Shown: positions 1 through 64,000 of the stretch, in pieces
How positions within the stretch are numbered: the stretch's first letter is position 1
Layout: each line of letters starts with the position of its first letter
Assembly: GCA_948468985.1 (NCBI GenBank)
Contig: CAOKKG010000003.1
Span: 1-64,000 of the forward strand
DNA from: an uncultured Eubacteriales bacterium
GTDB taxonomy: Bacteria > Bacillota > Clostridia > Christensenellales > Christensenellaceae
DNA length: 64,000 nt
Reading direction: 5' to 3'
Notes under the pieces: model-generated
Databases searched by the model: none
What the model was told of the DNA's origin: nothing
Seen by the model: the letters and a program-made list of their open reading frames with translations, nothing else
Position numbers and translations under genes: made by a program

Positions 1-780
1 GATGGCGTGCACAGCCTCCTCCAGCATGGGCAGCTCGCGCTTGGACAGCACGGACAAAAGCACGCTCGACCGCTTGCCCGAATGCCCGCCCCGCGCCTCC
101 AGCACGGTCACGCCGCGGTCCATGCGCGACAGGATCGCCTCCTGGATGTCCGCCGCGCGCTCGCTTACGATCTTGACCTCGATGCGCCCCTGCCCCAGCA
201 CCTGCACCTTGTCGAGGACGATCGTGTACAAAAACACGAGCAGGATGCCGTATAGGATGCGCTCGGTGTCGCTGTACACCGCCTGCAAAAGCAGGATCGC
301 CACATCAAAGGCGTATATGCTCACCGCGATGGGGACGCGGAAGTATTTTAGGAGGAGGAAGGACGGGATGTCCATGCCGCCGGTGGATGCGCCCGCGCGG
401 ATGACCAGCCCCATCGAGGCGCCCAGCCCCAGCCCGCCGAACACCGCGCAGAGCATCGGGTCGCGCGTCAGCACCACGCCGTCGAGCAGCTTTTCAAACA
501 GCGCGAGCGTGGTCGGGCAGAGAAAGGTGCATAGAAGTGTGGAAAGCGCGAATTCCCGCCCGAGCAGCCACAGCGCCAGCAGGAACAGCAAGCTGTTGAA
601 CAGCAGCATGAAGGTCGCCGCGGGGAAGCCGGTCATTTTTTCGACCGCGAGGGAGATGCCCGTCGTCCCGCCGGTGAGCAGGCCGCCCGGGCGCAGGAAC
701 AGCTGCACCGACAGCGAATAGAGCGTGTTGCCAAGCAGGATGCACAAGAGCCGTCCCGCCTGTTTTTTTCGGTTTTTCAT
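1..780 (-). CDS. YitT family membrane protein (3' end cut by window)
   Basis: The frame is open for 260 codons from the ATG at 780 and runs off the window at base 1, so the C-terminus is missing. The N-terminal 190 residues are hydrophobic with several membrane spans and Gly-rich turns (GGLLTGGTTGIS, GASTGGMDIPS), as in the two DUF161 repeats of YitT/YqfU proteins. The part after about residue 200 (IEVKIVSERAADIQEAI) matches the start of the cytosolic DUF2179 domain. An AGGAGG site at 789-794 lies 8 bases before the start. YitT proteins are widespread in Firmicutes and their transport role is not settled. A second family member lies at 31191-32057. Confidence 0.85.
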   Translation of the reverse strand, partial: MKNRKKQAGRLLCILLGNTLYSLSVQLFLRPGGLLTGGTTGISLAVEKMTGFPAATFMLLFNSLLFLLALWLLGREFALSTLLCTFLCPTTLALFEKLLDGVVLTRDPMLCAVFGGLGLGASMGLVIRAGASTGGMDIPSFLLLKYFRVPIAVSIYAFDVAILLLQAVYSDTERILYGILLVFLYTIVLDKVQVLGQGRIEVKIVSERAADIQEAILSRMDRGVTVLEARGGHSGKRSSVLLSVLSKRELPMLEEAVHAI

Positions 781-932
781 AGAAGTTGCCTCCTTAGGGG
801 GAAATGCTGGCGCAAAATGCCCAAAAAAACGCCTGCCAAGGATTTTCCCTAGCAAGCGTGGATCACGGCAATGCCGAATACAGCCCTACTATATCAGACG
901 CGCCGCGCCCTTGTCAAGAGGCCGCCGCCGTG

Positions 933-962
933 AACCAGGCAGGGGGGTGTGCCTGCCTGGTT
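933..962. repeat. 11-bp perfect inverted repeat without U-tract
   Basis: AACCAGGCAGG (933-943) is mirrored by CCTGCCTGGTT (952-962) around an 8-base G-rich loop. It lies between two minus-strand genes, the HAD phosphatase and the YitT gene. No run of T follows on either strand, so it is not a normal intrinsic terminator. It could be an operator or an RNA hairpin. The rest of 781-1011 holds nothing I recognise. Confidence 0.6.
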
Positions 963-1011
963 GTGCGCGGTTTAGGGGGGAGGATGCCGCGCCCATTGCG
1001 CCTGGCCCCGC

Positions 1012-1638
1012 TTAGAGGAACCGCTCCGTATCCGCGTACCGCCGGAGCTTCTTTTCCCGGCGGCGCGAGCTGTGCGCAAAGGCCGCCCAATCGAGCTTGC
1101 GCTCCTTCTTAATAAGGTAGCTTTTCTCCGCAAGCTCCGCAAGCGGCGTGTCCGACAGCGAGTCTGAGCAGAACTCCCCGACCTCCACCCCCGGGAAGGC
1201 CGCGCGCAGCCGCCGCACCTTTTCGCGCCCGTGGCAGTTTTCGCCCGTGTATTTGCCTGTCTTGGGGTCGACGCGCGAGGCGAGCAGGCGCGAAATGCCG
1301 AGCTCCCGGCAGATTGGCCGCAGCAAAAATTCCGGCGAGGCCGAGATCACGAGGTCATCTGTCCGCTGCTGCGCGAGGTACCAGGCGGAGATCCCGCTCC
1401 GGTGCGTGCGCCAGAAGTCCTCGACCCACGCGTCCATGTCCGGCACTTTCGTAAAAAAGCGGTAAAACCGTTCCTTGAACGCCGTCTTGGAAATGCGCCC
1501 CAGGAGGTAGCGCGCAAAGTGGAAGCCCTGCATGGGCAAAAGAAACGCGATCTGCGGCCGCCGCGCAAGGCAGTAGAAGTAGAAATCCGCCGTGCTGTCG
1601 CGCCGGTAGATGGTCTGGTCAAAATCATAGACATTCAT
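1012..1638 (-). CDS. HAD-superfamily (subfamily IB) phosphatase
   Basis: A 208-residue protein with the HAD motif I nucleophile sequence DFDQT at residues 5-9, a motif II serine in VISASPEF near residue 98, the conserved lysine region HGREKVRR near 139, and motif IV acidic residues in FCSDSLSD near 160. The helical cap between motifs I and II and the sequence RLLASRVDPKTGKYTG fit the HAD-IB group that includes phosphoserine phosphatase-like enzymes. It is cytosolic, with no signal peptide. The substrate is unknown. It is transcribed away from the apt-ECF operon, and the two share the 1639-1994 region. Confidence 0.85.
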   Translation of the reverse strand: MNVYDFDQTIYRRDSTADFYFYCLARRPQIAFLLPMQGFHFARYLLGRISKTAFKERFYRFFTKVPDMDAWVEDFWRTHRSGISAWYLAQQRTDDLVISASPEFLLRPICRELGISRLLASRVDPKTGKYTGENCHGREKVRRLRAAFPGVEVGEFCSDSLSDTPLAELAEKSYLIKKERKLDWAAFAHSSRRREKKLRRYADTERFL

Positions 1639-1826
1639 GTTGGAAAACTTCTCCAGAAAAACTTGGCGGCCTTGGCCGCGCTTTTATGATAGCACAGTTT
1701 CCCCCCGGGGGCAAAAGGTTCGCTTCATCCGCGCGCCTGGGCGCGATTTTCCGAAACTTTTTTGCCGCGCCTAGCGAATTTCTGACAAAAAGACGAACGA
1801 CTTGAAAAAGATTCGGATAATATCTC

Positions 1827-1855
1827 TTGAACAAACTGTAAACATTCGATATAAT
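1827..1855 (+). promoter_or_regulatory. Sigma-A promoter of the apt-ECF operon
   Basis: TTGAAC at 1827-1832 and a perfect TATAAT at 1850-1855 are separated by 17 bases. Transcription would start near 1862, giving a leader of about 130 nt before the first gene. The remainder of 1639-1826 contains no gene that I can recognise. Confidence 0.8.
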
Positions 1856-1861
1856 TTTATA

Positions 1862-1994
1862 TGTAATTGTGCGCGTGTCGGCCTGGCCGGGCGCGTATCG
1901 CACGGCAAACGGCACAAAGTGCGAATGTTCGCGCCTGTTTTGCCAAAATATTTCGTTTTTATCCGCCCCTTCGGGCGACGCAAGAGGTATTTTC
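1862..1994 (+). promoter_or_regulatory. Structured leader, candidate attenuator or riboswitch
   Basis: The 5' leader can form a hairpin from GGCAAAC (1904-1910) and GTTTTGCC (1937-1944), followed at once by an A/T-rich stretch containing a T run (1945-1961). A second small hairpin, CGCCC-CTTC-GGGCG (1966-1979), stands just before the ribosome binding site AAGAGG. An upstream segment, TGCGCG and CGCGTA, can pair around a CGGCC/GGCCG helix. This layout of aptamer-like region, terminator-like hairpin and gene is typical of transcription attenuation before ECF importers. I do not recognise a known riboswitch class. Confidence 0.4.
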
Positions 1995-2546
1995 ATGAAA
2001 CCCGATCGCAAGACCTATGAGATCAACATTGCCGGCCTGATCCGCGAACTGCCCATCGTGCAGGTCACGGACAACATGGCCATCGCGAGCTTCGTGCTGC
2101 TTGGCGACAGCCAGCTCGTCCTAAAAGCAGCGGCCGAGCTGCTTCCCCGCCTGCCGGAGGTCGACTACCTCATCACGGCAGAGGCCAAGGGCATCCCGCT
2201 CGTACAGGAGCTTTCCCGCCTGCTCAAGATGGACCGCTATTTTGTCGCCAGAAAGAGCATCAAGCCCTACATGGTGCATCCGTTCGTGACGGAGGTGTAC
2301 TCCATCACCACGCAGAAGAAGCAGATCCTCTGCCTCGATGAGGTGGAGGCCAAGCTGATCGCGGGCAAGCGCGTGCTCATCGTGGATGATGTCATCAGCA
2401 CCGGCGAATCCCTAAAAGCCATGGAGACGCTCGTGAAGAAGGCCGGCGGCGTTGTCGCGGGCAAGGCGGCGATTTTGGCCGAGGGCGACGCGGCCAAGCG
2501 CGACGACATCCTGTTCCTCGAAAAGCTGCCGCTGTTCCAGTTCTAA
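1995..2546 (+). CDS. Adenine phosphoribosyltransferase-like protein
   Basis: A 183-residue type I phosphoribosyltransferase. The PRPP-binding loop VLIVDDVISTGES is at residues 127-139 and is fully canonical. Upstream, LITAEAKGIPL near 59-69 matches the region that contacts pyrophosphate in Apt/PurR-like proteins. The family transfers ribose 5-phosphate from PRPP to a purine base, but related Firmicute proteins act as regulators, so enzymatic function is inferred. The ATG at 1995 is chosen because AAGAGG precedes it; the frame is open further upstream but lies in the leader. It begins an operon with an ECF importer (24 bases to the next gene), which suggests salvage of a base-like compound. 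Confidence 0.8.
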   Translation: MKPDRKTYEINIAGLIRELPIVQVTDNMAIASFVLLGDSQLVLKAAAELLPRLPEVDYLITAEAKGIPLVQELSRLLKMDRYFVARKSIKPYMVHPFVTEVYSITTQKKQILCLDEVEAKLIAGKRVLIVDDVISTGESLKAMETLVKKAGGVVAGKAAILAEGDAAKRDDILFLEKLPLFQF

Positions 2547-2569
2547 GGCGGCAAAAGGAGCAAAGAATC

Positions 2570-4234
2570 TTGAATTACACTCTCAAAAATCTGACTTATC
2601 GATATAGCGAGGATGCGCCGGATGTCCTTTCGGATGTCTCTTTGGAGATCCAGAAGGGCGCGGTCACGGCGGTCGTCGGCCCGTCTGGCTGCGGCAAGAC
2701 CACGCTCGTGAACATCCTGTCCGGCGTCATCCCAAAGCTGGAAAATAACGGCACGCTGTCCGGCGAGATGGAGCTCGGCGAAAACGCGCTCGTGAGCGTC
2801 GTGAGCCAGTCCCCGGAAAATCAGCTGTTCGGCTATGGCGTGGAGGACGCGATCGCGTTTGGCATGGAGAATATGGGCCTCCCGCCCGAGGAGATTTCCG
2901 AACGGATGGAATATGTCTTTGACCTCTTAAACCTCCAATACCTGCGCAAGCGCTCGGTCGCGGCACTGTCCGGCGGGCAGCGGCAGGCGGTGTGCATCGC
3001 GTCTGTATTGGCGATGCAGCCGGACATCCTCATCATGGACGAACCGGTAAGCTCCCTCGACCCAAACGGCAAGAAGATGGTGCAGGGCGTATTGAATCAG
3101 CTCCGCGCGGACGGCACGACCGTGCTCATCGTGGACAACAACCTGGAATGGTCGGCGGGCATCGTCGACCGTGTAGTCGGCTTGTTTGACGGCAAGGTGC
3201 TGTTCGACGGTGTGAAGGAAGCCTTCTTTGAGGACTTCGCCTTGCAGGAAAAGCTCGGCGTCACCATCCCGCAGGAGGCGGAGATTTACCGCGCGATGGC
3301 GGGGCTTGACCACGATATTTCCATGTTCTATTCCATGGACGGCGCGATCCACGAGCTGGATCAGATCTTCCCGCAGGAGGACTTCACTGCGCCCGTCCCG
3401 GCAGAGGCCGTGGGCGAGGAGGCGTTGCTCACAACGCATCAGCTCAATAAAGTGTTCGCGGACGGCTTCCAGGCATTAAAAGACATCAACACCTCCTTCC
3501 CGAAGGGCAAGGTCGTGGCAATTTTGGGGCAGAACGGCTCGGGCAAGACCACGCTCGTCAAGCATCTAAACGGCCTATATAAGCCGACGAGCGGCGATGT
3601 CCGCTACCTCGGGCAGTCCACCCTCAAAAAGACGGTCGCGCAGATTTCGCGCAACATCATCCTCGTGTTCCAGCACCCGGAACACATGCTGTTTGAACAG
3701 ACCGTCACGCAGGAAATCACCTTCTGCGCGCGCATGCAGCAGCTCCCGTTCACGGATGAGCAGGTCGCGGAGGTGCTTTCGACCTACGGCCTTTCGGCAG
3801 ATGCGGAGACTTTTCCCATCAACCTGTCTATGGGCAAAAAGCACCTGCTCACCATCCTGTCCGTGCTGTTCTCAAGCGCCGATGTCGTCATTTTGGACGA
3901 GCCGACGCTGGGCATGGATCTGCACATCAAGACGCAGCTCGAAGAGATCATTTCCTACCTCAAGGATCAGGGCAAGACGGTGCTCATCATCAGCCACGAG
4001 ATTCCGCTCGTGTTCAAGGTCGCGGACAGCGCGGTCATTTTGAGCGCGGGCAAGAAGATCTTTGAGGGCAGCAAGGAAGCCCTGGCGCGCCGGGAAGACA
4101 TCTTTTCGGACATCAACATCGCCCTGCCGCCGGTCGTGCGGCTGTCCAAGCGGTATGGCTTTTCCAAGGTCTGCTACAGCGTGGCGGAATTTGCCGAAGA
4201 GGCCGCTCGCATGATGAAGCAAAGGGAGGCGTGA
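2570..4234 (+). CDS. Fused two-domain ECF transporter ATPase
   Basis: A 554-residue protein made of two complete ABC ATPase domains, equivalent to EcfA1 plus EcfA2 in one chain. Domain 1 has Walker A GPSGCGKTTL (37-46), signature LSGGQRQ near 137 and Walker B ILIMDEP near 163. Domain 2 has Walker A GQNGSGKTTL near 318, Walker B VVILDEP near 440, but a degenerate signature LSMGKKHL in place of LSGGQ. It drives uptake by the membrane module encoded next. The start is TTG, supported by AAAAGGAG ten bases upstream; there is no closer ATG. The stop is three bases from the EcfT start, so translation is probably coupled. Confidence 0.93.
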   Translation: MNYTLKNLTYRYSEDAPDVLSDVSLEIQKGAVTAVVGPSGCGKTTLVNILSGVIPKLENNGTLSGEMELGENALVSVVSQSPENQLFGYGVEDAIAFGMENMGLPPEEISERMEYVFDLLNLQYLRKRSVAALSGGQRQAVCIASVLAMQPDILIMDEPVSSLDPNGKKMVQGVLNQLRADGTTVLIVDNNLEWSAGIVDRVVGLFDGKVLFDGVKEAFFEDFALQEKLGVTIPQEAEIYRAMAGLDHDISMFYSMDGAIHELDQIFPQEDFTAPVPAEAVGEEALLTTHQLNKVFADGFQALKDINTSFPKGKVVAILGQNGSGKTTLVKHLNGLYKPTSGDVRYLGQSTLKKTVAQISRNIILVFQHPEHMLFEQTVTQEITFCARMQQLPFTDEQVAEVLSTYGLSADAETFPINLSMGKKHLLTILSVLFSSADVVILDEPTLGMDLHIKTQLEEIISYLKDQGKTVLIISHEIPLVFKVADSAVILSAGKKIFEGSKEALARREDIFSDINIALPPVVRLSKRYGFSKVCYSVAEFAEEAARMMKQREA

Positions 4235-4237
4235 GGC

Positions 4238-5047
4238 ATGGATTACTTGCAATATGTCGATAAGGATTCGCTGCTGCACCGCCTCGACCCGCGGACGAAG
4301 TTCTGCTTCTTCCTCGCGATGGCGATTTTGACCTCGGTTGTGAAGTCGGGCGCGGCGCTGGCGTTTTTGTTCCTGTTCTTTTTGGGGATCTGGATCTCGT
4401 GCGGCATCCTGCCCGAGATGAAAAAGCTGTTCGGGCAATTAAAGGTGCTGCTCATCTTCATCTTCCTGCTCTGGTTCGTGCTCGGCCTGTTCGAGCGCCC
4501 GGCGGTGGAGGGCGGCCCGATTTTCTTTGAAGGACAGGTGCTGGGGCTCAACCTCTGCTTCGACTGGTACGATTTCTATAAGGGCATCGTGTATGCGCTG
4601 CGCATCTACCTCATGATCGCGTCGTTCTTCATGGTGCTCATCACGACCAATTTTAGCGAGATCATCCTGGGGCTGTGCAAGTGGCGCATGCCGTATTCGG
4701 TGAGCTTCGCGGTTGGCTTGGTGTTCCAGATCATCCCGATCATCATCACGGAACTAAAAGCGATCATGGAGGCGCAGAGCTCGCGCGGGCTGGAAATCGA
4801 GCAGTGCAGCGCGGCCACCAAGATCAAGAACTATATCATCTTCTCGATCCCGCTCTTGTTCCGCGTCATCGGCAAGGGGCATGCCATTTCGCTGGCCATG
4901 CATTTCTATAAGCTGAATTTCGGGGTCAAGCGCAGCTCGTATAAGACGATTAAGGCTTCCAAATACGACGCCTGGTTTTTGCTGGCGTCGGCGGCGGCCA
5001 TCGCGGGCACGATCGTGCTCAGCATTTTCTTCTATATTCCCGTGTAA
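4238..5047 (+). CDS. ecfT: ECF transporter transmembrane protein EcfT
   Basis: A 269-residue membrane protein with about five hydrophobic segments and the N-terminal sequence SLLHRLDPRTKFCFFL typical of EcfT/CbiQ proteins. The coupling motif of the SRG/ARG type appears as QSSRGLEIEQ near residue 187, where EcfT contacts the ATPases. The second ARG-type motif is not obvious; LAMHFYKLNFG occupies its expected place. It forms the scaffold between the fused ATPase upstream and the substrate-binding protein at 5873. Confidence 0.92.
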   Translation: MDYLQYVDKDSLLHRLDPRTKFCFFLAMAILTSVVKSGAALAFLFLFFLGIWISCGILPEMKKLFGQLKVLLIFIFLLWFVLGLFERPAVEGGPIFFEGQVLGLNLCFDWYDFYKGIVYALRIYLMIASFFMVLITTNFSEIILGLCKWRMPYSVSFAVGLVFQIIPIIITELKAIMEAQSSRGLEIEQCSAATKIKNYIIFSIPLLFRVIGKGHAISLAMHFYKLNFGVKRSSYKTIKASKYDAWFLLASAAAIAGTIVLSIFFYIPV

Positions 5048-5071
5048 GGGAACGAAAGGAGTCGTATTCGT

Positions 5072-5854
5072 ATGATCGCAAGATGGGAAAACCTCTCAAG
5101 AGACCAACTCGCCGCCCTCGATAAGGACAAGACGATCGTGCTGCTGCCCATGGCGGCGACGGAACAGCACGGACCGCACCTCCCGGTCGGGACGGATCAC
5201 ATCATTTTGGAAACGCTCATCGACAAGATGATCGAAAACTCGCACGCCTTTGACGAAGGCAACATCATCTTCGCGCCGCAGCTCCCGATCGGCAAGAGCA
5301 ACGAGCACATGGACTTCTGCGGGACGCTTACCTTCTCGGCGCAGACCTACTATGCGGTGCTGCACGACATCGCGGGGAGCATCGCACACCATGGCTTCAA
5401 AAAGCTCGCGCTCTTTAACAGCCACGGCGGCAACACGGACATGGCGAACCTCATCTCGCGCGACCTGCGCATCGATTTCGGCCTGCAGGTCTATGTGTTC
5501 GATTGGTGGTTCACCTCCTTCTGGAAGGACATCCTGTCCAAGTACCAGGAATCTGGCCAATACGGCGTGTTCCACGCCTGCGAGCTTGAGACCTCGCTCA
5601 TGCTGGCGGCGCGGCCGGAAACGGTGCGCATGGACCTGGCGGTGGACGAGGACCCGGCGGAATATTTCACGGGCGACAAGTTTGTGACGGTGTTCGGTCC
5701 GGTCAACGCCGGCTGGCGCACCAAGGATGTGACGAAGAGCGGCGTCATCGGCGCACCGACCTACGCCACAGTGGAAAAGGGAAATGTGTTTTTCGGATAC
5801 GCGGTCGAAAAACTGTTTGCTATTTTGCGGGAGATCTCGCAGATCAATTACTAA
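5072..5854 (+). CDS. Creatininase-family amidohydrolase
   Basis: A 260-residue cytosolic metal-dependent amidohydrolase. Family metal ligands are visible in TEQHGPHLPVGTD (residues 30-42), in NSHGGN near 117 and in the glutamate of HACELETS near 169. The family includes creatininase, the deformylase ArfB of archaeal flavin synthesis and MftE, so the reaction cannot be assigned by homology alone. It sits between EcfT and the substrate-binding subunit with 17-24 base gaps and an AAAGGAG site. The imported compound or a derivative is therefore a plausible substrate. A second, distinct family member is at 11596. Confidence 0.88.
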   Translation: MIARWENLSRDQLAALDKDKTIVLLPMAATEQHGPHLPVGTDHIILETLIDKMIENSHAFDEGNIIFAPQLPIGKSNEHMDFCGTLTFSAQTYYAVLHDIAGSIAHHGFKKLALFNSHGGNTDMANLISRDLRIDFGLQVYVFDWWFTSFWKDILSKYQESGQYGVFHACELETSLMLAARPETVRMDLAVDEDPAEYFTGDKFVTVFGPVNAGWRTKDVTKSGVIGAPTYATVEKGNVFFGYAVEKLFAILREISQINY

Positions 5855-5872
5855 GAAAGAGGAATCATCAAC

Positions 5873-6454
5873 ATGGCGAATACCAAAAAGAAGTTTTCGT
5901 TTGTCAACATCGTATTCTTTGTCATCTTCGGCGTTCTGACGGGCGTTTTGTGGGCGTATCTCTGCCCCATCCCGCTCATCCCGGGCGCTGTACACTTCCG
6001 CACCTTCGCGTTCATCATCCCCGTCATCGGCTACCTGTTCGGGCCGGTCACCGGCTTCTTCGCCGGCTATATCGGCACGATCGTCTGGGCGCTCCTGTCC
6101 GGCAACTTCATCGCGCTGCATAGCCCGCTCACGGACGGCATCTCGGTCGGCCTGTCCGCGGCGCTCCCGGCGCTCATCCACCTGAAGGGCGGCAAGGTCG
6201 ACCTGATGAGCCTGCTTGAAAAGGGCAAGAAGGGGAAGTTCATCGGCGTGTGCATGTTCTGGAGCCTGCTGTTCGGCGTCCTCATGATCCTCGCGACGAG
6301 CCTGTCCCTTTCCTACTTCACAGGTCTCGAATACACCTACTGCATCCTGTGGATCGGCATCGCCGATGTCGTGCCGATCGCGCTGACGCCCTTCGTCGTC
6401 ATGTGGCTGGCCCCGCTCATGAAGAATGTGCGGACCATGGTCCCCTATGTGTAA
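5873..6454 (+). CDS. ECF transporter substrate-binding (S) component
   Basis: A 193-residue membrane protein with about six hydrophobic segments and no ATPase or soluble domain. The pattern IIPVIGYLFGPVTGFFAGYIGTIVWALLSG, read as two glycine-rich helices near residues 45-75, is characteristic of ECF S-components, which capture a vitamin-like ligand and topple in the membrane. Length is normal for the group. It closes the operon and a strong terminator follows 33 bases later. The ligand is not identifiable from sequence; the neighbours (phosphoribosyltransferase and creatininase-like hydrolase) point to a heterocycle or base-like compound. Confidence 0.82.
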   Translation: MANTKKKFSFVNIVFFVIFGVLTGVLWAYLCPIPLIPGAVHFRTFAFIIPVIGYLFGPVTGFFAGYIGTIVWALLSGNFIALHSPLTDGISVGLSAALPALIHLKGGKVDLMSLLEKGKKGKFIGVCMFWSLLFGVLMILATSLSLSYFTGLEYTYCILWIGIADVVPIALTPFVVMWLAPLMKNVRTMVPYV

Positions 6455-6486
6455 GCCGTAAGGCGCACACAACACCGCGTAAACAG

Positions 6487-6513
6487 ACCCGGGCGCTCGC
6501 CCGGGTTTTTGTT
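6487..6513 (+). terminator. Intrinsic terminator of the apt-ECF operon
   Basis: ACCCGGGC (6487-6494) pairs with GCCCGGGT (6499-6506) around a 4-base loop, followed by TTTTTGTTG. The start codon of the zinc-ribbon gene is only about 25 bases further on, so that gene must depend on readthrough or a promoter inside this region. Confidence 0.9.
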
Positions 6514-6534
6514 GTATAGGAGGAGGAAGAACGT

Positions 6535-6744
6535 ATGCGATGCAGCTGCCGCGTGTGCGGTGCGTATATGATCCAGGCGGACGACCTGACGCTCGGGTGC
6601 GCCTGCCCGGAATGCGGGGCGCGGTGCACGGCCTGCCTCGGCACCAACACCGTGCTGAGCCGCGACCAGATCCGCGCGCTCCCGCTCGAGCTCTTCCGGG
6701 ACGACCTCGGCTTTCCGCCGAAGGACGAGGAAGAGGAAGAGTGA
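6535..6744 (+). CDS. Small zinc-ribbon protein
   Basis: A 69-residue protein with eight cysteines (residues 3, 5, 8, 22, 24, 27, 31 and 34) in CxC/CxxC spacing, which could bind one or two metal ions. The C-terminal part, after LSRDQIRALPLELF, ends in an acidic run of glutamates. An unusually strong AGGAGGAGG site lies just before the ATG. The gene follows a terminator with no room for a complete promoter between. I do not recognise a named family. The cysteine layout and good ribosome binding site support a real gene; function is unknown. Confidence 0.65.
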   Translation: MRCSCRVCGAYMIQADDLTLGCACPECGARCTACLGTNTVLSRDQIRALPLELFRDDLGFPPKDEEEEE

Positions 6745-6817
6745 GCAAAACAGGGCTTCCCGCTGGAGAATGGGGAAGCGTGAAGAAAACAGGGAAATCG
6801 AAGAATTGGAAAGTCAG

Positions 6818-6851
6818 AAAAAAGCCCCTTCCGGTTTGGAAGGGGCTTTTC
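6818..6851 (+). terminator. Intrinsic terminator after the zinc-ribbon gene
   Basis: AAAAGCCCCTTCC pairs with GGAAGGGGCTTTT around GGTTT, a 13-bp stem ending in T4. The stretch 6852-7151 after it contains no supported gene; the frames there lack a start site with a ribosome binding site. Confidence 0.9.
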
Positions 6852-7151
6852 TTAGGCGTGTCTTTGCATGGGCGCATTGTTTGGGGGGAGGATAGGCCGC
6901 GCCGGGCAGGGGATCAGACTGGCAAACGGCCTTCCGCCTTCCGTGCAAATAGGCGCTCTGTCATTCTCGCGCAAGATGCCTGCCGATATGGAACGGAGCG
7001 CATATCCCCTGCGCGGGATGCCTGTTTACACAACCCGTGGGCGTTGCGCGCGATGCATGCCTGCCCTCACACCGCCTTTACGGATACGGACCGGCGGTGC
7101 TTGCGGCCCTTCCTTCGAGGCGCCCTTGCCCGCCGCGTCGGCGCGCAGGGC

Positions 7152-7760
7152 TCAATACCCCAGGGCTTCGTCCAGCAGGACGACCTCATAGGCCGCGCCG
7201 GCCGGCTTTTCCCACAGGATGGACAGGTTGCGGCAAATGCGCTCGGGGCTTTGGCAGTCATAGCATTTATCAGCCTGGATGGCGCAGGGGGTCTTGCGGT
7301 GCAGGCGCTGCGCATTTCTGGGCGCCGCGATGTTGCGGGCGCGGTCGATGGCGGCCGCGAGGGTGGGCGCGACCTTATTGGCGCCCACCACGAGATATAC
7401 GCGCGCCGGGCCATAGGAGATGGCCGCGACGCGATTGCCCGTGTGGTCGATGTTCACGATCTCTCCGGTTTCGGAAATGCCGTTGACGGAGCTGAGGTAC
7501 ACCTCCGCGCGGGCGGCCGCCGTGCGCGTCTGCATCACGGTCATGCCGGCTGGCGTCTCGTCGTGCCAAAAGACGGTGTTGTGCGCGGCCAGCAGGGGGA
7601 ACAGGTGCATCTGATGCAGGGTGAGCGAGCCGCCAAAGCCCACCGTCGCCCCATCGATCTGTCCGTTCAAATACATGGCCGCCTGTTCGCCGGTCGCAAA
7701 GTGCTGTACGCGGTAGCCCTTTCGTTCCAGGTTTTCCTGCAAAGTTGTCCAATTCGCCAT
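7152..7760 (-). CDS. LUD domain (LutC/YkgG-like) protein
   Basis: A 202-residue cytosolic LUD-domain protein (formerly DUF162). The core GEIVNIDHTGNRVAAISYGP near residues 98-118, VVGANKVAP near 125 and a C-terminal cysteine cluster KCYDCQSPERICR near 165-177 match the stand-alone LUD proteins of Clostridia. LutC, a relative, belongs to the LutABC lactate oxidation complex, but LutA and LutB are absent here. The role is therefore open. AAAGGAG precedes the ATG at 7760. The upstream neighbour on this strand is the aconitase-family hydratase, 124 bases away. Confidence 0.85.
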   Translation of the reverse strand: MANWTTLQENLERKGYRVQHFATGEQAAMYLNGQIDGATVGFGGSLTLHQMHLFPLLAAHNTVFWHDETPAGMTVMQTRTAAARAEVYLSSVNGISETGEIVNIDHTGNRVAAISYGPARVYLVVGANKVAPTLAAAIDRARNIAAPRNAQRLHRKTPCAIQADKCYDCQSPERICRNLSILWEKPAGAAYEVVLLDEALGY

Positions 7761-7884
7761 GGGTTTCTCCTTTTTCGATCGGTGTGCATGCCGCGCCGAG
7801 GCGATTGCGCCCCCGCGCGTCCCCTTTTGCTGCGCGGGGTACGCTACTTACCCGCACAGGGCGCATACTTGCCCATCCGCTGCG

Positions 7885-10158
7885 TCAATGCTTGCGGTAG
7901 AAGTTGATGAGGCAGCCGTCGAGCAAAATTTGCCGCTCGTCGTCCGTGAGCGCGCCCAAGCGCAGGCGCACCTCGCCCACGATTTTGCCGCCGCGCACGA
8001 TGCTCGCCTGGGTCGGCGCACCGTCCAGCACGCGGTCGCGCACCTGGGGGAGGAATAGGTAATCGCCCACCTGGAAATCCTCCGCCGACGGCGCGAGGAA
8101 GGGGAGCATGCCCCAGTTGATGAGGTTGGAACGGTACCGCTTGGTCGCGTATTCGCGCGCCAGGTTGGCCGCCCCGCCCAGCACGCGCTGACAGCTCGCC
8201 GCCTGTTCGCGTGCAGAACCGTCGCCCGGCTTGTTGGCATAGATCGTGCTGCCGAGGACGATGCCCTTCGCGTCCAATGCGCCAAACTTGCCTTGGAGCG
8301 CGTCATATACCGCCGCGACTTCGGGCGAGACTGCACACGGGCACTGTCCGGCCTCGCGCGCGGCCTCCACCGCGTGCACCTCCTTCGCGCGGCCGACATA
8401 CGCCGGGTCCTTGCGCGAGAGCGTGAATTCCGCAAGCCGCAGCGGGTTGGACCGGAAGGAGGAGGTCTCTCCCGAGGGGATGAGCTCGTCCGTCGTCGTG
8501 ACCGCGTCCGTGATGTGCGAGACGACCTTTAGGAGCAGGTGCTCCGAGAGCGCGGGCATCGCGGGCCAGTCCTTGATGTTCGGCCCCATGCGCAGCTCCG
8601 CCGCCGGGTCGGCCTGGCCGCGGCCGTCAAAGACGCGCTTTTTGTAAATGCCGCCGTCGAAGTGATACGGCCGGGTGTGGTAGGGCTTCGTTAGCTCGGT
8701 CGCCGCCGTGAGCCGCCCGCCGTGGATGGCCGTCGCTGCGATGGACAGCGCGTCCATGAGCGCCACGCCCGCGAGCTGCCCCTCGCCCGGCTTACTGCCC
8801 TCGCGGTTCGGGAAGTTGCGCGTCGTGTGGCGGATGGAGAACTCGCCGTTCGCCGGGGTATCGCCCGCGCCGAAGCAGGGGCCGCAGAAGCATTCGCGCA
8901 AAAGCGCGCCCGATGCCATGATCTTGGCCGCCGCCCCGTTGCGCAGCAGCTCGAGGTAGACCGGCTGGCTGCCGGGGTAGACGCTCAGGCTGAACGCGCC
9001 GTTGCCCACCGATTCGCCGTCCAAAATGTCCGCCACCTGGCACAGGCTGTCGAAGGTGCCGCCCGAGCAGCCCGCAACGACGCCCTGATCGACATGGAAC
9101 GCGCCGTCAAAAAACTTGCTCTTGAGGTCGAGCCCGACGCCGCGGCCGGGGAACTGCGCCGCGACCGCCTTTTCCGTCGCGTCCAGGATGTCCATCGTGT
9201 TGGCCTGGAATTCCTCGATCGTGTACACATTGCTCGGGTGGAAGGGGAGCGCGATGACCGGCTTGATTTTTGAAAGGTCGATATAGACCACGCCGTCATA
9301 GTACGCGACCTCTGCCGGGGCGAGTTTTTTGTAATCGCCCGCGCGGCCGTGGATGGCGAGGTATTCCTCCGTCTTTTCGTCCGTTTCCCAGATCGAGCTC
9401 CAGCAGGTCGTCTCGGTCGTCATGACATCGATCGCGTTGCGGTATTCCATGGGCAGGTTCGCTATGCCGTCGCCCACAAACTCCATGACCTTGTTTTTGA
9501 CATAGCCGTTTGGATAGGTTGCGCCGACGATGGACAGCGCCACATCGTGCGGGCCGACGCCCGGGTTGGGCGCGCCGGTGAGGTAGATCGCGACGACCTC
9601 CGGATAGGCCATGTCATAGGTGCGGCCGACGAGCTGCTTGGCAAGCTCTCCGCCGCCCTCGCCCACGGCCATCGTGCCGAGCGCACCGTAGCGCGTGTGG
9701 CTGTCCGACCCCAGGATCATGCGGCCGCAGCCCGCCATCTGTTCGCGGTTATAGCTGTGGATGACGGCCAGGTTGGTGGGCACATAGACGCCGCCGTACT
9801 TCTTCGCCGCCGAAAGCGCGAATTTGTGGTCGTCCTCGTTGATTGTGCCGCCGACGGCGCACAGGCTGTTGTGGCAATTGGTGAGGACATAGGGCAGCGG
9901 GAATTTCGTCATGCCGCTCGCGCGGGCGGTCTGGATAATGCCCACATAGGTGATGTCGTGCGAGGTCAGGCTGTCAAAGCGCAGGCGCAGGTGCGCCATG
10001 TCGCCGCTCTTGTTATGCGCCGCCAGGATGCCATAGGCCATCGTGCCCTGGCGCGCCGCCGCCTTGTCCACGGGCTCCCCCGTCCGGGCGGCGTATTCCG
10101 CCTTGCTCACGAGCTCTCGCCCAGACAGCAGGAATGCGCCGGAATCAAACAGTTTCAT
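7885..10158 (-). CDS. Aconitase-family hydratase (YbhJ-like)
   Basis: A 757-residue protein of the aconitase superfamily. The three cysteines expected to hold the [4Fe-4S] cluster are in GCSGGTFDS and in ECFCGPCFGAGDTP, and the swivelling domain motif IRHTTRNFPNREGS follows. IVGATYPNGYVKNK and the SDSHTRYGALG segment also match the family. Overall length and layout fit the uncharacterised hydratase group that includes E. coli YbhJ rather than canonical citrate-cycle aconitase. The start at 10158 (MKLFDSG) is chosen because AGGAG lies seven bases upstream; the frame extends nine codons further. Its substrate is unknown. Confidence 0.88.
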   Translation of the reverse strand: MKLFDSGAFLLSGRELVSKAEYAARTGEPVDKAAARQGTMAYGILAAHNKSGDMAHLRLRFDSLTSHDITYVGIIQTARASGMTKFPLPYVLTNCHNSLCAVGGTINEDDHKFALSAAKKYGGVYVPTNLAVIHSYNREQMAGCGRMILGSDSHTRYGALGTMAVGEGGGELAKQLVGRTYDMAYPEVVAIYLTGAPNPGVGPHDVALSIVGATYPNGYVKNKVMEFVGDGIANLPMEYRNAIDVMTTETTCWSSIWETDEKTEEYLAIHGRAGDYKKLAPAEVAYYDGVVYIDLSKIKPVIALPFHPSNVYTIEEFQANTMDILDATEKAVAAQFPGRGVGLDLKSKFFDGAFHVDQGVVAGCSGGTFDSLCQVADILDGESVGNGAFSLSVYPGSQPVYLELLRNGAAAKIMASGALLRECFCGPCFGAGDTPANGEFSIRHTTRNFPNREGSKPGEGQLAGVALMDALSIAATAIHGGRLTAATELTKPYHTRPYHFDGGIYKKRVFDGRGQADPAAELRMGPNIKDWPAMPALSEHLLLKVVSHITDAVTTTDELIPSGETSSFRSNPLRLAEFTLSRKDPAYVGRAKEVHAVEAAREAGQCPCAVSPEVAAVYDALQGKFGALDAKGIVLGSTIYANKPGDGSAREQAASCQRVLGGAANLAREYATKRYRSNLINWGMLPFLAPSAEDFQVGDYLFLPQVRDRVLDGAPTQASIVRGGKIVGEVRLRLGALTDDERQILLDGCLINFYRKH

Positions 10159-10375
10159 AGCAGTCTCCTTCTCTTTGTGATACAAACTTTTCTGCCCTCA
10201 TTTTACCATGAATGGCAGGCAAAATGAAAGTTTTTCGCGGCAAAGCCGCAAAATTTCTGCAAATTCCGCCGCGAGGGCGGCAAAATCCTGCCCGCGGGGC
10301 CTGCCTTTTATTTACAAACTGCGCGAAAAATGATAGGATAAGGCCGTTGAGTTTTTGAAAGGAAGGAATACTTGC

Positions 10376-11530
10376 ATGCAGAATACGCAAAAATGCCTGG
10401 TGCTGGGGGCCGGGGCGACGGGGAAAGCCATGTGCGCGCCCTTGTTCCAAAAAATGGGATGCGCGGTTCTTTTTGCAGACAGCGACGCGGCGGCCTGCGC
10501 GGACATCGCGCGGCGCGGCGGATATATCGTGGAGACCGCCCGCGGAACGGGGCTGACCCCCAAGGAAGTGCGGGGCGTCTCGGCCGTTTCGCCGGACAGC
10601 GAGGCGGCGGCGAGCTTCGTCCGGGAGGCGGACTATATCGCGACGGCGGTCGGGGCGGAAAACCTGCCCGGGGCGGCGCGGTGCATCGCCCGGTGGGTGG
10701 CGGCGCGCCCGGCGGGGCGGCGACTGAACATCCTGCTCTTTGAAAACGGGCAGGGCGCGGCGGAGACGGTGCGCGCGCGGCTTGCCGACGCGCGGGGGAA
10801 TTTGCCCGAGGGCGTCGGCGTGTCGCTCGTGTCCGTGGAACAGGTCGCCAAAAAGCTCCCCCGCCCGGACGGGCGTGTGGATGTCGTGGCGGAGGAATTC
10901 CTCCCCCCGGCCGTCAACCGGCGCGAGGTGGCGGACACCCCGCTGGCGCGGGAAAGCGAATTTTTGGCGCTGGTGGACGATGTGGCGCGCTATGACGCCC
11001 GGCGGCTGTATGTGCACACGCTGGCACAGGCGACGCTTGGGTACTTGGGCGTCCGGCGCGGGTACCGGACCTCCAACGAGGCCGCGGCCGACCCAGGCAT
11101 CCTGGACGCGCTGCTCGCCCTCTGGGACGCGGTGGGCGAGATGGCGCGGCTCAAATACGGCTTTTCCGAACGCGAAATGGACGCCTACTTCGCCGGGCGG
11201 CTGGAGGTGTACCGCAATGCGGCGCTTGCCGACCCGCTAACTCGCCTCGTGCGCGACCCGTTGCGCAAGCTGTCCCGCGGGGAACGCATCGTGGGCGCGG
11301 CCGCGCTGTGCCGCGACTACGGCATCTCGACGGACGCCTTTGCACCGCTCCTCTACAGTGCGGTCAACTTCTTCGACTTCCGCGACGAGCAGAGCATCCG
11401 CCTGTCCATCCTGAAGGAACGCAAGGGCGTGGAGGGTGTCTTGAAGGAAGTCTGCGGGCTGGATCCGGCGGACGGGCTGTATGAAAGCCTGCTGTCCGGC
11501 TATATCGCGCAATCCTATCGACGGGCATGA
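10376..11530 (+). CDS. Mannitol/polyol-phosphate dehydrogenase-like protein
   Basis: A 384-residue dehydrogenase with an N-terminal Rossmann motif VLGAGATGK (residues 9-17). The order of domains, with FENGQGAAETV near 122, the central VSVEQVAKKLP and the C-terminal helical part, resembles mannitol-1-phosphate 5-dehydrogenases (MtlD family). The expected reaction is NAD-dependent oxidation of a sugar alcohol phosphate, but no mtl transport genes are nearby, so the substrate is inferred only broadly. The ATG at 10376 is preferred over one 21 bases upstream because GAAAGGAAGG lies in front of it. It is divergent from the hydratase. Confidence 0.72.
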   Translation: MQNTQKCLVLGAGATGKAMCAPLFQKMGCAVLFADSDAAACADIARRGGYIVETARGTGLTPKEVRGVSAVSPDSEAAASFVREADYIATAVGAENLPGAARCIARWVAARPAGRRLNILLFENGQGAAETVRARLADARGNLPEGVGVSLVSVEQVAKKLPRPDGRVDVVAEEFLPPAVNRREVADTPLARESEFLALVDDVARYDARRLYVHTLAQATLGYLGVRRGYRTSNEAAADPGILDALLALWDAVGEMARLKYGFSEREMDAYFAGRLEVYRNAALADPLTRLVRDPLRKLSRGERIVGAAALCRDYGISTDAFAPLLYSAVNFFDFRDEQSIRLSILKERKGVEGVLKEVCGLDPADGLYESLLSGYIAQSYRRA

Positions 11531-11595
11531 AATCCGGGTGGACAATTGGCAAAAAATTCCCGGCTCTATGCCGGATTTGATCAAGGAGGCAATCT

Positions 11596-12360
11596 ATGCG
11601 GCAATATGAACTTATGAAGCTCACCGCACATCAGGTGGCGGAAGGGCATTTCGACAAGGCGATTTTATCCATCGGCTCCTGCGAGGCGCACGGGGCGCAT
11701 CTGGCCTCGGGCACGGACACGCTCGTTTCCTATATGCTGAGCTGCAAGGTGGCGGAGCAGGTGGAGGGGCTGCTCGTCCTGCCGCCGGTGACGGTCGGCT
11801 ATAGCGCGCATTACGATTCCTTCCCGTGCTCGCTCACGCTGTCCTATGACACGGTGACGGCGGTGATCTATGACATCCTGGAATCCTGCCTGCGCAACGG
11901 GATCTATCATATTTTCCTGATGAATGGGCATGACGGCAATATCGCGCCGATGGAGATTGCTTCGCGCAAGATCAAGGAAAAATACCCGGAAGCGCGCATT
12001 GCGGCCCTCCCGGCCTGGTGGGTGACGGCGGGCGAATTGCTGCCGCCGGACACCTTTGAGGTCTGGGGCGGCCTCGGGCACGCGGGCGAGGGGGAAAGCT
12101 CCATCGCGTATCACCTGTTCCCACAGTGGTGTGAGCCGGAGCTGGCGGCGGGCGTGGTGCCTGACCGTCTGCCTGCGCATATCGAGATCAAGTGGGATTT
12201 TTCCGAGCTGACCGACACGGCGGCGACAGGCGACCCGACCCGGGCGACGGCGGAAAAAGGCGCCAAGATGGAGGCCGCTCTTGTGGATTGCGTGGTAAGC
12301 GCGATCCGGCAGCTGGACGAGATGGACTGGGACTATACCTCTTCGACAATCCATGCGTGA
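11596..12360 (+). CDS. Creatininase-family hydrolase (second copy)
   Basis: A 254-residue member of the creatininase family, clearly diverged from the one at 5072. Metal ligands are seen in CEAHGAHLASGTD (residues 28-40), in NGHDGN near 115 and in the glutamate of AGEGESS near 163. A GGAGG site precedes the ATG. It follows the polyol dehydrogenase by 65 bases in the same direction and is closed by a strong terminator, so the two may be co-transcribed. The reaction is unknown. Confidence 0.87.
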   Translation: MRQYELMKLTAHQVAEGHFDKAILSIGSCEAHGAHLASGTDTLVSYMLSCKVAEQVEGLLVLPPVTVGYSAHYDSFPCSLTLSYDTVTAVIYDILESCLRNGIYHIFLMNGHDGNIAPMEIASRKIKEKYPEARIAALPAWWVTAGELLPPDTFEVWGGLGHAGEGESSIAYHLFPQWCEPELAAGVVPDRLPAHIEIKWDFSELTDTAATGDPTRATAEKGAKMEAALVDCVVSAIRQLDEMDWDYTSSTIHA

Positions 12361-12376
12361 TCTGCGCCGGGCAGAG

Positions 12377-12408
12377 ACGGCCGCTCTTTTTGGAGCGGCC
12401 GTTTTTTT
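12377..12408 (+). terminator. Intrinsic terminator after the creatininase-family gene
   Basis: ACGGCCGCTC (12377-12386) and GAGCGGCCGT (12393-12402) form a 10-bp stem followed by T7. Confidence 0.93.
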
Positions 12409-12611
12409 GTAGGTGTGCAAGGAGCGGCCGTTTGCAGGGCGTTTGATAGGCTTCCGCATGGGAGGAGTGCCCGCCGGGATGCGTGCCGCGTATATGTCGG
12501 ATGCATGGTTGCATGCGCAGAACCGAAAAGAAGCGCGAACGCCCACGAGTTTTGCCGAAAATCTCCCAACCTGCCCGGGCGTGTGGTATGCTGAGCGCAG
12601 GAGGTGAGCAA

Positions 12612-13319
12612 ATGCGTTCGGTTTGTTTCTGGTTGGCGTGTCTGGTGCTGTTGGGGGTGCTGTTCGGCTGCGGGAGCGGCCGCGGCCGGGTGCGGGAGGC
12701 GGCGCCGCTCCAAAGCCCCTCTGCCGAAACGGAGGTCGTGCGCTTCGGCAGCGCGGAGCAGCTCTCGGGCGACCTCGAAATCCTGGGCATCCTGGTGGAG
12801 GATGCCGCACACGACTGGCCCGCCGAGGAAGCGGCCCGGGCGGCGGCGCTGCTGTTAGAGGCGGCGGACTATCTTGCGGCGCAGGCCCGGGAAGCGGGCG
12901 GTGCGCTCACCTGCCGCGTGCAGGGCGTGGCGGGTCGCCTTTGTTATGCGGGCGACCTCTGCCCGACGGGCGAGGACGGCATGCTGCTAAACGCCGCGGC
13001 GGAGGCATGTTTGGACGAGATTGGCGCGGGAGATATGCGTAAAACCGCCTCTGCGCCCGCACAAGCGGCCTACCTGCTGCTCGTAAACGCGCCGGGCGAG
13101 GGGTACGCCCTCCCGCAGCTTTGCGCCGGGGAAACCGAGCTCTTCCGCGAAAAGGCGGTCGTGTTCTGCCGCGACGCCACGCCGGCCCAGGTGGCCGCCC
13201 TGCTCGCGCGGCTGTCCGCGCCGGGCGGCAAGGTCTTTTCGGGCGCAGCGCTCTCGCCGGAGGGCGGCTTCACGCCGGAATTCCGCGCCTACCTCGCGGG
13301 TGGGGAAGAGATGGTGTGA
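12612..13319 (+). CDS. Putative lipoprotein of unknown function
   Basis: A 235-residue protein with a lipoprotein signal peptide: a positively charged start, a hydrophobic core (residues 4-17) and the lipobox-like LFGC with Cys20 as the lipid attachment site. The exported part is alanine-rich and I recognise no domain. The ATG at 12612 follows GCAGGAGG. The last 31 bases overlap the 3' end of the convergent kinase gene on the other strand. No neighbour suggests a function. Confidence 0.7.
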   Translation: MRSVCFWLACLVLLGVLFGCGSGRGRVREAAPLQSPSAETEVVRFGSAEQLSGDLEILGILVEDAAHDWPAEEAARAAALLLEAADYLAAQAREAGGALTCRVQGVAGRLCYAGDLCPTGEDGMLLNAAAEACLDEIGAGDMRKTASAPAQAAYLLLVNAPGEGYALPQLCAGETELFREKAVVFCRDATPAQVAALLARLSAPGGKVFSGAALSPEGGFTPEFRAYLAGGEEMV

Positions 13320-13834
13320 AGCGACGCGGGAAATTCCGCAAGAAAGCGGTCGATCGCCCGCTGCGAGGAAAGGCGCACGACCTTGCCCGCATAGGGCGCA
13401 AGCGCTTCCCGGTTGCGGCGGCGCACCGCGGCGCTGCGGCCCTTGCACAGCACCCACCACAAAAAGGCGGCGTCCACCCTTTCCGGGCACCCGGGCGCCA
13501 TGTCCGGCCGCACGCGCCCCCGGTGGGTGCGGGTCCGCCGCAGCACGCGCACGAGGCAGGAAACGCGCGGGAGCGCGACAAACAGGATGGCGTCCGCCGC
13601 CGCGAGCCGTTCCGCCCGGCACAGCGCCGGGTAGTTGCCATCGATCACCCAATCCGCATGCGCGGTCAAAAACGCCTGCACCTCCGCGCGCGCCTGCTCG
13701 TCCGCTTTCTCCACCCATCCGGGCAGGAAATGCACGCTATCTAGGTGCAGGCAGGCAAATCCAGTTTTTTTGGCAATCGCCCGCGCCAGTGTGGATTTGC
13801 CGCTGCCGGAATACCCCAAAATTGCGATTTTCAT
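13289..13834 (-). CDS. P-loop kinase, FlaR/topology-modulation type
   Basis: A 181-residue P-loop NTPase with Walker A GYSGSGKST (residues 7-15), the adenylate-kinase-like HLDSVHFLPGW near 28-38 and DGNYP near 66. This pattern is typical of small kinases annotated as DNA topology modulation protein FlaR, whose true substrate is mostly unknown. A GGAGGAAG site precedes the ATG. Its tail overlaps the lipoprotein gene in a convergent arrangement. Confidence 0.75.
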   Translation of the reverse strand: MKIAILGYSGSGKSTLARAIAKKTGFACLHLDSVHFLPGWVEKADEQARAEVQAFLTAHADWVIDGNYPALCRAERLAAADAILFVALPRVSCLVRVLRRTRTHRGRVRPDMAPGCPERVDAAFLWWVLCKGRSAAVRRRNREALAPYAGKVVRLSSQRAIDRFLAEFPASLHTISSPPAR

Positions 13835-13866
13835 CTTTTCTTCCTCCCGCGGGAACGCCCCGCGCA

Positions 13867-13898
13867 AAAAAGGACAGCCAAGCCCGGCTGTCCTTTTA
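13867..13898 (-). terminator. Terminator after the lipid kinase gene
   Basis: AAAAGGACAGCC and GGCTGTCCTTTT form a 12-bp stem. Read on the minus strand the stem is followed by T6, so it ends the LTA-synthase/lipid kinase operon; the plus-strand T run is shorter. Confidence 0.9.
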
Positions 13899-13911
13899 GC
13901 ATGTCGTTTTT

Positions 13912-14814
13912 TCACCACACGAGCTGCAAGGCCGCGGGCAGGATCTCGATGTCCGCCTGGGCAATGTCGCCCTTGTATTCGCCGTCGATCGTCCACGGGA
14001 GCGCCTTGTCCGCCGTGAGGCGGATGCGATCGGCCTGTGTATAGAATACCTCGGGGCAGTCCGCATAGTCGCGCCGCCGGACGGCTCGCATCACGCGCGC
14101 CAGCGCTGCCAGGCTCTTGAGCCGCCGGACGAGCACAACCTCATATCGCCCGTCGCCTACCTGTACCGTCCCGTCCGGAAAGCGGATGATGCCGCCCACC
14201 GCGACGCAGTTGGACACCCCGCCGAACACGAAGTCGTCCGTAAAGGTCTCGCCGTTGCATTCCACGGTCATGCGGTAGTTTTGCAGGCGAAACAATCCTT
14301 TTGCTCCGCCGAGCACATACGCGCCGTACCCGAGGCGGTTTTTGAGCTTCTGCGGTGTGGCGTAGGATGAATCCGTGAACGCGCCGAAGGAGGCGACGCT
14401 CCCAAAGCAAAATTCGTTGATGCGGCCGAGGTCGAAGGGGTGCGCCACCCCCGCCGCGAGCCTTTCCGCCGCTGCGACGACATTGTGCGGCAGGCACAGC
14501 GTATCGCCGAGCAGGTTGGTCGTCCCGGCCGGGATGCACAACATCGGCTTGCGCGCCTCGGGCGGGAGGTCGCGGAGCGCCTCCATCACTTCGTTTAGCG
14601 TACCGTCGCCGCCGCAGCCCGCCACCGCGTCGAAGGAAGCGATGTGTTCGCGCGCAATGCGGGTGCCGTCGCCGCGCGCGGCCGTGTGCATCACCGTGAC
14701 CTCATACCGACTGCCGAGCGCCTGGCAGAGCGCCTCCTCGTTGGCCACGCCCTTGAGCCGGCCAGAGATCGGGTTTAGGATGAGCAGCAGTCTGTCTTTC
14801 ATGGCCGGCCTCAT
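13912..14814 (-). CDS. Diacylglycerol kinase/YegS-family lipid kinase
   Basis: A 300-residue lipid kinase with the catalytic-domain start LLLILNPISG (residues 9-18), the nucleotide-binding GGDGTLNE (68-75) and the C-terminal WTIDGE motif. DgkB-type enzymes phosphorylate diacylglycerol to phosphatidic acid at the inner membrane face. The start overlaps the stop of the LTA-synthase-like gene (ATGA), which implies translational coupling. This makes biochemical sense because lipoteichoic acid synthesis from phosphatidylglycerol releases diacylglycerol that must be recycled. Exact lipid specificity is inferred. Confidence 0.88.
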   Translation of the reverse strand: MRPAMKDRLLLILNPISGRLKGVANEEALCQALGSRYEVTVMHTAARGDGTRIAREHIASFDAVAGCGGDGTLNEVMEALRDLPPEARKPMLCIPAGTTNLLGDTLCLPHNVVAAAERLAAGVAHPFDLGRINEFCFGSVASFGAFTDSSYATPQKLKNRLGYGAYVLGGAKGLFRLQNYRMTVECNGETFTDDFVFGGVSNCVAVGGIIRFPDGTVQVGDGRYEVVLVRRLKSLAALARVMRAVRRRDYADCPEVFYTQADRIRLTADKALPWTIDGEYKGDIAQADIEILPAALQLVW

Positions 14815-16979
14815 TTCTTGAACAGGAGGTTATAGTAATTCTTTTCCAAAATGTACTTGGAATAGGTCACTTTGTTCTTGACGATGGAGGAAATGCTCTT
14901 GATATAGGCATTCTGATCCTCCTCGCCCGTAAAGCCTGCGCCGTCGGCCGGCGTGAAGGTCTTAGAGGACGCGTTGTAATACCCGCGGTCGGTGATCCAG
15001 CTGTAATTGCGGAACAGCACGAGAGGGGCGGCGTTCGAGAACACATCGCGCCCTGCGAGCAGGCGGGAATCGTATTCCAGCCCAAACAGGTTGGACACGG
15101 TGGGCAGGATGTCGAGGCTGTAGACCGGGTCGTCTACCACGATCGGATCCTCCTTTTCGAGCGAGCCGCTCCAGATGATGAGCGCGTTCTTATGCAGCTC
15201 GGCGTTGGTATCGATCTTGTGCCCAGCCAATTCATTGATGTATTTATACTTCTCGTTCTTATCCGAGGACTCCGTCTCCAGCCCATAGGGGTAGTGGTCG
15301 GCCGTAAGCACGATGACGGTGTCGTCCGCCTTGCCCGCGGCCTCGAGCTGCTCTACGAGGTACTTCATGGCGTATTCCAGCTCCATGTTGCAGGCGAGGT
15401 ATGCCTTGCAGGGATCGGAATAGGGCAAATCCGCTACAGTGGCCTTGTTGCGGTAAGCCATCATGTTGCCCGAGAAGTTGTATTCCGCGTGCCCGCTCAC
15501 CGTCATATAGTAGATGTTGAACGGTTTGTCGGAGTTTATGTAATCGGACACGGAGTGCTCCATCATCTGCAAGTCGGACCGCGGCCAGACCTTATCCAGC
15601 CCCTCCAGCCCGCTGCCGATCGCGATGAACTTGGAATACCCGAGGTTCGGGTGCGTGAGGTTGCGCCCGTAGTAGGTGTTGGAGTTGTTATGGTACGCGA
15701 GCGAGAGATACCCGAGCCGCGTCATCTGGTTGCCGAGCGTGAAATACACATTGTTGTTCGCGCTGGCCTTCATGCTGTTGACCCCGGCCTTGGGGACAAT
15801 CCCCATGAGGTGCGAATATTCGCCGTCCGAGGTGCTGACGCCCCAGGCGGGCTGGTAGTAATTCGTGAAGTGGATGCCCTTGGTCGCGAGGCGGTACAGC
15901 GTGGGCGTGCGGTCCTTGTCGATCACATAGTGCGAGAAGGCCTCCGCCGTGATGACGATCAGGTTCTTGCCCTTGAACATCCCGGTGTACTTGTTCTTCT
16001 TGGTCGCGGGCTGCGCGGCGAAGTATTTGTGCATGGAAATGAGCGTCTCGTCCGAGGTATTCGCGATGAGCGCGTCAAAATCGATGTCCATCTTGTTTTC
16101 GCCATAGTCGATGGGCGCGATATCGCTCGAACTCACATTCGACGACGGGGTCGTCGGGTCGACGACGGGCGCCACCGGGTCGTCCGGCGTCTTGGCCTTG
16201 GGTGTGCCAAACACGAGGTATTGCGCGTCCAGCCGGAAGCCGGTCACCAGCCCGAACCGCAGCGAGGATTCCGTGATGTTGAATTCCGAGGTGTAGTATT
16301 CGCGGCAAGTCACGATGCCCGAATGCGAGGTGAGCACGCCCAGCATCGCAATGCCGTAGCACAGCACGCACGCCACCGCCGGCGCAATGCGGGAAAGAAG
16401 CGGCGGCACCCGGCGCGAGATAGGCTCGCGGAACACAAAGCAGTACACCGCGAGCGGCACGAAGTACAACAGCACGATGTGGAAGCTCTTCAATACCAAG
16501 CTCACGGCCACGCCAAAGTAGCTGCGCATCATCTCACCCGCCGACTGGAACATGACGGACAGGCCCATGAAGAAGGTGAAGAACTGCTTGCAGAAGAATT
16601 CCACCAAAAAGAGCACGGCAAAGAACGCGAGCACGCAAATGGTCGCGACGCGCACTGCCTTGGGCTTTTTGAACAGGTGGCAGAGCGAATAGAACAAAAA
16701 TCCCGCCGAAAGCGAGAAAAACAGCACATAGAAGAAGTAGGAAAACACCTTTTCGCCGAGCGCGATGCGCAGCAGCAATTCATAATAGAAAAAGGCGAGC
16801 GGGAAAAAGGCAATCTGCCAAAGCGACTTCGCCTCCGACGCCTCCCGTGGGCGGCGCGGATTCGCCTTTTCACCCGTCGGGTGATACGCATAGCTCTTGT
16901 GCCGGGTGGGCAGGATGGTATGCGCCGATTCCTTTTTAGACTTGGAATAGGCGCCCTGATAGGAATGAATCTTTCGCAT
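14811..16979 (-). CDS. LTA-synthase-family membrane sulfatase
   Basis: A 722-residue protein. About five membrane segments occupy residues 50-240, and an extracellular alkaline-phosphatase/sulfatase fold follows. NLIVITAEAFSHYVIDKD near 342 holds the region of the catalytic Thr/Ser, GYSHL-type and WGVSTSDGEYSH segments follow, and LTADHYPYG near 560 gives late metal ligands. The expected nucleophile position reads STSDGEYS rather than the usual TxxE/S context, so catalytic detail should be treated with care. Family members polymerise glycerol phosphate or transfer phosphoglycerol. The start at 16979 is chosen because AAGGAAG lies 8 bases upstream; a GTG at 16988 would sit on that site. It is coupled to the lipid kinase. 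Confidence 0.85.
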   Translation of the reverse strand: MRKIHSYQGAYSKSKKESAHTILPTRHKSYAYHPTGEKANPRRPREASEAKSLWQIAFFPLAFFYYELLLRIALGEKVFSYFFYVLFFSLSAGFLFYSLCHLFKKPKAVRVATICVLAFFAVLFLVEFFCKQFFTFFMGLSVMFQSAGEMMRSYFGVAVSLVLKSFHIVLLYFVPLAVYCFVFREPISRRVPPLLSRIAPAVACVLCYGIAMLGVLTSHSGIVTCREYYTSEFNITESSLRFGLVTGFRLDAQYLVFGTPKAKTPDDPVAPVVDPTTPSSNVSSSDIAPIDYGENKMDIDFDALIANTSDETLISMHKYFAAQPATKKNKYTGMFKGKNLIVITAEAFSHYVIDKDRTPTLYRLATKGIHFTNYYQPAWGVSTSDGEYSHLMGIVPKAGVNSMKASANNNVYFTLGNQMTRLGYLSLAYHNNSNTYYGRNLTHPNLGYSKFIAIGSGLEGLDKVWPRSDLQMMEHSVSDYINSDKPFNIYYMTVSGHAEYNFSGNMMAYRNKATVADLPYSDPCKAYLACNMELEYAMKYLVEQLEAAGKADDTVIVLTADHYPYGLETESSDKNEKYKYINELAGHKIDTNAELHKNALIIWSGSLEKEDPIVVDDPVYSLDILPTVSNLFGLEYDSRLLAGRDVFSNAAPLVLFRNYSWITDRGYYNASSKTFTPADGAGFTGEEDQNAYIKSISSIVKNKVTYSKYILEKNYYNLLFKK

Positions 16980-17286
16980 AGGGGACACTTCCTTATATAT
17001 GGTGTAAAATATAGTGGCAAACCAATGATTTTGATAAAATACTCACTTTATCCTATCACAAGTCCCGGGTGACAGCAAGGTATCCTGTGGGGAAAAATCG
17101 CTCTTTGGGCGAGTTTGCGGGAAAATTCTACAATTCTTACGAGTTTGCAGAAGCCTTCCAATGGGGGGCGGGCGGCTCCCTGCCATGGCCATGCGGGGAA
17201 AGTGGATGACCGCAGGGAAGAGGGACCGGGCAGATGTGGAGGCGGGGCGCATGGCGCAAACCCTTTTTCCGCGCGGCGGCTTGTGC
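16980..17286. other. Divergent intergenic region
   Basis: About 300 bases between the LTA-synthase-like gene and the ribokinase gene. No gene is supported. The part next to 16980-17060 is A/T-rich and probably holds the minus-strand promoter (TATATT on the minus strand near 17005). Confidence 0.4.
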
Positions 17287-17292
17287 TATACT
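17284..17292 (+). promoter_or_regulatory. Extended -10 promoter for the ribokinase gene
   Basis: TGCTATACT is an extended -10 element (TG-N-TATACT). The -35 region is weak. It lies 40 bases before the ribokinase start. Confidence 0.6.
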
Positions 17293-17331
17293 AAAACGTA
17301 CATCTATGAAATCATCTCGGAGGGAATACGC

Positions 17332-18237
17332 ATGAAGGTGCTTTGCTTTGGGTCGCTCAATATCGACATGGTCTATGCCGTGCCGCATTTCGTCCGCGGG
17401 GGAGAGACGCTCGCGGCGCATGGCCTCGCGCGCTATACCGGCGGCAAGGGGCTCAATCAGGCGGTCGCGCTGGCGCGGGCGGGGGCCAGCGTGCGCATGG
17501 CCGGGGCGATCGGGGAGGATGGCCGGTTTTTGCTGGAGGAGCTTTCCGCAGCGGGGGCGGACACAGCGCTTGTCGAAGTGCGGCCGGACACGCCGAGCGG
17601 GCACGCCATCATCCAAAACGACGCCGCGGGCGACAACTGCATCCTGCTCTATGGCGGGGCGAACCGCACGATCACGCAGCAGCAGATCCGCCGGACAGTG
17701 GCGGCCTTCGCGCCGGGCGACGCAATCTTGCTGCAAAACGAGGTAAACGGCCTTTCGGGCCTCTTCCGCGCGGCGGCGGATGCAGGGCTGCGCATCTTCT
17801 TCAACCCCTCGCCGATGGAGGCGGATCTGCTCGATCTGCCGCTGGGGCTTGTGGACACCTTCTTCCTAAACGAGGGCGAGGCGGCGGCGCTCACCGGGCT
17901 GCCCGCGTCGGCAGTGGAAGAGGAACTTCCCTCCGCGTTGGCGCGCCGGTTCCCGCGCGCGAACATCGTGCTCACGCTGGGCGGCAAGGGCGCGCGATAC
18001 CTCGCGGGCGGGCAGTGGCTTGCACAGCCGGCCTATGCCGTCCCCGTAGTGGACACGACGGGCGCGGGCGACACCTTCACGGGCTTTTTCCTGGCGGCGG
18101 TCGCCGAAGGGCAATCCCCCGCCGCGGCGATGGACCTCGCAAGCCGGGCGGCGGCCATCGCGGTGAGCCGCCCCGGGGCGGCTCCGTCCATCCCCACGCG
18201 CGCGGAGGCGGAGGCCTTCCGGGGAGGCTGGGCATGA
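17332..18237 (+). CDS. Ribokinase-like PfkB sugar kinase
   Basis: A 301-residue PfkB-family kinase. GSLNIDMVY at the N-terminus, GGKGLNQAVALARAG near residues 38-52 and the anion-hole motif DTTGAGDTFTGFF near 241-253 with its catalytic Asp are complete. These match ribokinases, which phosphorylate ribose with ATP, although other pentose or deoxy-sugar substrates are possible. The ATG at 17332 follows GGAGGG. Its stop overlaps the next start (ATGA), so it is coupled to the HAD phosphatase. Confidence 0.87.
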   Translation: MKVLCFGSLNIDMVYAVPHFVRGGETLAAHGLARYTGGKGLNQAVALARAGASVRMAGAIGEDGRFLLEELSAAGADTALVEVRPDTPSGHAIIQNDAAGDNCILLYGGANRTITQQQIRRTVAAFAPGDAILLQNEVNGLSGLFRAAADAGLRIFFNPSPMEADLLDLPLGLVDTFFLNEGEAAALTGLPASAVEEELPSALARRFPRANIVLTLGGKGARYLAGGQWLAQPAYAVPVVDTTGAGDTFTGFFLAAVAEGQSPAAAMDLASRAAAIAVSRPGAAPSIPTRAEAEAFRGGWA

Positions 18238-18920
18238 TTCGCTTTGTGCTGCTCGACCTGGACGACACGATTTTGGACTTTCGCGCGGCGGAGCATGCGG
18301 CACTCCGAAAGGCGTTAACAAGCCTGTCCGTCCCGGCGGGCGAGGCGGTGCTTGCGCGCTATAGCGTCATCAATGGGGAGCATTGGAAGCGGCTCGAGCG
18401 CGGTGAGATCACGCGCGCAGAGCTCAAGACGGCGCGCTTTTGTGCGCTTTTCCGGGAATTCGGCGTGGCCGCCCCGGCGGATGAAGCTGCGCACCGATAC
18501 GAGGCGCTGCTCGGCGGGGAGGCCCCGCTGCTCCCGGGGGCGGCAGAGGTGCTGCCCGCCCTTGCCGCGCGGTACCGCCTGTTCGCCGTGACCAACGGTA
18601 CGGCGGCGACACAGCACCGGCGCATCGCGGGGGCGGATCTCGCGCGCTTTTTCGAACAGATCTTCATTTCCGAGGAGGTGGGCGCGCCCAAGCCGGAACG
18701 CGCCTATTTCGAGGCGTGCTTTGCCGCCATCCCCGGGTTCTGCCGGGCGGAGGCGGTCATCGTGGGCGACAGCTTGACCTCGGACATTGCGGGGGGCGTC
18801 CGCGCCGGCATCCGCACCGTCTGGTTCAACCCGGCGCACGCGCCCACGCCGGACGCCCCGCGCGTAGACGCGCAATTTGCGGCGCTTTCGGAACTGCCCG
18901 CGCTGCTGGAAGGGATGTAA
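18234..18920 (+). CDS. HAD hydrolase, YjjG-like nucleotidase
   Basis: A 228-residue HAD phosphatase with motif I LLDLDDTILDF (residues 6-16), motif II VTNGT near 120, the motif III lysine in GAPKPERAYF near 147-156 and motif IV GDSLTSDI near 178. The DLDDTILD form of motif I and the cap domain match the YjjG group of pyrimidine 5'-nucleotidases. Overlap with the ribokinase gene by four bases suggests linked sugar or nucleoside metabolism. A terminator follows. Confidence 0.85.
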   Translation: MIRFVLLDLDDTILDFRAAEHAALRKALTSLSVPAGEAVLARYSVINGEHWKRLERGEITRAELKTARFCALFREFGVAAPADEAAHRYEALLGGEAPLLPGAAEVLPALAARYRLFAVTNGTAATQHRRIAGADLARFFEQIFISEEVGAPKPERAYFEACFAAIPGFCRAEAVIVGDSLTSDIAGGVRAGIRTVWFNPAHAPTPDAPRVDAQFAALSELPALLEGM

Positions 18921-18935
18921 AGAGGACAAAAAAAT

Positions 18936-18963
18936 GGCAGGGTCTGCGCCCTGCCGCTTTTTT
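18936..18963 (+). terminator. Terminator of the ribokinase-HAD pair
   Basis: GGCAGGG (18936-18942) and CCCTGCC (18949-18955) form the stem, followed by GCTTTTTT. Confidence 0.9.
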
Positions 18964-19060
18964 CGATGTTCTTTTCGGGTTTCCAAGACTGACTGACCAT
19001 ATGCTTGGCGCACAGAATCGTTTCTTGGAAATTGCGATTGGGGGCTTTTCGAGGTCTGCT

Positions 19061-19353
19061 GATCTGCATCCTGCGGTCGCTTTTGCTGTTCCACATCGGT
19101 TTCGGTTGCCCGATAAGCCGCTTTTTGCAATTTGCTTTCCACAGGTCATAATTCCCATTCCCGCGACCTGCGCCCATCTGCATCCGTCGCATCCGCTTTC
19201 CGTAGGCACTTGCATCGCCGGTCGTACCGATAGCCTTCTTTGCAATCTGCATTTTGTGCCTGCTTTCTGCTGTTCGTACCGGGTTCGGTGCTCTGTAGGC
19301 TCGCCATCCTTCCCAGTTTGGACTTTGCGACTTGCCTTTTTCGCAATCTGCAT
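19061..19353. repeat. Degenerate direct-repeat region
   Basis: The gene-free stretch 18964-19398 contains decayed internal repeats. The 20-base unit at 19233-19252 recurs at 19334-19353 with 18 of 20 bases identical, and a weaker copy lies near 19120. A longer unit beginning at 19061 (ATCTGCATC...GCTGTTC...GGTTTCGGT) recurs degenerately from 19244. The composition is less GC-rich than the flanks. No frame has a convincing start site, so it is more likely decayed repeats than a gene. Confidence 0.5.
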
Positions 19354-19398
19354 GGATTCCTATTTACTTCCTTGCGGCCCGCCTTTGCCGCCCCTTTT

Positions 19399-20193
19399 TT
19401 AGGACAGCAGTGCGCGGTCGTTGGCAAATTCCTCGCCGGACAGCTTTTCAAATTCGCGCAGCAGGTCCTCGACCGTGAGCTTTTTCTTGTCCTCGCCCGC
19501 GATGTCCAAAATGATGCGGCCGTTATAGAACATGAGTAGCCGGTTGCCATGCACGATCGCGTCGCGCATGTTGTGCGTGACCATCATGGCCGTCAGGTGC
19601 TCCTCCGCAATGATCTGGTCGGAAATGGCGAGTACCTTGGCCGCCGTCTTGGGGTCGAGCGCCGCCGTGTGCTCGTCCAACAGCAGCAGCTTTGGCTTTT
19701 CCAGTGTCGCCATGATGAGCGTGAGCGCCTGCCGCTGCCCGCCGGACAAGAGGCTTACCTTGGTCGTCATGCGGTTTTCCAACCCCAGCCCCAGGGGAGC
19801 CAGCTTGCTGCGGAAGAATTCGCGTTCCTTTTGCGTAATCGCCCACCGGAGTGAGCGCGACTTGCCCCGGCGCGAGGCGAGCGCGAGGTTTTCCTCGATG
19901 TTCATGTTGCCGGCCGTGCCGGTCATCGGGTCCTGGAACACGCGGCCGAGGTACTTGGCGCGCTTGTATTCCGGCAGGCGTGTCACATCGATCCCGTCGA
20001 TCCGGATGCTTCCGGAATCGATCGGGAACACGCCCGCGACGGCGTTTAGGGTCGTGGACTTGCCCGTGCCGTTGCCGCCGATGATGGTGACGAATTCGCC
20101 GTCCGCCAGCGTCAGATTGACACCGTTTAAGGCCACCTTTTCGTTGACGGTGCCCGCGTTAAAGGTCTTATGGATGTCTTTTAATTCAAGCAT
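19399..20193 (-). CDS. ABC transporter ATPase (ABC_sub_bind-type importer)
   Basis: A 264-residue ABC ATPase. Walker A GGNGTGKST is at residues 39-47, the Q-loop is in VFQDP near 85, the signature LSGGQRQAL near 147 and Walker B LLLLDEHTAALD near 171; the catalytic base position reads H rather than the common P after DE, with E retained. It energises import by the permease encoded just upstream, whose stop overlaps this start by eight bases. The last gene of a three-gene importer operon. Confidence 0.92.
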   Translation of the reverse strand: MLELKDIHKTFNAGTVNEKVALNGVNLTLADGEFVTIIGGNGTGKSTTLNAVAGVFPIDSGSIRIDGIDVTRLPEYKRAKYLGRVFQDPMTGTAGNMNIEENLALASRRGKSRSLRWAITQKEREFFRSKLAPLGLGLENRMTTKVSLLSGGQRQALTLIMATLEKPKLLLLDEHTAALDPKTAAKVLAISDQIIAEEHLTAMMVTHNMRDAIVHGNRLLMFYNGRIILDIAGEDKKKLTVEDLLREFEKLSGEEFANDRALLS

Positions 20194-21088
20194 GCTTGTG
20201 TCCTCCGGTTTTCTGCGGGAAGAGCCGCGCCTTTACATGCGGCATGGCGAGGAAGAGCGCCACGATGAGCGCCGAGAACAGCTTGAGGTCGGTCGTGGAC
20301 AGGCCGAGCTGCAATACGAGCGCGATGATCGCAAAGTACAGGATGGAGCCGAACACCACGGCCAGCAGCTTGAGCGCAAAGTTGCGGAACAGCCGTCCGA
20401 AGATGACCTCACTCATGATGATGGCCGCGAGGCCGATGACGATCGCGCCGCGCCCCATGTTGACATCCGCACTGCCCTGGTACTGCGCATACAGCCCGCC
20501 TGCGAGCCCCACAAGCGCGTTCGAGAGCACGAGCCCCAGCACCTTGTTTGTGTTGGTGTTGATGCCCTGCGCGCGCGCCATGTTGGGGTTCGCCCCCGTC
20601 GCGCGGATGGAGTGTCCGACCTCCGTGCCAAAAAACCAATACAGCACCGCGATGAGCACGACGCAGAAGATCGCCCCCGTAAGGACGGCCTCGGGGATAT
20701 AGCGCAAGCTCACGATCAAATCGAACTTATCCACACTGATGGCCTGGTTGGACTTGCCCAGGATGCGCATGTTGACGGAATACAGCCCAAGCTGCGTTAA
20801 AATGCCGGATAGGATGGCCGGGATGCCGCACACCGTGTGGAACAGCCCGGTCACGAGCCCCGCGAGCATGCCGGCCGCCATCGCCGCCAAGAGCGCGAGG
20901 TACGGGTTTACCCCCCGGAGCATGAGTATGACCGCCACGGCGCCGCCGGTGGCCATGCTGCCGTCCACCGTCATGTCCGAATAGTCGAGCACCTTATAGG
21001 TGATGTACACGCCGATGGCCAGCACGCCCCAGATGACCCCCTGGGCGACCGAGCCGGGCAAGGCGTTTAGCAGTGATGTGAGATTCAT
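20186..21088 (-). CDS. ABC transporter permease (ABC_sub_bind-type importer)
   Basis: A 300-residue integral membrane protein with about eight to nine hydrophobic segments. It belongs to the branched-chain-type permease fold, with the conserved loop RATGANPNMARAQGINTN near residues 179-196. Such permeases pair with substrate proteins of the ABC_sub_bind family. The start at 21088 (MNLTSLLN) has a G-rich site in front; the frame extends 15 codons upstream without one. Translation is coupled to the ATPase gene. Confidence 0.9.
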   Translation of the reverse strand: MNLTSLLNALPGSVAQGVIWGVLAIGVYITYKVLDYSDMTVDGSMATGGAVAVILMLRGVNPYLALLAAMAAGMLAGLVTGLFHTVCGIPAILSGILTQLGLYSVNMRILGKSNQAISVDKFDLIVSLRYIPEAVLTGAIFCVVLIAVLYWFFGTEVGHSIRATGANPNMARAQGINTNTNKVLGLVLSNALVGLAGGLYAQYQGSADVNMGRGAIVIGLAAIIMSEVIFGRLFRNFALKLLAVVFGSILYFAIIALVLQLGLSTTDLKLFSALIVALFLAMPHVKARLFPQKTGGHKHA

Positions 21089-21154
21089 GGAGCCCCCCCA
21101 AATGATAAAAATGAAAATCCATTGGTTTTCCAAAGAAATACAGAGGTATTATAG

Positions 21155-21195
21155 CAAAAAAACGCAGCCGGGGAAAGCCCCCAGCCGCGTTTTCT
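21155..21195 (-). terminator. Intra-operon terminator after the substrate-binding protein gene
   Basis: An imperfect stem of AAAACGC...GCGTTTT with inner G/C pairs, followed on the minus strand by T7. Its position between the binding protein and the permease would let the cell make more binding protein than membrane subunits. Confidence 0.8.
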
Positions 21196-21220
21196 TTTCA
21201 TTTGCTAAAGCGATAGCGCC

Positions 21221-22231
21221 TCATTCGCCGATGGCGACCAGGTCATCCGGGATCGGCCAGGAAAGCAGATCCGCAATCTCCTTGTTGTATTTCATCGTGA
21301 CCTCGTCCGCATACACGATGGGCGTCGTGGCCGGGTCCGCACCGTTTACAAGGATGTCATAGGCGAGCTTGCCCGCGGAATAGCCCATGCTGTAGTAGCT
21401 GATGGACAGCGTCGCAAGGCCTCCGCCCTTGCACATGTTTTCCTCGCCCGCGATGACCGGGATCTTCGCCGGGACGGTGATGTTCTTCACGATCTCCATG
21501 TTGTCGGCCAGCGTGTTGTCCGTCGGGATGTAAATCACATCCACCTCACCCACGGCCGTCGTGACGACCGCCTGGATGTCGTTGGAATCCGACACGGTGT
21601 ACACCTCCGCACGAAGCCCCTTGGCCTTCAAGGCTTCCTCGGCCTTTTCCGCCTGGAACAAGGAGTTTGCCTCACTCGAGCAATAGACGATGCCCACCGT
21701 CTTGGCGTCCGGGCACAGCTGAATCAGCAGGTCGATCTGTCCGTCGATCGGGGCGAGGTCGGAAGCGCCAGTCACATTGCCGCCGGGTGCGTCGTTACTT
21801 TCGATGACGCCCGCAGACACATAGTCCGTGATTGAGGTGCCGACGATCGGGATGGTCGAGGTCGCCGCCGCGGCAGATTGCAGGGCGGTCGTCGCGTTGG
21901 CCATGATGAGGTCGACCTTGTCGTTGACGAACTTGGTTGCAATGGATGCACAGTTGGTCGGTTCGTTCTGGGCGTTCTGGTAATCGAACTCGACATTTTC
22001 TGCGCCGAGCAGCTCGACGAGCGCGGCCTGGAAGCCCTCGGTCGCCGCGTCCAGCGCCTGATGCTCGAGCTGCTGCACGATGCCTACCTTATATTTCTTG
22101 CCGGAAGGATCCCCGGAAACGGTGGAGCCGTTCGGGGTAGAGGATTTCGCTTCCTCCTTTTTGCAGCCGGCCATGGCGAAAATGCTCACGATCGCCAGCA
22201 GCAAACAGATCGGTTTGCAAACTTTTTTCAT
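21221..22231 (-). CDS. ABC transporter substrate-binding lipoprotein (TrpX/ABC_sub_bind family)
   Basis: A 336-residue lipoprotein. The signal peptide ends in the lipobox MAGC with Cys at residue 22. The mature protein starts with a Lys/Ser-rich linker and then the fold of the ABC_sub_bind family (KYKVGIVQQLEHQALDAA, MANATTALQSAA, IPIVGTSITDY). Relatives bind tryptophan or other aromatic amino acids, but the ligand here is not determined. It is the first gene of the importer operon, with GGAGG before the ATG. No T-box or trp-type leader is visible upstream. Confidence 0.9.
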   Translation of the reverse strand: MKKVCKPICLLLAIVSIFAMAGCKKEEAKSSTPNGSTVSGDPSGKKYKVGIVQQLEHQALDAATEGFQAALVELLGAENVEFDYQNAQNEPTNCASIATKFVNDKVDLIMANATTALQSAAAATSTIPIVGTSITDYVSAGVIESNDAPGGNVTGASDLAPIDGQIDLLIQLCPDAKTVGIVYCSSEANSLFQAEKAEEALKAKGLRAEVYTVSDSNDIQAVVTTAVGEVDVIYIPTDNTLADNMEIVKNITVPAKIPVIAGEENMCKGGGLATLSISYYSMGYSAGKLAYDILVNGADPATTPIVYADEVTMKYNKEIADLLSWPIPDDLVAIGE

Positions 22232-22413
22232 AGCTGCCTCCTGGGATGGGAAAATAGAAATTGGTTAGTATAACGATAATCCAGCGGGGGCGAAATGTCA
22301 ATAAATTTTTGCGGGAAATTCAATAAATATACCACAGAAGTGAATATTCTTCCGCGCTATATGCAGGATAGCACAAGGGAAGATGCAAAAAGGGAGGAAA
22401 ACCGCGCGGCGCA
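22232..22413. promoter_or_regulatory. Divergent promoter region of the importer and HAD-thiN operons
   Basis: On the minus strand TTGACA (complement of 22296-22301) faces the importer operon, with TATCGT 17 bases on or TATACT 23 bases on as possible -10 elements. The region is A/T-rich and contains no supported gene. Confidence 0.45.
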
Positions 22414-22442
22414 TTGACTTGGCGCGGCGGGTATACTATACT
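22414..22442 (+). promoter_or_regulatory. Sigma-A promoter of the HAD-thiN operon
   Basis: TTGACT (22414-22419) and TATACT (22437-22442) are 17 bases apart. The start site would be near 22449. Confidence 0.8.
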
Positions 22443-22537
22443 TTTGCTGACCGCGCGCGGATGCGGCGGCCTATCGGCCGGTCGGCCGATTGTATAGACC
22501 AAATTTTTCCGCGATCTCGCGGCAAAGGAGAAAATAT

Positions 22538-23197
22538 ATGCCTCTTGCACCCTTTCGCGTCGCCGTGTTCGACATGGACGGCACGCTGTTAAATTCCATG
22601 CACATCTGGGACAAATTGATCGACGACTATCTGGCTTCCTTGGGCAAGACGCCTGGCCCTATCCTGCGGCAGGACATCCGCGCGCTGGACATGCGCGCGA
22701 CGGCGGCCTATGTGCGCACGCACTACGGCGTGACGCAGACGGTGGATGACATCATTGCCGGCATCAACGCGCTGGCGCTTCAAAAATACGAGGCCGAGGC
22801 GAGCCTGAAGCCCGGCGTCCGGGAATACCTCACCGCGCTGAAGCGGCAGGGCGTCCGCCTCGCGGCGGCGACGGCGACCGACCGGGTCGTGGCCGAACCG
22901 GCCTTGAAGCGGCTCGGGCTGTGGGACTTTTTTGACGCGTTTTTGACCTGTACGGAGGAGGGTGTGGACAAGAACACGCCCATGCTCTATGAACGGGCGG
23001 CACGCGCGGTCGGCGGCAACCCGCCCGAGGGCTGTGCGGTGTTTGAGGACGCGCTGCACTGCATCCGCACGGTCAAGGCAGCGGGGTTCTATACCGTCGC
23101 GGTGCAGGACGACAGCACCGCCTATGCATGGGCGGAGATCTGCCGCATCGCGGACGCGCACATCGTTTCCTATATAGAACTCCTGGAGCAGGCATGA
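22538..23197 (+). CDS. HAD phosphatase, beta-phosphoglucomutase-like
   Basis: A 219-residue HAD protein with motif I VFDMDGTLLNS (residues 11-21), motif II ATATD near 113, a lysine in GVDKNTPMLYERA near 143-155 and motif IV FEDALHCI near 170. The small helical cap places it in the PGMB/phosphatase subgroup IA. The substrate is unknown. The ATG follows AAAGGAG. It overlaps the thiN start by four bases and so is likely coupled to it. Confidence 0.86.
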   Translation: MPLAPFRVAVFDMDGTLLNSMHIWDKLIDDYLASLGKTPGPILRQDIRALDMRATAAYVRTHYGVTQTVDDIIAGINALALQKYEAEASLKPGVREYLTALKRQGVRLAAATATDRVVAEPALKRLGLWDFFDAFLTCTEEGVDKNTPMLYERAARAVGGNPPEGCAVFEDALHCIRTVKAAGFYTVAVQDDSTAYAWAEICRIADAHIVSYIELLEQA

Positions 23198-23859
23198 GGG
23201 GCGGCGGCATGGTGCATTTTGAACCGAGGCCCGCGGGCGTGTGCTTCCTTTTGGGCGCGGGGCCGCTGTATGGCTGGGCGGCGGATAAGCGCCCGGGCGA
23301 TTTTCTGATCGCGGCGGACGGCGGTTATGCCTATGCAGAGGCGGCCGGGTGGCAGGCAGATCTGCTGCTCGGCGACTTCGACTCGCTGGGGCGCGTGCCG
23401 GACGCGGCGGGCGCGCTCGTGCTCCCGCGCGAAAAGGACGATACCGACATGCTGGCCGCGGCGCGGGAGGGGCTGAAGCGCGGGTTTTCCACCTTCTACA
23501 TCCTGGGCGGGACGGGCGGCCGCATGGACCACACGCTTGCCAATATCCAGCTATTGGCCTTCCTGGCCGACGCGGACGCAGTGGGTTACCTGTTTGCGGA
23601 GCACAATGTGCTGCGCCTGCTGCGCGCGGGCGAGGTGCGCTACCCCGCGGGGCTAACCGGGTATGTGAGCGTGCTGGCTTATGGCGGGGCGGCGCGCGGC
23701 GTGTGCCTCGAGGGGCTCAAATACCCGATGCAAAACGGGGAAATGACGCCCTCCTTTCCGATCGGGACGAGCAACGAATTTTTGGGCGCCCCGGCGCGCG
23801 TGGCGGTCGGCGAGGGCAGCGTGCTGCTCATCTACCCGCGGGCGGAAGCGCAGGCGTAA
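23194..23859 (+). CDS. thiN: Thiamine pyrophosphokinase
   Basis: A 221-residue protein matching bacterial thiamine pyrophosphokinases. LIAADGGYAYAEAAGWQADLLLGDFDS (near residues 37-63; the acidic motif DFDS binds metal-ATP), EKDDTDM near 86-92 and LGGTGGRMDHTLANI near 109-123 are all present. The enzyme makes the cofactor thiamine diphosphate from thiamine and ATP in the cytosol. The ATG overlaps the upstream stop; a second ATG five codons on is possible. In many Clostridia thiN lies near rpe and rsgA, which is not the case here. Confidence 0.92.
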   Translation: MRGGGMVHFEPRPAGVCFLLGAGPLYGWAADKRPGDFLIAADGGYAYAEAAGWQADLLLGDFDSLGRVPDAAGALVLPREKDDTDMLAAAREGLKRGFSTFYILGGTGGRMDHTLANIQLLAFLADADAVGYLFAEHNVLRLLRAGEVRYPAGLTGYVSVLAYGGAARGVCLEGLKYPMQNGEMTPSFPIGTSNEFLGAPARVAVGEGSVLLIYPRAEAQA

Positions 23860-24075
23860 AGGCGACTCCCGGCGCAGCGCGGCGGCCGGGGAAAAGGCCC
23901 TCCCGCAAGGAATATTTTTGTGCCCCCCTCTGTGCCTCCGCCTCCTGTGCGGCCAGGTCTTTGGGCCTTTCGGATTGTAGCGGGTTCCACTTTCCCCCAC
24001 ATTTCTTTTTGCATTTTTCCATGCCAAAGCCTGCATATCCGCCCCGGCGCCGAGCGGGAAACGGCCGCGCGAGTG

Positions 24076-24106
24076 CGCCCTGCAAAAAAAATTTGCAGGG
24101 CGTTTC
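24076..24106 (+). terminator. Terminator-like hairpin after thiN
   Basis: CGCCCTGCAAA (24076-24086) and TTTGCAGGGCG (24092-24102) form a perfect 11-bp stem around A5, followed by TTTC. The U-tract is short. The 216 bases between thiN and this hairpin hold no supported gene. Confidence 0.6.
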
Positions 24107-24125
24107 AAAAATTTTCGCAAATTTA

Positions 24126-24154
24126 TTGACAAGCGAAAAGGAATCGTGTAAAAT
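24126..24154 (+). promoter_or_regulatory. Strong sigma-A promoter upstream of the liv operon
   Basis: A perfect TTGACA (24126-24131) and TAAAAT (24149-24154) are exactly 17 bases apart. It is one of the best consensus promoters in the window. It starts a leader of about 400 nt before livJ. Confidence 0.88.
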
Positions 24155-24186
24155 GGGCGCATATTCAAGAAGGGAGGACAACCAAG

Positions 24187-24468
24187 ATGGCAACGGCGAT
24201 GCTGAATAATCGATCTGCCCAAATGCATGCCGAGTCCGCCAAGTGCGCCCCGGAATTTTGTGCGTCCTCTGCTTCTCGTTCTATGCATGCTTTGATCGTA
24301 GACATTGCTTTGGCAATGTCTATTTTTGTATCTGTCGCCCTGGCCGTCGTACGCCTTGCCGCCGTACTTCGAATTCGCCTGCTCGTCACCCTTGGACTTG
24401 TACAGATCGTCCTTCTTTCGAACAGCAAATACGCCGAACGACCTTTGAATGCAGAACAGGTTCTGTAA
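24187..24468 (+). CDS. Hydrophobic small ORF, candidate leader peptide of the liv operon
   Basis: A 93-codon frame with GGGAGGA before its ATG, placed between a strong promoter and livJ. The first 30 residues are rich in Ala, Ser and Cys; residues 35-79 are hydrophobic, and Leu, Val and Ile make up about half of the last 60 codons. Codons such as CGA, GGA, CTT and GTA, rare in neighbouring genes, are frequent. A hairpin with T5 lies inside the frame at 24299-24327 and a second terminator follows the stop. It could be a small membrane protein, a leader peptide that senses branched-chain amino acids, or a chance frame over a regulatory RNA. Confidence 0.4.
   Translation: MATAMLNNRSAQMHAESAKCAPEFCASSASRSMHALIVDIALAMSIFVSVALAVVRLAAVLRIRLLVTLGLVQIVLLSNSKYAERPLNAEQVL
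24299..24327 (+). terminator. Terminator-like hairpin inside the liv leader
   Basis: TAGACATTGC (24299-24308) and GCAATGTCTA (24313-24322) form a perfect 10-bp stem with a TTTG loop, followed by TTTTTG. It lies inside the leader ORF, where a translating ribosome could prevent its folding. Confidence 0.7.
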
Positions 24469-24477
24469 GATGATGAA

Positions 24478-24516
24478 AAAAAGGCGGCCGGCGTAAAGCC
24501 AGGGCCGCTTTTTTCA
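24478..24516 (+). terminator. Second terminator-like hairpin just before livJ
   Basis: AAAAAA-G-GCGGCC pairs with GGCCGCTTTTTT around a loop that itself contains GGC-GTAAA-GCC. Only 52 bases separate it from the livJ start, which leaves no space for a clear promoter. livJ transcription therefore probably reads through this element. Confidence 0.78.
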
Positions 24517-24568
24517 TAATATTTTCGCCGTGCAATGCGTGGCCAAGAAATTTGTAAGGAGAAACATC

Positions 24569-25729
24569 ATGAAAGCAATGAAAAAAACCGTAAGCTTGGT
24601 TTTGGCCGTTGTTCTGTGCATGGTCTGCTTTGCAGGCTGCAAGAAAAACGGCGGCTCTGATGAGCAGACGCTCATCATCGGCGGTTCCGGCCCTCTGACG
24701 GGGGACGCGGCTGCATACGGCATCGCCGTGCAGAACGGCGCAAAGCTCGCGATCGACGAGATCAACGCGGCCGGCGGCGTCAACGGCATCAAACTTACCC
24801 TCAAGTTCGAGGACGATGTGTGCGACCCGGCGACGGCAGTCAATGCCTATGCGACGCTGTACGACGCGGGCACGAAGGTCTCTCTGGGCGCTGTGACGAG
24901 CGGCGCGTGCGTGGCCGTGACGGAGGAGGTCAAGAAGGATGGCATGCTGATGCTCACGCCCTCCGCTTCGCAGAAGGAATGCACGCAGTATGACAACTGC
25001 TTCCGCGTGTGCTTCATGGACCCGGATCAGGGCACCTATGCGGCGGAATTCATGGCGGAGCACAAGATCGGCACCAAGGTCGCCGTGCTGTATGATAGCT
25101 CTTCGGACTATTCGAAAGGCATCTATGAGACCTTCATGAAGAAAGCGGCTGAATTGGGGCTGGATGTTGTGACCGAGCAGGCCTTCACGGACCAGAGCAA
25201 GACCGACTTCAGCGTGCAGCTGCAGGCCATCAAGAACTCCGGCGCGGATGTGCTGTTCATGCCCTTCTACTATCAGGAAGCGGCGCTCGTGATCACGCAG
25301 GCAGAAGCGGCCGGCCTGGATGTCACCTACTTCGGCGTGGACGGCATGGACGGCATCATCGAGCAGATGGGCGAAGCCAACAAGGAAATGACCGAGGGCA
25401 TCCTGCTTCTGACCCCGTTTGTGGCGAGCTCCACGGACGAGAAGATCGCTTCCTTCGTGAAGAACTATGAAGCGGCCTATAAGATGACCCCGAGCCAGTT
25501 CGCGGCAGACGCGTATGACGCGATCTATACGATCAAGGCGGCCATGGAAAAGGCAGAGATCGCGGATGTCAAAGACAAGGAACTGAACGCGAAGCTGATC
25601 GATGCGATGACCAAGATCGAAGTCGACGGCGTGACCGGCAAGATGACCTGGGACGCGAACGGCGAACCCACCAAGAGCGCGCAGGCGGTCGTCATCAAGG
25701 ACGGCGCATATGTGGAATATGCGGACTAA
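24569..25729 (+). CDS. livJ: Branched-chain amino-acid ABC transporter binding lipoprotein
   Basis: A 386-residue lipoprotein with signal peptide and lipobox FAGC (Cys24). The mature part follows the LivJ/LIVBP fold: LIIGGSGPLTGDAAAYGIAVQNG, the INAAGGVNGI segment and a C-terminal lobe with FAADAYDAIYTIKAAM. It captures Leu, Ile, Val or a similar ligand outside the membrane. The ATG at 24569 follows TAAGGAG; a start 39 bases upstream lacks one. It leads a complete five-gene liv operon. Confidence 0.9.
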   Translation: MKAMKKTVSLVLAVVLCMVCFAGCKKNGGSDEQTLIIGGSGPLTGDAAAYGIAVQNGAKLAIDEINAAGGVNGIKLTLKFEDDVCDPATAVNAYATLYDAGTKVSLGAVTSGACVAVTEEVKKDGMLMLTPSASQKECTQYDNCFRVCFMDPDQGTYAAEFMAEHKIGTKVAVLYDSSSDYSKGIYETFMKKAAELGLDVVTEQAFTDQSKTDFSVQLQAIKNSGADVLFMPFYYQEAALVITQAEAAGLDVTYFGVDGMDGIIEQMGEANKEMTEGILLLTPFVASSTDEKIASFVKNYEAAYKMTPSQFAADAYDAIYTIKAAMEKAEIADVKDKELNAKLIDAMTKIEVDGVTGKMTWDANGEPTKSAQAVVIKDGAYVEYAD

Positions 25730-25850
25730 AGAAGATCGCGAAAACAGATAACGCAGTTTCGCTCGGAGCAGGGCGCTTGCCTTGCTCCGCTTCTGTATTT
25801 GGTAAAATTTTTGGACGCGGGGCATGCCCCGGGAAGACACGGAGAATCGT

Positions 25851-26726
25851 ATGGACTTTCTTTCCAATCTCATCAGCGGGCTCAGCTTGGGCAGCATCTA
25901 TGCGCTCATCGCGCTCGGCTACACCATGGTCTACGGCATCGCTAAGATGCTGAACTTCGCCCACGGCGATATTATAATGGTAGGCGCATTTACGGTCATC
26001 GTGTGCGTCAACATGTGCGGCCTGCCCACCTGGGTGGGGGCGATTTTGAGCGTTCTCGTCTGCGTCCTGTTGGGCGTGGTCATCGAACGCGTCGCGTATA
26101 AGCCGCTGCGCAAGTCTCCGCCGCTTACGGTGCTCATCACGGCCATCGGCGTGAGCTACCTTTTGCAGAGCCTGGCACAGCTCGTGTTCGGGTCGGGACT
26201 GCACAGCTTCCCGAAGGTCGTGAGCATTCCGCCCGTTCAGCTGGGCGAGCTCACCATTAAGGGCGACGCCCTGGCCACGCTTGCCGTGAGCGCGCTCATC
26301 ATGGTGGCGCTCACGCTGTTCATCGGCAAGACGCGCATGGGCAAGGCGATGCGCGCCGTCTCCGAGGACAAGGACGCAGCAGAGCTCATGGGCATCAGCG
26401 TCAACAAGACGATCTCCGTCACCTTCGCCATCGGCTCGGCCCTCGCGGCGGTGGCCGGCATCTTCTATGGCAGCACCTATGGCTTCATCGGGCCGTACAC
26501 CGGGTCCATGCCGGGTATCAAGGCGTTTGTCGCGGCCGTGTTCGGCGGCATCGGGTCCATCCCGGGCGCGATGATCGGCGGGCTGGCACTCGGCATCATC
26601 GAAAACCTGTCCAAGGCGTATATCTCGACCGAGTTGTCGGACGCCATCGTGTTCGGCGTTTTGATCGTCGTGCTATTGCTCAAGCCGACGGGGCTTCTCG
26701 GCAAAAAGATCAAGGAGAAGGTATGA
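25851..26726 (+). CDS. livH: Branched-chain amino-acid ABC permease LivH
   Basis: A 291-residue membrane protein beginning with LISGLSLGSIYALIALGYTMVYGIAKMLNFAHG split over residues 6-38, the hallmark of LivH. About eight membrane spans follow, and the EAA-like ATPase contact is in RAVSEDKDAAELMGISVNK. The ATG at 25851 follows GGAGA. The 121-base gap after livJ holds an imperfect GGAGCA...TGCTCC hairpin that could reduce downstream expression relative to livJ. The stop overlaps livM. Confidence 0.93.
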   Translation: MDFLSNLISGLSLGSIYALIALGYTMVYGIAKMLNFAHGDIIMVGAFTVIVCVNMCGLPTWVGAILSVLVCVLLGVVIERVAYKPLRKSPPLTVLITAIGVSYLLQSLAQLVFGSGLHSFPKVVSIPPVQLGELTIKGDALATLAVSALIMVALTLFIGKTRMGKAMRAVSEDKDAAELMGISVNKTISVTFAIGSALAAVAGIFYGSTYGFIGPYTGSMPGIKAFVAAVFGGIGSIPGAMIGGLALGIIENLSKAYISTELSDAIVFGVLIVVLLLKPTGLLGKKIKEKV

Positions 26727-27697
26727 TGAAACGCAAGAAAACAAGCATTAAAAACTACATTACCTATGCAATCGCGCTGGGCGCGTTTGCGGTCATGATG
26801 CTCCTCATCGCCACGGGCAACGCGACCCGGCATTTGCAGTCCATGCTGGTGCCGATCTGCATCAACATCGTGCTGGCCGCCTCGCTCAACCTCGTGGTGG
26901 GCGTGCTGGGCGAATTGTCGCTCGGGCACGCGGGCTTCATGTCCGTGGGCGCGTATGCGGGCTGCCTCTTCTCCTTATATATGCAGGAGATCCTGCCCAC
27001 GGCCGTGCGCTTCCCCCTGGCCATGCTGGTGGGCGGGATCGTGGCGGCGGTCTTCGGCGTGCTGGTCGGCGTGCCGGTGCTGCGCTTAAAAGGCGACTAC
27101 CTCGCGATTGTCACATTGGCCTTCGGCGAGATCATCCGCAGCATCATCATCAACCTGAACTTCACGGGCGGCGCAGCCGGCCTCAAGGGCACGCCGCAGG
27201 ACGCGACCTTCCCGGCGGCCTTCATCGTCGTGATGATTACGCTCGTCGTCATTTTGAACCTCGTGAATTCCAAACAGGGGCGCGCTATCATGTCCCTTCG
27301 GGACAACACGATCGCGGCGGAATCCTGCGGCATCCATGTGAGCTATTATAAGCTGCTGGCGTTTGTCGTGGCGGCGTTCTTCGCGGGCGTGGCGGGCGCC
27401 CTCTATGGGCACAACTATTCCATCCTGACGGCAAGCACCTTCGACTATAATAAGTCGATCGAGATCTTGGTCATCGTCGTGCTGGGCGGCATGGGCAGCA
27501 TCCGCGGGAGCATGATCGCCGCGGTCGTCATGACCGTACTGCCCGAGGCGCTGCGCTTCATGAGCGATTACCGCATGCTCATCTATGCCCTGGTGCTCAT
27601 CGCCATCATGCTTCTAAATGCATCGCCCGCGTTTTCCAAGCTCAAGGGCAATCTCAAGAAACTATTTGCCGGCCGCCGCGGCCGGGAGGAGGCGTAA
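26723..27697 (+). CDS. livM: Branched-chain amino-acid ABC permease LivM
   Basis: A 324-residue permease with about nine hydrophobic segments. LNLVVGVLGELSLGHAGFMSVGAYAG near residues 55-80 and RDNTIAAESCGIHVSYYKL near 193-211 are typical of LivM. It pairs with LivH to form the membrane channel. The start overlaps the livH stop (ATGATG gives two possible starts one codon apart). The next gene starts three bases after the stop. Confidence 0.93.
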   Translation: MMKRKKTSIKNYITYAIALGAFAVMMLLIATGNATRHLQSMLVPICINIVLAASLNLVVGVLGELSLGHAGFMSVGAYAGCLFSLYMQEILPTAVRFPLAMLVGGIVAAVFGVLVGVPVLRLKGDYLAIVTLAFGEIIRSIIINLNFTGGAAGLKGTPQDATFPAAFIVVMITLVVILNLVNSKQGRAIMSLRDNTIAAESCGIHVSYYKLLAFVVAAFFAGVAGALYGHNYSILTASTFDYNKSIEILVIVVLGGMGSIRGSMIAAVVMTVLPEALRFMSDYRMLIYALVLIAIMLLNASPAFSKLKGNLKKLFAGRRGREEA

Positions 27698-27699
27698 GC

Positions 27700-28536
27700 A
27701 TGCAGCACAAGACGAAAATGGTCCCTTTCCCGAGCGACGCGATCGTGCCGGAGCGGGATGTCAATAAGAAACCCATTTTGGATGTCCGGCACCTGGGCAT
27801 CGACTTCGGCGGCCTCACGGCGGTGGACGACTTTTCGCTGCTCATCGGCCGGACGGAGATCGCCGGGCTCATCGGCCCGAACGGCGCGGGCAAGACGACG
27901 GTGTTCAACCTGCTCACCAATGTGTATCAGCCGACGCGCGGCGCGATCCTGCTCGACGGCGTGAACACGGCGGGCAAGTCCACCGCGCAGGTCAACGCCA
28001 TGGGCATCGCCCGCACCTTCCAGAACATCCGCCTGTTTTCCAATATGTCGGTTTTGGACAATGTCAAGGTCGGGCTGCACAACCACATCCGCGAAAACTT
28101 CTTTTCCTCGGTCACGCATGCGTTCGGCTATGCCAAGGCGGAGCGCGCGGCGGACGCGCGGGCCAAGGAGCTTTTGGATGTGTTCCACATGGCCGATCAT
28201 GCGGAGGAGGCGGCCGGAAGCCTCCCCTACGGCGCGCAGCGCCGGTTGGAGATTGTGCGCGCGCTCGCGACCGAGCCGGGCATCCTCCTGTTGGACGAAC
28301 CGGCGGCCGGCATGAACCCCTCGGAAACGGTGGAGCTGATGGACAACATCCGCAAGATCCGCGACGAGTTCCAGATCGCCATTTTGCTCATCGAGCACGA
28401 TATGAACCTCGTCATGAACATCTGCGAAGGCATCTGCGTGCTCAACTACGGCAAGGTCATCGCCAAGGGCACGCCGGACGAGATCAAGCAGAACCCCGTC
28501 GTCATCGAGGCCTACCTCGGCAACAAAGGAGAATAA
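27700..28536 (+). CDS. livG: Branched-chain amino-acid ABC ATPase LivG
   Basis: A 278-residue ATPase. Walker A GPNGAGKTT is near residues 61-69, the LivG-specific GIARTFQNIRLF near 103-114, the signature region LPYGAQRRLEI near 176-186 (LSxGQ replaced by LPYGAQ, normal for LivG) and Walker B ILLLDEPAAGMN near 196-207. It carries an N-terminal extension of about 20 residues before the ABC domain. GGAGG precedes the ATG. Confidence 0.94.
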   Translation: MQHKTKMVPFPSDAIVPERDVNKKPILDVRHLGIDFGGLTAVDDFSLLIGRTEIAGLIGPNGAGKTTVFNLLTNVYQPTRGAILLDGVNTAGKSTAQVNAMGIARTFQNIRLFSNMSVLDNVKVGLHNHIRENFFSSVTHAFGYAKAERAADARAKELLDVFHMADHAEEAAGSLPYGAQRRLEIVRALATEPGILLLDEPAAGMNPSETVELMDNIRKIRDEFQIAILLIEHDMNLVMNICEGICVLNYGKVIAKGTPDEIKQNPVVIEAYLGNKGE

Positions 28537-28539
28537 GCC

Positions 28540-29244
28540 ATGTCCATGCTGACTGTTGAAAACATCAATGTATACTATGGCCAGATCCACGCCATCAAGG
28601 ATGTCTCTTTTGAAGTGAACGAGGGCGAGATCGTCTCGCTCATCGGGAGCAACGGCGCGGGCAAGTCCACGGCCTTAAAGACCATTTCCGGGCTGCTTCG
28701 GTCGCGCACCGGGAGCATCCGGTTTCTGGATCAGGAGATCGGCCACGAGGAGGCCTACCGCCTCGTCGGGCGCGGGCTCGCGCATGTGCCCGAGGGCCGG
28801 CGCATCTTCCTCGCCATGACGGTGGAGGAAAACCTGCAAATGGGCGGATACACCGCGGGCAAGGCGACGGAGGCGCGCGTGCAGGATGTGTTTGCCCGCT
28901 TCCCGCGCCTCAAGGAGCGCCGCAACCAGATCGCCGGGACCTTGTCCGGCGGCGAGCAGCAGATGCTGGCCATGGGCCGCGCGCTCATCTCCGCACCCAA
29001 ATTGCTCATGCTGGACGAACCGTCCATGGGCCTCGCCCCCATCCTCGTGGGGCAGATCTTTGACATCGTGCGCGAGCTGCACAAGGCGGGCACGACCATC
29101 CTGCTCGTCGAGCAGAACGCGGAAATGGCGCTCAAGGTGGCCGACCGCGCCTATGTGTTGGAATCCGGGCGCATCACGCTGTCCGGCACGGGCAGCGAGC
29201 TCGCCAAGAGCGACGCGATCAAAAAGGCCTACCTCGGCGGCTGA
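28540..29244 (+). CDS. livF: Branched-chain amino-acid ABC ATPase LivF
   Basis: A 234-residue ATPase with Walker A GSNGAGKST near residues 36-44, the LivF-type HVPEGRRIFLAMTVEENL near 83-100, signature LSGGEQQMLAMGRAL near 135-149 and Walker B LLMLDEPSMGLAP near 153-165. It completes the LivJHMGF importer. AAAGGAG precedes the ATG and a strong terminator follows 22 bases after the stop. Confidence 0.95.
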   Translation: MSMLTVENINVYYGQIHAIKDVSFEVNEGEIVSLIGSNGAGKSTALKTISGLLRSRTGSIRFLDQEIGHEEAYRLVGRGLAHVPEGRRIFLAMTVEENLQMGGYTAGKATEARVQDVFARFPRLKERRNQIAGTLSGGEQQMLAMGRALISAPKLLMLDEPSMGLAPILVGQIFDIVRELHKAGTTILLVEQNAEMALKVADRAYVLESGRITLSGTGSELAKSDAIKKAYLGG

Positions 29245-29265
29245 GGTGCAAAACCAAACAAAACG

Positions 29266-29297
29266 AAAAGGACCTGCCAATTGGCGGGTCCTTTTTT
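29266..29297 (+). terminator. Terminator of the liv operon
   Basis: AAAAGGACCTGCC and GGCGGGTCCTTTT form the stem around AATT, followed by T6. The 195 bases to the XRE gene are otherwise empty. Confidence 0.93.
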
Positions 29298-29491
29298 GTG
29301 GGCGATTTTTGCGGCTTCTTGGCGCGTGCCGCGGCAGACGGTTTTTGCTGGGAAGGTTGGGGGAATCCCCCCTGATTTGCTTGCACATGTCTTTGCGCGG
29401 GCTGCGGCGGATGCTTTTTTGGGAGGGAGAATGCCCATGCTTTCCGCGCATGCTCCGATGTGAGCCTGGGCGGGCGGCCTTGGGGGTCTAT

Positions 29492-29719
29492 TCACTTCCT
29501 CCGTCCGGGCGGATAGGGGCGGTATTCGTCCGTGCGGCCGAGCAAGTAGTCGACACTGGTCGTGTAATAGTCCGCAAGGCGGATGAGCACGGACGCGGGG
29601 ATGTTCAAATTGCCCAGCTCATAGTCGGAATAGGTGGTTTGATGGATGTGCAGGTATGCGGCGAGCTGCGCCTGCGTCAGGTCGCGGTCCTCCCGCAGGT
29701 TGCGGATGCGCGGAAACAT
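29492..29719 (-). CDS. XRE-family helix-turn-helix regulator
   Basis: A 75-residue single-domain DNA-binding protein. The Cro/C1-type HTH is LREDRDLTQAQLAAYL-HIHQTTYSDYE (residues 8-36), followed by the usual IRLADYYTTSVDYLLGRTD (46-64). It has no sensor or dimerisation domain beyond the HTH fold. AGGAGG-like GGAGGAAT precedes the ATG. It is divergent from a small coiled-coil gene, and a perfect palindrome lies between them at 29763-29783, the probable operator. Confidence 0.88.
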   Translation of the reverse strand: MFPRIRNLREDRDLTQAQLAAYLHIHQTTYSDYELGNLNIPASVLIRLADYYTTSVDYLLGRTDEYRPYPPGRRK

Positions 29720-29762
29720 GGCTGGACATTCCTCCTTAGGGGCGTAATGGTTATTATTATGG

Positions 29763-29783
29763 AATAAGGGATTATCCCTTATT
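29763..29783. promoter_or_regulatory. Perfect 21-bp palindrome, probable operator
   Basis: AATAAGGGAT (29763-29772) and ATCCCTTATT (29774-29783) are exact reverse complements around one central T. It overlaps the -35 element of the promoter at 29782 and lies 44 bases before the XRE gene start on the other strand. Size, symmetry and place fit a dimeric repressor site. Confidence 0.7.
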
Positions 29784-29810
29784 GCGTTTTAAGTCAAATT
29801 CCCTTAAAAT
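29782..29810 (+). promoter_or_regulatory. Promoter of the small coiled-coil gene
   Basis: TTGCGT (29782-29787) and TAAAAT (29805-29810) are 17 bases apart. The -35 element shares two bases with the palindromic operator, so repressor binding would block it. Confidence 0.65.
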
Positions 29811-29853
29811 TGAGGAACAGGCAGCAAGCTTGGAAAAACGGAGGAGCAGAGAG

Positions 29854-30045
29854 ATGCAGGAAATGGAAACCTTTGAACAGTGGCTGCGCGAGCGCATCGT
29901 GCGGTTGAGCGCGCAGGCGGCGGATCTGGCCGAGCGGGCGGAAAAATTGCAGGGCGAGGCGCACCACATGACGCGCGACCTCATCGCCGTGCAGGGCGCA
30001 CTCGAGGAAGCGTACTTGCTGTTGGAACAGCGGGGCGAGAAATGA
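29854..30045 (+). CDS. Small coiled-coil protein
   Basis: A 63-residue, highly charged protein predicted to be almost entirely helical, with heptad-like spacing in LRERIVRLSAQAADLAERAEKL. There is no signal peptide or membrane segment. The ATG at 29854 is chosen because GGAGGAG lies before it; a longer frame begins inside the promoter. I recognise no family. Divergence from an XRE regulator suggests controlled expression, as in toxin-antitoxin or phage-derived pairs, but nothing in the sequence proves that. Confidence 0.6.
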   Translation: MQEMETFEQWLRERIVRLSAQAADLAERAEKLQGEAHHMTRDLIAVQGALEEAYLLLEQRGEK

Positions 30046-30047
30046 AG

Positions 30048-30078
30048 GGAGGGGGACTGCCGGGCAGCCCCCCTTTTT
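30048..30078 (+). terminator. Terminator after the coiled-coil gene
   Basis: GGGGG-A-CTGCC pairs with GGCAG-CCCCC, followed by T6. Confidence 0.85.
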
Positions 30079-30190
30079 TGAAGAAAAATTTACAGCTTTT
30101 TGCCCGAGAGGGATGGCATATTGCCGCCGGATGGGATAAAATAGCTCTGAGTCATTTGCCGCGGAAACGCGGCAGGTAAGGAGTAATCGT

Positions 30191-31171
30191 ATGCGAATCG
30201 GAATTTTTGGATATGGCAATCTTGGCCGGGGCGTGGAGAGCGCGATTCGGCAGAACAAAGATATGGAGCTTCGTGCAGTGTTCACGCGGCGCGACCCCGC
30301 GAAACTAAAGATCGCGACGCCCGGCGTGCCCGTCTATGCGGCGGCGGACGCGGCGGCGCACGCGGGGGAGGTGGATGTGCTCATCCTCTGCGGCGGGAGT
30401 GCGACGGATCTGCCTGTGCAGACGCCCGCGATGGCGGAGTTGTTCCATGTCGTGGACAGCTTTGATACGCACGCGCATATCCCGGAACACTTCGCGGCGG
30501 TGGACGCGGCGGCGAAGAAGTCCGGTCACACCGCGATGATCTCGGTCGGCTGGGACCCGGGCATGTTCTCGCTCAACCGGCTGTACGCAAACGCCGTGCT
30601 GCCCGACGGAGCGGACTATACCTTCTGGGGGCGCGGCGTGAGCCAGGGGCATTCCGACGCCATCCGCCGCATCGAGGGCGTGGCCGACGCCAAACAGTAC
30701 ACCGTGCCGGTCGAGGCGGCGCTCGAGGCCGTGCGGTCCGGTTCCTGCCCCGCGCTTTCCACGCGGCAGAAGCACACGCGCGAATGCTATGTCGTGCTGA
30801 AGGAAGGCGCGGACGCGGCCAAAATCGAGAAGGAAATCAAGGAAATGCCCAACTACTTCGCAGACTATGACACGACGGTGCATTTCATCTCCGCCGAGGA
30901 ACTCGCGCGCGATCACAGCCGCATCAACCACGGCGGCTTCGTCATCCGCAGCGGCAAGACCGGTCTATCCGGGCAAAACAACGCGGTCATCGAATACAGC
31001 CTCAAGCTGGACTCCAACCCGGAATTCACGGCCTCGGTCATCGTCGCGTATGCGCGCGCGGTATACCGCCTGGCCGCAGCCGGAGAAGCCGGATGCAAGA
31101 CGGTGTTCGACATCGCACCCGCGCTTCTAAGCCCGCTGTCCGGCGAGCAGCTCCGCGCGAAAATGCTCTAA
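30191..31171 (+). CDS. ddh: meso-Diaminopimelate D-dehydrogenase
   Basis: A 326-residue enzyme. The N-terminal Rossmann motif GIFGYGNLGRGVE (residues 4-16), CGGSATDLP near 72-80, SVGWDPGMFSLNR near 118-130 and HGGFVIRSG near 245 match Ddh closely. It catalyses NADPH-dependent, one-step reductive amination of L-2-amino-6-oxopimelate to meso-DAP, the precursor of lysine and cell-wall peptidoglycan. TAAGGAG precedes the ATG. It appears to be a single gene, with the YitT gene 19 bases downstream in the same direction. Confidence 0.95.
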   Translation: MRIGIFGYGNLGRGVESAIRQNKDMELRAVFTRRDPAKLKIATPGVPVYAAADAAAHAGEVDVLILCGGSATDLPVQTPAMAELFHVVDSFDTHAHIPEHFAAVDAAAKKSGHTAMISVGWDPGMFSLNRLYANAVLPDGADYTFWGRGVSQGHSDAIRRIEGVADAKQYTVPVEAALEAVRSGSCPALSTRQKHTRECYVVLKEGADAAKIEKEIKEMPNYFADYDTTVHFISAEELARDHSRINHGGFVIRSGKTGLSGQNNAVIEYSLKLDSNPEFTASVIVAYARAVYRLAAAGEAGCKTVFDIAPALLSPLSGEQLRAKML

Positions 31172-31190
31172 GGCAAGGTTTTTTTGGGAT

Positions 31191-32057
31191 ATGGATCAAC
31201 AACAAAAGAAAGCCTGGGCGGCGGTGCGGGAATACGCCATGCTCACACTGGCGACACTCATCATGGTGCTGGGCATCTATGTGTTCAAATTCCCGAACCA
31301 CTTCTCGTTCGGCGGGGTGACGGGCATCGCCATCCTGCTTTCGGGGGCGTTTGGCATCCCGGCCGGGACGATTACCTTCGTCATCAACATGGCGCTCTTG
31401 GTCGTGGGCTTCCTGTTTCTGGGCAAGGGCTTTGGGTTCAAGACGGTGTATGTGAGCGTGCTCATGTCCGCCGCGCTGAGCCTTTTGGAAAAGCTGCTCC
31501 CCATGGATGCCCCGCTCACGACGCAACCGGTGCTGGAGCTCATCTTCGCCATCGTGCTCCCGGCGCTCGGCTCTGCGATCCTGTTCAACATCGGCGCCTC
31601 CAGCGGCGGGACGGACATCCTCGCAATGATCCTGCGCAAGTACACGACGATGAACATCGGCTCCGCCCTGTTCCTCGTCGATCTCACCATCACGATCACG
31701 GCCTGCTTCATCTATGATATCCAGACGGGGCTGTTCTCCTTCTGCGGGCTGATGGCCAAGTCGCTCGTCATCGACGGCGTGATCGAAAATATCAACCTGT
31801 GCAAGTACCTCACGATCATCTGCAGCGACCCCGCGCCGATCTGTGACTTCATTCAGCACACGCTGCACCGCGGCGCGACGACCTTCGCGGCGGAAGGCTC
31901 CTATAGCCACATGCCCAAGACGGTCATCCTCACGGTCATGAAGCGCGGACAGGCCGTGCAGCTTCGAAACTTCGTGCGGCAGCACGAACCGCACGCCTTC
32001 ATCGCGATCACCAACAGCAGCGAGATCATCGGCAAGGGATTCCGCGGCTTCAACTAA
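31191..32057 (+). CDS. YitT family membrane protein
   Basis: A 288-residue protein. The N-terminal 180 residues hold about five membrane spans with DUF161 signatures (FGGVTGIAILLS, GASSGGTDILAMIL). The C-terminal 110 residues form the soluble DUF2179 domain (YLTIICSDPAPICDFIQ, KGFRGFN at the end). Length is normal. The ribosome binding site is weak. It lies 19 bases after ddh and is followed by a terminator. Confidence 0.92.
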   Translation: MDQQQKKAWAAVREYAMLTLATLIMVLGIYVFKFPNHFSFGGVTGIAILLSGAFGIPAGTITFVINMALLVVGFLFLGKGFGFKTVYVSVLMSAALSLLEKLLPMDAPLTTQPVLELIFAIVLPALGSAILFNIGASSGGTDILAMILRKYTTMNIGSALFLVDLTITITACFIYDIQTGLFSFCGLMAKSLVIDGVIENINLCKYLTIICSDPAPICDFIQHTLHRGATTFAAEGSYSHMPKTVILTVMKRGQAVQLRNFVRQHEPHAFIAITNSSEIIGKGFRGFN

Positions 32058-32064
32058 ACAAAAA

Positions 32065-32091
32065 CGGATCGCTCCGGCGGTCCGTTTTTTG
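32065..32091 (+). terminator. Terminator after the YitT gene
   Basis: ACGGA-TCGC and GCGG-TCCGT form the stem, followed by T6. Confidence 0.85.
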
Positions 32092-32120
32092 TTGCCTTCG
32101 CCCGCCGCCTGTGCGACAAT
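32092..32120 (+). promoter_or_regulatory. Promoter of the GNAT-DUF523 gene
   Basis: TTGCCT (32092-32097) and GACAAT (32115-32120) are 17 bases apart, directly after the previous terminator. Confidence 0.6.
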
Positions 32121-32152
32121 GAAGAGAGAAGAAGGGTAGAGGAGGAAGAAAG

Positions 32153-33706
32153 ATGCCAGAACTTTTGCGGGCGGGGGAGCTTTCCCTGCGGCGGATGGCG
32201 GATAGCCCGGCGGACTATGCGCATCTCGCCGCATGGCTCGCCGACCCGCGCATCGCAGAATGGTACGCGGGCGTGGACGGAAGCGTGACCGTGGAGGCGG
32301 TGCGGGCAAAATACGGCCCGCGCGTGCGGGGCGAAAGCCCGGTCGTACCCTGCATAGTGGAGATGGGAGGAACGCCCGTGGGCTATGTGCAATACTACCC
32401 CGCGGGGGAGGATGATGGCTATGCAGATGCAGGAAATGCTGCGGCGTTTTCGCATCCCTATGCCGTCGATCTGTTTGTGGACCCGGCGCATGGGGGGCGG
32501 GGTGTGGGCAGCCGGGTGCTCGGCGCGCTGTGCCGCTATCTCGCGGAGCAGGCCGGGGCGGACATCGTGCTCCTCGACCCACGGGCGGACAACGCGCGCG
32601 CCATCCGCTGCTACACCAAGGCGGGGTTTCGCCCGCTGGGCTTCCTATCCAGGCGCGAGGAGCGGGACGGCAGGACATACGACAGCCTGCTGCTTGGCTG
32701 GCGGCCGGGGGCGGCCAAGGAAGCATTGCTCGTGAGCGCCTGCCTGCTCGGCGTCCCCTGCCGCTATGACGGCCGCGCCAAGCCCTGCGCCATGGTGCAG
32801 GCGCTGGCAAAGGAATTTGCCCTTGTGCCCGTGTGCCCGGAACAGCTGGGCGGCCTTTCCACGCCGCGCCCCCCGGCGGAGCGGCGGGAGGACGGCGTGT
32901 ATACCGCGGCCGGGGCAGATGTCACAGCAGCCTACCGGCGCGGAGCGGCGGCGGCGGTCGCGATGGCGCAAAAGCACGGGTGCCGTGCGGCGATTTTGAA
33001 GGAAAAGAGCCCGGCCTGCGGCGTGCGGTGCGTGTATGACGGCGCGTTTTCGGGCACACTGCGCGCGGGGGAGGGTGTCGCGGCCGGGGCGCTGCGCCGC
33101 GCGGGCGTGGCGGTATATAGCGAGGAAGAGGCATTGTACTTTTGCGCCCAGGATATGATAGAATATTGTACAGGAGAGCACATTTTTGGAACATCGAAAG
33201 GAGACAACATGAACCCCATTTTTCACAGAAGATCCATCCGGAAATTTTTGAACAAGCCCGTCGAGCACGAAAAGCTGGAACGCATCGCCCGCGCGGGGCA
33301 GCTCGCCCCGTCGGCCATGGCGCGCTTCCCGTGGGAAATTTTGATCGCGACCTCGCCCGAAGCCAAGCAGATGGTACAGACCATGAGCCCCTATAGCAAG
33401 ATGGCGGCGGAGGCCGGGGCAATCATCGTTGTCTGCGGCAATATGCAGGCGGCAGAGGGAGATTGGTGGGTGCAGGACTGCGCCGCATGCACGGAAAACA
33501 TCCTTTTGCAAATCGTGGCCGAGGGGCTGGGCGGCGTGTGGATTGGCACCTATCCGAAGGAGGACTGCATGCGGCATGTCGCGGACTTCTTCCAACTGCC
33601 CGCGCACATCGTGCCGTTTGCGACCATCGCGCTTGGATATAGCGAAGTGGAAAATGTCGCCAAGGACCGGTTCGACCCGGCCAAGGTGCATTACGAACAG
33701 TTCTGA
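32153..33706 (+). CDS. GNAT acetyltransferase-DUF523-nitroreductase run-on ORF
   Basis: One open frame of 517 codons joins three domains. Residues 1-180 are a GNAT acetyltransferase (PYAVDLFVDPAHGGRGVGSRVL is the acetyl-CoA site, near 102-123). Residues 183-335 are a DUF523/YbbK domain (LLVSACLLGVPCRYDG, PVCPEQLGGLSTPR, KEKSPACG, YDGAFSGTL). Residues 353-517 are a nitroreductase. The 17-residue stretch before residue 353 is encoded by DNA that looks like a promoter plus ribosome binding site, so the last domain is probably also, or only, made from its own start at 33209. GAGGAGGAA precedes the first ATG. Whether the long fusion is made is uncertain. Confidence 0.75.
   Translation: MPELLRAGELSLRRMADSPADYAHLAAWLADPRIAEWYAGVDGSVTVEAVRAKYGPRVRGESPVVPCIVEMGGTPVGYVQYYPAGEDDGYADAGNAAAFSHPYAVDLFVDPAHGGRGVGSRVLGALCRYLAEQAGADIVLLDPRADNARAIRCYTKAGFRPLGFLSRREERDGRTYDSLLLGWRPGAAKEALLVSACLLGVPCRYDGRAKPCAMVQALAKEFALVPVCPEQLGGLSTPRPPAERREDGVYTAAGADVTAAYRRGAAAAVAMAQKHGCRAAILKEKSPACGVRCVYDGAFSGTLRAGEGVAAGALRRAGVAVYSEEEALYFCAQDMIEYCTGEHIFGTSKGDNMNPIFHRRSIRKFLNKPVEHEKLERIARAGQLAPSAMARFPWEILIATSPEAKQMVQTMSPYSKMAAEAGAIIVVCGNMQAAEGDWWVQDCAACTENILLQIVAEGLGGVWIGTYPKEDCMRHVADFFQLPAHIVPFATIALGYSEVENVAKDRFDPAKVHYEQF
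33209..33706 (+). CDS. Nitroreductase-family oxidoreductase (internal start)
   Basis: A 165-residue flavin-dependent nitroreductase in frame with the longer ORF. FHRRSIRKFLNKPVEHEKLERI (residues 4-25 in two blocks) carries the FMN-binding RRSIR motif; GQLAPSAMARFPWEI and GLGGVWIGTYP are also typical. It has AAAGGAG at 33197-33203, five bases before the ATG, and a possible TTGTAC/TGATAGAAT promoter at 33134-33164. These signals argue for independent expression despite the absence of a stop codon upstream. Confidence 0.8.
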   Translation: MNPIFHRRSIRKFLNKPVEHEKLERIARAGQLAPSAMARFPWEILIATSPEAKQMVQTMSPYSKMAAEAGAIIVVCGNMQAAEGDWWVQDCAACTENILLQIVAEGLGGVWIGTYPKEDCMRHVADFFQLPAHIVPFATIALGYSEVENVAKDRFDPAKVHYEQF

Positions 33707-33721
33707 TCGGACGGTGCAGAT

Positions 33722-34378
33722 ATGCGGTACATTTTGTTTGATCTGGACGGGACGCTCACCGATTCCAAGGAAGGCATTTTCAAAAGCGCGCAGTACGCGC
33801 TTACAAAGCTCGGCATCACGCCGCCGCCGCTCTCGGACATGAACTGGGTGGTCGGGCCGCCCATCCGGCAGTCCTTTGCGGAGCGCTATGGCCTAAGCGA
33901 GGAGGACGCGCTGCGCGGCCTGCGGTTCTATCAGGAGCGGTTTGGGAAGGTAGGGTACCTCGAAAACCGCGTCTATCCCGGCGTGGCGGAGATGCTTCAG
34001 ACACTCGTGGACGCGGGGTGCACGCTCGCTGTCGCGACCTCCAAACCGGCGTTCTATGCCACGCGCATCTTGGAACACTTCGCGTTGGACGGGTATTTCG
34101 CCTATATTTCGGGGAGCGAGATGGACGGCACAAACGGCGCGAAGAGCGCGGTCGTCGCCCGGGCGATGCAGGAGATCGGCGCAGACCCAGCGGAGACGGC
34201 GATGGTGGGCGACCGGCGGTACGACATGCAGAGCGCCCGCGAAGCCGGGTTGGCCGCCGTGGGCGCGGGGTATGGCTATGCCGACCCGGGGGAACTTGAG
34301 GCAGCGGGCGCAGAGGCGATCGCGGCGGATACGGCGGAGCTTACGAAAATTTTGCTTGCCGGCCGCCCGGCGGACTGA
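33722..34378 (+). CDS. HAD phosphatase, phosphoglycolate phosphatase-like
   Basis: A 218-residue HAD protein with motif I LFDLDGTLTDSKEGI (residues 5-19), motif II VATSKP near 103, motif III lysine near 139 and motif IV MVGDRRYDM near 160. The NWVVGPPIRQSF cap segment is typical of the Gph/PpaX group. The substrate is unknown. It lies 15 bases after the nitroreductase stop with a weak ribosome binding site and probably shares its transcript. Confidence 0.86.
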   Translation: MRYILFDLDGTLTDSKEGIFKSAQYALTKLGITPPPLSDMNWVVGPPIRQSFAERYGLSEEDALRGLRFYQERFGKVGYLENRVYPGVAEMLQTLVDAGCTLAVATSKPAFYATRILEHFALDGYFAYISGSEMDGTNGAKSAVVARAMQEIGADPAETAMVGDRRYDMQSAREAGLAAVGAGYGYADPGELEAAGAEAIAADTAELTKILLAGRPAD

Positions 34379-34387
34379 GGCGCGGCC

Positions 34388-35128
34388 ATGGCTAAGGTCT
34401 GGGCGCACCGGGGCGCGTCGAAATACGCCCCGGAAAACACGATGGCGGCCTTTGCCCTCGCGGCAGAGCAGGGCGCGTTTGGCATCGAGCTGGATGTGCA
34501 GCAGAGCCGCGACGGAGAGCTTGTCGTCTGTCACGATGATACGATCGACCGCACCTCGGACGGCACGGGGCGCGTCGGCGCGCTTTCCTATGCGGAGCTT
34601 TGTGCGCACAACTTCGCTGCGGGCAGGCAGGACGGCGTGTTCTACCGCATCCCGCGGCTTCGCGAAGTGCTCGACTTCGCGCGGGAGGCGGGGCTGCGCG
34701 TGAATGTGGAACTCAAACAGGACAGCCGCGCGCACGCGGACGGGCTGGAGGGCAAGGTCGTGGCCGCCGTGCGAGCGGCGAGGATGGAGGAGGCGGTGCG
34801 GTATTCCTCCTTCGACCACTATGCGCTGCGGCGGCTGCGGTTCTTTGCGCCGTTTGCCGAAACGGCCATTTTGTATGAGGCGGGGCTGTACGAGCCCTGG
34901 GCGTATGCCGCGACGCTGCGGGCGCAGGCGCTGCACCCGCACTATGCGACGCTGTTCGAGCCGCATATCGTCGAGCTTGCGCACAAGGCGGGGCTGGAGG
35001 TCTGCCCATGGACGGTGGACGACGAAAAAACGGTCGCGGCGCTCGGCCGGATGGGCGTGGACGGCGTCATCACCAACGACCCGGCGCGCACGCGGCGGGT
35101 GTTGGCGGCGGCGGATTGCCTCTATTAA
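34388..35128 (+). CDS. Glycerophosphodiester phosphodiesterase
   Basis: A 246-residue GDPD-family enzyme. AHRGASKYAPENTMAAF (residues 6-22) includes the catalytic His-Arg and Glu; GIELDVQQSRDGELVVCHDD (32-51) gives the metal-binding Glu, Asp and second catalytic His; VNVELKQ near 105 and the C-terminal CPWTVDDEK, GVDGVITNDP complete the fold. It cleaves glycerophosphodiesters to glycerol 3-phosphate and an alcohol. No signal peptide is present, so it is likely cytosolic (UgpQ type). Confidence 0.92.
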   Translation: MAKVWAHRGASKYAPENTMAAFALAAEQGAFGIELDVQQSRDGELVVCHDDTIDRTSDGTGRVGALSYAELCAHNFAAGRQDGVFYRIPRLREVLDFAREAGLRVNVELKQDSRAHADGLEGKVVAAVRAARMEEAVRYSSFDHYALRRLRFFAPFAETAILYEAGLYEPWAYAATLRAQALHPHYATLFEPHIVELAHKAGLEVCPWTVDDEKTVAALGRMGVDGVITNDPARTRRVLAAADCLY

Positions 35129-35149
35129 GGATATAAGGGAGGAAATGCA

Positions 35150-35719
35150 ATGATCCCAACAAGAGAACAGGCGTGGGGCATCCTCACGAAATATGTGACG
35201 ACAGATAGTCAGCGAAAGCACGGCATGGCGGTCGAGGCGGCCATGCGCTATTTCGCCCGCAAGGCGGGGCAGGACGAGGAGCTTTGGGGCGTCGTGGGGC
35301 TGCTGCACGATGTGGACTATGAGCTCTATCCGGAGGAGCACTGCCTCCGCGCACGGGAAATTCTGCAAAAGGAGGGCGTGGACGAGGGGGTCATCCACGC
35401 GGTGCAGAGCCACGGGTATGAGATCTGCTGCGACATCGCGCCGGAAAACGACATGGAGCGCACGCTGTTCGCGGTGGATGAGCTCACCGGGCTGGTGACG
35501 GCGGCGGCCATCCTGCGGCCCTCACACAGCGTGATGGACATGGAGGTCAAGTTCGTCAAAAAGAAGTTCAAGGACAGGCACTTTGCGGCGGGGTGCAATC
35601 GCGATGTCATCCGCCGCGGGGTAGAGCGCATGGGCATCTCGCTCGACGAGCTCATGGAGGGTGTGATCCTGGGTATGCGCGACGCAGCGGATGCGCTGGG
35701 CCTCGGGATGCAGGCATGA
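35150..35719 (+). CDS. HD domain hydrolase (HDIG type)
   Basis: A 189-residue HD-superfamily protein. His24 in RKHGMAVE, HD at LLHDVDYE near 52-59 and a third His near VIHAVQSHG provide the metal site. Family members are metal-dependent phosphohydrolases with varied or unknown substrates. A strong AAGGGAGGAAA site precedes the ATG. The stop overlaps the start of the APH(3')-like gene (ATGA). Confidence 0.87.
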   Translation: MIPTREQAWGILTKYVTTDSQRKHGMAVEAAMRYFARKAGQDEELWGVVGLLHDVDYELYPEEHCLRAREILQKEGVDEGVIHAVQSHGYEICCDIAPENDMERTLFAVDELTGLVTAAAILRPSHSVMDMEVKFVKKKFKDRHFAAGCNRDVIRRGVERMGISLDELMEGVILGMRDAADALGLGMQA

Positions 35720-36507
35720 CGCCGGAAAACGCTCTGCCGCCCGGCATCCGCCGGTCGCTTTCTGGCTGGGAGGCCGTGCCGGACACCGTCGGCCGGTCGC
35801 GGGCGGCGGTGTGCCGCTATACCCGCGGGGGCGAGACGCTCTTTTTGAAGGCAGAAACGGCCTCGGCGCAAAGCCGCACCGAGCGGGACATGCTTTTGTG
35901 GCTTTCCGGCAAAGTCCCGGTGCCGCGCGTCCTTGCGGCGGAGGAGGCGGCGGGCGTGCAATACCTGCTGCTCTCCGCCCTGCCCGGGCACATGGCCTGC
36001 GCGCCGGAAGCGCTCCGCGACCCCGTGGGGACGGCAAGGGCCCTGGCAGAAGGGCTTCGGATGCTTTGGGCAGTCCCAATCCGGGATTGCCCATCGGATC
36101 AGCGCCTCCCTAAGAAGCTCGCGGCAGGCATGGCACGGGCGCGCAGGGGGGTGGTGGACATGGACGATCTCGACCCCGACCACCGGCACTTCGCCTCGGC
36201 GGCAGCCATCGTGGCAGAGCTTGCCGCGCGCCAACCGGCGGAGGAGGAAGCGGTGCTCTCGCACGGCGATTACTGCCTGCCCAATGTGTTTTTGGCGGGT
36301 GGGCAAGTCGCGGGGTTCCTCGACCTCGGGCGGGCGGGCGTGGCTAGCCCGTGGCAGGACATTTCGCTGTGCGTGCGGTCGCTGCGGTACAATTTCGAAA
36401 CACTCCGGGGCGAATCCGCGCCAATCGACGCCTTTTTTTGTGCGCTCGGGCGGGAGCCTGACGGGGAACGAATCGAATATTACCGCCTGCTGGACGAGCT
36501 GTTCTAA
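35716..36507 (+). CDS. APH(3')-like aminoglycoside phosphotransferase
   Basis: A 263-residue kinase. The catalytic loop LSHGDYCLPNV near residues 183-193 and the following GFLDLGRAGVASPWQDISL near 202-220 are close to those of APH(3') enzymes, which phosphorylate the 3'-hydroxyl of kanamycin or neomycin with ATP. FLKAETASAQSRTERDM near 44-60 contains the nucleotide-binding lysine. Length is normal. It lies in an ordinary chromosomal setting, translationally coupled to an HD hydrolase, with no mobile element nearby, so it may be an intrinsic gene with a different natural substrate. Resistance activity is not shown. Confidence 0.85.
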   Translation: MTPENALPPGIRRSLSGWEAVPDTVGRSRAAVCRYTRGGETLFLKAETASAQSRTERDMLLWLSGKVPVPRVLAAEEAAGVQYLLLSALPGHMACAPEALRDPVGTARALAEGLRMLWAVPIRDCPSDQRLPKKLAAGMARARRGVVDMDDLDPDHRHFASAAAIVAELAARQPAEEEAVLSHGDYCLPNVFLAGGQVAGFLDLGRAGVASPWQDISLCVRSLRYNFETLRGESAPIDAFFCALGREPDGERIEYYRLLDELF

Positions 36508-36612
36508 GGCGGAGGGAGCATCTGCGTAGCGCGGCGGAAGGCTGCTTTCGCGTGGAACGCGGGGAAGCCTTCCCCGGAGGATCGGAACGGCGCGGCGGGC
36601 GGCACAAGCATG

Positions 36613-36631
36613 CTTCCGCCGGGTGCGGAAG
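36613..36631 (+). promoter_or_regulatory. Hairpin adjoining a ribosome binding site
   Basis: CTTCCGC (36613-36619) and GCGGAAG (36625-36631) form a 7-bp stem whose 3' arm touches the GGAGG site of the methyltransferase gene. A longer imperfect hairpin (GGAAGGC...GCCTTCC, 36536-36573) lies upstream. They could limit translation or transcription of the methyltransferase gene. Confidence 0.45.
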
Positions 36632-36640
36632 GAGGACGCG

Positions 36641-37264
36641 ATGAAGGAATATACAGTAGAAATCGAGGGCGTGCGCCTGCACCTGTGCGCGGCGGACACG
36701 CTCTTTTCGCCGGACGGATTGGACGAGGGCACGCGGCAGATGCTTCGTGCCGTGGAATGGTTCCCCGGGGCGGCGGTGCTCGACCTCGGGTGCGGGAATG
36801 GCGTGGTGGGCATCTATGCGGCGCTCCGCGTGGGTGAGGCGGGCGTGTGCCTTGGCGATGTGGACGCGGCGGCGGTCGCATGCGCGCGGCAAAATGCGGA
36901 GGCCAACGGCGTGGGCGGCGTGTGCATCCGGCAAAGCGACGGGCTGGACGCCTTTCCCGGGCAGCGCTTTGACAGGATCCTCTCGAACCCGCCCTATCAC
37001 GCGGATTTTTCCGTGCCCAAGAAATTTATCCGGCAGAGCTTTGCGGCGCTCCGCGTGGGCGGGCGGCTGTACATGGTCACCAAGCGGCGCGATTGGTACG
37101 AAAACCGCCTGCGGGCAACTTTCGGCGGCGTGCGCGTGACGGAGGCGGGCGGGTATTTCGTGTTCGTGGCGGAAAAGCGCGGCGACCGGCCGCCCACAAA
37201 GCAGAAGCCCGCGCCGCAGCTTTCCAAAAAGCTGGCGCGCAAATACGCCAAGGCGGGGAAGTAA
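36641..37264 (+). CDS. Class I SAM methyltransferase, RsmC/MTS type
   Basis: A 207-residue methyltransferase. VLDLGCGNGVVGIYA near residues 45-59 binds SAM, GDVDAAAVACARQNAE near 72-87 gives the acidic ribose contact, and DRILSNPPYH near 112-121 has the NPPY catalytic motif that targets an exocyclic amine, usually a guanine of rRNA (RsmC group) or a glutamine. The C-terminal tail is Lys-rich. GGAGG precedes the ATG at 36641. The exact substrate is inferred from the family only. Confidence 0.87.
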   Translation: MKEYTVEIEGVRLHLCAADTLFSPDGLDEGTRQMLRAVEWFPGAAVLDLGCGNGVVGIYAALRVGEAGVCLGDVDAAAVACARQNAEANGVGGVCIRQSDGLDAFPGQRFDRILSNPPYHADFSVPKKFIRQSFAALRVGGRLYMVTKRRDWYENRLRATFGGVRVTEAGGYFVFVAEKRGDRPPTKQKPAPQLSKKLARKYAKAGK

Positions 37265-37425
37265 GGGGCGCGACCGCGTCTATTTCCGCGCGCAATACGG
37301 CACGCGGGTGCCCAAATGGGGCGTCGCGTACCGCGTATACCGGCGGCAGGCGGCCGCAATGCTGGAAAAGGACCTCGCGACCGGGCAGGTGCGCGTGCGG
37401 TATACCTATGGAACGGAGGGGAGCT

Positions 37426-38355
37426 ATGCTGTTTTGGGAAACCTTGCAAAATTGGGCGGACTGGGGCCGCGTCTTTGCCGACTGGGCAGCCTTTGCGCCG
37501 CTCGTGCGGGAAATTTTCCGGCGAAGCGGCCTTCCGATGGGCGAAGTGCGCGCCCTCCCGCCGGGCACCAACGCCGTATTCCGCGTGGGCGACTTGGTCG
37601 TCAAGATCTATGCCCCGGCCGAGACGGGCGTGGGGCAGGAACTCGGGCGGGAAAGCGAGGTGCAGGCGATGCGCGCGGCCGCGGCCGTGGGTGTGCATAC
37701 GGCGGGCGTCGTGGCTGCGGGGGAGCTGGCGGACAGATATGCCTTTTCCTACCTCGTGACGCGGTTTGTGTCTGGCGCGGCGCTGGGCGATGTGGTGCGG
37801 GAAGGCTCTGCGGCGGAAAGGCGGGCGATCGGGCGAGAACTCGGAGAGATCACCCGTCGCCTGCACGGCGCGTCGCCAAACGCCTGCCCGGCCTGTGCGG
37901 TTGACCTCTTCGCGCGCAGCCAAGATAACCCGCGGTGGGACATGGTGCCGCCTGCGCTTGCGCGGGAGCTTCTTGCCCGGGCGAAAACCGTCTGGGCGCG
38001 GCGGGATCGGCGCGTGCTCGTGCATGCCGACCTCACGGGCGAAAATGTGCTGCGCCTGCCGTCGGGGGAATTCGCGGTGCTGGACTTCGGCGACGCGGTG
38101 CTCGCCCCGGCGTGTGTGGAGCTGCCCTCGCTCGTGCTGGAAGGCTTGGCGGCGGACGCCGACGCCGCGGCGGGGGTGTTCGGCGGCTGGGACGCCGCGG
38201 ACGCGGTGGAGGCGCTGCTGGACGGCCTGTCGCTGCACGACTTCGCGGGCAACCTCGTCCGCGATTTTTGCGCACGGCGCGGCCTTTCGCCGGAAGAGAC
38301 TGCGGCGGACGAGGCGGCGCTTGCCCGGATGCTTCGGCGGGCCTTGTTCGGGTAA
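37426..38355 (+). CDS. APH-fold phosphotransferase of unknown substrate
   Basis: A 309-residue protein with the aminoglycoside phosphotransferase/choline kinase fold. FRVGDLVVKIYAP near residues 52-64 carries the ATP-binding lysine, VLVHADLTGENVL near 201-213 the catalytic Asp and Asn, and FAVLDFGDAVLAP near 219-231 the metal-binding DFG-like Asp. It is not close to APH(3') and could be a fructosamine, choline or other small-molecule kinase. ACGGAGGGGA precedes the ATG. A 160-base stretch between the methyltransferase and this gene contains an open, protein-like frame without a clear start. Confidence 0.82.
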   Translation: MLFWETLQNWADWGRVFADWAAFAPLVREIFRRSGLPMGEVRALPPGTNAVFRVGDLVVKIYAPAETGVGQELGRESEVQAMRAAAAVGVHTAGVVAAGELADRYAFSYLVTRFVSGAALGDVVREGSAAERRAIGRELGEITRRLHGASPNACPACAVDLFARSQDNPRWDMVPPALARELLARAKTVWARRDRRVLVHADLTGENVLRLPSGEFAVLDFGDAVLAPACVELPSLVLEGLAADADAAAGVFGGWDAADAVEALLDGLSLHDFAGNLVRDFCARRGLSPEETAADEAALARMLRRALFG

Positions 38356-38562
38356 GGATTTTTTGCACGGCATGTGCTGTTCGTTGCATCCGCGGCGGGT
38401 GGTTTTTTTCGGTGCGATGGGTGCTCGGTCTTGCGCATGCATCTTTCCCTTGCGGGCAAAAGGGTGTATGATAGGGGGAGCAAAACGGCCCGGAGGCAGG
38501 CGCGGCATCAGGCGGCCTGCGCGCACCCAAAAGGCGGTTCGGGCGGAAAGGCGAAAAAGCTC

Positions 38563-39042
38563 ATGGCAAAAAAGCTGCAAAAGACCAATGCGATGCGCAT
38601 CCTGGATGCGAAAAAGATTGCCTATGCCGTGCTGGAATACCCGCACGGCGACACGGCGCTGCCGGGGGAGGAGGTCGCGCGCCTCGTGGGGCGGCCGCCG
38701 GAGGAGGTGTATAAGACGCTGGTCACGGCGGGCGGCGGCGGGCACTTTGTGTTCATCCTCCCCGTCGGGGCAGAGCTCGACCTCAAAAAGGCGGCCAAGG
38801 CCGCGGGCGTCAAGTCCGTCGCGATGGTGCATGTGGCGGAGCTGTTCGGCCTCACCGGCTATGTGCGCGGCGGCTGCACGGCGGTGGGCATGAAAAAGCC
38901 GTTTCCCGCCTTCCTCGACGAATCCGCCCGGGGGCGTGCGCGCATCCTTGTGAGCGGCGGGCGCATCGGGCTGCAAATGGAGCTCGCGCCGGACGACCTG
39001 CTCTCTGCCTGCGGCGGGGCCTACGCCGCGCTCACGCTATGA
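38563..39042 (+). CDS. ybaK: Cys-tRNA(Pro) deacylase (YbaK/EbsC family)
   Basis: A 159-residue YbaK/ProX-fold protein. KTNAMRILDAKKIAYAVLEYP (in two blocks, residues 7-27), VYKTLV near 51 with the conserved lysine, and FGLTGYVRGGCTAVGMKKPF near 100-119 match Cys-tRNA(Pro) deacylases, which remove mischarged cysteine from tRNA(Pro). Its stop overlaps the glycosylase start (ATGA). The frame extends upstream, but homology starts at the ATG at 38563. Confidence 0.92.
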   Translation: MAKKLQKTNAMRILDAKKIAYAVLEYPHGDTALPGEEVARLVGRPPEEVYKTLVTAGGGGHFVFILPVGAELDLKKAAKAAGVKSVAMVHVAELFGLTGYVRGGCTAVGMKKPFPAFLDESARGRARILVSGGRIGLQMELAPDDLLSACGGAYAALTL

Positions 39043-39743
39043 CCGGGCGCGCGGTCGTCACGCACTCCCTGCCGCCCGTGTGGGACGCGCACAGCCGCGT
39101 GCTCATCCTGGGCACGATGCCCTCGCCCGCCTCGCGCGCGCAGGGCTTTTACTATGGCCATCCGCAAAACCGCTTCTGGCGCGTCTTGGCGGCGGTGCTC
39201 GGCGAAGCGGACCCGGCGGCAGACCCGGCGGCGCGGCGCGAATTTGCGCTGCGGCACGGAATTGCACTTTTTGATGTGCTGCGCCGGTGCGAGATTGCGG
39301 GCGCGTCCGATGCGAGCATCCGCGCCGGGGAACCCAACGACTTTTCGGTCATCTTGGCCGGGGCGGACATCCGCGCCGTGTTCACGACGGGCAAGCGCGC
39401 TTTTGCGCTCTACGAACGGTTGTGCCTGCCCGCGACCGGGCGGCCGGCCGTCTGCCTTCCCTCGTCGAGCGCGGCCAATTGCCGCATGTCGCTTGGAGAA
39501 CTCGTCCGCGCGTATGCCCCGATCCGCGCTGTTGGGGAGGAAGCAGGAAGATTCTGCAAACGCCGCGCCTGCTGCTCCGCCCCTGGCGGGAGGAGGACGC
39601 GGAGGACATGTTTGAATACGCCCGCGACCCGCGCGTCGGCCCCAACGCGGGGTGGACGCCGCACAAGAGCCTTGCGGACACGCGCATCACCATCCGCGGA
39701 TTCCTCCACGACAAAAACTGTGACACGCGCGCCGTCGTGCTGA
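39039..39743 (+). CDS. Hypoxanthine-DNA glycosylase (UDG superfamily), abnormal C-terminal extension
   Basis: The first 169 residues match DNA-deoxyinosine glycosylases of the uracil-DNA glycosylase superfamily: SRVLILGTMPSPASRAQGFYYGHPQNRFW near residues 19-47, IALFDVLRRCEI near 74-85, and CLPSSSAANCRMSLGEL near 143-159. They remove deaminated bases from DNA. After residue 169 the frame runs for 65 Arg/Thr/Ser-rich codons that are out-of-frame GNAT sequence. One base (G instead of T at 39546) would create a TGA after residue 169, the normal family length. The extension is therefore probably the result of a lost stop codon. Confidence 0.83.
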   Translation: MTGRAVVTHSLPPVWDAHSRVLILGTMPSPASRAQGFYYGHPQNRFWRVLAAVLGEADPAADPAARREFALRHGIALFDVLRRCEIAGASDASIRAGEPNDFSVILAGADIRAVFTTGKRAFALYERLCLPATGRPAVCLPSSSAANCRMSLGELVRAYAPIRAVGEEAGRFCKRRACCSAPGGRRTRRTCLNTPATRASAPTRGGRRTRALRTRASPSADSSTTKTVTRAPSC

Positions 39744-40123
39744 AGAGCGAAAACCGTCCGATCGGGAGCATCGGCCTGCACCGGCGCAGCCCCCGCCGCC
39801 TCCGTCGCGGCCGGGAGGAGCGCGAGATCGGCTATGTCTTAAACCCCGCCTATTGGGGGCACGGCTATATCCCCGAGGCGGTGAATGCGGTGCTATACCA
39901 CGCCCTGTTCGAGTTGGGTGTGGATGTCGTGTGGTGCGGGCACTATGACTTCAACGACAATTCGCGCCGCGTCATCGAAAAATGCGGGTTTTCCTTTGTG
40001 TTCCGGCGGGAGGAGATGCTCTATCATATGGACGACCGGTTCTGCTATGCCTGCTACTATGCGATGGATCGGCGGCATTACCGGGCGATGCACCCGGAAC
40101 AGTTCCCGGACGCGCCTTTGTAA
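39545..40123 (+). pseudogene. GNAT acetyltransferase with apparently lost start codon
   Basis: The frame encodes a RimJ/RimL-type GNAT protein of about 192 residues: ILQTPRLLLRPWREEDAEDMFEY at the N-terminus (given in blocks), EIGYVLNPAYWGHGYIPEA near residues 96-114 with the acetyl-CoA loop, and NDNSRRVIEKCGF near 138-150. Homology begins right behind AGG at 39545, where ATG is expected, with GGGGAGGAAG in front. The same base would restore the stop of the glycosylase. Remaining options are the ATT at 39551, a leaky start, or the ATG at 39608, which would remove about 20 residues. The body of the gene is intact, so inactivation may be recent, or the base may be a sequencing error. Confidence 0.75.
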
Positions 40124-40151
40124 GCGAAGTGTAAACAACGCGCCGCTCACC

Positions 40152-40180
40152 TTGCGGGAAGCCCCCGGCCGTGCTACAAT
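40152..40180 (+). promoter_or_regulatory. Promoter of the DedA gene
   Basis: TTGCGG (40152-40157) and TACAAT (40175-40180) are 17 bases apart, with a TGC extension of the -10 element. Confidence 0.75.
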
Positions 40181-40228
40181 GGAAAAGTTGCAAAAACCGC
40201 ATGTATGCGGATGAGGGTGAGAAACGCT

Positions 40229-40873
40229 ATGACGGAATATATCACAAATGTCATCGAAAATTACGGCCTGATCGCGATTTTTCTCGTGATCGCGCTGGAA
40301 TACGCCTGCTTTCCCGTGCCGAGCGAATTGGTGCTGCCCCTCTCGGGCGCGGTTGCGGCGCAGGGCAAGTTCAACTTCCTCGCGGTGTACCTGCTGAGCA
40401 TTTTGGCGGGGCTCGTCGGTTCCTATATTTGCTATGCCATCGGGCGCTACGGCGGTGTGCCGCTGCTGCGCAAGATTGAGGCGCGCTTCCCCAAATTTGG
40501 CGGCGGCATCCTGATCGCCAAGGAAAAATTCGAAAAGTATTCGACGTTGTCCGTCGGGCTGTGCCGGGTCGTGCCGCTGTGCCGGACCTATATCTCCTTT
40601 GTCGCCGGGCTGGCGCAGCAAAACATCGCGCTGTTCAGCGCGGCGTCCGCGGTGGGCATCGGCGTGTGGAACGCCATCCTTGTGGGGCTGGGGTACCTGC
40701 TCTCGGCGAATTGGCAGATCGTCATGGTCTATTATAACAAGTATAAGGTGTTCATGCTGCTGGGTGCGGTGCTGGCCGTCGCGGCGTACATCCTGTTGAA
40801 GCGCTACCTCGACCGGCGCGAGGAGCAGGCGCTTGCGCGCGCCCGGCAGGCGGAGGAAGGCAAACGGGAATAA
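40229..40873 (+). CDS. DedA family membrane protein
   Basis: A 214-residue membrane protein with the DedA core: ALEYACFPVPSELVLPLSGAVAAQG (near residues 25-49, given as a continuous region of that length) and GLCRVVPLCRTYISFVAGLAQ near 111-131, containing the conserved arginines. Proteins of this family flip lipids such as undecaprenyl phosphate or phosphatidylethanolamine and support membrane homeostasis. The C-terminus is a charged cytosolic helix. The ATG at 40229 follows GAGGGTGAG. Confidence 0.9.
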   Translation: MTEYITNVIENYGLIAIFLVIALEYACFPVPSELVLPLSGAVAAQGKFNFLAVYLLSILAGLVGSYICYAIGRYGGVPLLRKIEARFPKFGGGILIAKEKFEKYSTLSVGLCRVVPLCRTYISFVAGLAQQNIALFSAASAVGIGVWNAILVGLGYLLSANWQIVMVYYNKYKVFMLLGAVLAVAAYILLKRYLDRREEQALARARQAEEGKRE

Positions 40874-40971
40874 TGCGGCGGCATTGCCGCAAAATCCACA
40901 CGAAGGATGGCGGCATACTGCAAAATTGGAACGGAGGGCGGCGGTTATGCCGCCGGATTTTTCGGAAACGC

Positions 40972-41014
40972 AAACACAGGCGTGCGCCACGGGTGCGCCG
41001 CCTGTGTTTTGTTG
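40972..41014 (+). terminator. Terminator after the DedA gene
   Basis: AAACACAGGCG (40972-40982) and CGCCTGTGTTT (40999-41009) form the stem, with an inner GCGCC/GGTGC pairing, followed by TTTTGTTGTT. A smaller GGCGG...CCGCC hairpin with T5 lies just before it. The region 41015-41312 contains no supported gene. Confidence 0.88.
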
Positions 41015-41312
41015 TTGGTTTCTATGATGTCGGATTGCTTTTTACGGAAGATGTTCCGTCTTTGTGAGAGGTCGTCTGCGCTAGGAAAAGGGCCACGGTG
41101 CTATGCGCTGCGAGATACACCACTACCGTGCAGCTCGCCTGTGCGGGAAGAGGGCGCGGACGCCCGCTTGCCGGGGTTTCCGACGGTTGTGCCTCTTCGG
41201 TCGGAAGGTGCGCTGCTCTCTTGAAAAGCCGCGGGAGCTTTGCTCATCCGTTTATCAGGCATTCTGCCGACGGAGCCCAAGCGTCCCTCTACTTGTCTTT
41301 TCCGTGGAAAAA

Positions 41313-42926
41313 TCACTGTGGCTTTTCGTCGGAGGGGACTGGGGCGCCGGCCGTCTTTCGTGCAGGTCGCTTGCCCGCCGCCCTCTTGCTCGTCCCTTCT
41401 TTTGCCGAAGCGTCCTGCTGCGCAGAGGCTCCTTGCGCCGGAGTGTGCCGGGCAGAACTTGTTTTCGCCTGCTGTGCCGGAACCTCGGCCGCCGAGGCAG
41501 AAACTCCGCCGCCTGCCTGGGAAGGTTCAGGGGGCCGCGCGGGGGTGCTTTTTGCCCTTGCGTCGGGTTTTTCCCTTGCCTGCGCCTCGCCTGTCCAGTC
41601 CTCCGCCCCCTTCGCGCCGTGCGCGCGCTTCCACGCCAAAATGTCCGCAAGCCGCGCCGCGAACCGCGCCTCCAACCCCTGCGTGGTCGGGTGGTAATAC
41701 CGCTTGCCGAGCTTGGAATCGGGCAGGCATTGCAGGTTGGTGAGCTTGTCCGCTGCGTCGTGCGCATATTGGTAACCTTTGCCGTAGTCCAGCTCGCGCA
41801 TGAGCCGAGTGGGCGCGTTGCGCAGGGCAAGCGGCACCGGGTCGGCCAGTTCCTGGAGCGCGTCGCCCTTGGCGCATTCATAACCCACATATAATGCATT
41901 GGATTTGGGCGCGAGCGACAGGTATACGACCGCCTGCGAGAGGTGCACCGCGCATTCCGGCATGCCCAAAAAATGGCACGCCTGATAGGCGGCGATGGCC
42001 TGCTCCAGCGCACGCGGGTCGGCTAGTCCGATGTCCTCGCTTGCAAAGCGCGTGACCCGTCGGGCGACATATAGCGGGTCCTCGCCCGCCTCCAGCATGC
42101 GCGCCAGCCAGTACAGCGCCGCGTCCGGGTCGGAATTGCGCATCGACTTGTGCAGGGCGGAGATCAGGTTGTAATGCTCCTCGCCGTTCTTGTCGTAGAG
42201 GAGTGACTTCTGCGAAATGCATTGCTCGATGCCCTCGCGGGTGACATGGATGGTGTCGCCCTCCATATCGCCGTTCAGCACGACCATTTCCAGCGTGGAC
42301 AGGGCGCTTCTTGCGTCGCCGTTTGCAAAATTGGCGATGAGGCGGAGTAGCTCCTCCGGCATGTCCACCTTGTAATGCCCAAAGCCACGCGGGTCGGACA
42401 GCGCGCGCGACAATAGCCCGGTTAGGTCGTCCACCGACAGCGGCTGTAATACGAACACCTTGCACCGCGAGAGCAGCGCGCCGTTGACCTCGAAGGACGG
42501 GTTTTCCGTCGTCGCGCCGATGAGCAGGATGCTCCCCTTCTCCACAAAGGGCAGAAAGGCGTCCTGCTGCGCCTTGTTGAAGCGGTGGATCTCGTCCACG
42601 AACAGGATGGTCTTTTCGCCAAAGCGGCGGTTGTCCTCCGCCTTCTGCATGACCTGCCGGATCTCCTTGATGCCGCTCGTTACGGCCGAAAAGTCGATGA
42701 ACGCGGACTTGGTCTGATGCGCGATGATGCGCGCGAGCGTCGTCTTGCCCACGCCCGGCGGCCCCCAGAAGATCATGGAGGAAATGCGGTCGTTTTCGAT
42801 GAGGCGGCGCAGCACTTTGCCTTCGCCGAGCAGGTGCTTCTGCCCGGCAAATTCGTCGAGCGTCGTGGGGCGCAGCCGCGCGGCCAGGGGCTGTGTCTCG
42901 TCGGTTTCAAAAAATGTCTGCTGCAT
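41313..42926 (-). CDS. rarA: Replication-associated recombination protein A, with low-complexity tail
   Basis: A 537-residue AAA+ ATPase (MgsA/RarA). PLAARLRPTTLDEFAGQKHLL at the N-terminus, Walker A GPPGVGKTT near residues 56-64, Walker B ILFVDEIHRFN near 106-116, sensor GATTENPSFE near 139-148 and the clamp-loader-like C-terminal domain ending at FAARLADILAWKRAHG near 430 are all intact. RarA acts at stalled replication forks. The last 105 residues are an Ala/Ser/Pro/Lys-rich tail not present in typical family members, whose length is about 430-440. The gene starts at ATG 42926 with GGAGGAAG in front. Confidence 0.93.
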   Translation of the reverse strand: MQQTFFETDETQPLAARLRPTTLDEFAGQKHLLGEGKVLRRLIENDRISSMIFWGPPGVGKTTLARIIAHQTKSAFIDFSAVTSGIKEIRQVMQKAEDNRRFGEKTILFVDEIHRFNKAQQDAFLPFVEKGSILLIGATTENPSFEVNGALLSRCKVFVLQPLSVDDLTGLLSRALSDPRGFGHYKVDMPEELLRLIANFANGDARSALSTLEMVVLNGDMEGDTIHVTREGIEQCISQKSLLYDKNGEEHYNLISALHKSMRNSDPDAALYWLARMLEAGEDPLYVARRVTRFASEDIGLADPRALEQAIAAYQACHFLGMPECAVHLSQAVVYLSLAPKSNALYVGYECAKGDALQELADPVPLALRNAPTRLMRELDYGKGYQYAHDAADKLTNLQCLPDSKLGKRYYHPTTQGLEARFAARLADILAWKRAHGAKGAEDWTGEAQAREKPDARAKSTPARPPEPSQAGGGVSASAAEVPAQQAKTSSARHTPAQGASAQQDASAKEGTSKRAAGKRPARKTAGAPVPSDEKPQ

Positions 42927-43090
42927 ATCTCTTCCTCCTATCCGCTATTATAGGCGGATTTTTCCGCGCTCGCAAGAGATTGTGCCGGCATGACCGGCCC
43001 CCGTGTGCGCCGTTGCTGCGGGGAGGGACGGCCCCCGCCCCGGCTGGGCCATCGGGAGGGGAGGCGCTGCCATAAAGCATACCCCCATCC

Positions 43091-43109
43091 GCAAGGAATC
43101 GCTCCTTGC
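43091..43109. repeat. 7-bp inverted repeat upstream of pepD
   Basis: GCAAGGA (43091-43097) and TCCTTGC (43103-43109) are separated by five bases, directly in front of the larger inverted repeat. Confidence 0.5.
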
Positions 43110-43112
43110 AAA

Positions 43113-43150
43113 CAGGGGAAATTTTTGGAATACCCACAAAATTTCCCCTG
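43113..43150. promoter_or_regulatory. Perfect 13-bp inverted repeat upstream of pepD
   Basis: CAGGGGAAATTTT (43113-43125) and AAAATTTCCCCTG (43138-43150) are exact reverse complements around a 12-base spacer. The right arm reaches into the -35 element of the pepD promoter. There is no following T run in either sense that would make it an ordinary terminator. It is a candidate operator for pepD. Confidence 0.6.
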
Positions 43151-43176
43151 GCAAACTGTGCGCGGTTTGGTATAAT
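43148..43176 (+). promoter_or_regulatory. Promoter of pepD
   Basis: CTGGCA (43148-43153) and a perfect TATAAT (43171-43176) are 17 bases apart. Confidence 0.75.
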
Positions 43177-43211
43177 AAAGATAGCAATTTCTTATAGAAA
43201 GGAAGCAGCGT

Positions 43212-44648
43212 ATGGAGATTTTACACGGACAGGCCCCGGAGAGGGTCTGGCATTATTTTGAAGAGATCAGCGCCATTCCGCGCGGATCCGGCAACGAGGC
43301 GGGCATCGCAGACTATCTGGAGGCGTTCGCGCGCGCCCATGGGCTCGAGAGCTACCGCGACGCGCTACACAATGTGATGATCTATAAACCGGCCTCGGCC
43401 GGGTGTGAGGCGGCGGCGCCGCTCATGCTGCAGGGGCATACGGACATCGTCTGCGAAAAGAACGCGGAGGTCGCGCATGACTTTTTGCGTGACCCGATCC
43501 GCCTGCAGGTGGTGGACGGCTGGGTCACGGCGGACGGCACGACGCTTGGCGCGGACAACGGCATCGCCGTAGCGTACATGCTCGCGGCGCTGGACGACGA
43601 CACGCTGTTGCACCCCGCGCTCGAATGCCTGTTCACGGCGCAGGAGGAGGTCGGCCTCATCGGCGCGGCCGCCTTTGACGGGAGCAAGATCCACGCGCGC
43701 CGCATGGTCAACATGGACTGCGGCGGCGAGGGCACGGTGACGGTGAGCTGCGCGGGCGGTATGCGCGTCGATCTTTCGCGCGAAGTGACCCGCGTCCCCT
43801 TTGCGGGGCAGGCGCTGCGCATCTTTGTGACCGGCCTTGCGGGCGGCCACAGCGGCGGGCAGATCGACAAGTACCTTGGAAATGCCAACCGCATCCTGGG
43901 GCGCGTGCTGGCGGCGATCCCCGAGGCAAACCTCGTGCGCGTCTCGGGCGGGAGCAAGGACAACGCCATCCCGCGCGAGGCGGAGGCGATCGTGGCCGTG
44001 GCCTGCCGCGATTGCGCGGCGAAGGCAGTGCACGCGATGGAGGAAACCATCCGTGCCGAGCTTGGCGCAGCGGACGCGGCCTTCCGCATCGTGACCGAAG
44101 CGGTAGAGGAAAGTGCGGATATGATGTCGGCGGAGGATAGCCGCCGCATCTGGGGGCTGCTCTGCCTCGCGCCCAACGGGGTGTTCGCGATGAGCCATTC
44201 CATCCCTGGCCTAGTGGACGCGTCGAGCAACATGGGCGTGGTCACGACCGAGGGCGACACCGTGACCGTCACCTTCTCGCCCCGCGCGAGCATGGAGAGC
44301 TTAAACGACGCGACCGAGCAGCGCTTGCGCATCCTGGCGGACGCGATGGGTTTTGCCTTCCACCTCACCTCGCGTTACCCCGGCTGGGCCTATGAACAGG
44401 TCTCGCCGCTGCGCGACCTGCTCTGCCGCCTATATAAGGAGCAGACAGGGCGTGACATGGTGCAGCACGCGATCCACGGCGGGCTGGAATGCGGGCTGTT
44501 GCGCGCGAAGGCGCCGGGCATGGATGTCGTCGCGATCGGGCCGGACGCGGAGGGCGCGCATAGCCCGGACGAGCGCGTCAACATCGCCTCGGTCGCGCGG
44601 ACCTGGGACTTTGTCCGCGCCGTCATCGAGCATTGCGCGAAAAACTGA
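43212..44648 (+). CDS. pepD: Aminoacyl-histidine dipeptidase
   Basis: A 478-residue M20-family metallopeptidase. [13 protein letters not shown] near residues 74-86 (metal His and Asp), [13 protein letters not shown] near 113-125 (bridging Asp), [12 protein letters not shown] near 141-152 (catalytic Glu pair) and VNMDCGGEG near 169-177 are complete, and the C-terminal [12 protein letters not shown] near 417-428 supplies the last His. PepD (carnosinase-type) cleaves Xaa-His and other dipeptides in the cytosol. AAAGGAAG precedes the ATG. Confidence 0.94.
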
Positions 44649-44660
44649 ACGATTTCTCCG

Positions 44661-44690
44661 AAAGGCGGGCCGTATGGTTCGCCTTTTTTG
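44661..44690 (+). terminator. Terminator after pepD
   Basis: AAAGGCG (44661-44667) and CGCCTTT (44680-44686) form the stem, followed by further T residues. Confidence 0.82.
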
Positions 44691-44710
44691 CGTCTTTTGT
44701 GGCAAAAGCA

Positions 44711-44739
44711 TTGCAACGCGCGGCAAAATCGGCGATAAT
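44711..44739 (+). promoter_or_regulatory. Promoter of fhs
   Basis: TTGCAA (44711-44716) and GATAAT (44734-44739) are 17 bases apart. The leader is only about 30 nt, so there is no room for a tetrahydrofolate riboswitch. Confidence 0.72.
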
Positions 44740-44776
44740 AGGAGGAGAATGTTGTGTGCAGGAGGAAAGCGGACAC

Positions 44777-46444
<1,668 letters not shown>

Positions 46445-46466
46445 TTTCTTAAAAAAAGGAAACGAC

Positions 46467-46509
46467 AAAACACCCCCTCTGCCGGGAAGCGGCGGAAGGG
46501 GTGTTTTGT
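46467..46509. terminator. Bidirectional terminator between fhs and the EamA gene
   Basis: AAAACACCCC (46467-46476) and GGGGTGTTTT (46498-46507) form the outer stem, GCCG and CGGC the inner one. T runs follow on both strands. Confidence 0.9.
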
Positions 46510-47406
46510 TTAGGAATCCTTTTTCGAATTCAAAAGCAGGATGGAGCACAGCACGAGCGCAATGCCGAGCCAGTTGGCGAGCCCGACCGTCTCGCCGAAA
46601 AAGACGATGCCGACCAGCGTCGCCACCACTGTCTCCACCGAGGCGATGACGGGTACACGCCCGGTCTCGCGGATCTTTTGCAGCCCGGTGAAGTACAACA
46701 GGTAGGTGAGAGCCGTCGGGATCAACCCATACAGGAACCCCGCGAGCAGCAGCATCGGACTCAGCTTGCCCGCCATGCCCTGCCACGGCTGCGTGAACAG
46801 CAAAAAGAGCGTGGCGAACAGGAAGTTATAGGTGCCGACCGCATAGAGATTGGCGTTGGCAGTGGCGAACCGCCCAATGATGGCAGATTGCGAATAGCAC
46901 AGCGCCGCAGCCAGCGCGAACAACAGCCCGCGCACGGAGAGTGTGAACCCAGTAAGGTTGCCGCCCGTCACGGTGAGCGCGCACCCGAGGATGTTCACGA
47001 CAAGCGCCACGACCTTGCGCCATCCGATCGGCTCGCGGAACAGGAAGTAGGCGAACAGGCAGGTGAACACGGGCGAGAGGTACAACAGCACCGTGCTCAC
47101 GGACACGCCCAGCTCGTCCACGGCAAAGCTGTAGCAGAAATTGTATGCTGCCTGGCACACAAAGCCCATGAGCGCGCAGGATAACAGCGTGCGCCGGCTG
47201 ACCCGGAATGCCCGGGGGCCAAACTTTACAAGCGTCAGCCCCGCCAGGATGGGCAGCGCAAAGGCCATGCGGCAAAAACTCGAGAATACGGGCGTCGCGC
47301 CGAGTGAGCCTATCCATTTGACGAACAAGCCGCTGCCCCCCCACAGCACGCCCGAGAAAAAGACGAGCAGAAACCCCGCCTGTTCGCTGGAAAGTTTTCT
47401 TTTCAT
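46510..47406 (-). CDS. EamA/DMT-superfamily transporter
   Basis: A 298-residue membrane protein with about ten hydrophobic segments in two homologous halves, each with an EamA signature (first half FFSGVLWGGSGLFVKW; second half ALCYSQSAIIGRFA). DMT proteins export or import amino acids, sugars or other metabolites; the substrate is unknown. AAGGAGG precedes the ATG and directly follows the stop of a 21-codon ORF, so the genes on this strand are probably one operon with the inositol-monophosphatase family gene. Confidence 0.92.
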   Translation of the reverse strand: MKRKLSSEQAGFLLVFFSGVLWGGSGLFVKWIGSLGATPVFSSFCRMAFALPILAGLTLVKFGPRAFRVSRRTLLSCALMGFVCQAAYNFCYSFAVDELGVSVSTVLLYLSPVFTCLFAYFLFREPIGWRKVVALVVNILGCALTVTGGNLTGFTLSVRGLLFALAAALCYSQSAIIGRFATANANLYAVGTYNFLFATLFLLFTQPWQGMAGKLSPMLLLAGFLYGLIPTALTYLLYFTGLQKIRETGRVPVIASVETVVATLVGIVFFGETVGLANWLGIALVLCSILLLNSKKDS

Positions 47407-47415
47407 GCGCCCTCC

Positions 47416-47481
47416 TTAAAAGATGACCGTGCCCGCGCACACCTGCACGCGGTCGAATTCCTCGATGGTGATTTGTTCCAT
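47416..47481 (-). pseudogene. N-terminal remnant of a CsaA-like tRNA-binding protein
   Basis: A 21-codon frame, MEQITIEEFDRVQVCAGTVIF, written here only once as its 21st residue is the last: the first 17 residues resemble the start of CsaA/MetG-C-type tRNA-binding domains (TIEEF-x-V-x-x-RVGTI), with the usual arginine replaced by Cys-Ala. The remaining 90 residues are absent. A GAGGGGGAA site precedes the ATG, and TAA overlaps the ribosome binding site of the EamA gene. It may be a decayed gene or a retained coupling ORF. Confidence 0.5.
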
Positions 47482-47494
47482 GGGATGTTCCCCC

Positions 47495-48283
47495 TCACCT
47501 CGTGATGTCAAAGTATTCCCGGTAGGCCGCCGGGCCCGCCGCGAGCACGCTCACGCCACAGGAGAAGTCGAGCGGGCTTCCGTCCATCTGCGTGGCCACG
47601 CCGCCCGCCTCCTGCACGATCAGGCAGGCTGCCGCGAAGTCATAGGGCGAAAGGATGAGCTCGAAAAACAGCCCCGTGCGCCCGCAGGCCACATAGCACA
47701 GGTCGAGCGCTGCCGACCCGCTCCGCCGCAGGTCCTGGCAATGCGGGTACAGCTTTTGCAAAACCTCGAAGGTGCCGTCGAAATAGTGCGGGATGTGCCG
47801 GTAATAGGGCGAGGTGCCAAATCCCACGAGGTTTTCCTCCAACGGTCGGTCGGAGGCGTGGATGGGCTCCCCGTTGAGCCACGCGCCCTGCCCCGCCTCG
47901 GCGGAAAACATATCGCCGTTATACGGGTTATACACCACGCCGATATAGGGCGCGCCGTCCTTCAAAAGCGCGATGGAGGTGCAGCTGTGGCGGTAGTTCT
48001 GGATGAAGTTGGTCGTACCGTCGATGGGGTCGATGATGAAGCTATACCCGTGGGCGAGCGGCGTGGGCGTGTCGGTACCGACCTCCTCGCCGATGAACTT
48101 CGCCTCGGGCAGCCGCTTTTTGAGCGCCGAAAACAAGAAGTTCTGCACGGCCACATCATAGGCCGTGACCGGGTTATAGTCCCCGCTCTTTTCCTGCTGC
48201 TTCTTTTTGATATCCACGGCCTCCAGCATGATCTTGCCAGCCTCTTTGGCCGTTTCGATGATAAATGCGCGCAATTCTGTCAT
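47495..48283 (-). CDS. Inositol monophosphatase family protein
   Basis: A 262-residue phosphatase. FIGEEVGTD near residues 64-72 (first metal Glu), IDPIDGTTNFIQNYRHSC near 84-101 (the DPxDGT metal motif) and GSAALDLCYVACGRTG near 189-204 are complete, though the usual late WD motif reads SPYDFAAACLIV. Such enzymes hydrolyse inositol phosphate, fructose 1,6-bisphosphate or similar sugar phosphates with Mg2+. It heads the operon that continues with the CsaA-like remnant and the EamA transporter. Confidence 0.9.
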   Translation of the reverse strand: MTELRAFIIETAKEAGKIMLEAVDIKKKQQEKSGDYNPVTAYDVAVQNFLFSALKKRLPEAKFIGEEVGTDTPTPLAHGYSFIIDPIDGTTNFIQNYRHSCTSIALLKDGAPYIGVVYNPYNGDMFSAEAGQGAWLNGEPIHASDRPLEENLVGFGTSPYYRHIPHYFDGTFEVLQKLYPHCQDLRRSGSAALDLCYVACGRTGLFFELILSPYDFAAACLIVQEAGGVATQMDGSPLDFSCGVSVLAAGPAAYREYFDITR

Positions 48284-48430
48284 TTCAAACCTTCTGTATT
48301 TACGGGCCTCGGCCCGGGTTGGCCGCGTACTTCTGCGGCAGGCTCATTGTACCACAGTTTCCACGGGGAGAAAAGTGCGAAAGGAAGAGAAAACTGCCCT
48401 TTCCTTTGCGGCGCGGAGAGGGCGCAAAAT

Positions 48431-48465
48431 AGTGCGGCGCCGCAAACGCGAGGCCGCACTGTTTT
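48431..48465 (-). terminator. Terminator after the PfkB kinase gene
   Basis: AGTGCGGC (48431-48438) and GCCGCACT (48453-48460) form the stem; on the minus strand it is followed by ATTTTG. The 200 bases between 48284 and 48490 are otherwise empty. Confidence 0.78.
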
Positions 48466-48490
48466 ATAATTTTTAGGATTGGATGGAGAC

Positions 48491-49459
48491 TCAGTGCCCG
48501 CCGAAGCTCTCATAGCGCTGCCGCTTCTGCTCGATGAGCGTGCGGTCGCAGGAGCCGGTCTGCATGAACTGCATCGTCATCTCGTAATTCGGGATGCCCG
48601 ACCGCCCGCCGATGCTCGTGCACTTGATGGCGGCGACGGCGTTGGCAAACTGCGCGCTGTCCGCCGGGCTCATGCCCTTTGCGATGGCGAACAGGTAGGC
48701 CCCGTGGTACACATCGCCCGCACCCACGGTGTCCACGACCTCCACGGAATAGCCCGGCGCGAAGAAGTACCCCTCGTCCGACAGCACGGCGGAACCCTTG
48801 TCGCCAAAGGTGAACACGACGATCTCCGGCCCCATGGCGCGCACTTTTGCGAGGTTTTCCGGGTACTTGCCGGCGTCGCTGCTCGCGCCCTCGCCAAACA
48901 GCGCGTTGTAGTAGAACTCCGAGCCGATGAAGATGTCAATCTTGGGGAGCATGTCCTGCGTGTCCTGCGAAAAACCGTCGCCGTCAAACGCGACCTTGCC
49001 GCCCGCGGCGTGGATGATGTCCGCGAGGCGGTGCGAGACCGGCGTCGCGCGTTCGAGGTGTAAAATGTCGTGTGCCGCGACGAACGCCTCGTCGATGTCC
49101 TCCAAGGTGTACGGCCGGGAAGTGCCCGCGCGGCTCAGGATATTGCGCCCGTGCGTGACCGGGTCGGACAGCACGACGGAAAAGCCGTTTTGCCCATCCG
49201 GGATCATGTGCGAGGTGTCGACATGGTAATACGCGAAATCCTCCAGCAGGAACTTGCCGTAGGCGTCCGCACCAATCGTACCGATCATGGAGGATTCGCC
49301 GCCGAGCTGCCCCACGGCCGCGAGCGCGCTGGCGACCTTGCCGCCGCCCTGCCAGCTCGTCTGCTGGATCCGCGCGCCTTCGTCCTTCTTAGACGGCAGG
49401 TGGTCAAGCCCGACGAGAAAATCCATGAAAGGGGTTCCATACGCGATGATTTTTTTCAT
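48491..49459 (-). CDS. PfkB-family carbohydrate kinase
   Basis: A 322-residue sugar kinase of the ribokinase fold. GGGKVASALAAVGQLGG near residues 38-54 is the N-terminal signature and DTVGAGDVYHGAYLFA near 241-256 the C-terminal one, with the catalytic Asp. The sugar is unknown. It lies next to two SIS-domain sugar-phosphate isomerase genes on the same strand but is separated from them by a terminator, so it is expressed separately. AAAGAGG precedes the ATG. Confidence 0.88.
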   Translation of the reverse strand: MKKIIAYGTPFMDFLVGLDHLPSKKDEGARIQQTSWQGGGKVASALAAVGQLGGESSMIGTIGADAYGKFLLEDFAYYHVDTSHMIPDGQNGFSVVLSDPVTHGRNILSRAGTSRPYTLEDIDEAFVAAHDILHLERATPVSHRLADIIHAAGGKVAFDGDGFSQDTQDMLPKIDIFIGSEFYYNALFGEGASSDAGKYPENLAKVRAMGPEIVVFTFGDKGSAVLSDEGYFFAPGYSVEVVDTVGAGDVYHGAYLFAIAKGMSPADSAQFANAVAAIKCTSIGGRSGIPNYEMTMQFMQTGSCDRTLIEQKRQRYESFGGH

Positions 49460-49636
49460 AGACAGTGCCTCTTTCTTTTCTTAAGATAGGATGCCGGGGC
49501 GAGCTGTGCCACCCCGAAAAATTTTACATTTTCATTGTAGCACGGCACGCTTTGGCGCCGCAAGAGGCGCGCCGCGCTTTCTTTGCGGGCGGGTAAGAAA
49601 CGGCGGCGAAAAACGGCGGCCACTCTTTTTTTGCAC

Positions 49637-49662
49637 CAAAAAACCGGCCCCGCAGGGCCGGT
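49637..49662 (-). terminator. Terminator after the hexuloisomerase genes
   Basis: ACCGGCCC (49643-49650) and GGGCCGGT (49655-49662) form the stem around CGCA; on the minus strand T6 follows. Confidence 0.93.
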
Positions 49663-49672
49663 CGAAAATGCG

Positions 49673-50221
49673 TTATTCCAGGTTGTTGTGGTTGTACACA
49701 ATGTCCTTTAAGGTGAGACCCTTTTCGTCGCAGATGTACATGCGCAGGATGTCTACCGTCTGCAGCATGACATGATAGAAGGTGCCGCCGGACAAGGTGT
49801 CCTCGGTCTCGCCGTTCCGCTTGGGCAGGCGCTTGATCTCGATGTTGTAATCCGCCATCTTGCCGATCGTGGACTCGGCGTTGCCCGAGATGAGCCCGAG
49901 CTTTGCACCGTGCTCCTTGGCTTCCTCGGCGAGGATGACCATCGTCTTGGTCGTGCCCGAACCGGAGCCGATGATGAGGATGTCGCCCTCATGGATGGAC
50001 GGGGTGGTGTTGTCGCCGCAAATGTGCGCTTCCATGCCCATCTGCGAGCAGTCCATCGCGAGGATCTTCACGCAGTTGCCCGCGCGGCCCCAGCCCGCGA
50101 TATAGACGCGCTTGGCATCCATGATGGCTTGTGCCATCGCGTCCAGCTGTGCCTGGTCGATGTTGGCCAGCATTTCCGCGTCTTCCAGACCGACGCGAAT
50201 CCGTTCTGCAAATCGATTCAT
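49673..50221 (-). CDS. 6-Phospho-3-hexuloisomerase-like SIS protein (copy 2)
   Basis: A 182-residue single SIS-domain protein. RVYIAGWGRAGNCVKILAMD near residues 38-57 and IIGSGSGTTKTMVILAEEAKEHGAKLGLI near 82-110 form the sugar-phosphate site, as in HxlB/PHI, which interconverts 3-hexulose 6-phosphate and fructose 6-phosphate. No HxlA (hexulose-phosphate synthase) gene is present in the window. It is a tandem paralog of 50400-50942, ending in the same NHNNLE. AAAGGAG precedes the ATG at 50221. Confidence 0.85.
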   Translation of the reverse strand: MNRFAERIRVGLEDAEMLANIDQAQLDAMAQAIMDAKRVYIAGWGRAGNCVKILAMDCSQMGMEAHICGDNTTPSIHEGDILIIGSGSGTTKTMVILAEEAKEHGAKLGLISGNAESTIGKMADYNIEIKRLPKRNGETEDTLSGGTFYHVMLQTVDILRMYICDEKGLTLKDIVYNHNNLE

Positions 50222-50399
50222 AGGTTTCTCCTTTTGCGCAGTGCGCATGCTTCCCGAAGGAAGAAAGTAGGGCGCGCCGAATTCCCGGTGCGCTGTGTTT
50301 GAAAATTCTGCTTTGAGCGGAGAGGTGTGTATTCTCCGCCCATCGGGGCATGAGTGGGGCTTCTCATTCGAGAGCCGCATAGCCCCGCCTACGGACGCA

Positions 50400-50942
50400 T
50401 TATTCCAGGTTGTTGTGGTTATAATGCATGTCGGCGCTCGTGACTCCGATCATTTCGCAGACATAGCCGCGAATCATATCCACCGTCTGCACAAGGACAT
50501 GATAGAAGCTGCCGCCCGTGCCGGCCGGCGCGCCTTCCGGCTTTTCCACGCCCGGGATGACCACAGTGATGTCCGCGATCTTGCCAATTGTGGAATCCGC
50601 AGTGCGCGAGATGAGCGCGAGTTTCGCGCCGTGATCCTTGGCCTGCTGCGCCAAAAGCGCGATGGTGCGGGTGTTACCGGATCCGGACCCCACAACCAAG
50701 AGGTCGCCTTCGTGGATGGACGGGGTGGTGTTATCGCCGCAGATGTGCGCCGTGAGTCCCATCTGCGAGCAGTTCATCCCGAGGATTTTTACGCAGTTGC
50801 CTGCGCGTCCCCAACCCGCAACATAGATGCGCTTGGCGTCTACAATAGCCTGCGCCAGCGCGTCAAGCGATGCCTGGTCGATCGCGGCCAGCATCTTGGC
50901 GTCTTCCTGTCCCATGCGGATTCGTTCAGCAATTCGATCCAT
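50400..50942 (-). CDS. 6-Phospho-3-hexuloisomerase-like SIS protein (copy 1)
   Basis: A 180-residue SIS-domain protein closely related to its downstream neighbour across the full length: both share AGWGRAGNCVKIL, SQMG, AHICGDNTTPSIHEGD and the terminal NHNNLE. The C-terminal third differs more (GVEKPEGAPAGTGGSFYHV against LPKRNGETEDTLSGGTFYHV), which could alter substrate choice. It is the first gene of the pair; a TATACT -10 element on the minus strand lies about 60 bases upstream near 51000. AAAGGAG precedes the ATG. Confidence 0.85.
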   Translation of the reverse strand: MDRIAERIRMGQEDAKMLAAIDQASLDALAQAIVDAKRIYVAGWGRAGNCVKILGMNCSQMGLTAHICGDNTTPSIHEGDLLVVGSGSGNTRTIALLAQQAKDHGAKLALISRTADSTIGKIADITVVIPGVEKPEGAPAGTGGSFYHVLVQTVDMIRGYVCEMIGVTSADMHYNHNNLE

Positions 50943-51162
50943 CTTCTAAATCTCCTTTTTTCGTTTAGCGGCCGTTTGCGCCGCACATATCTATGCCCTA
51001 GTATACACCACATGGAAAAAACAGACAAGTGGAAAAATCGCAAATGAGGGTGGGCTTTCCGATCCAATTTCCGAGAAAACGGGGAAAAACAGCTCATTTA
51101 GAGGCTTTTTTATTTTTTAGATAGGAACTTTGCGGAATAGAAAATCGCCTGCTCAAATTTTG

Positions 51163-51191
51163 AAATATTCCCTCGCCCCGCGGCATAGGCA
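51163..51191 (+). promoter_or_regulatory. Sigma-E-like sporulation promoter of spoIIID
   Basis: AAATATT (51163-51169) and CATAGGCA (51184-51191) are 14 bases apart. This resembles the mother-cell sigma-E pattern (ATATT, 14-15 bases, CATACA-N-T) with two mismatches in the -10 element. No sigma-A promoter is visible close by. spoIIID is sigma-E dependent in Bacillus. The rest of 50943-51162 holds the minus-strand promoter of the SIS genes and nothing else recognised. Confidence 0.5.
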
Positions 51192-51224
51192 TAGGAGTAA
51201 AGAAAGGGAACGGGGCAGAAAGGC

Positions 51225-51491
51225 ATGAAGGAATATATCGAAGAACGCGTGCTAGAAATCGCGGGCTATATCGTGGAAAACCGGGCGACCGTCCGGCAGG
51301 CGGCGCGGGAATACCGCGTGAGCAAGTCGACCGTGCACAAGGATGTGACGCAGCGCCTAGGTGAAATCGATCCGCTGTTTGCAGCCGAGGTGCGCGCCGT
51401 GCTCGCATACAACCGCGAGGAACGGCATATCCGCGGCGGCGAGGCGACCCGCCAGAAATACGCGCACCGGCGCGGCACGGGCATGAAATAA
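51225..51491 (+). CDS. spoIIID: Sporulation transcriptional regulator SpoIIID
   Basis: An 88-residue DNA-binding protein matching SpoIIID along its whole length: RVLEIAGYIVENRATVRQAAREYRVSKSTVHKDVTQRL (residues 7-44, contiguous region of the HTH) and a basic C-terminal helix with GGEATRQKYAHRRG. SpoIIID activates and represses mother-cell genes after engulfment begins. Its presence shows that the organism is, or descends from, a spore former. It is followed by mbl, the same order as in Bacillus and many Clostridia. Confidence 0.95.
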   Translation: MKEYIEERVLEIAGYIVENRATVRQAAREYRVSKSTVHKDVTQRLGEIDPLFAAEVRAVLAYNREERHIRGGEATRQKYAHRRGTGMK

Positions 51492-51513
51492 GTATGAATA
51501 AATCAAATAAATC

Positions 51514-51542
51514 TTGAAAATTGCGCGCTCCTAGTATATTAT
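51514..51542 (+). promoter_or_regulatory. Promoter of mbl
   Basis: TTGAAA (51514-51519) and TATTAT (51537-51542) are 17 bases apart; an overlapping TATATT lies at 51535. It allows mbl to be expressed in growing cells apart from spoIIID. Confidence 0.65.
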
Positions 51543-51613
51543 TGTAAAAAGGAATGTCCGCCTGCGGGTGCGCTTTCCGGCTTACTATGGGAAAGACTAG
51601 GAGCATACATACA

Positions 51614-52660
51614 ATGGGTTTGTTTGATTATAATGACATTGGTATCGACCTTGGGACGGCCAATGTGCTGGTATACATCAAGGGCAAGGGGATCGTGCTG
51701 CGGGAGCCGTCGGTCGTCGCGATCGACCGCAACTCCGGCCAGATGGTGGCCGTGGGCGAGGAGGCGCGCGTCATGCTGGGGCGCACGCCGGGCAACATCG
51801 TTGCGGTGCGGCCGCTCCGCGAGGGTGTGATTTCCAACTTCCACGACACGGAACGCATGCTGCGCTTCTTCCTGCAAAAGGTCATCGGGCGCAAGCTGTT
51901 CTTCAAGCCACGGGTCGTTGTGTGCGTGCCGAGCAGCGTGACCGAGGTGGAAAAGCGCTCCTTCATCGAGGCGTGTGAGGACGCGGGCGCGCGGCAGACG
52001 CACCTGATTGAAGAACCCATCGCGGCGGCCATCGGCGCAGGGCTGGACATTGCCAAGCCGGTTGGACAGATGGTCGTGGATGTCGGCGGCGGCACGACGG
52101 ACATCGCGGTCATTTCTCTTGGCGGCGCGGTCATCAGCGACTCCATCAAGTGCGCGGGCGACAAGTTCGACGACGCCATGATCGGCTATATCAAAAAGAA
52201 ATACAACATGATCATCGGTGAGCGCACGGCGGAGGACATCAAGGTCAACATCGGGTCCGCCTTCCCGCGGCGCGAGGAAGCCTATATGGAGGTCACGGGT
52301 CGAAACCTCGTGTCCGGCCTCCCCAAGACGATCACGATTAGCTCCAACGAGACGATCGAGGCGTTCCAGGAACCCTTGAACCTCATCATGGAAACGGTGC
52401 ACAGCGTGCTGGAAAAGGTCCCGCCGGAACTCGCGGCGGACATCGCGGAAAACGGCATCTGTATGACGGGCGGCGGCGCGCTGCTCTATGGCCTCGACCG
52501 CCTGCTGTCCGAGCGCACCAAGATCCCCTGCTATGTGGCGGACGACGCGATCTCTTGCGTCGCAATCGGCACGGGCAAGTCGCTCGACAACATCGACATC
52601 TACGGCACGACGGTGTATTACGACTATCGCCGCGGCGAGAATTACTACGACAAATATTGA
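51614..52660 (+). CDS. mbl: MreB/Mbl-type rod-shape actin homolog
   Basis: A 348-residue actin-fold ATPase. IGIDLGTANVLVYIKGKGIVL near residues 9-29 (phosphate 1), VVDVGGGTTDIAVISLGG near 155-172 (phosphate 2) and CMTGGGALLYGLDRLLSERT near 281-300 (adenosine motif) are complete. MreB-type filaments guide cell-wall synthesis along the cylinder. The position behind spoIIID identifies it as the mbl branch. The ATG at 51614 follows TAGGAG; the frame extends upstream without homology. Confidence 0.95.
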   Translation: MGLFDYNDIGIDLGTANVLVYIKGKGIVLREPSVVAIDRNSGQMVAVGEEARVMLGRTPGNIVAVRPLREGVISNFHDTERMLRFFLQKVIGRKLFFKPRVVVCVPSSVTEVEKRSFIEACEDAGARQTHLIEEPIAAAIGAGLDIAKPVGQMVVDVGGGTTDIAVISLGGAVISDSIKCAGDKFDDAMIGYIKKKYNMIIGERTAEDIKVNIGSAFPRREEAYMEVTGRNLVSGLPKTITISSNETIEAFQEPLNLIMETVHSVLEKVPPELAADIAENGICMTGGGALLYGLDRLLSERTKIPCYVADDAISCVAIGTGKSLDNIDIYGTTVYYDYRRGENYYDKY

Positions 52661-52666
52661 GACCGT

Positions 52667-52697
52667 AAGCCCCCGAATCCCGGATCCGGGGGCTTTT
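52667..52697 (+). terminator. Terminator of mbl
   Basis: AAGCCCCCG (52667-52675) and CGGGGGCTT (52687-52695) form the stem, followed by TTTT. Confidence 0.85.
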
Positions 52698-52713
52698 CCT
52701 TGGAGGAGATCAC

Positions 52714-53577
52714 ATGCCGAACATCTATTCGCCCGCAGAGCTTTCCGCGCTTTTGCGTGCGCACAACCTTGCGCCCTTAAAAAGCCTGGGGCAGAACTTT
52801 CTCATCGACCAGAACATCGTTGAAAAAATCGCGGCCGCGGCGGTGGAGCCGGGCGGCAATGTGTTGGAGGTGGGCCCCGGCCCAGGGGCGCTCACCTTGC
52901 AGCTCGCACGGCGCGCAGGGCGGGTCGTCGCGGTGGAGATCGACCGCGGCATGCTGGGCGTGCTTCAGGAGACGCTCGCGGGGCAGGACCATGTGCAGGT
53001 GCTGCACATGGACTTTCTAAAAACCGACCTTGCCGAGATTGCCCGGGAATTCTTTGACGGGCAGCCCTTTGCGGTCGCGGGCAACCTGCCGTACTACATC
53101 ACGGCCAAGTGCCTCCTAAAGGTGCTGGAAAGCCCGGTGTTGCCCACGCGCTTTACGGCGATGGTGCAGCAGGAGGTCGCGGCGCGCCTGACCGCGCGGC
53201 CGGGCGACAAGAATTACGGCGCGATCACCGCCTCGGCGGCGTACTACGGCGGGGCGGAGGTGCTGTTTCCCGTGGGGCGGAGTTGCTTCCTGCCCGCGCC
53301 GGAGGTGGATTCCGCGATCGTGCAATTTCGCCCGCGCGTGTGCGTGGCGGCGGAACGCGGCGCGTATGCCAAGATGGTGCGCGGCCTGTTCGCCATGCGC
53401 CGCAAGACGATCGCCAACAATTTGAAGGCCTCTTTCGGCATCAAGGGAGAGGACGCGGCGCGCATCCTCTCTGCGGCGGGGGTAGAGGGCAGCCGCCGGG
53501 CGGAGACGCTCTCCCCCGCGGAATTCGGCCGCCTCGCGAACGCGGCCTTCGGCGGGGATGGGGCGGGAAATGCCTGA
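52714..53577 (+). CDS. rsmA: 16S rRNA dimethyladenosine transferase
   Basis: A 287-residue KsgA/RsmA methyltransferase. SLGQNFLIDQNIVEKI near residues 24-39, VLEVGPGPGALTLQL near 50-64 (SAM site), VVAVEIDRGML near 71-81, MDFLKTD near 98 and the catalytic AGNLPYYIT near 121-129 are complete. It dimethylates two adjacent adenines in helix 45 of 16S rRNA and checks small-subunit assembly. GGAGG precedes the ATG. A segment of this gene (53235-53362) is duplicated just after its stop. Confidence 0.95.
   Translation: MPNIYSPAELSALLRAHNLAPLKSLGQNFLIDQNIVEKIAAAAVEPGGNVLEVGPGPGALTLQLARRAGRVVAVEIDRGMLGVLQETLAGQDHVQVLHMDFLKTDLAEIAREFFDGQPFAVAGNLPYYITAKCLLKVLESPVLPTRFTAMVQQEVAARLTARPGDKNYGAITASAAYYGGAEVLFPVGRSCFLPAPEVDSAIVQFRPRVCVAAERGAYAKMVRGLFAMRRKTIANNLKASFGIKGEDAARILSAAGVEGSRRAETLSPAEFGRLANAAFGGDGAGNA
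53235..53362 (+). repeat. Direct repeat, copy 1 (inside rsmA)
   Basis: This 128-base segment of rsmA, encoding roughly residues 175-216, recurs at 53592-53719 with 126 identical bases. The differences are T/C at 53283 and C/T at 53319, both silent third positions in the rsmA frame. Confidence 0.95.
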
Positions 53578-53591
53578 CGCGCCGGGAAGCG

Positions 53592-53719
53592 GGCGGCGTA
53601 CTACGGCGGGGCGGAGGTGCTGTTTCCCGTGGGGCGGAGCTGCTTCCTGCCCGCGCCGGAGGTGGATTCCGCGATTGTGCAATTTCGCCCGCGCGTGTGC
53701 GTGGCGGCGGAACGCGGCG
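53592..53719 (+). pseudogene. Direct repeat, copy 2: partial rsmA duplicate
   Basis: A 128-base copy of the internal rsmA segment, 357 bases (119 codons) downstream and therefore in the same reading frame. It begins 14 bases after the rsmA stop, lacks both ends of the gene, and runs into unrelated codons after 53719. It cannot encode a working methyltransferase. It was probably created by a tandem duplication followed by loss of the flanking parts. Confidence 0.9.
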
Positions 53720-53797
53720 AAAAATGCCCGGCGGCCTGGGAAGGAACGGGGCGCCTTTTCCCTCAGACGGAAGGGCAGACGATTCACGAATATGAAA

Positions 53798-53828
53798 AAA
53801 GAGCGGAACCACGCAGGTTCCGCTCTTT
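53798..53828. terminator. Bidirectional terminator between rsmA and the M20 gene
   Basis: AAAGAGCGGAACC (53798-53810) and GGTTCCGCTCTTT (53816-53828) form a perfect 13-bp stem. The minus-strand T run (T6) is the stronger and ends the amidohydrolase gene. Confidence 0.92.
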
Positions 53829-53840
53829 GGTTGTTCACGC

Positions 53841-55196
53841 TTACTTCCAGGCGACCTCGGCCCGGCCGTCCTCCGCATATCGGATGGCCGTCTTGTGCAT
53901 CTCGAGCGCGTCGACCGCGGCGAAGTATTCCGCAAAGCTGGAAAACCGCAGTTTGGCATGCTCCTTCACGGCATAGGCGCGCCGCCCGCCGTCCTCCAAC
54001 AGCGCACACAAGAGCGCCAGTTGGAACTTGGCCGAGGCGACGACCGCCTTTTCCGGGTCGGCGATGCCGTAATCCGCCCCGTGGCCCTGCCCCTTGGCCC
54101 CCGCGACATACGGGTGCAGCGCGGGCAATACGCTTGCGATGTCGCCCATGTCCGTGCAGCCGGTGCCCCACCGCGTTTCGCGCACGACCTGGTCCTCGCC
54201 GAACAGTGCGGACGCAACCGAAAAGCCGAGCTCGGTGAGCTCCTCGTTCGGGTTGAGCGGGAAATACCCCATGAGGTCGGAGATCTCCACATTCGCGCCC
54301 ATCGCGAGCGCCGACGCCGCGAGCGCGCGGTTGACCTTTTCGTTGGCGGCGGAAATGCTGTCCAGGCTCGCCCCGCGCACATAGCTTTCCATCGTGACCG
54401 TTTCGGGGATGGCGTTTACGGCTGTGCCGCCCGAGGTCAGGATGGGGTGCACGCGGATATGGTCGTCGTCCACAAAGGTCTCGCGCAGCGCGTTAATGGC
54501 CGAGAGGCCGAGGTTCGCCGCGTACAGCGCATTGATGCCGTGCTCGGGCGCGCCGCCCGCGTGTGCGGACTTGCCGTGAAAAGTGATGTTCTTGGACAGG
54601 CATCCATTGGACCCGACCGGGAAGCCGATCATGCGGTCATAGGCCGCGGTATGCACCATGAACGCCGCGTCGATGTCATCCAGATACCCGCGGTAGAGGA
54701 ATTCCACCTTGCCGCCGAAGTATCGGATGACGCCCTGCTTGCGCAATTCCTCGCGGTATCCGAGCTCCAACAGCTCCTCCGCCGGGACGGCCAAAAAGCG
54801 CACTTTGCCGGACAGGTGTTTCGCGATTTCCGGGTCGCGCACCGCCGCCGCGATGCCAAGAAGCGCGGCGCATTGCGCGTGGTGCCCGCAGGCGTGGACA
54901 TAGCCGGTCTCGGGCGCGCTGTCCGGGTGGTTGGCGCAGATGAGGCTGTCCATCTCGCCAAAAATGGCGATATGCGGGCCGGGGCGGCCGGTGTCGAAGT
55001 CGGCATAGAACCCGGGGATGTTGCCGGCCATGACCGGGGCATAGCCGAGGTTTTCAAAAATTTCCTTCAAATATTTGTTGGCGTACCATTCGCGGTATCC
55101 CGTTTCGGGGTGCGCCCAAAGATCGCGCTCCGCCGCCAGCATGGTCTCGCGGTGCGGCAAAAGCGCCGCATCCAGATGGTTAAGAAAGTCGTACAT
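53841..55196 (-). CDS. M20-family amidohydrolase
   Basis: A 451-residue metalloenzyme of the M20D group (AbgB/amidohydrolase type). GYVHACGHHAQCAALLGIAAAV near residues 99-120 has the metal-binding Cys-x-His-His, VPAEELLELGYREEL near 137-151 the acidic ligands, HGKSAHAGGAPEHGINAL near 210-227 the lid-domain His, and GTGCTDMGDIASVLP near 345-359 the late part. Relatives hydrolyse N-acyl amino acids, indole-3-acetyl amides or p-aminobenzoyl-glutamate; the substrate here is open. The start at 55196 follows AAAGGAG; codons further upstream lack homology. Confidence 0.9.
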   Translation of the reverse strand: MYDFLNHLDAALLPHRETMLAAERDLWAHPETGYREWYANKYLKEIFENLGYAPVMAGNIPGFYADFDTGRPGPHIAIFGEMDSLICANHPDSAPETGYVHACGHHAQCAALLGIAAAVRDPEIAKHLSGKVRFLAVPAEELLELGYREELRKQGVIRYFGGKVEFLYRGYLDDIDAAFMVHTAAYDRMIGFPVGSNGCLSKNITFHGKSAHAGGAPEHGINALYAANLGLSAINALRETFVDDDHIRVHPILTSGGTAVNAIPETVTMESYVRGASLDSISAANEKVNRALAASALAMGANVEISDLMGYFPLNPNEELTELGFSVASALFGEDQVVRETRWGTGCTDMGDIASVLPALHPYVAGAKGQGHGADYGIADPEKAVVASAKFQLALLCALLEDGGRRAYAVKEHAKLRFSSFAEYFAAVDALEMHKTAIRYAEDGRAEVAWK

Positions 55197-55300
55197 GCAA
55201 AAGCTCCTTTCCAATTTCGCTTAGTATGCTTCCGTTTTCAGTCTATCATACGCACCCGCCCCTCGCAATGCCCGCATGGCAAAGAGTTCGCAAAAACGCA

Positions 55301-55329
55301 TTGCAATGCCCGCGATCCTGGGCTATACT
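55301..55329 (+). promoter_or_regulatory. Promoter of metK
   Basis: TTGCAA (55301-55306) and TATACT (55324-55329) are 17 bases apart. The leader is about 50 nt and carries a perfect 12-base palindrome, TTCAAATTTGAA (55355-55366). It is too short for a SAM-I riboswitch. Confidence 0.8.
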
Positions 55330-55386
55330 GTATATTGTACAGGAATGTCAAAATTTCAAATTTGAAGATAGAAACGAGGAACAAAG

Positions 55387-56556
55387 ATGCAAAGATTATT
55401 CACTTCCGAATCCGTGACGGAAGGACATCCGGATAAAATCTGCGACCAGATTTCCGACAGCGTGTTGGACGCGATCCTGGCGCAGGACAAGAAGGCGCGC
55501 GTCGCCTGCGATGTGGCGGTCAACACGGGTATCGTGCTCGTGATGGGCGAAATCACGACGAGCGGCTATGTGGACATGCAAAAAGTCGCGCGCGATACCA
55601 TCCGCCGCATCGGCTATGTCGGCGGCAGGACGGGGTTTGATGCGGACAACTGCGGTGTGCTCGTCTGCATCGACGGGCAGTCGCCCGACATCGCGCAGGG
55701 CGTGGACGACGCGCTTGAAAGCCGCGGACAGGGCGTGTTTGACATCGGCGCGGGCGACCAGGGCATGATGTTCGGCTATGCCTGCAACGAGACGGACACC
55801 CTCATGCCCTATGCCATCACAGCGGCGCACGACCTGACCCGCCGTCTGGCGTATGTGCGCAAGCAGGGCATTTTGGACTTCGTCCTGCCGGATGGCAAGG
55901 CGCAGGTCACGGTGGAATACGACGAGGCTTCCCGCCCGCGCCGCATCGACACGGTGGTCGTGTCGTCGCAGCATGTGGAGGAGGTCTCCTATGCCGACCT
56001 CAAGGAAGGCATCTATGAAGAGGTCATAAAAAAAACGCTCGACCCCACCATGCTGGACCGGGACACGAAAATTCTCATCAACCCGACGGGGCGGTTCGTC
56101 GTGGGCGGCCCCAAGGGCGATTCCGGCCTCACGGGCAGAAAGATCATCGTCGACTCCTACGGCGGCTACGGCCGGCACGGCGGCGGCGCGTTCTCGGGCA
56201 AGGACCCGACAAAGGTGGACCGCAGCGCGGCCTATGCGGCGCGGCATGTGGCCAAGAACATCGTGGCGGCGGGCCTCGCGGACAAGTGCGAGATCGAGCT
56301 CGCCTACGCGATTGGCGTGGCGCACCCGGTGAGCGTGTTTGCCGAGACCTTCGGCACCGGCAAGGTGTCCGACGAACGGTTGGCGGAGATCATCCGCAAG
56401 CATTTTGACCTGCGCCCCGCGGGGATCATCGACCGCCTGCACCTGCGCGACATCTCCTATGCGCCGGTGGCGGCCTATGGGCATTTCGGCCGCCGCGACC
56501 TCGACCTGCCGTGGGAAAAGCTCGACCTGGTGGACGCGCTGAAAGAGGAACTTTAA
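55387..56556 (+). CDS. metK: S-adenosylmethionine synthase
   Basis: A 389-residue enzyme of normal length. [20 protein letters not shown] near residues 5-24, the [12 protein letters not shown] hexapeptide region near 117-128, the flexible-loop and [21 protein letters not shown] region near 240-260 and [19 protein letters not shown] near 264-282 are all intact. It forms SAM from methionine and ATP. recD2 starts one base after the stop, so the two genes form a transcript. Confidence 0.97.
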
Positions 56557-56557
56557 T

Positions 56558-58846
56558 TTGTCATACATCGAGGGCACCGTTGCCGACATCATCTATCGCA
56601 ATGAACAGAATTCCTATACCGTGCTGGAATTGGAGGCGGAGGGCAACCTGATCGTCTGTGTCGGCAGCATCCCCCTCGTGCAGCCGGGGGAATATGTCCG
56701 GTTCTATGGCGGATACACGACGCACAAGACCTATGGCCGGCAGTTCAAGGTGACGGGCATGGAGTCTCGCATGCCCGAGAGCGACGAGAGCATCCGCCTG
56801 TTTTTGGCGGGCGGGCTCATCAAGGGCGTGGGCGAGGTGACGGCGGGGCGCATCGTCGACCGCTTTCACGCAGAGACCTTCGCCGTCATCGAAAACGACC
56901 CCGACCGGCTGGCCGAGGTGCACGGGATCAGTTTGAAACAGGCGCGCAGGATCCACGAGCAATTCATGGACATGCAGACGGTGCGCGGCATCGTCATGCA
57001 GCTGCAAAGCATGGGGCTCAGCATCAAAGAGGCGATGGCCGCCTATGAGGCGTACGGCAGCAGTGCGCCTTTTTTGATAGAGAAAAACCCATACCGATTG
57101 ATGGACGATGTGCGCGGCATTGGCTTTGCCAAGGCGGATCGCATCGCCGAGACGCTGGGCGCGGAAAAATACGGCGATCTGCGCACGCAGAGCGCCATCC
57201 GCCATGTGTTAAAACAGAGCATGCTCTCCGGCCACACCTGCCTGCCCGAGGGGCTGCTGCTCCGCCGGGCGGAGGAATTTTTGCAGGTCGAGCCGGCCGA
57301 GGCCGAGGAGGCCCTAAAAGCCCTCATCGCGTCCGGCTATGTGGCGGAAAACAGCTATAATTCCGTGCGCGCCGTGGCGGATAGTCAGGCGTACCTCGCG
57401 GAGGGCTATATCGCCTATAAGCTCGTGGCGCTCTCGCGCACCGTCCCGCGGCGGGAGGTGCCGGCGGAGGTCGTGGACCGCGTGCTTGCGGCGGAGGAAA
57501 TGCTGTCCGAAAAGCAGCGCGAGGCAGTGCGCATGGCGGTGGAAAGCCCGGTGTCCGTCATCACGGGCGGCCCGGGCACGGGCAAGACGACGATCCTGAA
57601 CCAGGTGCTCAAGATCTTTGAACAGAGCGGCGTGGTGGCGCTCCTGGCGGCGCCGACGGGGCGCGCGGCCAAGCGCATGGAGGGGGCGACCGGGCGGCAG
57701 GCCAAGACCATCCACCGCCTACTCGAATACGGCGCAAACCCGGACGACGAGGACGCGGCGGACTTCAGCCGCTTCGGCCGGGACGAGGATCACCCACTGG
57801 AGGCGGACGCAGTTCTGGTGGACGAGTCCTCCATGATCGACATCTTTTTGATGCGCAGCCTGCTTGCGGCGGTGGAGGAAGGGACGCGCGTCCTGTTTTT
57901 GGGCGATGCGGATCAGCTCCCCTCTGTCGGCCCGGGCAATGTGCTAAAGGACATCCTGACGAGCAAGGCCGTGCCCGCGACCGTACTCGAGGAGGTCTTT
58001 CGCGCAGGCGGTAACCTCGTGCTCAACGCGCACAAGGTCAATCTGGGCGAACAGATCGACCTGTTTTCCGCGGGGGACTTTGTGTTCCTCCCGGCGGCGA
58101 GCGCGGACGACACCTTGGCGCAGACGCTTTCGCAATACATGCGGCGCATCGAGGCAGGCGACAGCATCGAGGAGGTGCAGGTCATCTGCCCGGTCAAGAA
58201 GGGCACGATCGGCGTGTACCGCATCAATGCCGAGATCCGCGAACGCGTCAACCCGCGCCGCGTGGACAAGCGCGAAGCTACCTTTGGCGAGACGCTGTTC
58301 CGTGAAGGCGACAAGGTCATGCAGATTGTGAATAATTACACCAAGACCTGGCACATCGACGGCGCGTCGCCCGTTTTGACGCGCGGCGAGGGCGTTTACA
58401 ACGGCGACATGGGGCGCATCGCGCGCATTTCGCCGGAGGAACGCACGCTGCACATCCTGTTCGATGGCGAACGCATCGCGGAATACGATTTTGAGGAGCT
58501 TTCGCAGCTTGAGCACGCCTATGCCGTCACCGTGCATAAGAGCCAGGGCAGCGAGTTCGAGACGGTGCTGTTGCCGCTGTACTATGGCCGGAGCGATTTT
58601 TTGACGCGCAATCTGTTCTATACGGCCATGACGCGCGCCCGGAAGAAGCTCCTCCTTTTGGGGCGCGAGGCGACGGTGCGGCACATGATCCGTAACGCAA
58701 AGATCTCGCAGCGCTATACCGCGCTCGACCACGAGATCAAGAAGGAACTGGAATTCGCGGAGAACGCGGGTGTGCGGCCGCTCTTTTCGCGCGAACCGGC
58801 GGACCGGGACGATCTACTCGACCTCTTCCCCGAAGAGGAACCGTGA
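56558..58846 (+). CDS. recD2: RecD2-type ATP-dependent DNA helicase
   Basis: A 762-residue SF1B helicase not associated with RecBC. The N-terminal OB-like and helix-hairpin-helix regions (IKGVGEVTAGRIVDRF, DDVRGIGFAKADRIA) precede Walker A TGGPGTGKTT near residue 335, Walker B VLVDESSMID near 418, and motif VI region AYAVTVHKSQGSEFETVLLP near 650-669. It moves 5' to 3' and acts in mismatch and recombination repair. The start is TTG with AAAGAGG before it, one base after the metK stop. comFC follows 10 bases after the stop. Confidence 0.94.
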   Translation: MSYIEGTVADIIYRNEQNSYTVLELEAEGNLIVCVGSIPLVQPGEYVRFYGGYTTHKTYGRQFKVTGMESRMPESDESIRLFLAGGLIKGVGEVTAGRIVDRFHAETFAVIENDPDRLAEVHGISLKQARRIHEQFMDMQTVRGIVMQLQSMGLSIKEAMAAYEAYGSSAPFLIEKNPYRLMDDVRGIGFAKADRIAETLGAEKYGDLRTQSAIRHVLKQSMLSGHTCLPEGLLLRRAEEFLQVEPAEAEEALKALIASGYVAENSYNSVRAVADSQAYLAEGYIAYKLVALSRTVPRREVPAEVVDRVLAAEEMLSEKQREAVRMAVESPVSVITGGPGTGKTTILNQVLKIFEQSGVVALLAAPTGRAAKRMEGATGRQAKTIHRLLEYGANPDDEDAADFSRFGRDEDHPLEADAVLVDESSMIDIFLMRSLLAAVEEGTRVLFLGDADQLPSVGPGNVLKDILTSKAVPATVLEEVFRAGGNLVLNAHKVNLGEQIDLFSAGDFVFLPAASADDTLAQTLSQYMRRIEAGDSIEEVQVICPVKKGTIGVYRINAEIRERVNPRRVDKREATFGETLFREGDKVMQIVNNYTKTWHIDGASPVLTRGEGVYNGDMGRIARISPEERTLHILFDGERIAEYDFEELSQLEHAYAVTVHKSQGSEFETVLLPLYYGRSDFLTRNLFYTAMTRARKKLLLLGREATVRHMIRNAKISQRYTALDHEIKKELEFAENAGVRPLFSREPADRDDLLDLFPEEEP

Positions 58847-58856
58847 GGAGGGCGCC

Positions 58857-59513
58857 ATGTCTATCCTGTTTCCTAACATCCCTTCCTGCGTGTACTGTAG
58901 TAGGGAGCTCCCGCGGGGCGAGGTCTGCCCGGCGTGCCGGCGGAAGCTCGCGCCGCTCGCCCTGTTCGGCCGGGCGGCCTATCCGTTTGCCTGCTGCGGC
59001 GCGTATCGCTATGGCGAGGCGATCCGGCGGCTCGTCTGGCGCTATAAGTTCGAAGGTGCCCGTTGGCTGTACGCCTACCTTGCGGACGAGATGCTGCACG
59101 CCCTTTTGGACGAGGCGTTCGACCTCGTATGCTTCGTGCCGCTGCATCCCCGCCGTCTGGCGTGGCGCGGGTTTAACCAGTCGCAATTGCTTGCGGAGCG
59201 CATCGCGGCAAGGCGGGGATGCCCGTGCATTCCGGCGCTCGTGCGCATCCGCAACACGCATGCACAGGCCAAGCTCCCGCACGACGAACGCGCGGCCAAT
59301 GTCGCGGGTGCGTTTGCCCTGCGGCCGGGTGCAGCGGAAGTCCTGTCCGGCCGGCGGGTGTTGTTGGTGGACGATGTGGTGACAACGGGCGCGACGATTG
59401 GCGGATGCCGCGAACAATTGCGCGCCGCCGGGGCAGAGGTGCTGTGCGCGGCCTTCACCGTGACGGCCGGGGGCGGGGATTCCCCGTTGCGTTTCGGCAA
59501 AAATTCGGTATAA
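58857..59513 (+). CDS. comFC: ComF-family phosphoribosyltransferase-like protein
   Basis: A 218-residue ComFC protein. An N-terminal four-cysteine zinc finger (CVYC...CPAC, residues 11-29) is followed by a phosphoribosyltransferase fold with VPLHPRRLAWRGFNQSQLLA near 95-114 and the PRPP loop VLLVDDVVTTGAT near 169-181. ComFC is needed for DNA uptake in competent Bacillus and may act in single-strand DNA handling; whether this organism is competent is unknown. The ATG at 58857 follows GAGGAGG. Its stop codon lies inside the -10 box of the noncoding RNA that follows. Confidence 0.93.
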   Translation: MSILFPNIPSCVYCSRELPRGEVCPACRRKLAPLALFGRAAYPFACCGAYRYGEAIRRLVWRYKFEGARWLYAYLADEMLHALLDEAFDLVCFVPLHPRRLAWRGFNQSQLLAERIAARRGCPCIPALVRIRNTHAQAKLPHDERAANVAGAFALRPGAAEVLSGRRVLLVDDVVTTGATIGGCREQLRAAGAEVLCAAFTVTAGGGDSPLRFGKNSV

Positions 59514-59514
59514 T
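59487..59514 (+). promoter_or_regulatory. Promoter of the raiA-motif RNA
   Basis: A perfect TATAAT at 59509-59514 has TTGCGT at 59487-59492, 16 bases upstream. The TAA stop of comFC (59511-59513) is contained in the -10 element. Transcription would begin near 59521. Confidence 0.8.
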
Positions 59515-59520
59515 AAAAAT

Positions 59521-59744
59521 AGAGACCTTTTTCCAAGTCTGTGGTTGCAAGTCGAGGCCAGACGCAGGCAAAGCGATCCACATAATCCGGGAAAATCCCG
59601 GGGAGCATGGTGCGTTTTAGATGTAAGTCCGTCCGGGCATGCCCGAGAGGAGCAGTAGTGGGGAGGCAGCGTGCCTTAGGAGCGAACCTTCCAGGCGGCG
59701 AGTGTGGGGGCAAAGACCAGGTCAGTTGGAGGGGGTCTTTTTTT
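59521..59744 (+). ncRNA. raiA-motif noncoding RNA
   Basis: About 224 nt between comFC and hpf/raiA, with its own promoter and its own terminator and no supported ORF. The sequence is rich in potential helices, for example TCCGGGAAAATCCCGG near 59587-59603 and CCGGGCATGCCCGAG near 59632. It ends in AAAGACC (59712-59718) pairing with GGTCTTT (59734-59740) followed by T7; AGAGACC at the 5' end could pair with the same GGTCTTT. Length, structure and the comFC-RNA-raiA order match the raiA motif, an abundant RNA of Firmicutes and Actinobacteria reported to affect sporulation and aggregation. I cannot run a covariance model; 6S RNA is the main alternative. Confidence 0.85.
59712..59744 (+). terminator. 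Terminator of the raiA-motif RNA
   Basis: AAAGACC and GGTCTTT close a hairpin that contains GTCAGTTGGAGG in its loop, followed by T7. It separates the RNA from the hpf gene. Confidence 0.85.
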
Positions 59745-59786
59745 GCGCCTTTTTTTGTGAATTTTTCGCGAAATCCGCCGCGCGGA

Positions 59787-59816
59787 CAAGGAATTTCTGC
59801 CTTCGCCGTGGAATAT
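59787..59816 (+). promoter_or_regulatory. Sigma-H-like promoter of hpf
   Basis: CAAGGAATT (59787-59795) and GTGGAATAT (59808-59816) are 12 bases apart. They match the Bacillus sigma-H pattern (R-N-AGGAWWW, 11-12 bases, R-NN-GAATWW) at 17 of 18 positions scored. Sigma-H drives entry into stationary phase and sporulation, and B. subtilis hpf (yvyD) is sigma-H controlled. Confidence 0.6.
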
Positions 59817-59870
59817 TTATATAAGATAGGCGGCAGGGTCCGCCAAGCAAGGCAAAAGGAGGACGAGAAT

Positions 59871-60410
59871 ATGTTGCTTCGCATCAACGGCAAAGGGATG
59901 TCGGTTTCCGCATATACGGAAAGGATCGCCCGCAAAAAGGCGCAGAAGCTGGAACGCTATTTCCGGGAGGATGCCGAGGTCACCCTGTTACTTTCCCGTG
60001 AAAAGGATCGGCATATCGCCGAAGTGACCGTCCCATTTTATGAAGGCCGGCTGCTGCGGGCAGAGGAAGTGGGCGACGACGCCTACTCTGCGATTGACGG
60101 CGCACTCCGCAAGCTGGAGCGGCAGATCCGTCGACATCGTACACGCCTCACAAAGGATTTGCACGACACGCTGGAGATGGACGAGAACCCCATCTATGAG
60201 GACGAACCGCTTCTGGACGAGGGCGAGCCCAAGCTCGTCAAGAGCAAGCACTTCGCCTTAAAGCCGATGTATCTTGAGGAGGCGGAATTGCAGATGGAGC
60301 TTTTGGGCCATTCCTTCTTTGTGTTCCTCTCGGCCGAGACAGGGATGGTGCAGGTACTCTACCGTCGCCGCGATGGGGACTATGGCCTTTTGGAACCGGA
60401 ATACGAATAA
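59871..60410 (+). CDS. hpf: Long-form ribosome hibernation promoting factor
   Basis: A 179-residue protein of the long HPF type (also called RaiA/YfiA family). Residues 1-100 form the ribosome-binding domain (LRINGKGMSVSAYTERIARKKAQKLERYF; ALRKLERQIRRHRTRL near 78-93). An acidic linker follows, and the C-terminal domain (KSKHFALKPMYLEEAELQMELLGHSFFVF, near 124-152) allows dimerisation of 70S ribosomes into 100S particles. It stores ribosomes in stationary phase. AAAGGAGG precedes the ATG. It follows the raiA-motif RNA and has a sigma-H-like promoter. Confidence 0.95.
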   Translation: MLLRINGKGMSVSAYTERIARKKAQKLERYFREDAEVTLLLSREKDRHIAEVTVPFYEGRLLRAEEVGDDAYSAIDGALRKLERQIRRHRTRLTKDLHDTLEMDENPIYEDEPLLDEGEPKLVKSKHFALKPMYLEEAELQMELLGHSFFVFLSAETGMVQVLYRRRDGDYGLLEPEYE

Positions 60411-60421
60411 GAAAACCCTCT

Positions 60422-60446
60422 GGGGCGCTGCGGCGTCCCTTTTTAT
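60422..60446 (+). terminator. Terminator of hpf
   Basis: GGGGCGC (60422-60428) and GCGTCCC (60433-60439) form the stem, followed by TTTTTATTT. Confidence 0.82.
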
Positions 60447-60509
60447 TTCCCGGGCTTTTGCGCGGGTGAAATTTTTACAAAGCCGCCATACTTGCGCGCC
60501 CCGGCCGCG

Positions 60510-60538
60510 TTGAATCGCCGCCCGAAAGATGCTACAAT
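60510..60538 (+). promoter_or_regulatory. Promoter of secA
   Basis: TTGAAT (60510-60515) and TACAAT (60533-60538) are 17 bases apart, with a TGC extended -10. Confidence 0.8.
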
Positions 60539-60570
60539 AAAACACATAAGCAGCAAGGAAAGAGGAACTT

Positions 60571-63237
60571 ATGTTTTTGTTCAAACGGGAAGATAAATTT
60601 TTGCGGCGCGCCCGCAAGCAAGCCGACCGGGTCGTGGCGCTGAAGGGCGAGTTTGAGGGCCTGACGGACGAAGCGCTGCAGGCGAAGACAGCGGAATTTC
60701 GCGCGCGCGTGCAGGCGGGCGAGAGCCTGGACGACCTGCTCCCCGAGGTCTTTGCGCAGGTGCGTGAGGCTGCGCGGCGCGTGCTCGGGATGGAACACTA
60801 CTATGTGCAGATCCTGGGCGGGATCATCCTGCACAACGGCGATATCGCGGAAATGAAGACGGGCGAGGGCAAGACGCTCGTGGCCACGCTGCCCGTGTGC
60901 CTGAACGCGCTTAGGGGGCAGGGCGTGCATGTCGTCACGGTCAACGAATACTTGGCGCGGCGCGACAGCGAATGGATGGGGCGGCTGTACCGCTTTTTGG
61001 GCTTTTCGGTGGGGCTCTTGGAACGCGACGCGGACATCCCCGCAAAGCAGCGCGCCTATGCGGCGGACATCACCTATGGTACGAATAACGAATTCGGCTT
61101 TGACTATCTGCGCGATAACATGAAGGTGCATAGGGAGGATCTTGTGCAGCGGGAGCTTAGCTATGCCATTGTGGACGAGGTGGACTCCATCCTGATCGAC
61201 GAGGCGCGCACGCCGCTCATCATCTCGGGCACGGGCGACGACAGTTCGGCGCTCTATGCCCGGGCGGACGCCTTTGTGCGGGGACTTCGGGCCGAGGCGG
61301 ACTATGAGCTGGACGAAAAGCAAAAGACGATCAATTTGACCGAGCAGGGCACAGCGCGGGCGGAAAAGTATTTCGGCGTGGACAATTTGAGCGACATCGA
61401 AAACACGACGCTCAACCACCATATCAATCAGGCGCTGCGCGCCAACTACATCATGCGGCGGGACATCGACTATGTCGTGCAAAACGGCGAGGTGTTGATC
61501 GTCGACGAATACACCGGGCGGCTCATGGTCGGGCGGCGGTATTCGGACGGATTGCATCAGGCGATCGAGACCAAGGAAAAGGTCAAGGTGCAGGGCGAAT
61601 CCAAGACGCTTGCGACCATCACTTTCCAGAACTTCTTCCGTATGTACGAGAAGCTCGCGGGCATGACGGGCACGGCCAAGACAGAGGAAGCCGAATTCGA
61701 GGGCATCTATGATCTCGGCGTGGTCGAGATCCCGACAAACCGCCCCGTCATCCGCGAGGACAAGCCGGATGTTGTGCTCTCGACCGAGGCGCAGAAGTTC
61801 GACGCCGTGATCGACGAGATCTGCCAGGTACACAAGACCGGGCGGCCGATGCTCGTGGGCACCGTGTCCGTGGAAAACAGCGAAAAGCTGTCTGCCCTGC
61901 TCCGCCGCCGCGGCGTTCCGCACGAGGTGCTGAACGCGAAAAACCACGAAAAGGAGGCCTATATCGTGGCGCAGGCGGGCAAGTTCGGCGCGGTCACGAT
62001 CGCGACCAACATGGCCGGGCGCGGCACGGACATCATCCTGGGCGGCAACGCGGACTACCTTGCGAAATACGACATGCAGCGCCAGGGCTATGCCGACGAG
62101 CTCATCTATGCCGCCAGCATGCCGATGGAGACGGACGACCCCGAGGTGCTGGAGGCGCGGAAGGTGTACCGCCACCTCTTTAGTGGGTACGAGGCTGCGG
62201 CAAAGGCCGACCGCGAAAAGGTGCTGGCCGCAGGCGGGCTCTATATTATCGGCACCGAGCGGCACGAGAGTCGCCGGATCGACAACCAGCTGCGCGGGCG
62301 CAGCGGGCGGCAGGGCGACCCGGGCGCGTCCAGGTTCTATGTCGCGTTTGAGGACGACCTCATGCGCTTGTTCGGCGGCGAACGCATGCAGAACATGATG
62401 CAGGCGCTCACCCGCGGCGAGGCCGTGCCGATGGAGTATAAGATGCTGAGCCGGCAGATCGAGCGCGCGCAAAAGCGCATCGAGGAGCGCAACTTCGCCG
62501 CGCGCAGCCATGTGCTGAAATACGACGATGTGTTAAATAAGCAGCGTGAGGTCATCTATTCGCAGCGCAGAAAAGTTTTGCTTGGCGAGGATATTTCTGA
62601 TACTATAATAGAGATGCGCAAAAGCCTCCTGGACGCGGTGTTTTCGGAACACTGCGCCGCCGGGGCAGAGGCGTTCGACGCTGCGGCGCTACTCCGGTCG
62701 CTCATCGGTATCTTCGGTATCGCGAATCTCGAAGAACTTTTGGGCATGCCGGTTACCTTCGACAACCGCAAGGCATTGCGCGAAAAGATGGAGAAAATCG
62801 CCGACGGCGTCTATGCGCTAAAGACGCGGGAATTCGCCGAGGCGGGCGGCGACATGCGCGAGGTGGAGCGCGTCGTGCTGCTGCGCGCGGTGGACGAGAA
62901 ATGGATGGACCACATCGACGCGATGGACCAACTCCGCCGCGGCATCGGCTTGCGGTCCTATGGGCAGACCGATCCGGTCGTGGCCTATCAAAAGGAAGGC
63001 TTCGACATGTTCGAGGAGATGGTGGACAATATCGGCCGTGCGACGGTGCGCATGCTCTACCATGTCCGCGCGGGGCAGAAGGTGGAACGCAAGGCGGAAC
63101 AAAAGCTCACGCGCGCCAACTATGCCGACGAGGTGGCGGCGCGCCGCGCCAAGAAGGCGGCGGTCCGCCCGGGGCGCAACGACCTGTGCCCCTGCGGCAG
63201 CGGCAAGAAGTACAAAAACTGCCACGGCCGCGCATAA
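60571..63237 (+). CDS. secA: Preprotein translocase ATPase SecA
   Basis: An 888-residue SecA of normal length. Walker A MKTGEGKTLV near residues 95-104, Walker B VDEVDSILIDEARTPLIISG near 198-217, the preprotein cross-linking domain, GTDIILGGNADYL near 486-498, GRSGRQGDPGASRFYVAFEDD near 573-593 and a C-terminal SEC-C zinc motif with CPCGSGKKYKNCH near 874-886 are complete. It pushes secretory proteins through SecYEG. AAAGAGGAA precedes the ATG. In many Firmicutes the order hpf-secA-prfB is conserved, as seen here. Confidence 0.98.
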   Translation: MFLFKREDKFLRRARKQADRVVALKGEFEGLTDEALQAKTAEFRARVQAGESLDDLLPEVFAQVREAARRVLGMEHYYVQILGGIILHNGDIAEMKTGEGKTLVATLPVCLNALRGQGVHVVTVNEYLARRDSEWMGRLYRFLGFSVGLLERDADIPAKQRAYAADITYGTNNEFGFDYLRDNMKVHREDLVQRELSYAIVDEVDSILIDEARTPLIISGTGDDSSALYARADAFVRGLRAEADYELDEKQKTINLTEQGTARAEKYFGVDNLSDIENTTLNHHINQALRANYIMRRDIDYVVQNGEVLIVDEYTGRLMVGRRYSDGLHQAIETKEKVKVQGESKTLATITFQNFFRMYEKLAGMTGTAKTEEAEFEGIYDLGVVEIPTNRPVIREDKPDVVLSTEAQKFDAVIDEICQVHKTGRPMLVGTVSVENSEKLSALLRRRGVPHEVLNAKNHEKEAYIVAQAGKFGAVTIATNMAGRGTDIILGGNADYLAKYDMQRQGYADELIYAASMPMETDDPEVLEARKVYRHLFSGYEAAAKADREKVLAAGGLYIIGTERHESRRIDNQLRGRSGRQGDPGASRFYVAFEDDLMRLFGGERMQNMMQALTRGEAVPMEYKMLSRQIERAQKRIEERNFAARSHVLKYDDVLNKQREVIYSQRRKVLLGEDISDTIIEMRKSLLDAVFSEHCAAGAEAFDAAALLRSLIGIFGIANLEELLGMPVTFDNRKALREKMEKIADGVYALKTREFAEAGGDMREVERVVLLRAVDEKWMDHIDAMDQLRRGIGLRSYGQTDPVVAYQKEGFDMFEEMVDNIGRATVRMLYHVRAGQKVERKAEQKLTRANYADEVAARRAKKAAVRPGRNDLCPCGSGKKYKNCHGRA

Positions 63238-63305
63238 CTTCATGCGAAACGGGACTTTCCCGAGAGCAATAAAAAAATATACCAATGAAAGAGGTGACGA
63301 ACAGC

Positions 63306-64000
63306 ATGATCCAGCTCGATGAATACAAGAGCTTACTGCAGAATGCAAAGACTATGCTGAACGAGGCAGGTGAATCACTTTGACCTCGCTTCCATGCGAA
63401 AGAATCTGGAAGAATTGAAGTCAAAGATGGAACAACCCGGCTTCTGGGACAATGTGGAAGAGGCCAACAAGGTCAATAAGCAGATCCGGCCGCTCGAGGA
63501 GACGCTCGCCAAGAATGAGGAGCTCCAGGGGAAGGCGGATGAGCTTGAAACGATGCTGCTGCTCGCCGAGGAAGAGGGCGACGACAGCCTGGACGCCGAG
63601 ATCGAAGCGCTCGGCGAGGAACTAAAGCACGAGGCCGAGGCGTTCAAGTTGAGCGCGCTTCTAAACGGGCCATATGACAAGAGCAACGCGATTGTGTCGC
63701 TGCACGCGGGTGCGGGCGGCACCGAGGCGCAGGACTGGACCTCGATGCTGTACCGGATGTACACCCGCTGGGCGGAGCGCCGGCATTTCAAGGTCAAGAT
63801 CCTGGACTTTCTGGAAGGCGAGGAAGCGGGCGTCAAGAGCGTTACAATGCTCATCGAAGGGCTCAACGCCTATGGGTATCTGCGCAGCGAAAAGGGCGTG
63901 CACCGCTTGGTGCGTATCTCGCCGTTCGACTCTGCGGCGCGGCGGCATACCTCCTTTTCCTCGGTGGATGTCACGCCTGAGCTTGCGGAGGAGACGGATT
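63306..64000 (+). CDS. prfB: Peptide chain release factor 2 with programmed frameshift (3' end cut)
   Basis: Translation starts at ATG 63306 (AAAGAGGTGA eight bases upstream) and meets an in-frame TGA at 63381-63383 after 25 codons. Context CTT-TGA-C is the classical RF2 shift site; a +1 slip continues as LASMRKNLEELKSKMEQPGFW and keeps the RF2 frame open to the window end. An SD-like GAGGCAGG (63363-63370) lies upstream of the slip. AGAGGTEAQDW near residue 138 and the stop-recognition motif SPFDS near 207 identify RF2, which reads UGA and UAA. The GGQ motif lies beyond the window. Confidence 0.95.
63378..63384 (+). promoter_or_regulatory. Programmed +1 frameshift site of prfB
   Basis: CTTTGAC, with the slippery CTT at 63378-63380 and the TGA at 63381-63383. 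Low RF2 slows termination at this UGA and favours the shift, so RF2 regulates its own synthesis. Confidence 0.95.

Follow-up and report, generated by a model that had tools for sequence, protein, structure and literature searches.

A complete raiA (ModT) RNA gene between comFC and hpf, and conservation of the RNA in hosts without detected sporulation or c-di-GMP genes

The region between comFC and hpf in the DNA analysed here (a stretch of 64,000 nucleotides from the genome of an uncultured Eubacteriales bacterium, hereafter the window) carries a raiA (ModT) noncoding RNA, a further example of a known RNA family, and of this identity we are as good as certain. The RNA has an intact conserved core, the pk-1 pseudoknot and the gene context known for the family, and raiA is conserved in hosts in which spore or c-di-GMP genes were not found. 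raiA is an abundant, intricately folded RNA, and here it stands as a complete gene between two ordinary bacterial genes. Judged from gene content across genomes, our comparison suggests that sporulation and c-di-GMP, the two best-studied raiA phenotypes, are disfavoured as the universal purpose of this RNA.

Results

In an Rfam covariance search the locus matched raiA (RF03072) over model positions 1-209 of 209, with a score of 185.6 bits (gathering threshold 101.3 bits) and an E value of 2.6e-49 (2.4e-47 when the whole 64-kb window was searched). raiA was the sole Rfam family matched within the 64 kb, and one raiA copy was found in the 1.47 Mb assembly, which is 92% complete. A sequence-only reading of this DNA had placed a raiA-motif RNA gene between comFC and hpf and had set raiA against 6S RNA; the covariance search and the protein-family matches of the neighbours bear out both the RNA and the claimed order, which in full is recD2, comFC, raiA RNA, hpf and secA. 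6S RNA (SsrS) belongs to the same size class as raiA-type RNAs and resembles them in abundance. An identity as 6S or another housekeeping RNA would fit the size of the RNA and its own promoter, but 6S covariance models gave no match up to E 10 within 59300-60000, and this identity was rejected as scarcely credible. Of the two flanking proteins, ComFC scored 87.7 bits against TIGR00201 comF, which is under the cut-off of that model, and its Pribosyltran match lay barely over the Pfam cut-off. The features of the locus are listed below, with the basis of each in brackets.

58857-59513, + strand: comFC, ComF-family phosphoribosyltransferase, 218 aa, stop TAA at 59511-59513 (VDDVVTTG motif and family models)
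59487-59492, + strand: weak -35 hexamer TTGCGT (sequence and comparison with related loci)
59509-59514, + strand: -10 box TATAAT, overlapping the comFC stop codon (sequence; the -10 recurs in relatives)
59521-59744, + strand: predicted raiA transcript, about 220 nt, start to T7 (positions of promoter and T run)
59521-59536, + strand: 5' strand of the outward-extended P1 helix (full-length fold; similar flank pairing in some relatives)
59528-59734, + strand: raiA RNA, full-length RF03072 match (covariance search)
59560-59566, + strand: pk-1 5' strand AGACGCA, P3 loop (pairs with 59611-59617; two-sided changes in 79 homologues)
59611-59617, + strand: pk-1 3' strand UGCGUUU, pk-loop (partner of 59560-59566)
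59723-59740, + strand: 3' strand of the extended P1 helix (alignment and full-length fold)
59738-59744, + strand: T7 run, predicted terminator tail (sequence; directly after P1)
59871-60410, + strand: hpf (the raiA protein gene), long-form ribosome hibernation factor, 179 aa (PF02482 and PF16321, TIGR00741)

A MAFFT alignment of 79 homologues has 80 positions with conservation of 95% or more, and at each of them the window carries the conserved nucleotide. The Rfam structure is 84.1% paired in this alignment, against 33-50% for slid partners, a control that somewhat favours the true register because the structure was taken from the Rfam match. Changes on both sides of pairs occur across the homologues in pk-1, in outer P1 and in the P6-P8 arm; the P4/P5 columns, whose mapping for the window was shifted (50% paired), were left out of the evidence. 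The pk-1 pseudoknot, as defined by cryo-EM (PMC11751092), has seven pairs in the window and joins the P3 loop to the pk-loop. A second pseudoknot, pk-2, and tertiary contacts have also been described from cryo-EM (PMC11751092), and the raiA RNA structure has been solved as a monomer (PMC12286853). The free energy of the whole RNA is not unusual for its composition (z -0.91), a value that is expected of a pseudoknotted RNA but is not supportive.

Outside the Rfam model, the full-length fold picks an extension of P1 in which GAGACC (59522-59527) pairs with GGUCUUU (59734-59740), so that the helix joins both ends of the RNA and leads straight into the U7 tract. On this fold, P1 may double as the terminator stem. 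The flank pairing of the window beyond the Rfam model is unexceptional for its composition (p 0.26), and the same design, in other sequence, occurs in some relatives of the family (for example, AAAATCTGCGGCA with TGCCGCAGATTTT in G152). P1 is longer by about 11-13 perfect pairs beyond the Rfam model in L032 (G152), L033 (G126) and L034 (G094), each with a different sequence.

Context was compared across 80 raiA loci of the order, 17 of which have comFC upstream. The -35 and -10 elements of the window are separated by 16 nt, and a strict sigma-70 scan missed this TTGCGT/TATAAT promoter; nearly all of the related loci have a -10 resembling TATAAT, and in most of them a TTG-type -35 lies about 17 nt away. 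The earlier reading had described a 224-nt gap holding a complete RNA gene with a TATAAT promoter and a hairpin with T7. The RNA unit does measure about 224 nt, whereas the gap between comFC and hpf is 357 nt (59514-59870); the TATAAT is perfect, but the -35 that accompanies it is weak; and T7 is present (a second T7 run lies at 59750-59756), but its stem can be drawn in two ways, as the outward-extended P1 or as a local hairpin. That the comFC stop lies inside the -10 box was correct. The further claim that the protein end and the RNA start are locked together found no support, since the overlap was seen at one of the 17 comFC-linked loci, the window itself, and in three congeners the comFC stop lies 25-44 nt upstream of the -10. 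A conserved lock between stop and promoter was rejected on these counts, and the overlap is incidental to the packing of a single genome. In the congeners L004 (G187) and L011 (G139), comFC was not found within 1.5 kb upstream of the RNA; there, a longer gene that resembles the end of recD2 stops just before the RNA, and no clear promoter was seen within 45 nt of it.

The core segment AAAGACC (59712-59718) could also pair with GGUCUUU at 59734-59740, replacing the P1 extension, a possible, weak pairing. This local hairpin has no advantage over shuffled sequences (z -0.11), and as a conserved terminator switch it was rejected as weak. The distance from the first T7 run to the start of hpf is 126 nt, and the genes downstream of the raiA RNA vary between families. 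For example, the stretch between the RNA and hpf in L081 (G406) contains a cold-shock-like ORF (GKVKWFNQKKGFGFIQ...), about 44 nt beyond the RNA, and in family f18 a PfkB-type sugar kinase-like ORF follows the RNA at L030 (G017), L042 (G067), L051 (G086) and L061 (G120); both were recognised by eye.

Among 248 genomes of the order, raiA was found in 80, SpoIVA in 207, GGDEF in 95 and Spo0A_C in 225. The association of raiA with SpoIVA is negative (51 genomes with both, 29 with raiA only, 156 with SpoIVA only and 12 with neither). That with GGDEF is positive (50 with both, 30 with raiA only, 45 with GGDEF only and 123 with neither), although these are uncorrected counts and may reflect genome size or descent. 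None of GGDEF, EAL and PilZ was found in 30 of the 80 raiA-positive genomes, the window's included, and SpoIVA and SpoIIIAE are both missing from 22, which belong to six families and include the single-contig G031, G054 and G126. The window's genome has Spo0A_C, SpoIVA and SpoIIIAE and therefore may form spores; Spo0A is uninformative alone because it is nearly universal in the order. All 80 conserved raiA positions are kept in G139 (window's genus, 97% complete) and in G031 (99% complete, one contig), in neither of which were SpoIVA, SpoIIIAE, GGDEF, EAL, PilZ or zf_Tbcl found; G139 is also without detected Spo0A_C. Assembly gaps are unlikely to explain the absences across 22-30 mostly near-complete genomes, although a single draft could have one.

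As raiA is intact, in the genomes checked, where c-di-GMP or spore genes are absent, neither would seem to be its core function, and sporulation was rejected as its conserved purpose on the negative association with SpoIVA and the 22 genomes without the two spore genes. The authors of the C. difficile work noted that many non-spore-formers bear raiA/ModT RNA (PMC11706538); the constraint from c-di-GMP is an addition of the present comparison. Genomes such as the window's and those of its relatives serve as natural experiments: where c-di-GMP signalling, spore genes and zf_Tbcl are missing, the RNA is intact.

The most recurrent neighbour of the RNA elsewhere is zf_Tbcl, a gene of about 92 codons that encodes two treble-clef zinc fingers (PF13451 zf_Tbcl and PF23477/TIGR04272). 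Outside the window's family, its start follows the raiA RNA by a median of 37-40 nt at 51 of 65 loci of the order; in other orders it does so at 14 of 24 above-threshold loci, some with the order RNA, zf_Tbcl, hpf. In the phylum set nine raiA matches fall below the threshold, and each of them has zf_Tbcl within 50 nt; elsewhere in the phylum zf_Tbcl adjoins raiA at 23 of 33 loci when above- and below-threshold matches are combined. A search for the raiA 3' core followed after 34-64 nt by a zf_Tbcl start, taken as one joint DNA pattern, recovered at least 120 stretches from the genome collection, against a roughly estimated chance expectation of about one, and 16 of 16 sampled stretches carry above-threshold raiA. 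Within the order, 69 genomes have both raiA and zf_Tbcl, 11 have raiA only, 39 have zf_Tbcl only and 129 have neither, giving an odds ratio of 21 that ignores shared descent. Mostly, no T-rich terminator separates RNA and gene at the approximately 65 zf_Tbcl-linked loci (for example L006, L009, L010, L013, L019 and others in L110-L189).

zf_Tbcl also occurs often where raiA does not (199 of 299 genomes in the phylum), and it was not detected in the window's genome, G139, G031 or eight other raiA-positive genomes of the order. Being frequent without raiA and not found in the window's genome, it would in certain lineages be a candidate for partner or target, and not an obligate one; an obligate complex of RNA and zf_Tbcl was rejected, as no zf_Tbcl was detected in the window's genome. 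Lying about 40 nt from the RNA in many genomes, it offers a concrete protein candidate. The link between raiA and zf_Tbcl was not found in the literature that we searched, which left out Weinberg 2017 and Soares 2024.

Discussion

Set beside RF03072 as known from ModT of Clostridioides difficile and the raiA RNA of Clostridium acetobutylicum, the RNA of the window is alike in its full-length match, conserved core, pk-1, P1 and P6-P8, and also in its setting, with comFC upstream, hpf (raiA) downstream, a sigma-A type promoter and a predicted terminator right after P1. It differs in the outward extension of P1 into the U tract, in the overlap of the -10 box with the comFC stop (this genome only), in a host without detectable c-di-GMP genes, and in that a second, longer isoform is not confidently predictable. 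For ModT, trans-complementation, abundance and a growth-phase phenotype have been shown (PMC11706538); trans action has been demonstrated in both C. acetobutylicum and C. difficile, and an abundant, stable, trans-acting transcript has been shown elsewhere (PMC11706538). It is very probable that raiA is a stand-alone, trans-acting RNA gene here as well. It would be transcribed from a putative sigma-A promoter of its own, where comFC ends, fold into a compact pseudoknotted particle closed by the extended P1 helix, end at the predicted U7 tract, and be released as a probably abundant product that acts in trans and does not serve as the leader of hpf.

What such a product acts upon was left unsettled by the earlier reading, in agreement with the literature (PMC11706538, PMC11751092); that reading was silent on the C. 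difficile work (ModT, c-di-GMP) and on the cryo-EM structures. We propose that the RNA may bind some core component that every host possesses, most plausibly a part of the machinery for translation or ribosome dormancy, and that this binding might set when growing cells pass into stationary phase; changes in spores, aggregation and c-di-GMP would then be lineage-specific consequences. This target and its timing role are a tentative suggestion, which may well prove wrong. A target more basic than either phenotype is argued by the 30 raiA-positive genomes without GGDEF, EAL and PilZ and the 22 without SpoIVA and SpoIIIAE, and the link to translation or the ribosome was drawn because of the neighbours (hpf, zf_Tbcl and the cold-shock-like gene in G406) and by elimination of spores and c-di-GMP. 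The ModT authors regard gene synteny as a poor guide to function (PMC11706538).

The alternatives differ chiefly in what the RNA would control. It could be a cis-regulatory, riboswitch-like leader of hpf, in which GGUCUUU toggles between the P1 extension and the local AAAGACC terminator hairpin, and such a reading draws on the Rfam type of the family (Cis-reg; riboswitch), on the two mutually exclusive pairings of 59734-59740 and on the many relatives in which the RNA lies 28-50 nt ahead of a gene. However, the local hairpin equals shuffles, T7 and a further 126 nt separate the RNA from hpf in the window, the downstream genes differ among families, and trans-complementation of raiA deletions succeeded in C. 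difficile and in C. acetobutylicum (PMC11706538), so that a leader function seems quite improbable. More improbable still is that the conserved task of the RNA is to control c-di-GMP levels and thereby sporulation and aggregation: this phenotype was shown in C. difficile (PMC11706538) and raiA tends to occur together with GGDEF in the order, but the limits on those counts, the negative association with SpoIVA and the 30 genomes, the window's among them, in which all three c-di-GMP families were undetected make it very hard to sustain.

OLE RNA, with its protein partners, is likewise a large structured bacterial RNA whose gene lies beside protein genes that may partner it (PMC11706538). raiA differs from it in the absence of any sequence or structure match, in being smaller and in having been solved as a monomer (PMC12286853). 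On another reading, raiA RNA and zf_Tbcl would be an old functional unit (comFC, raiA RNA, zf_Tbcl, hpf), in which the zf_Tbcl message begins with the RNA as its leader or yields it by cleavage, and the protein either binds the RNA or falls under its control; the protein half would have been lost in the window's lineage, and the RNA would have turned stand-alone. The regular spacing in this and other orders, the nine below-threshold matches, the joint-pattern stretches with their sampled raiA and the odds ratio all speak for such a unit. Against it stand the 11 raiA-positive genomes of the order without detected zf_Tbcl, whose RNA core is intact in those checked, the frequency of zf_Tbcl without raiA, and the fact that adjacency alone can be inherited, as the odds ratio takes no account of shared descent. 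We consider this unit rather unlikely, though less so than the leader; if it were true, the window's family would be a natural deletion of the protein half. A stand-alone, trans-acting raiA RNA is the reading that we prefer for the window.

A search for hidden raiA upstream of zf_Tbcl in raiA-negative genomes gave one faint trace in 20. This trace (L239:220-332, + strand, G058) scores 21 bits with an E value of 0.19, lies just before zf_Tbcl and is perhaps a decayed or mini copy. In some families there are mini-raiA RNAs of 113-120 nt, which score 42-59 bits, under the Rfam threshold of 101.3. Examples are found at L105, L106, L107 and L109 (1501-1613, - strand), and also in G396, G448, G545 and G423. 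They lie just before zf_Tbcl and drop most of the middle of the model and the far arm, while the P1/P3 core is kept; a mini-raiA of 113 nt thereby reveals which part of the fold is dispensable.
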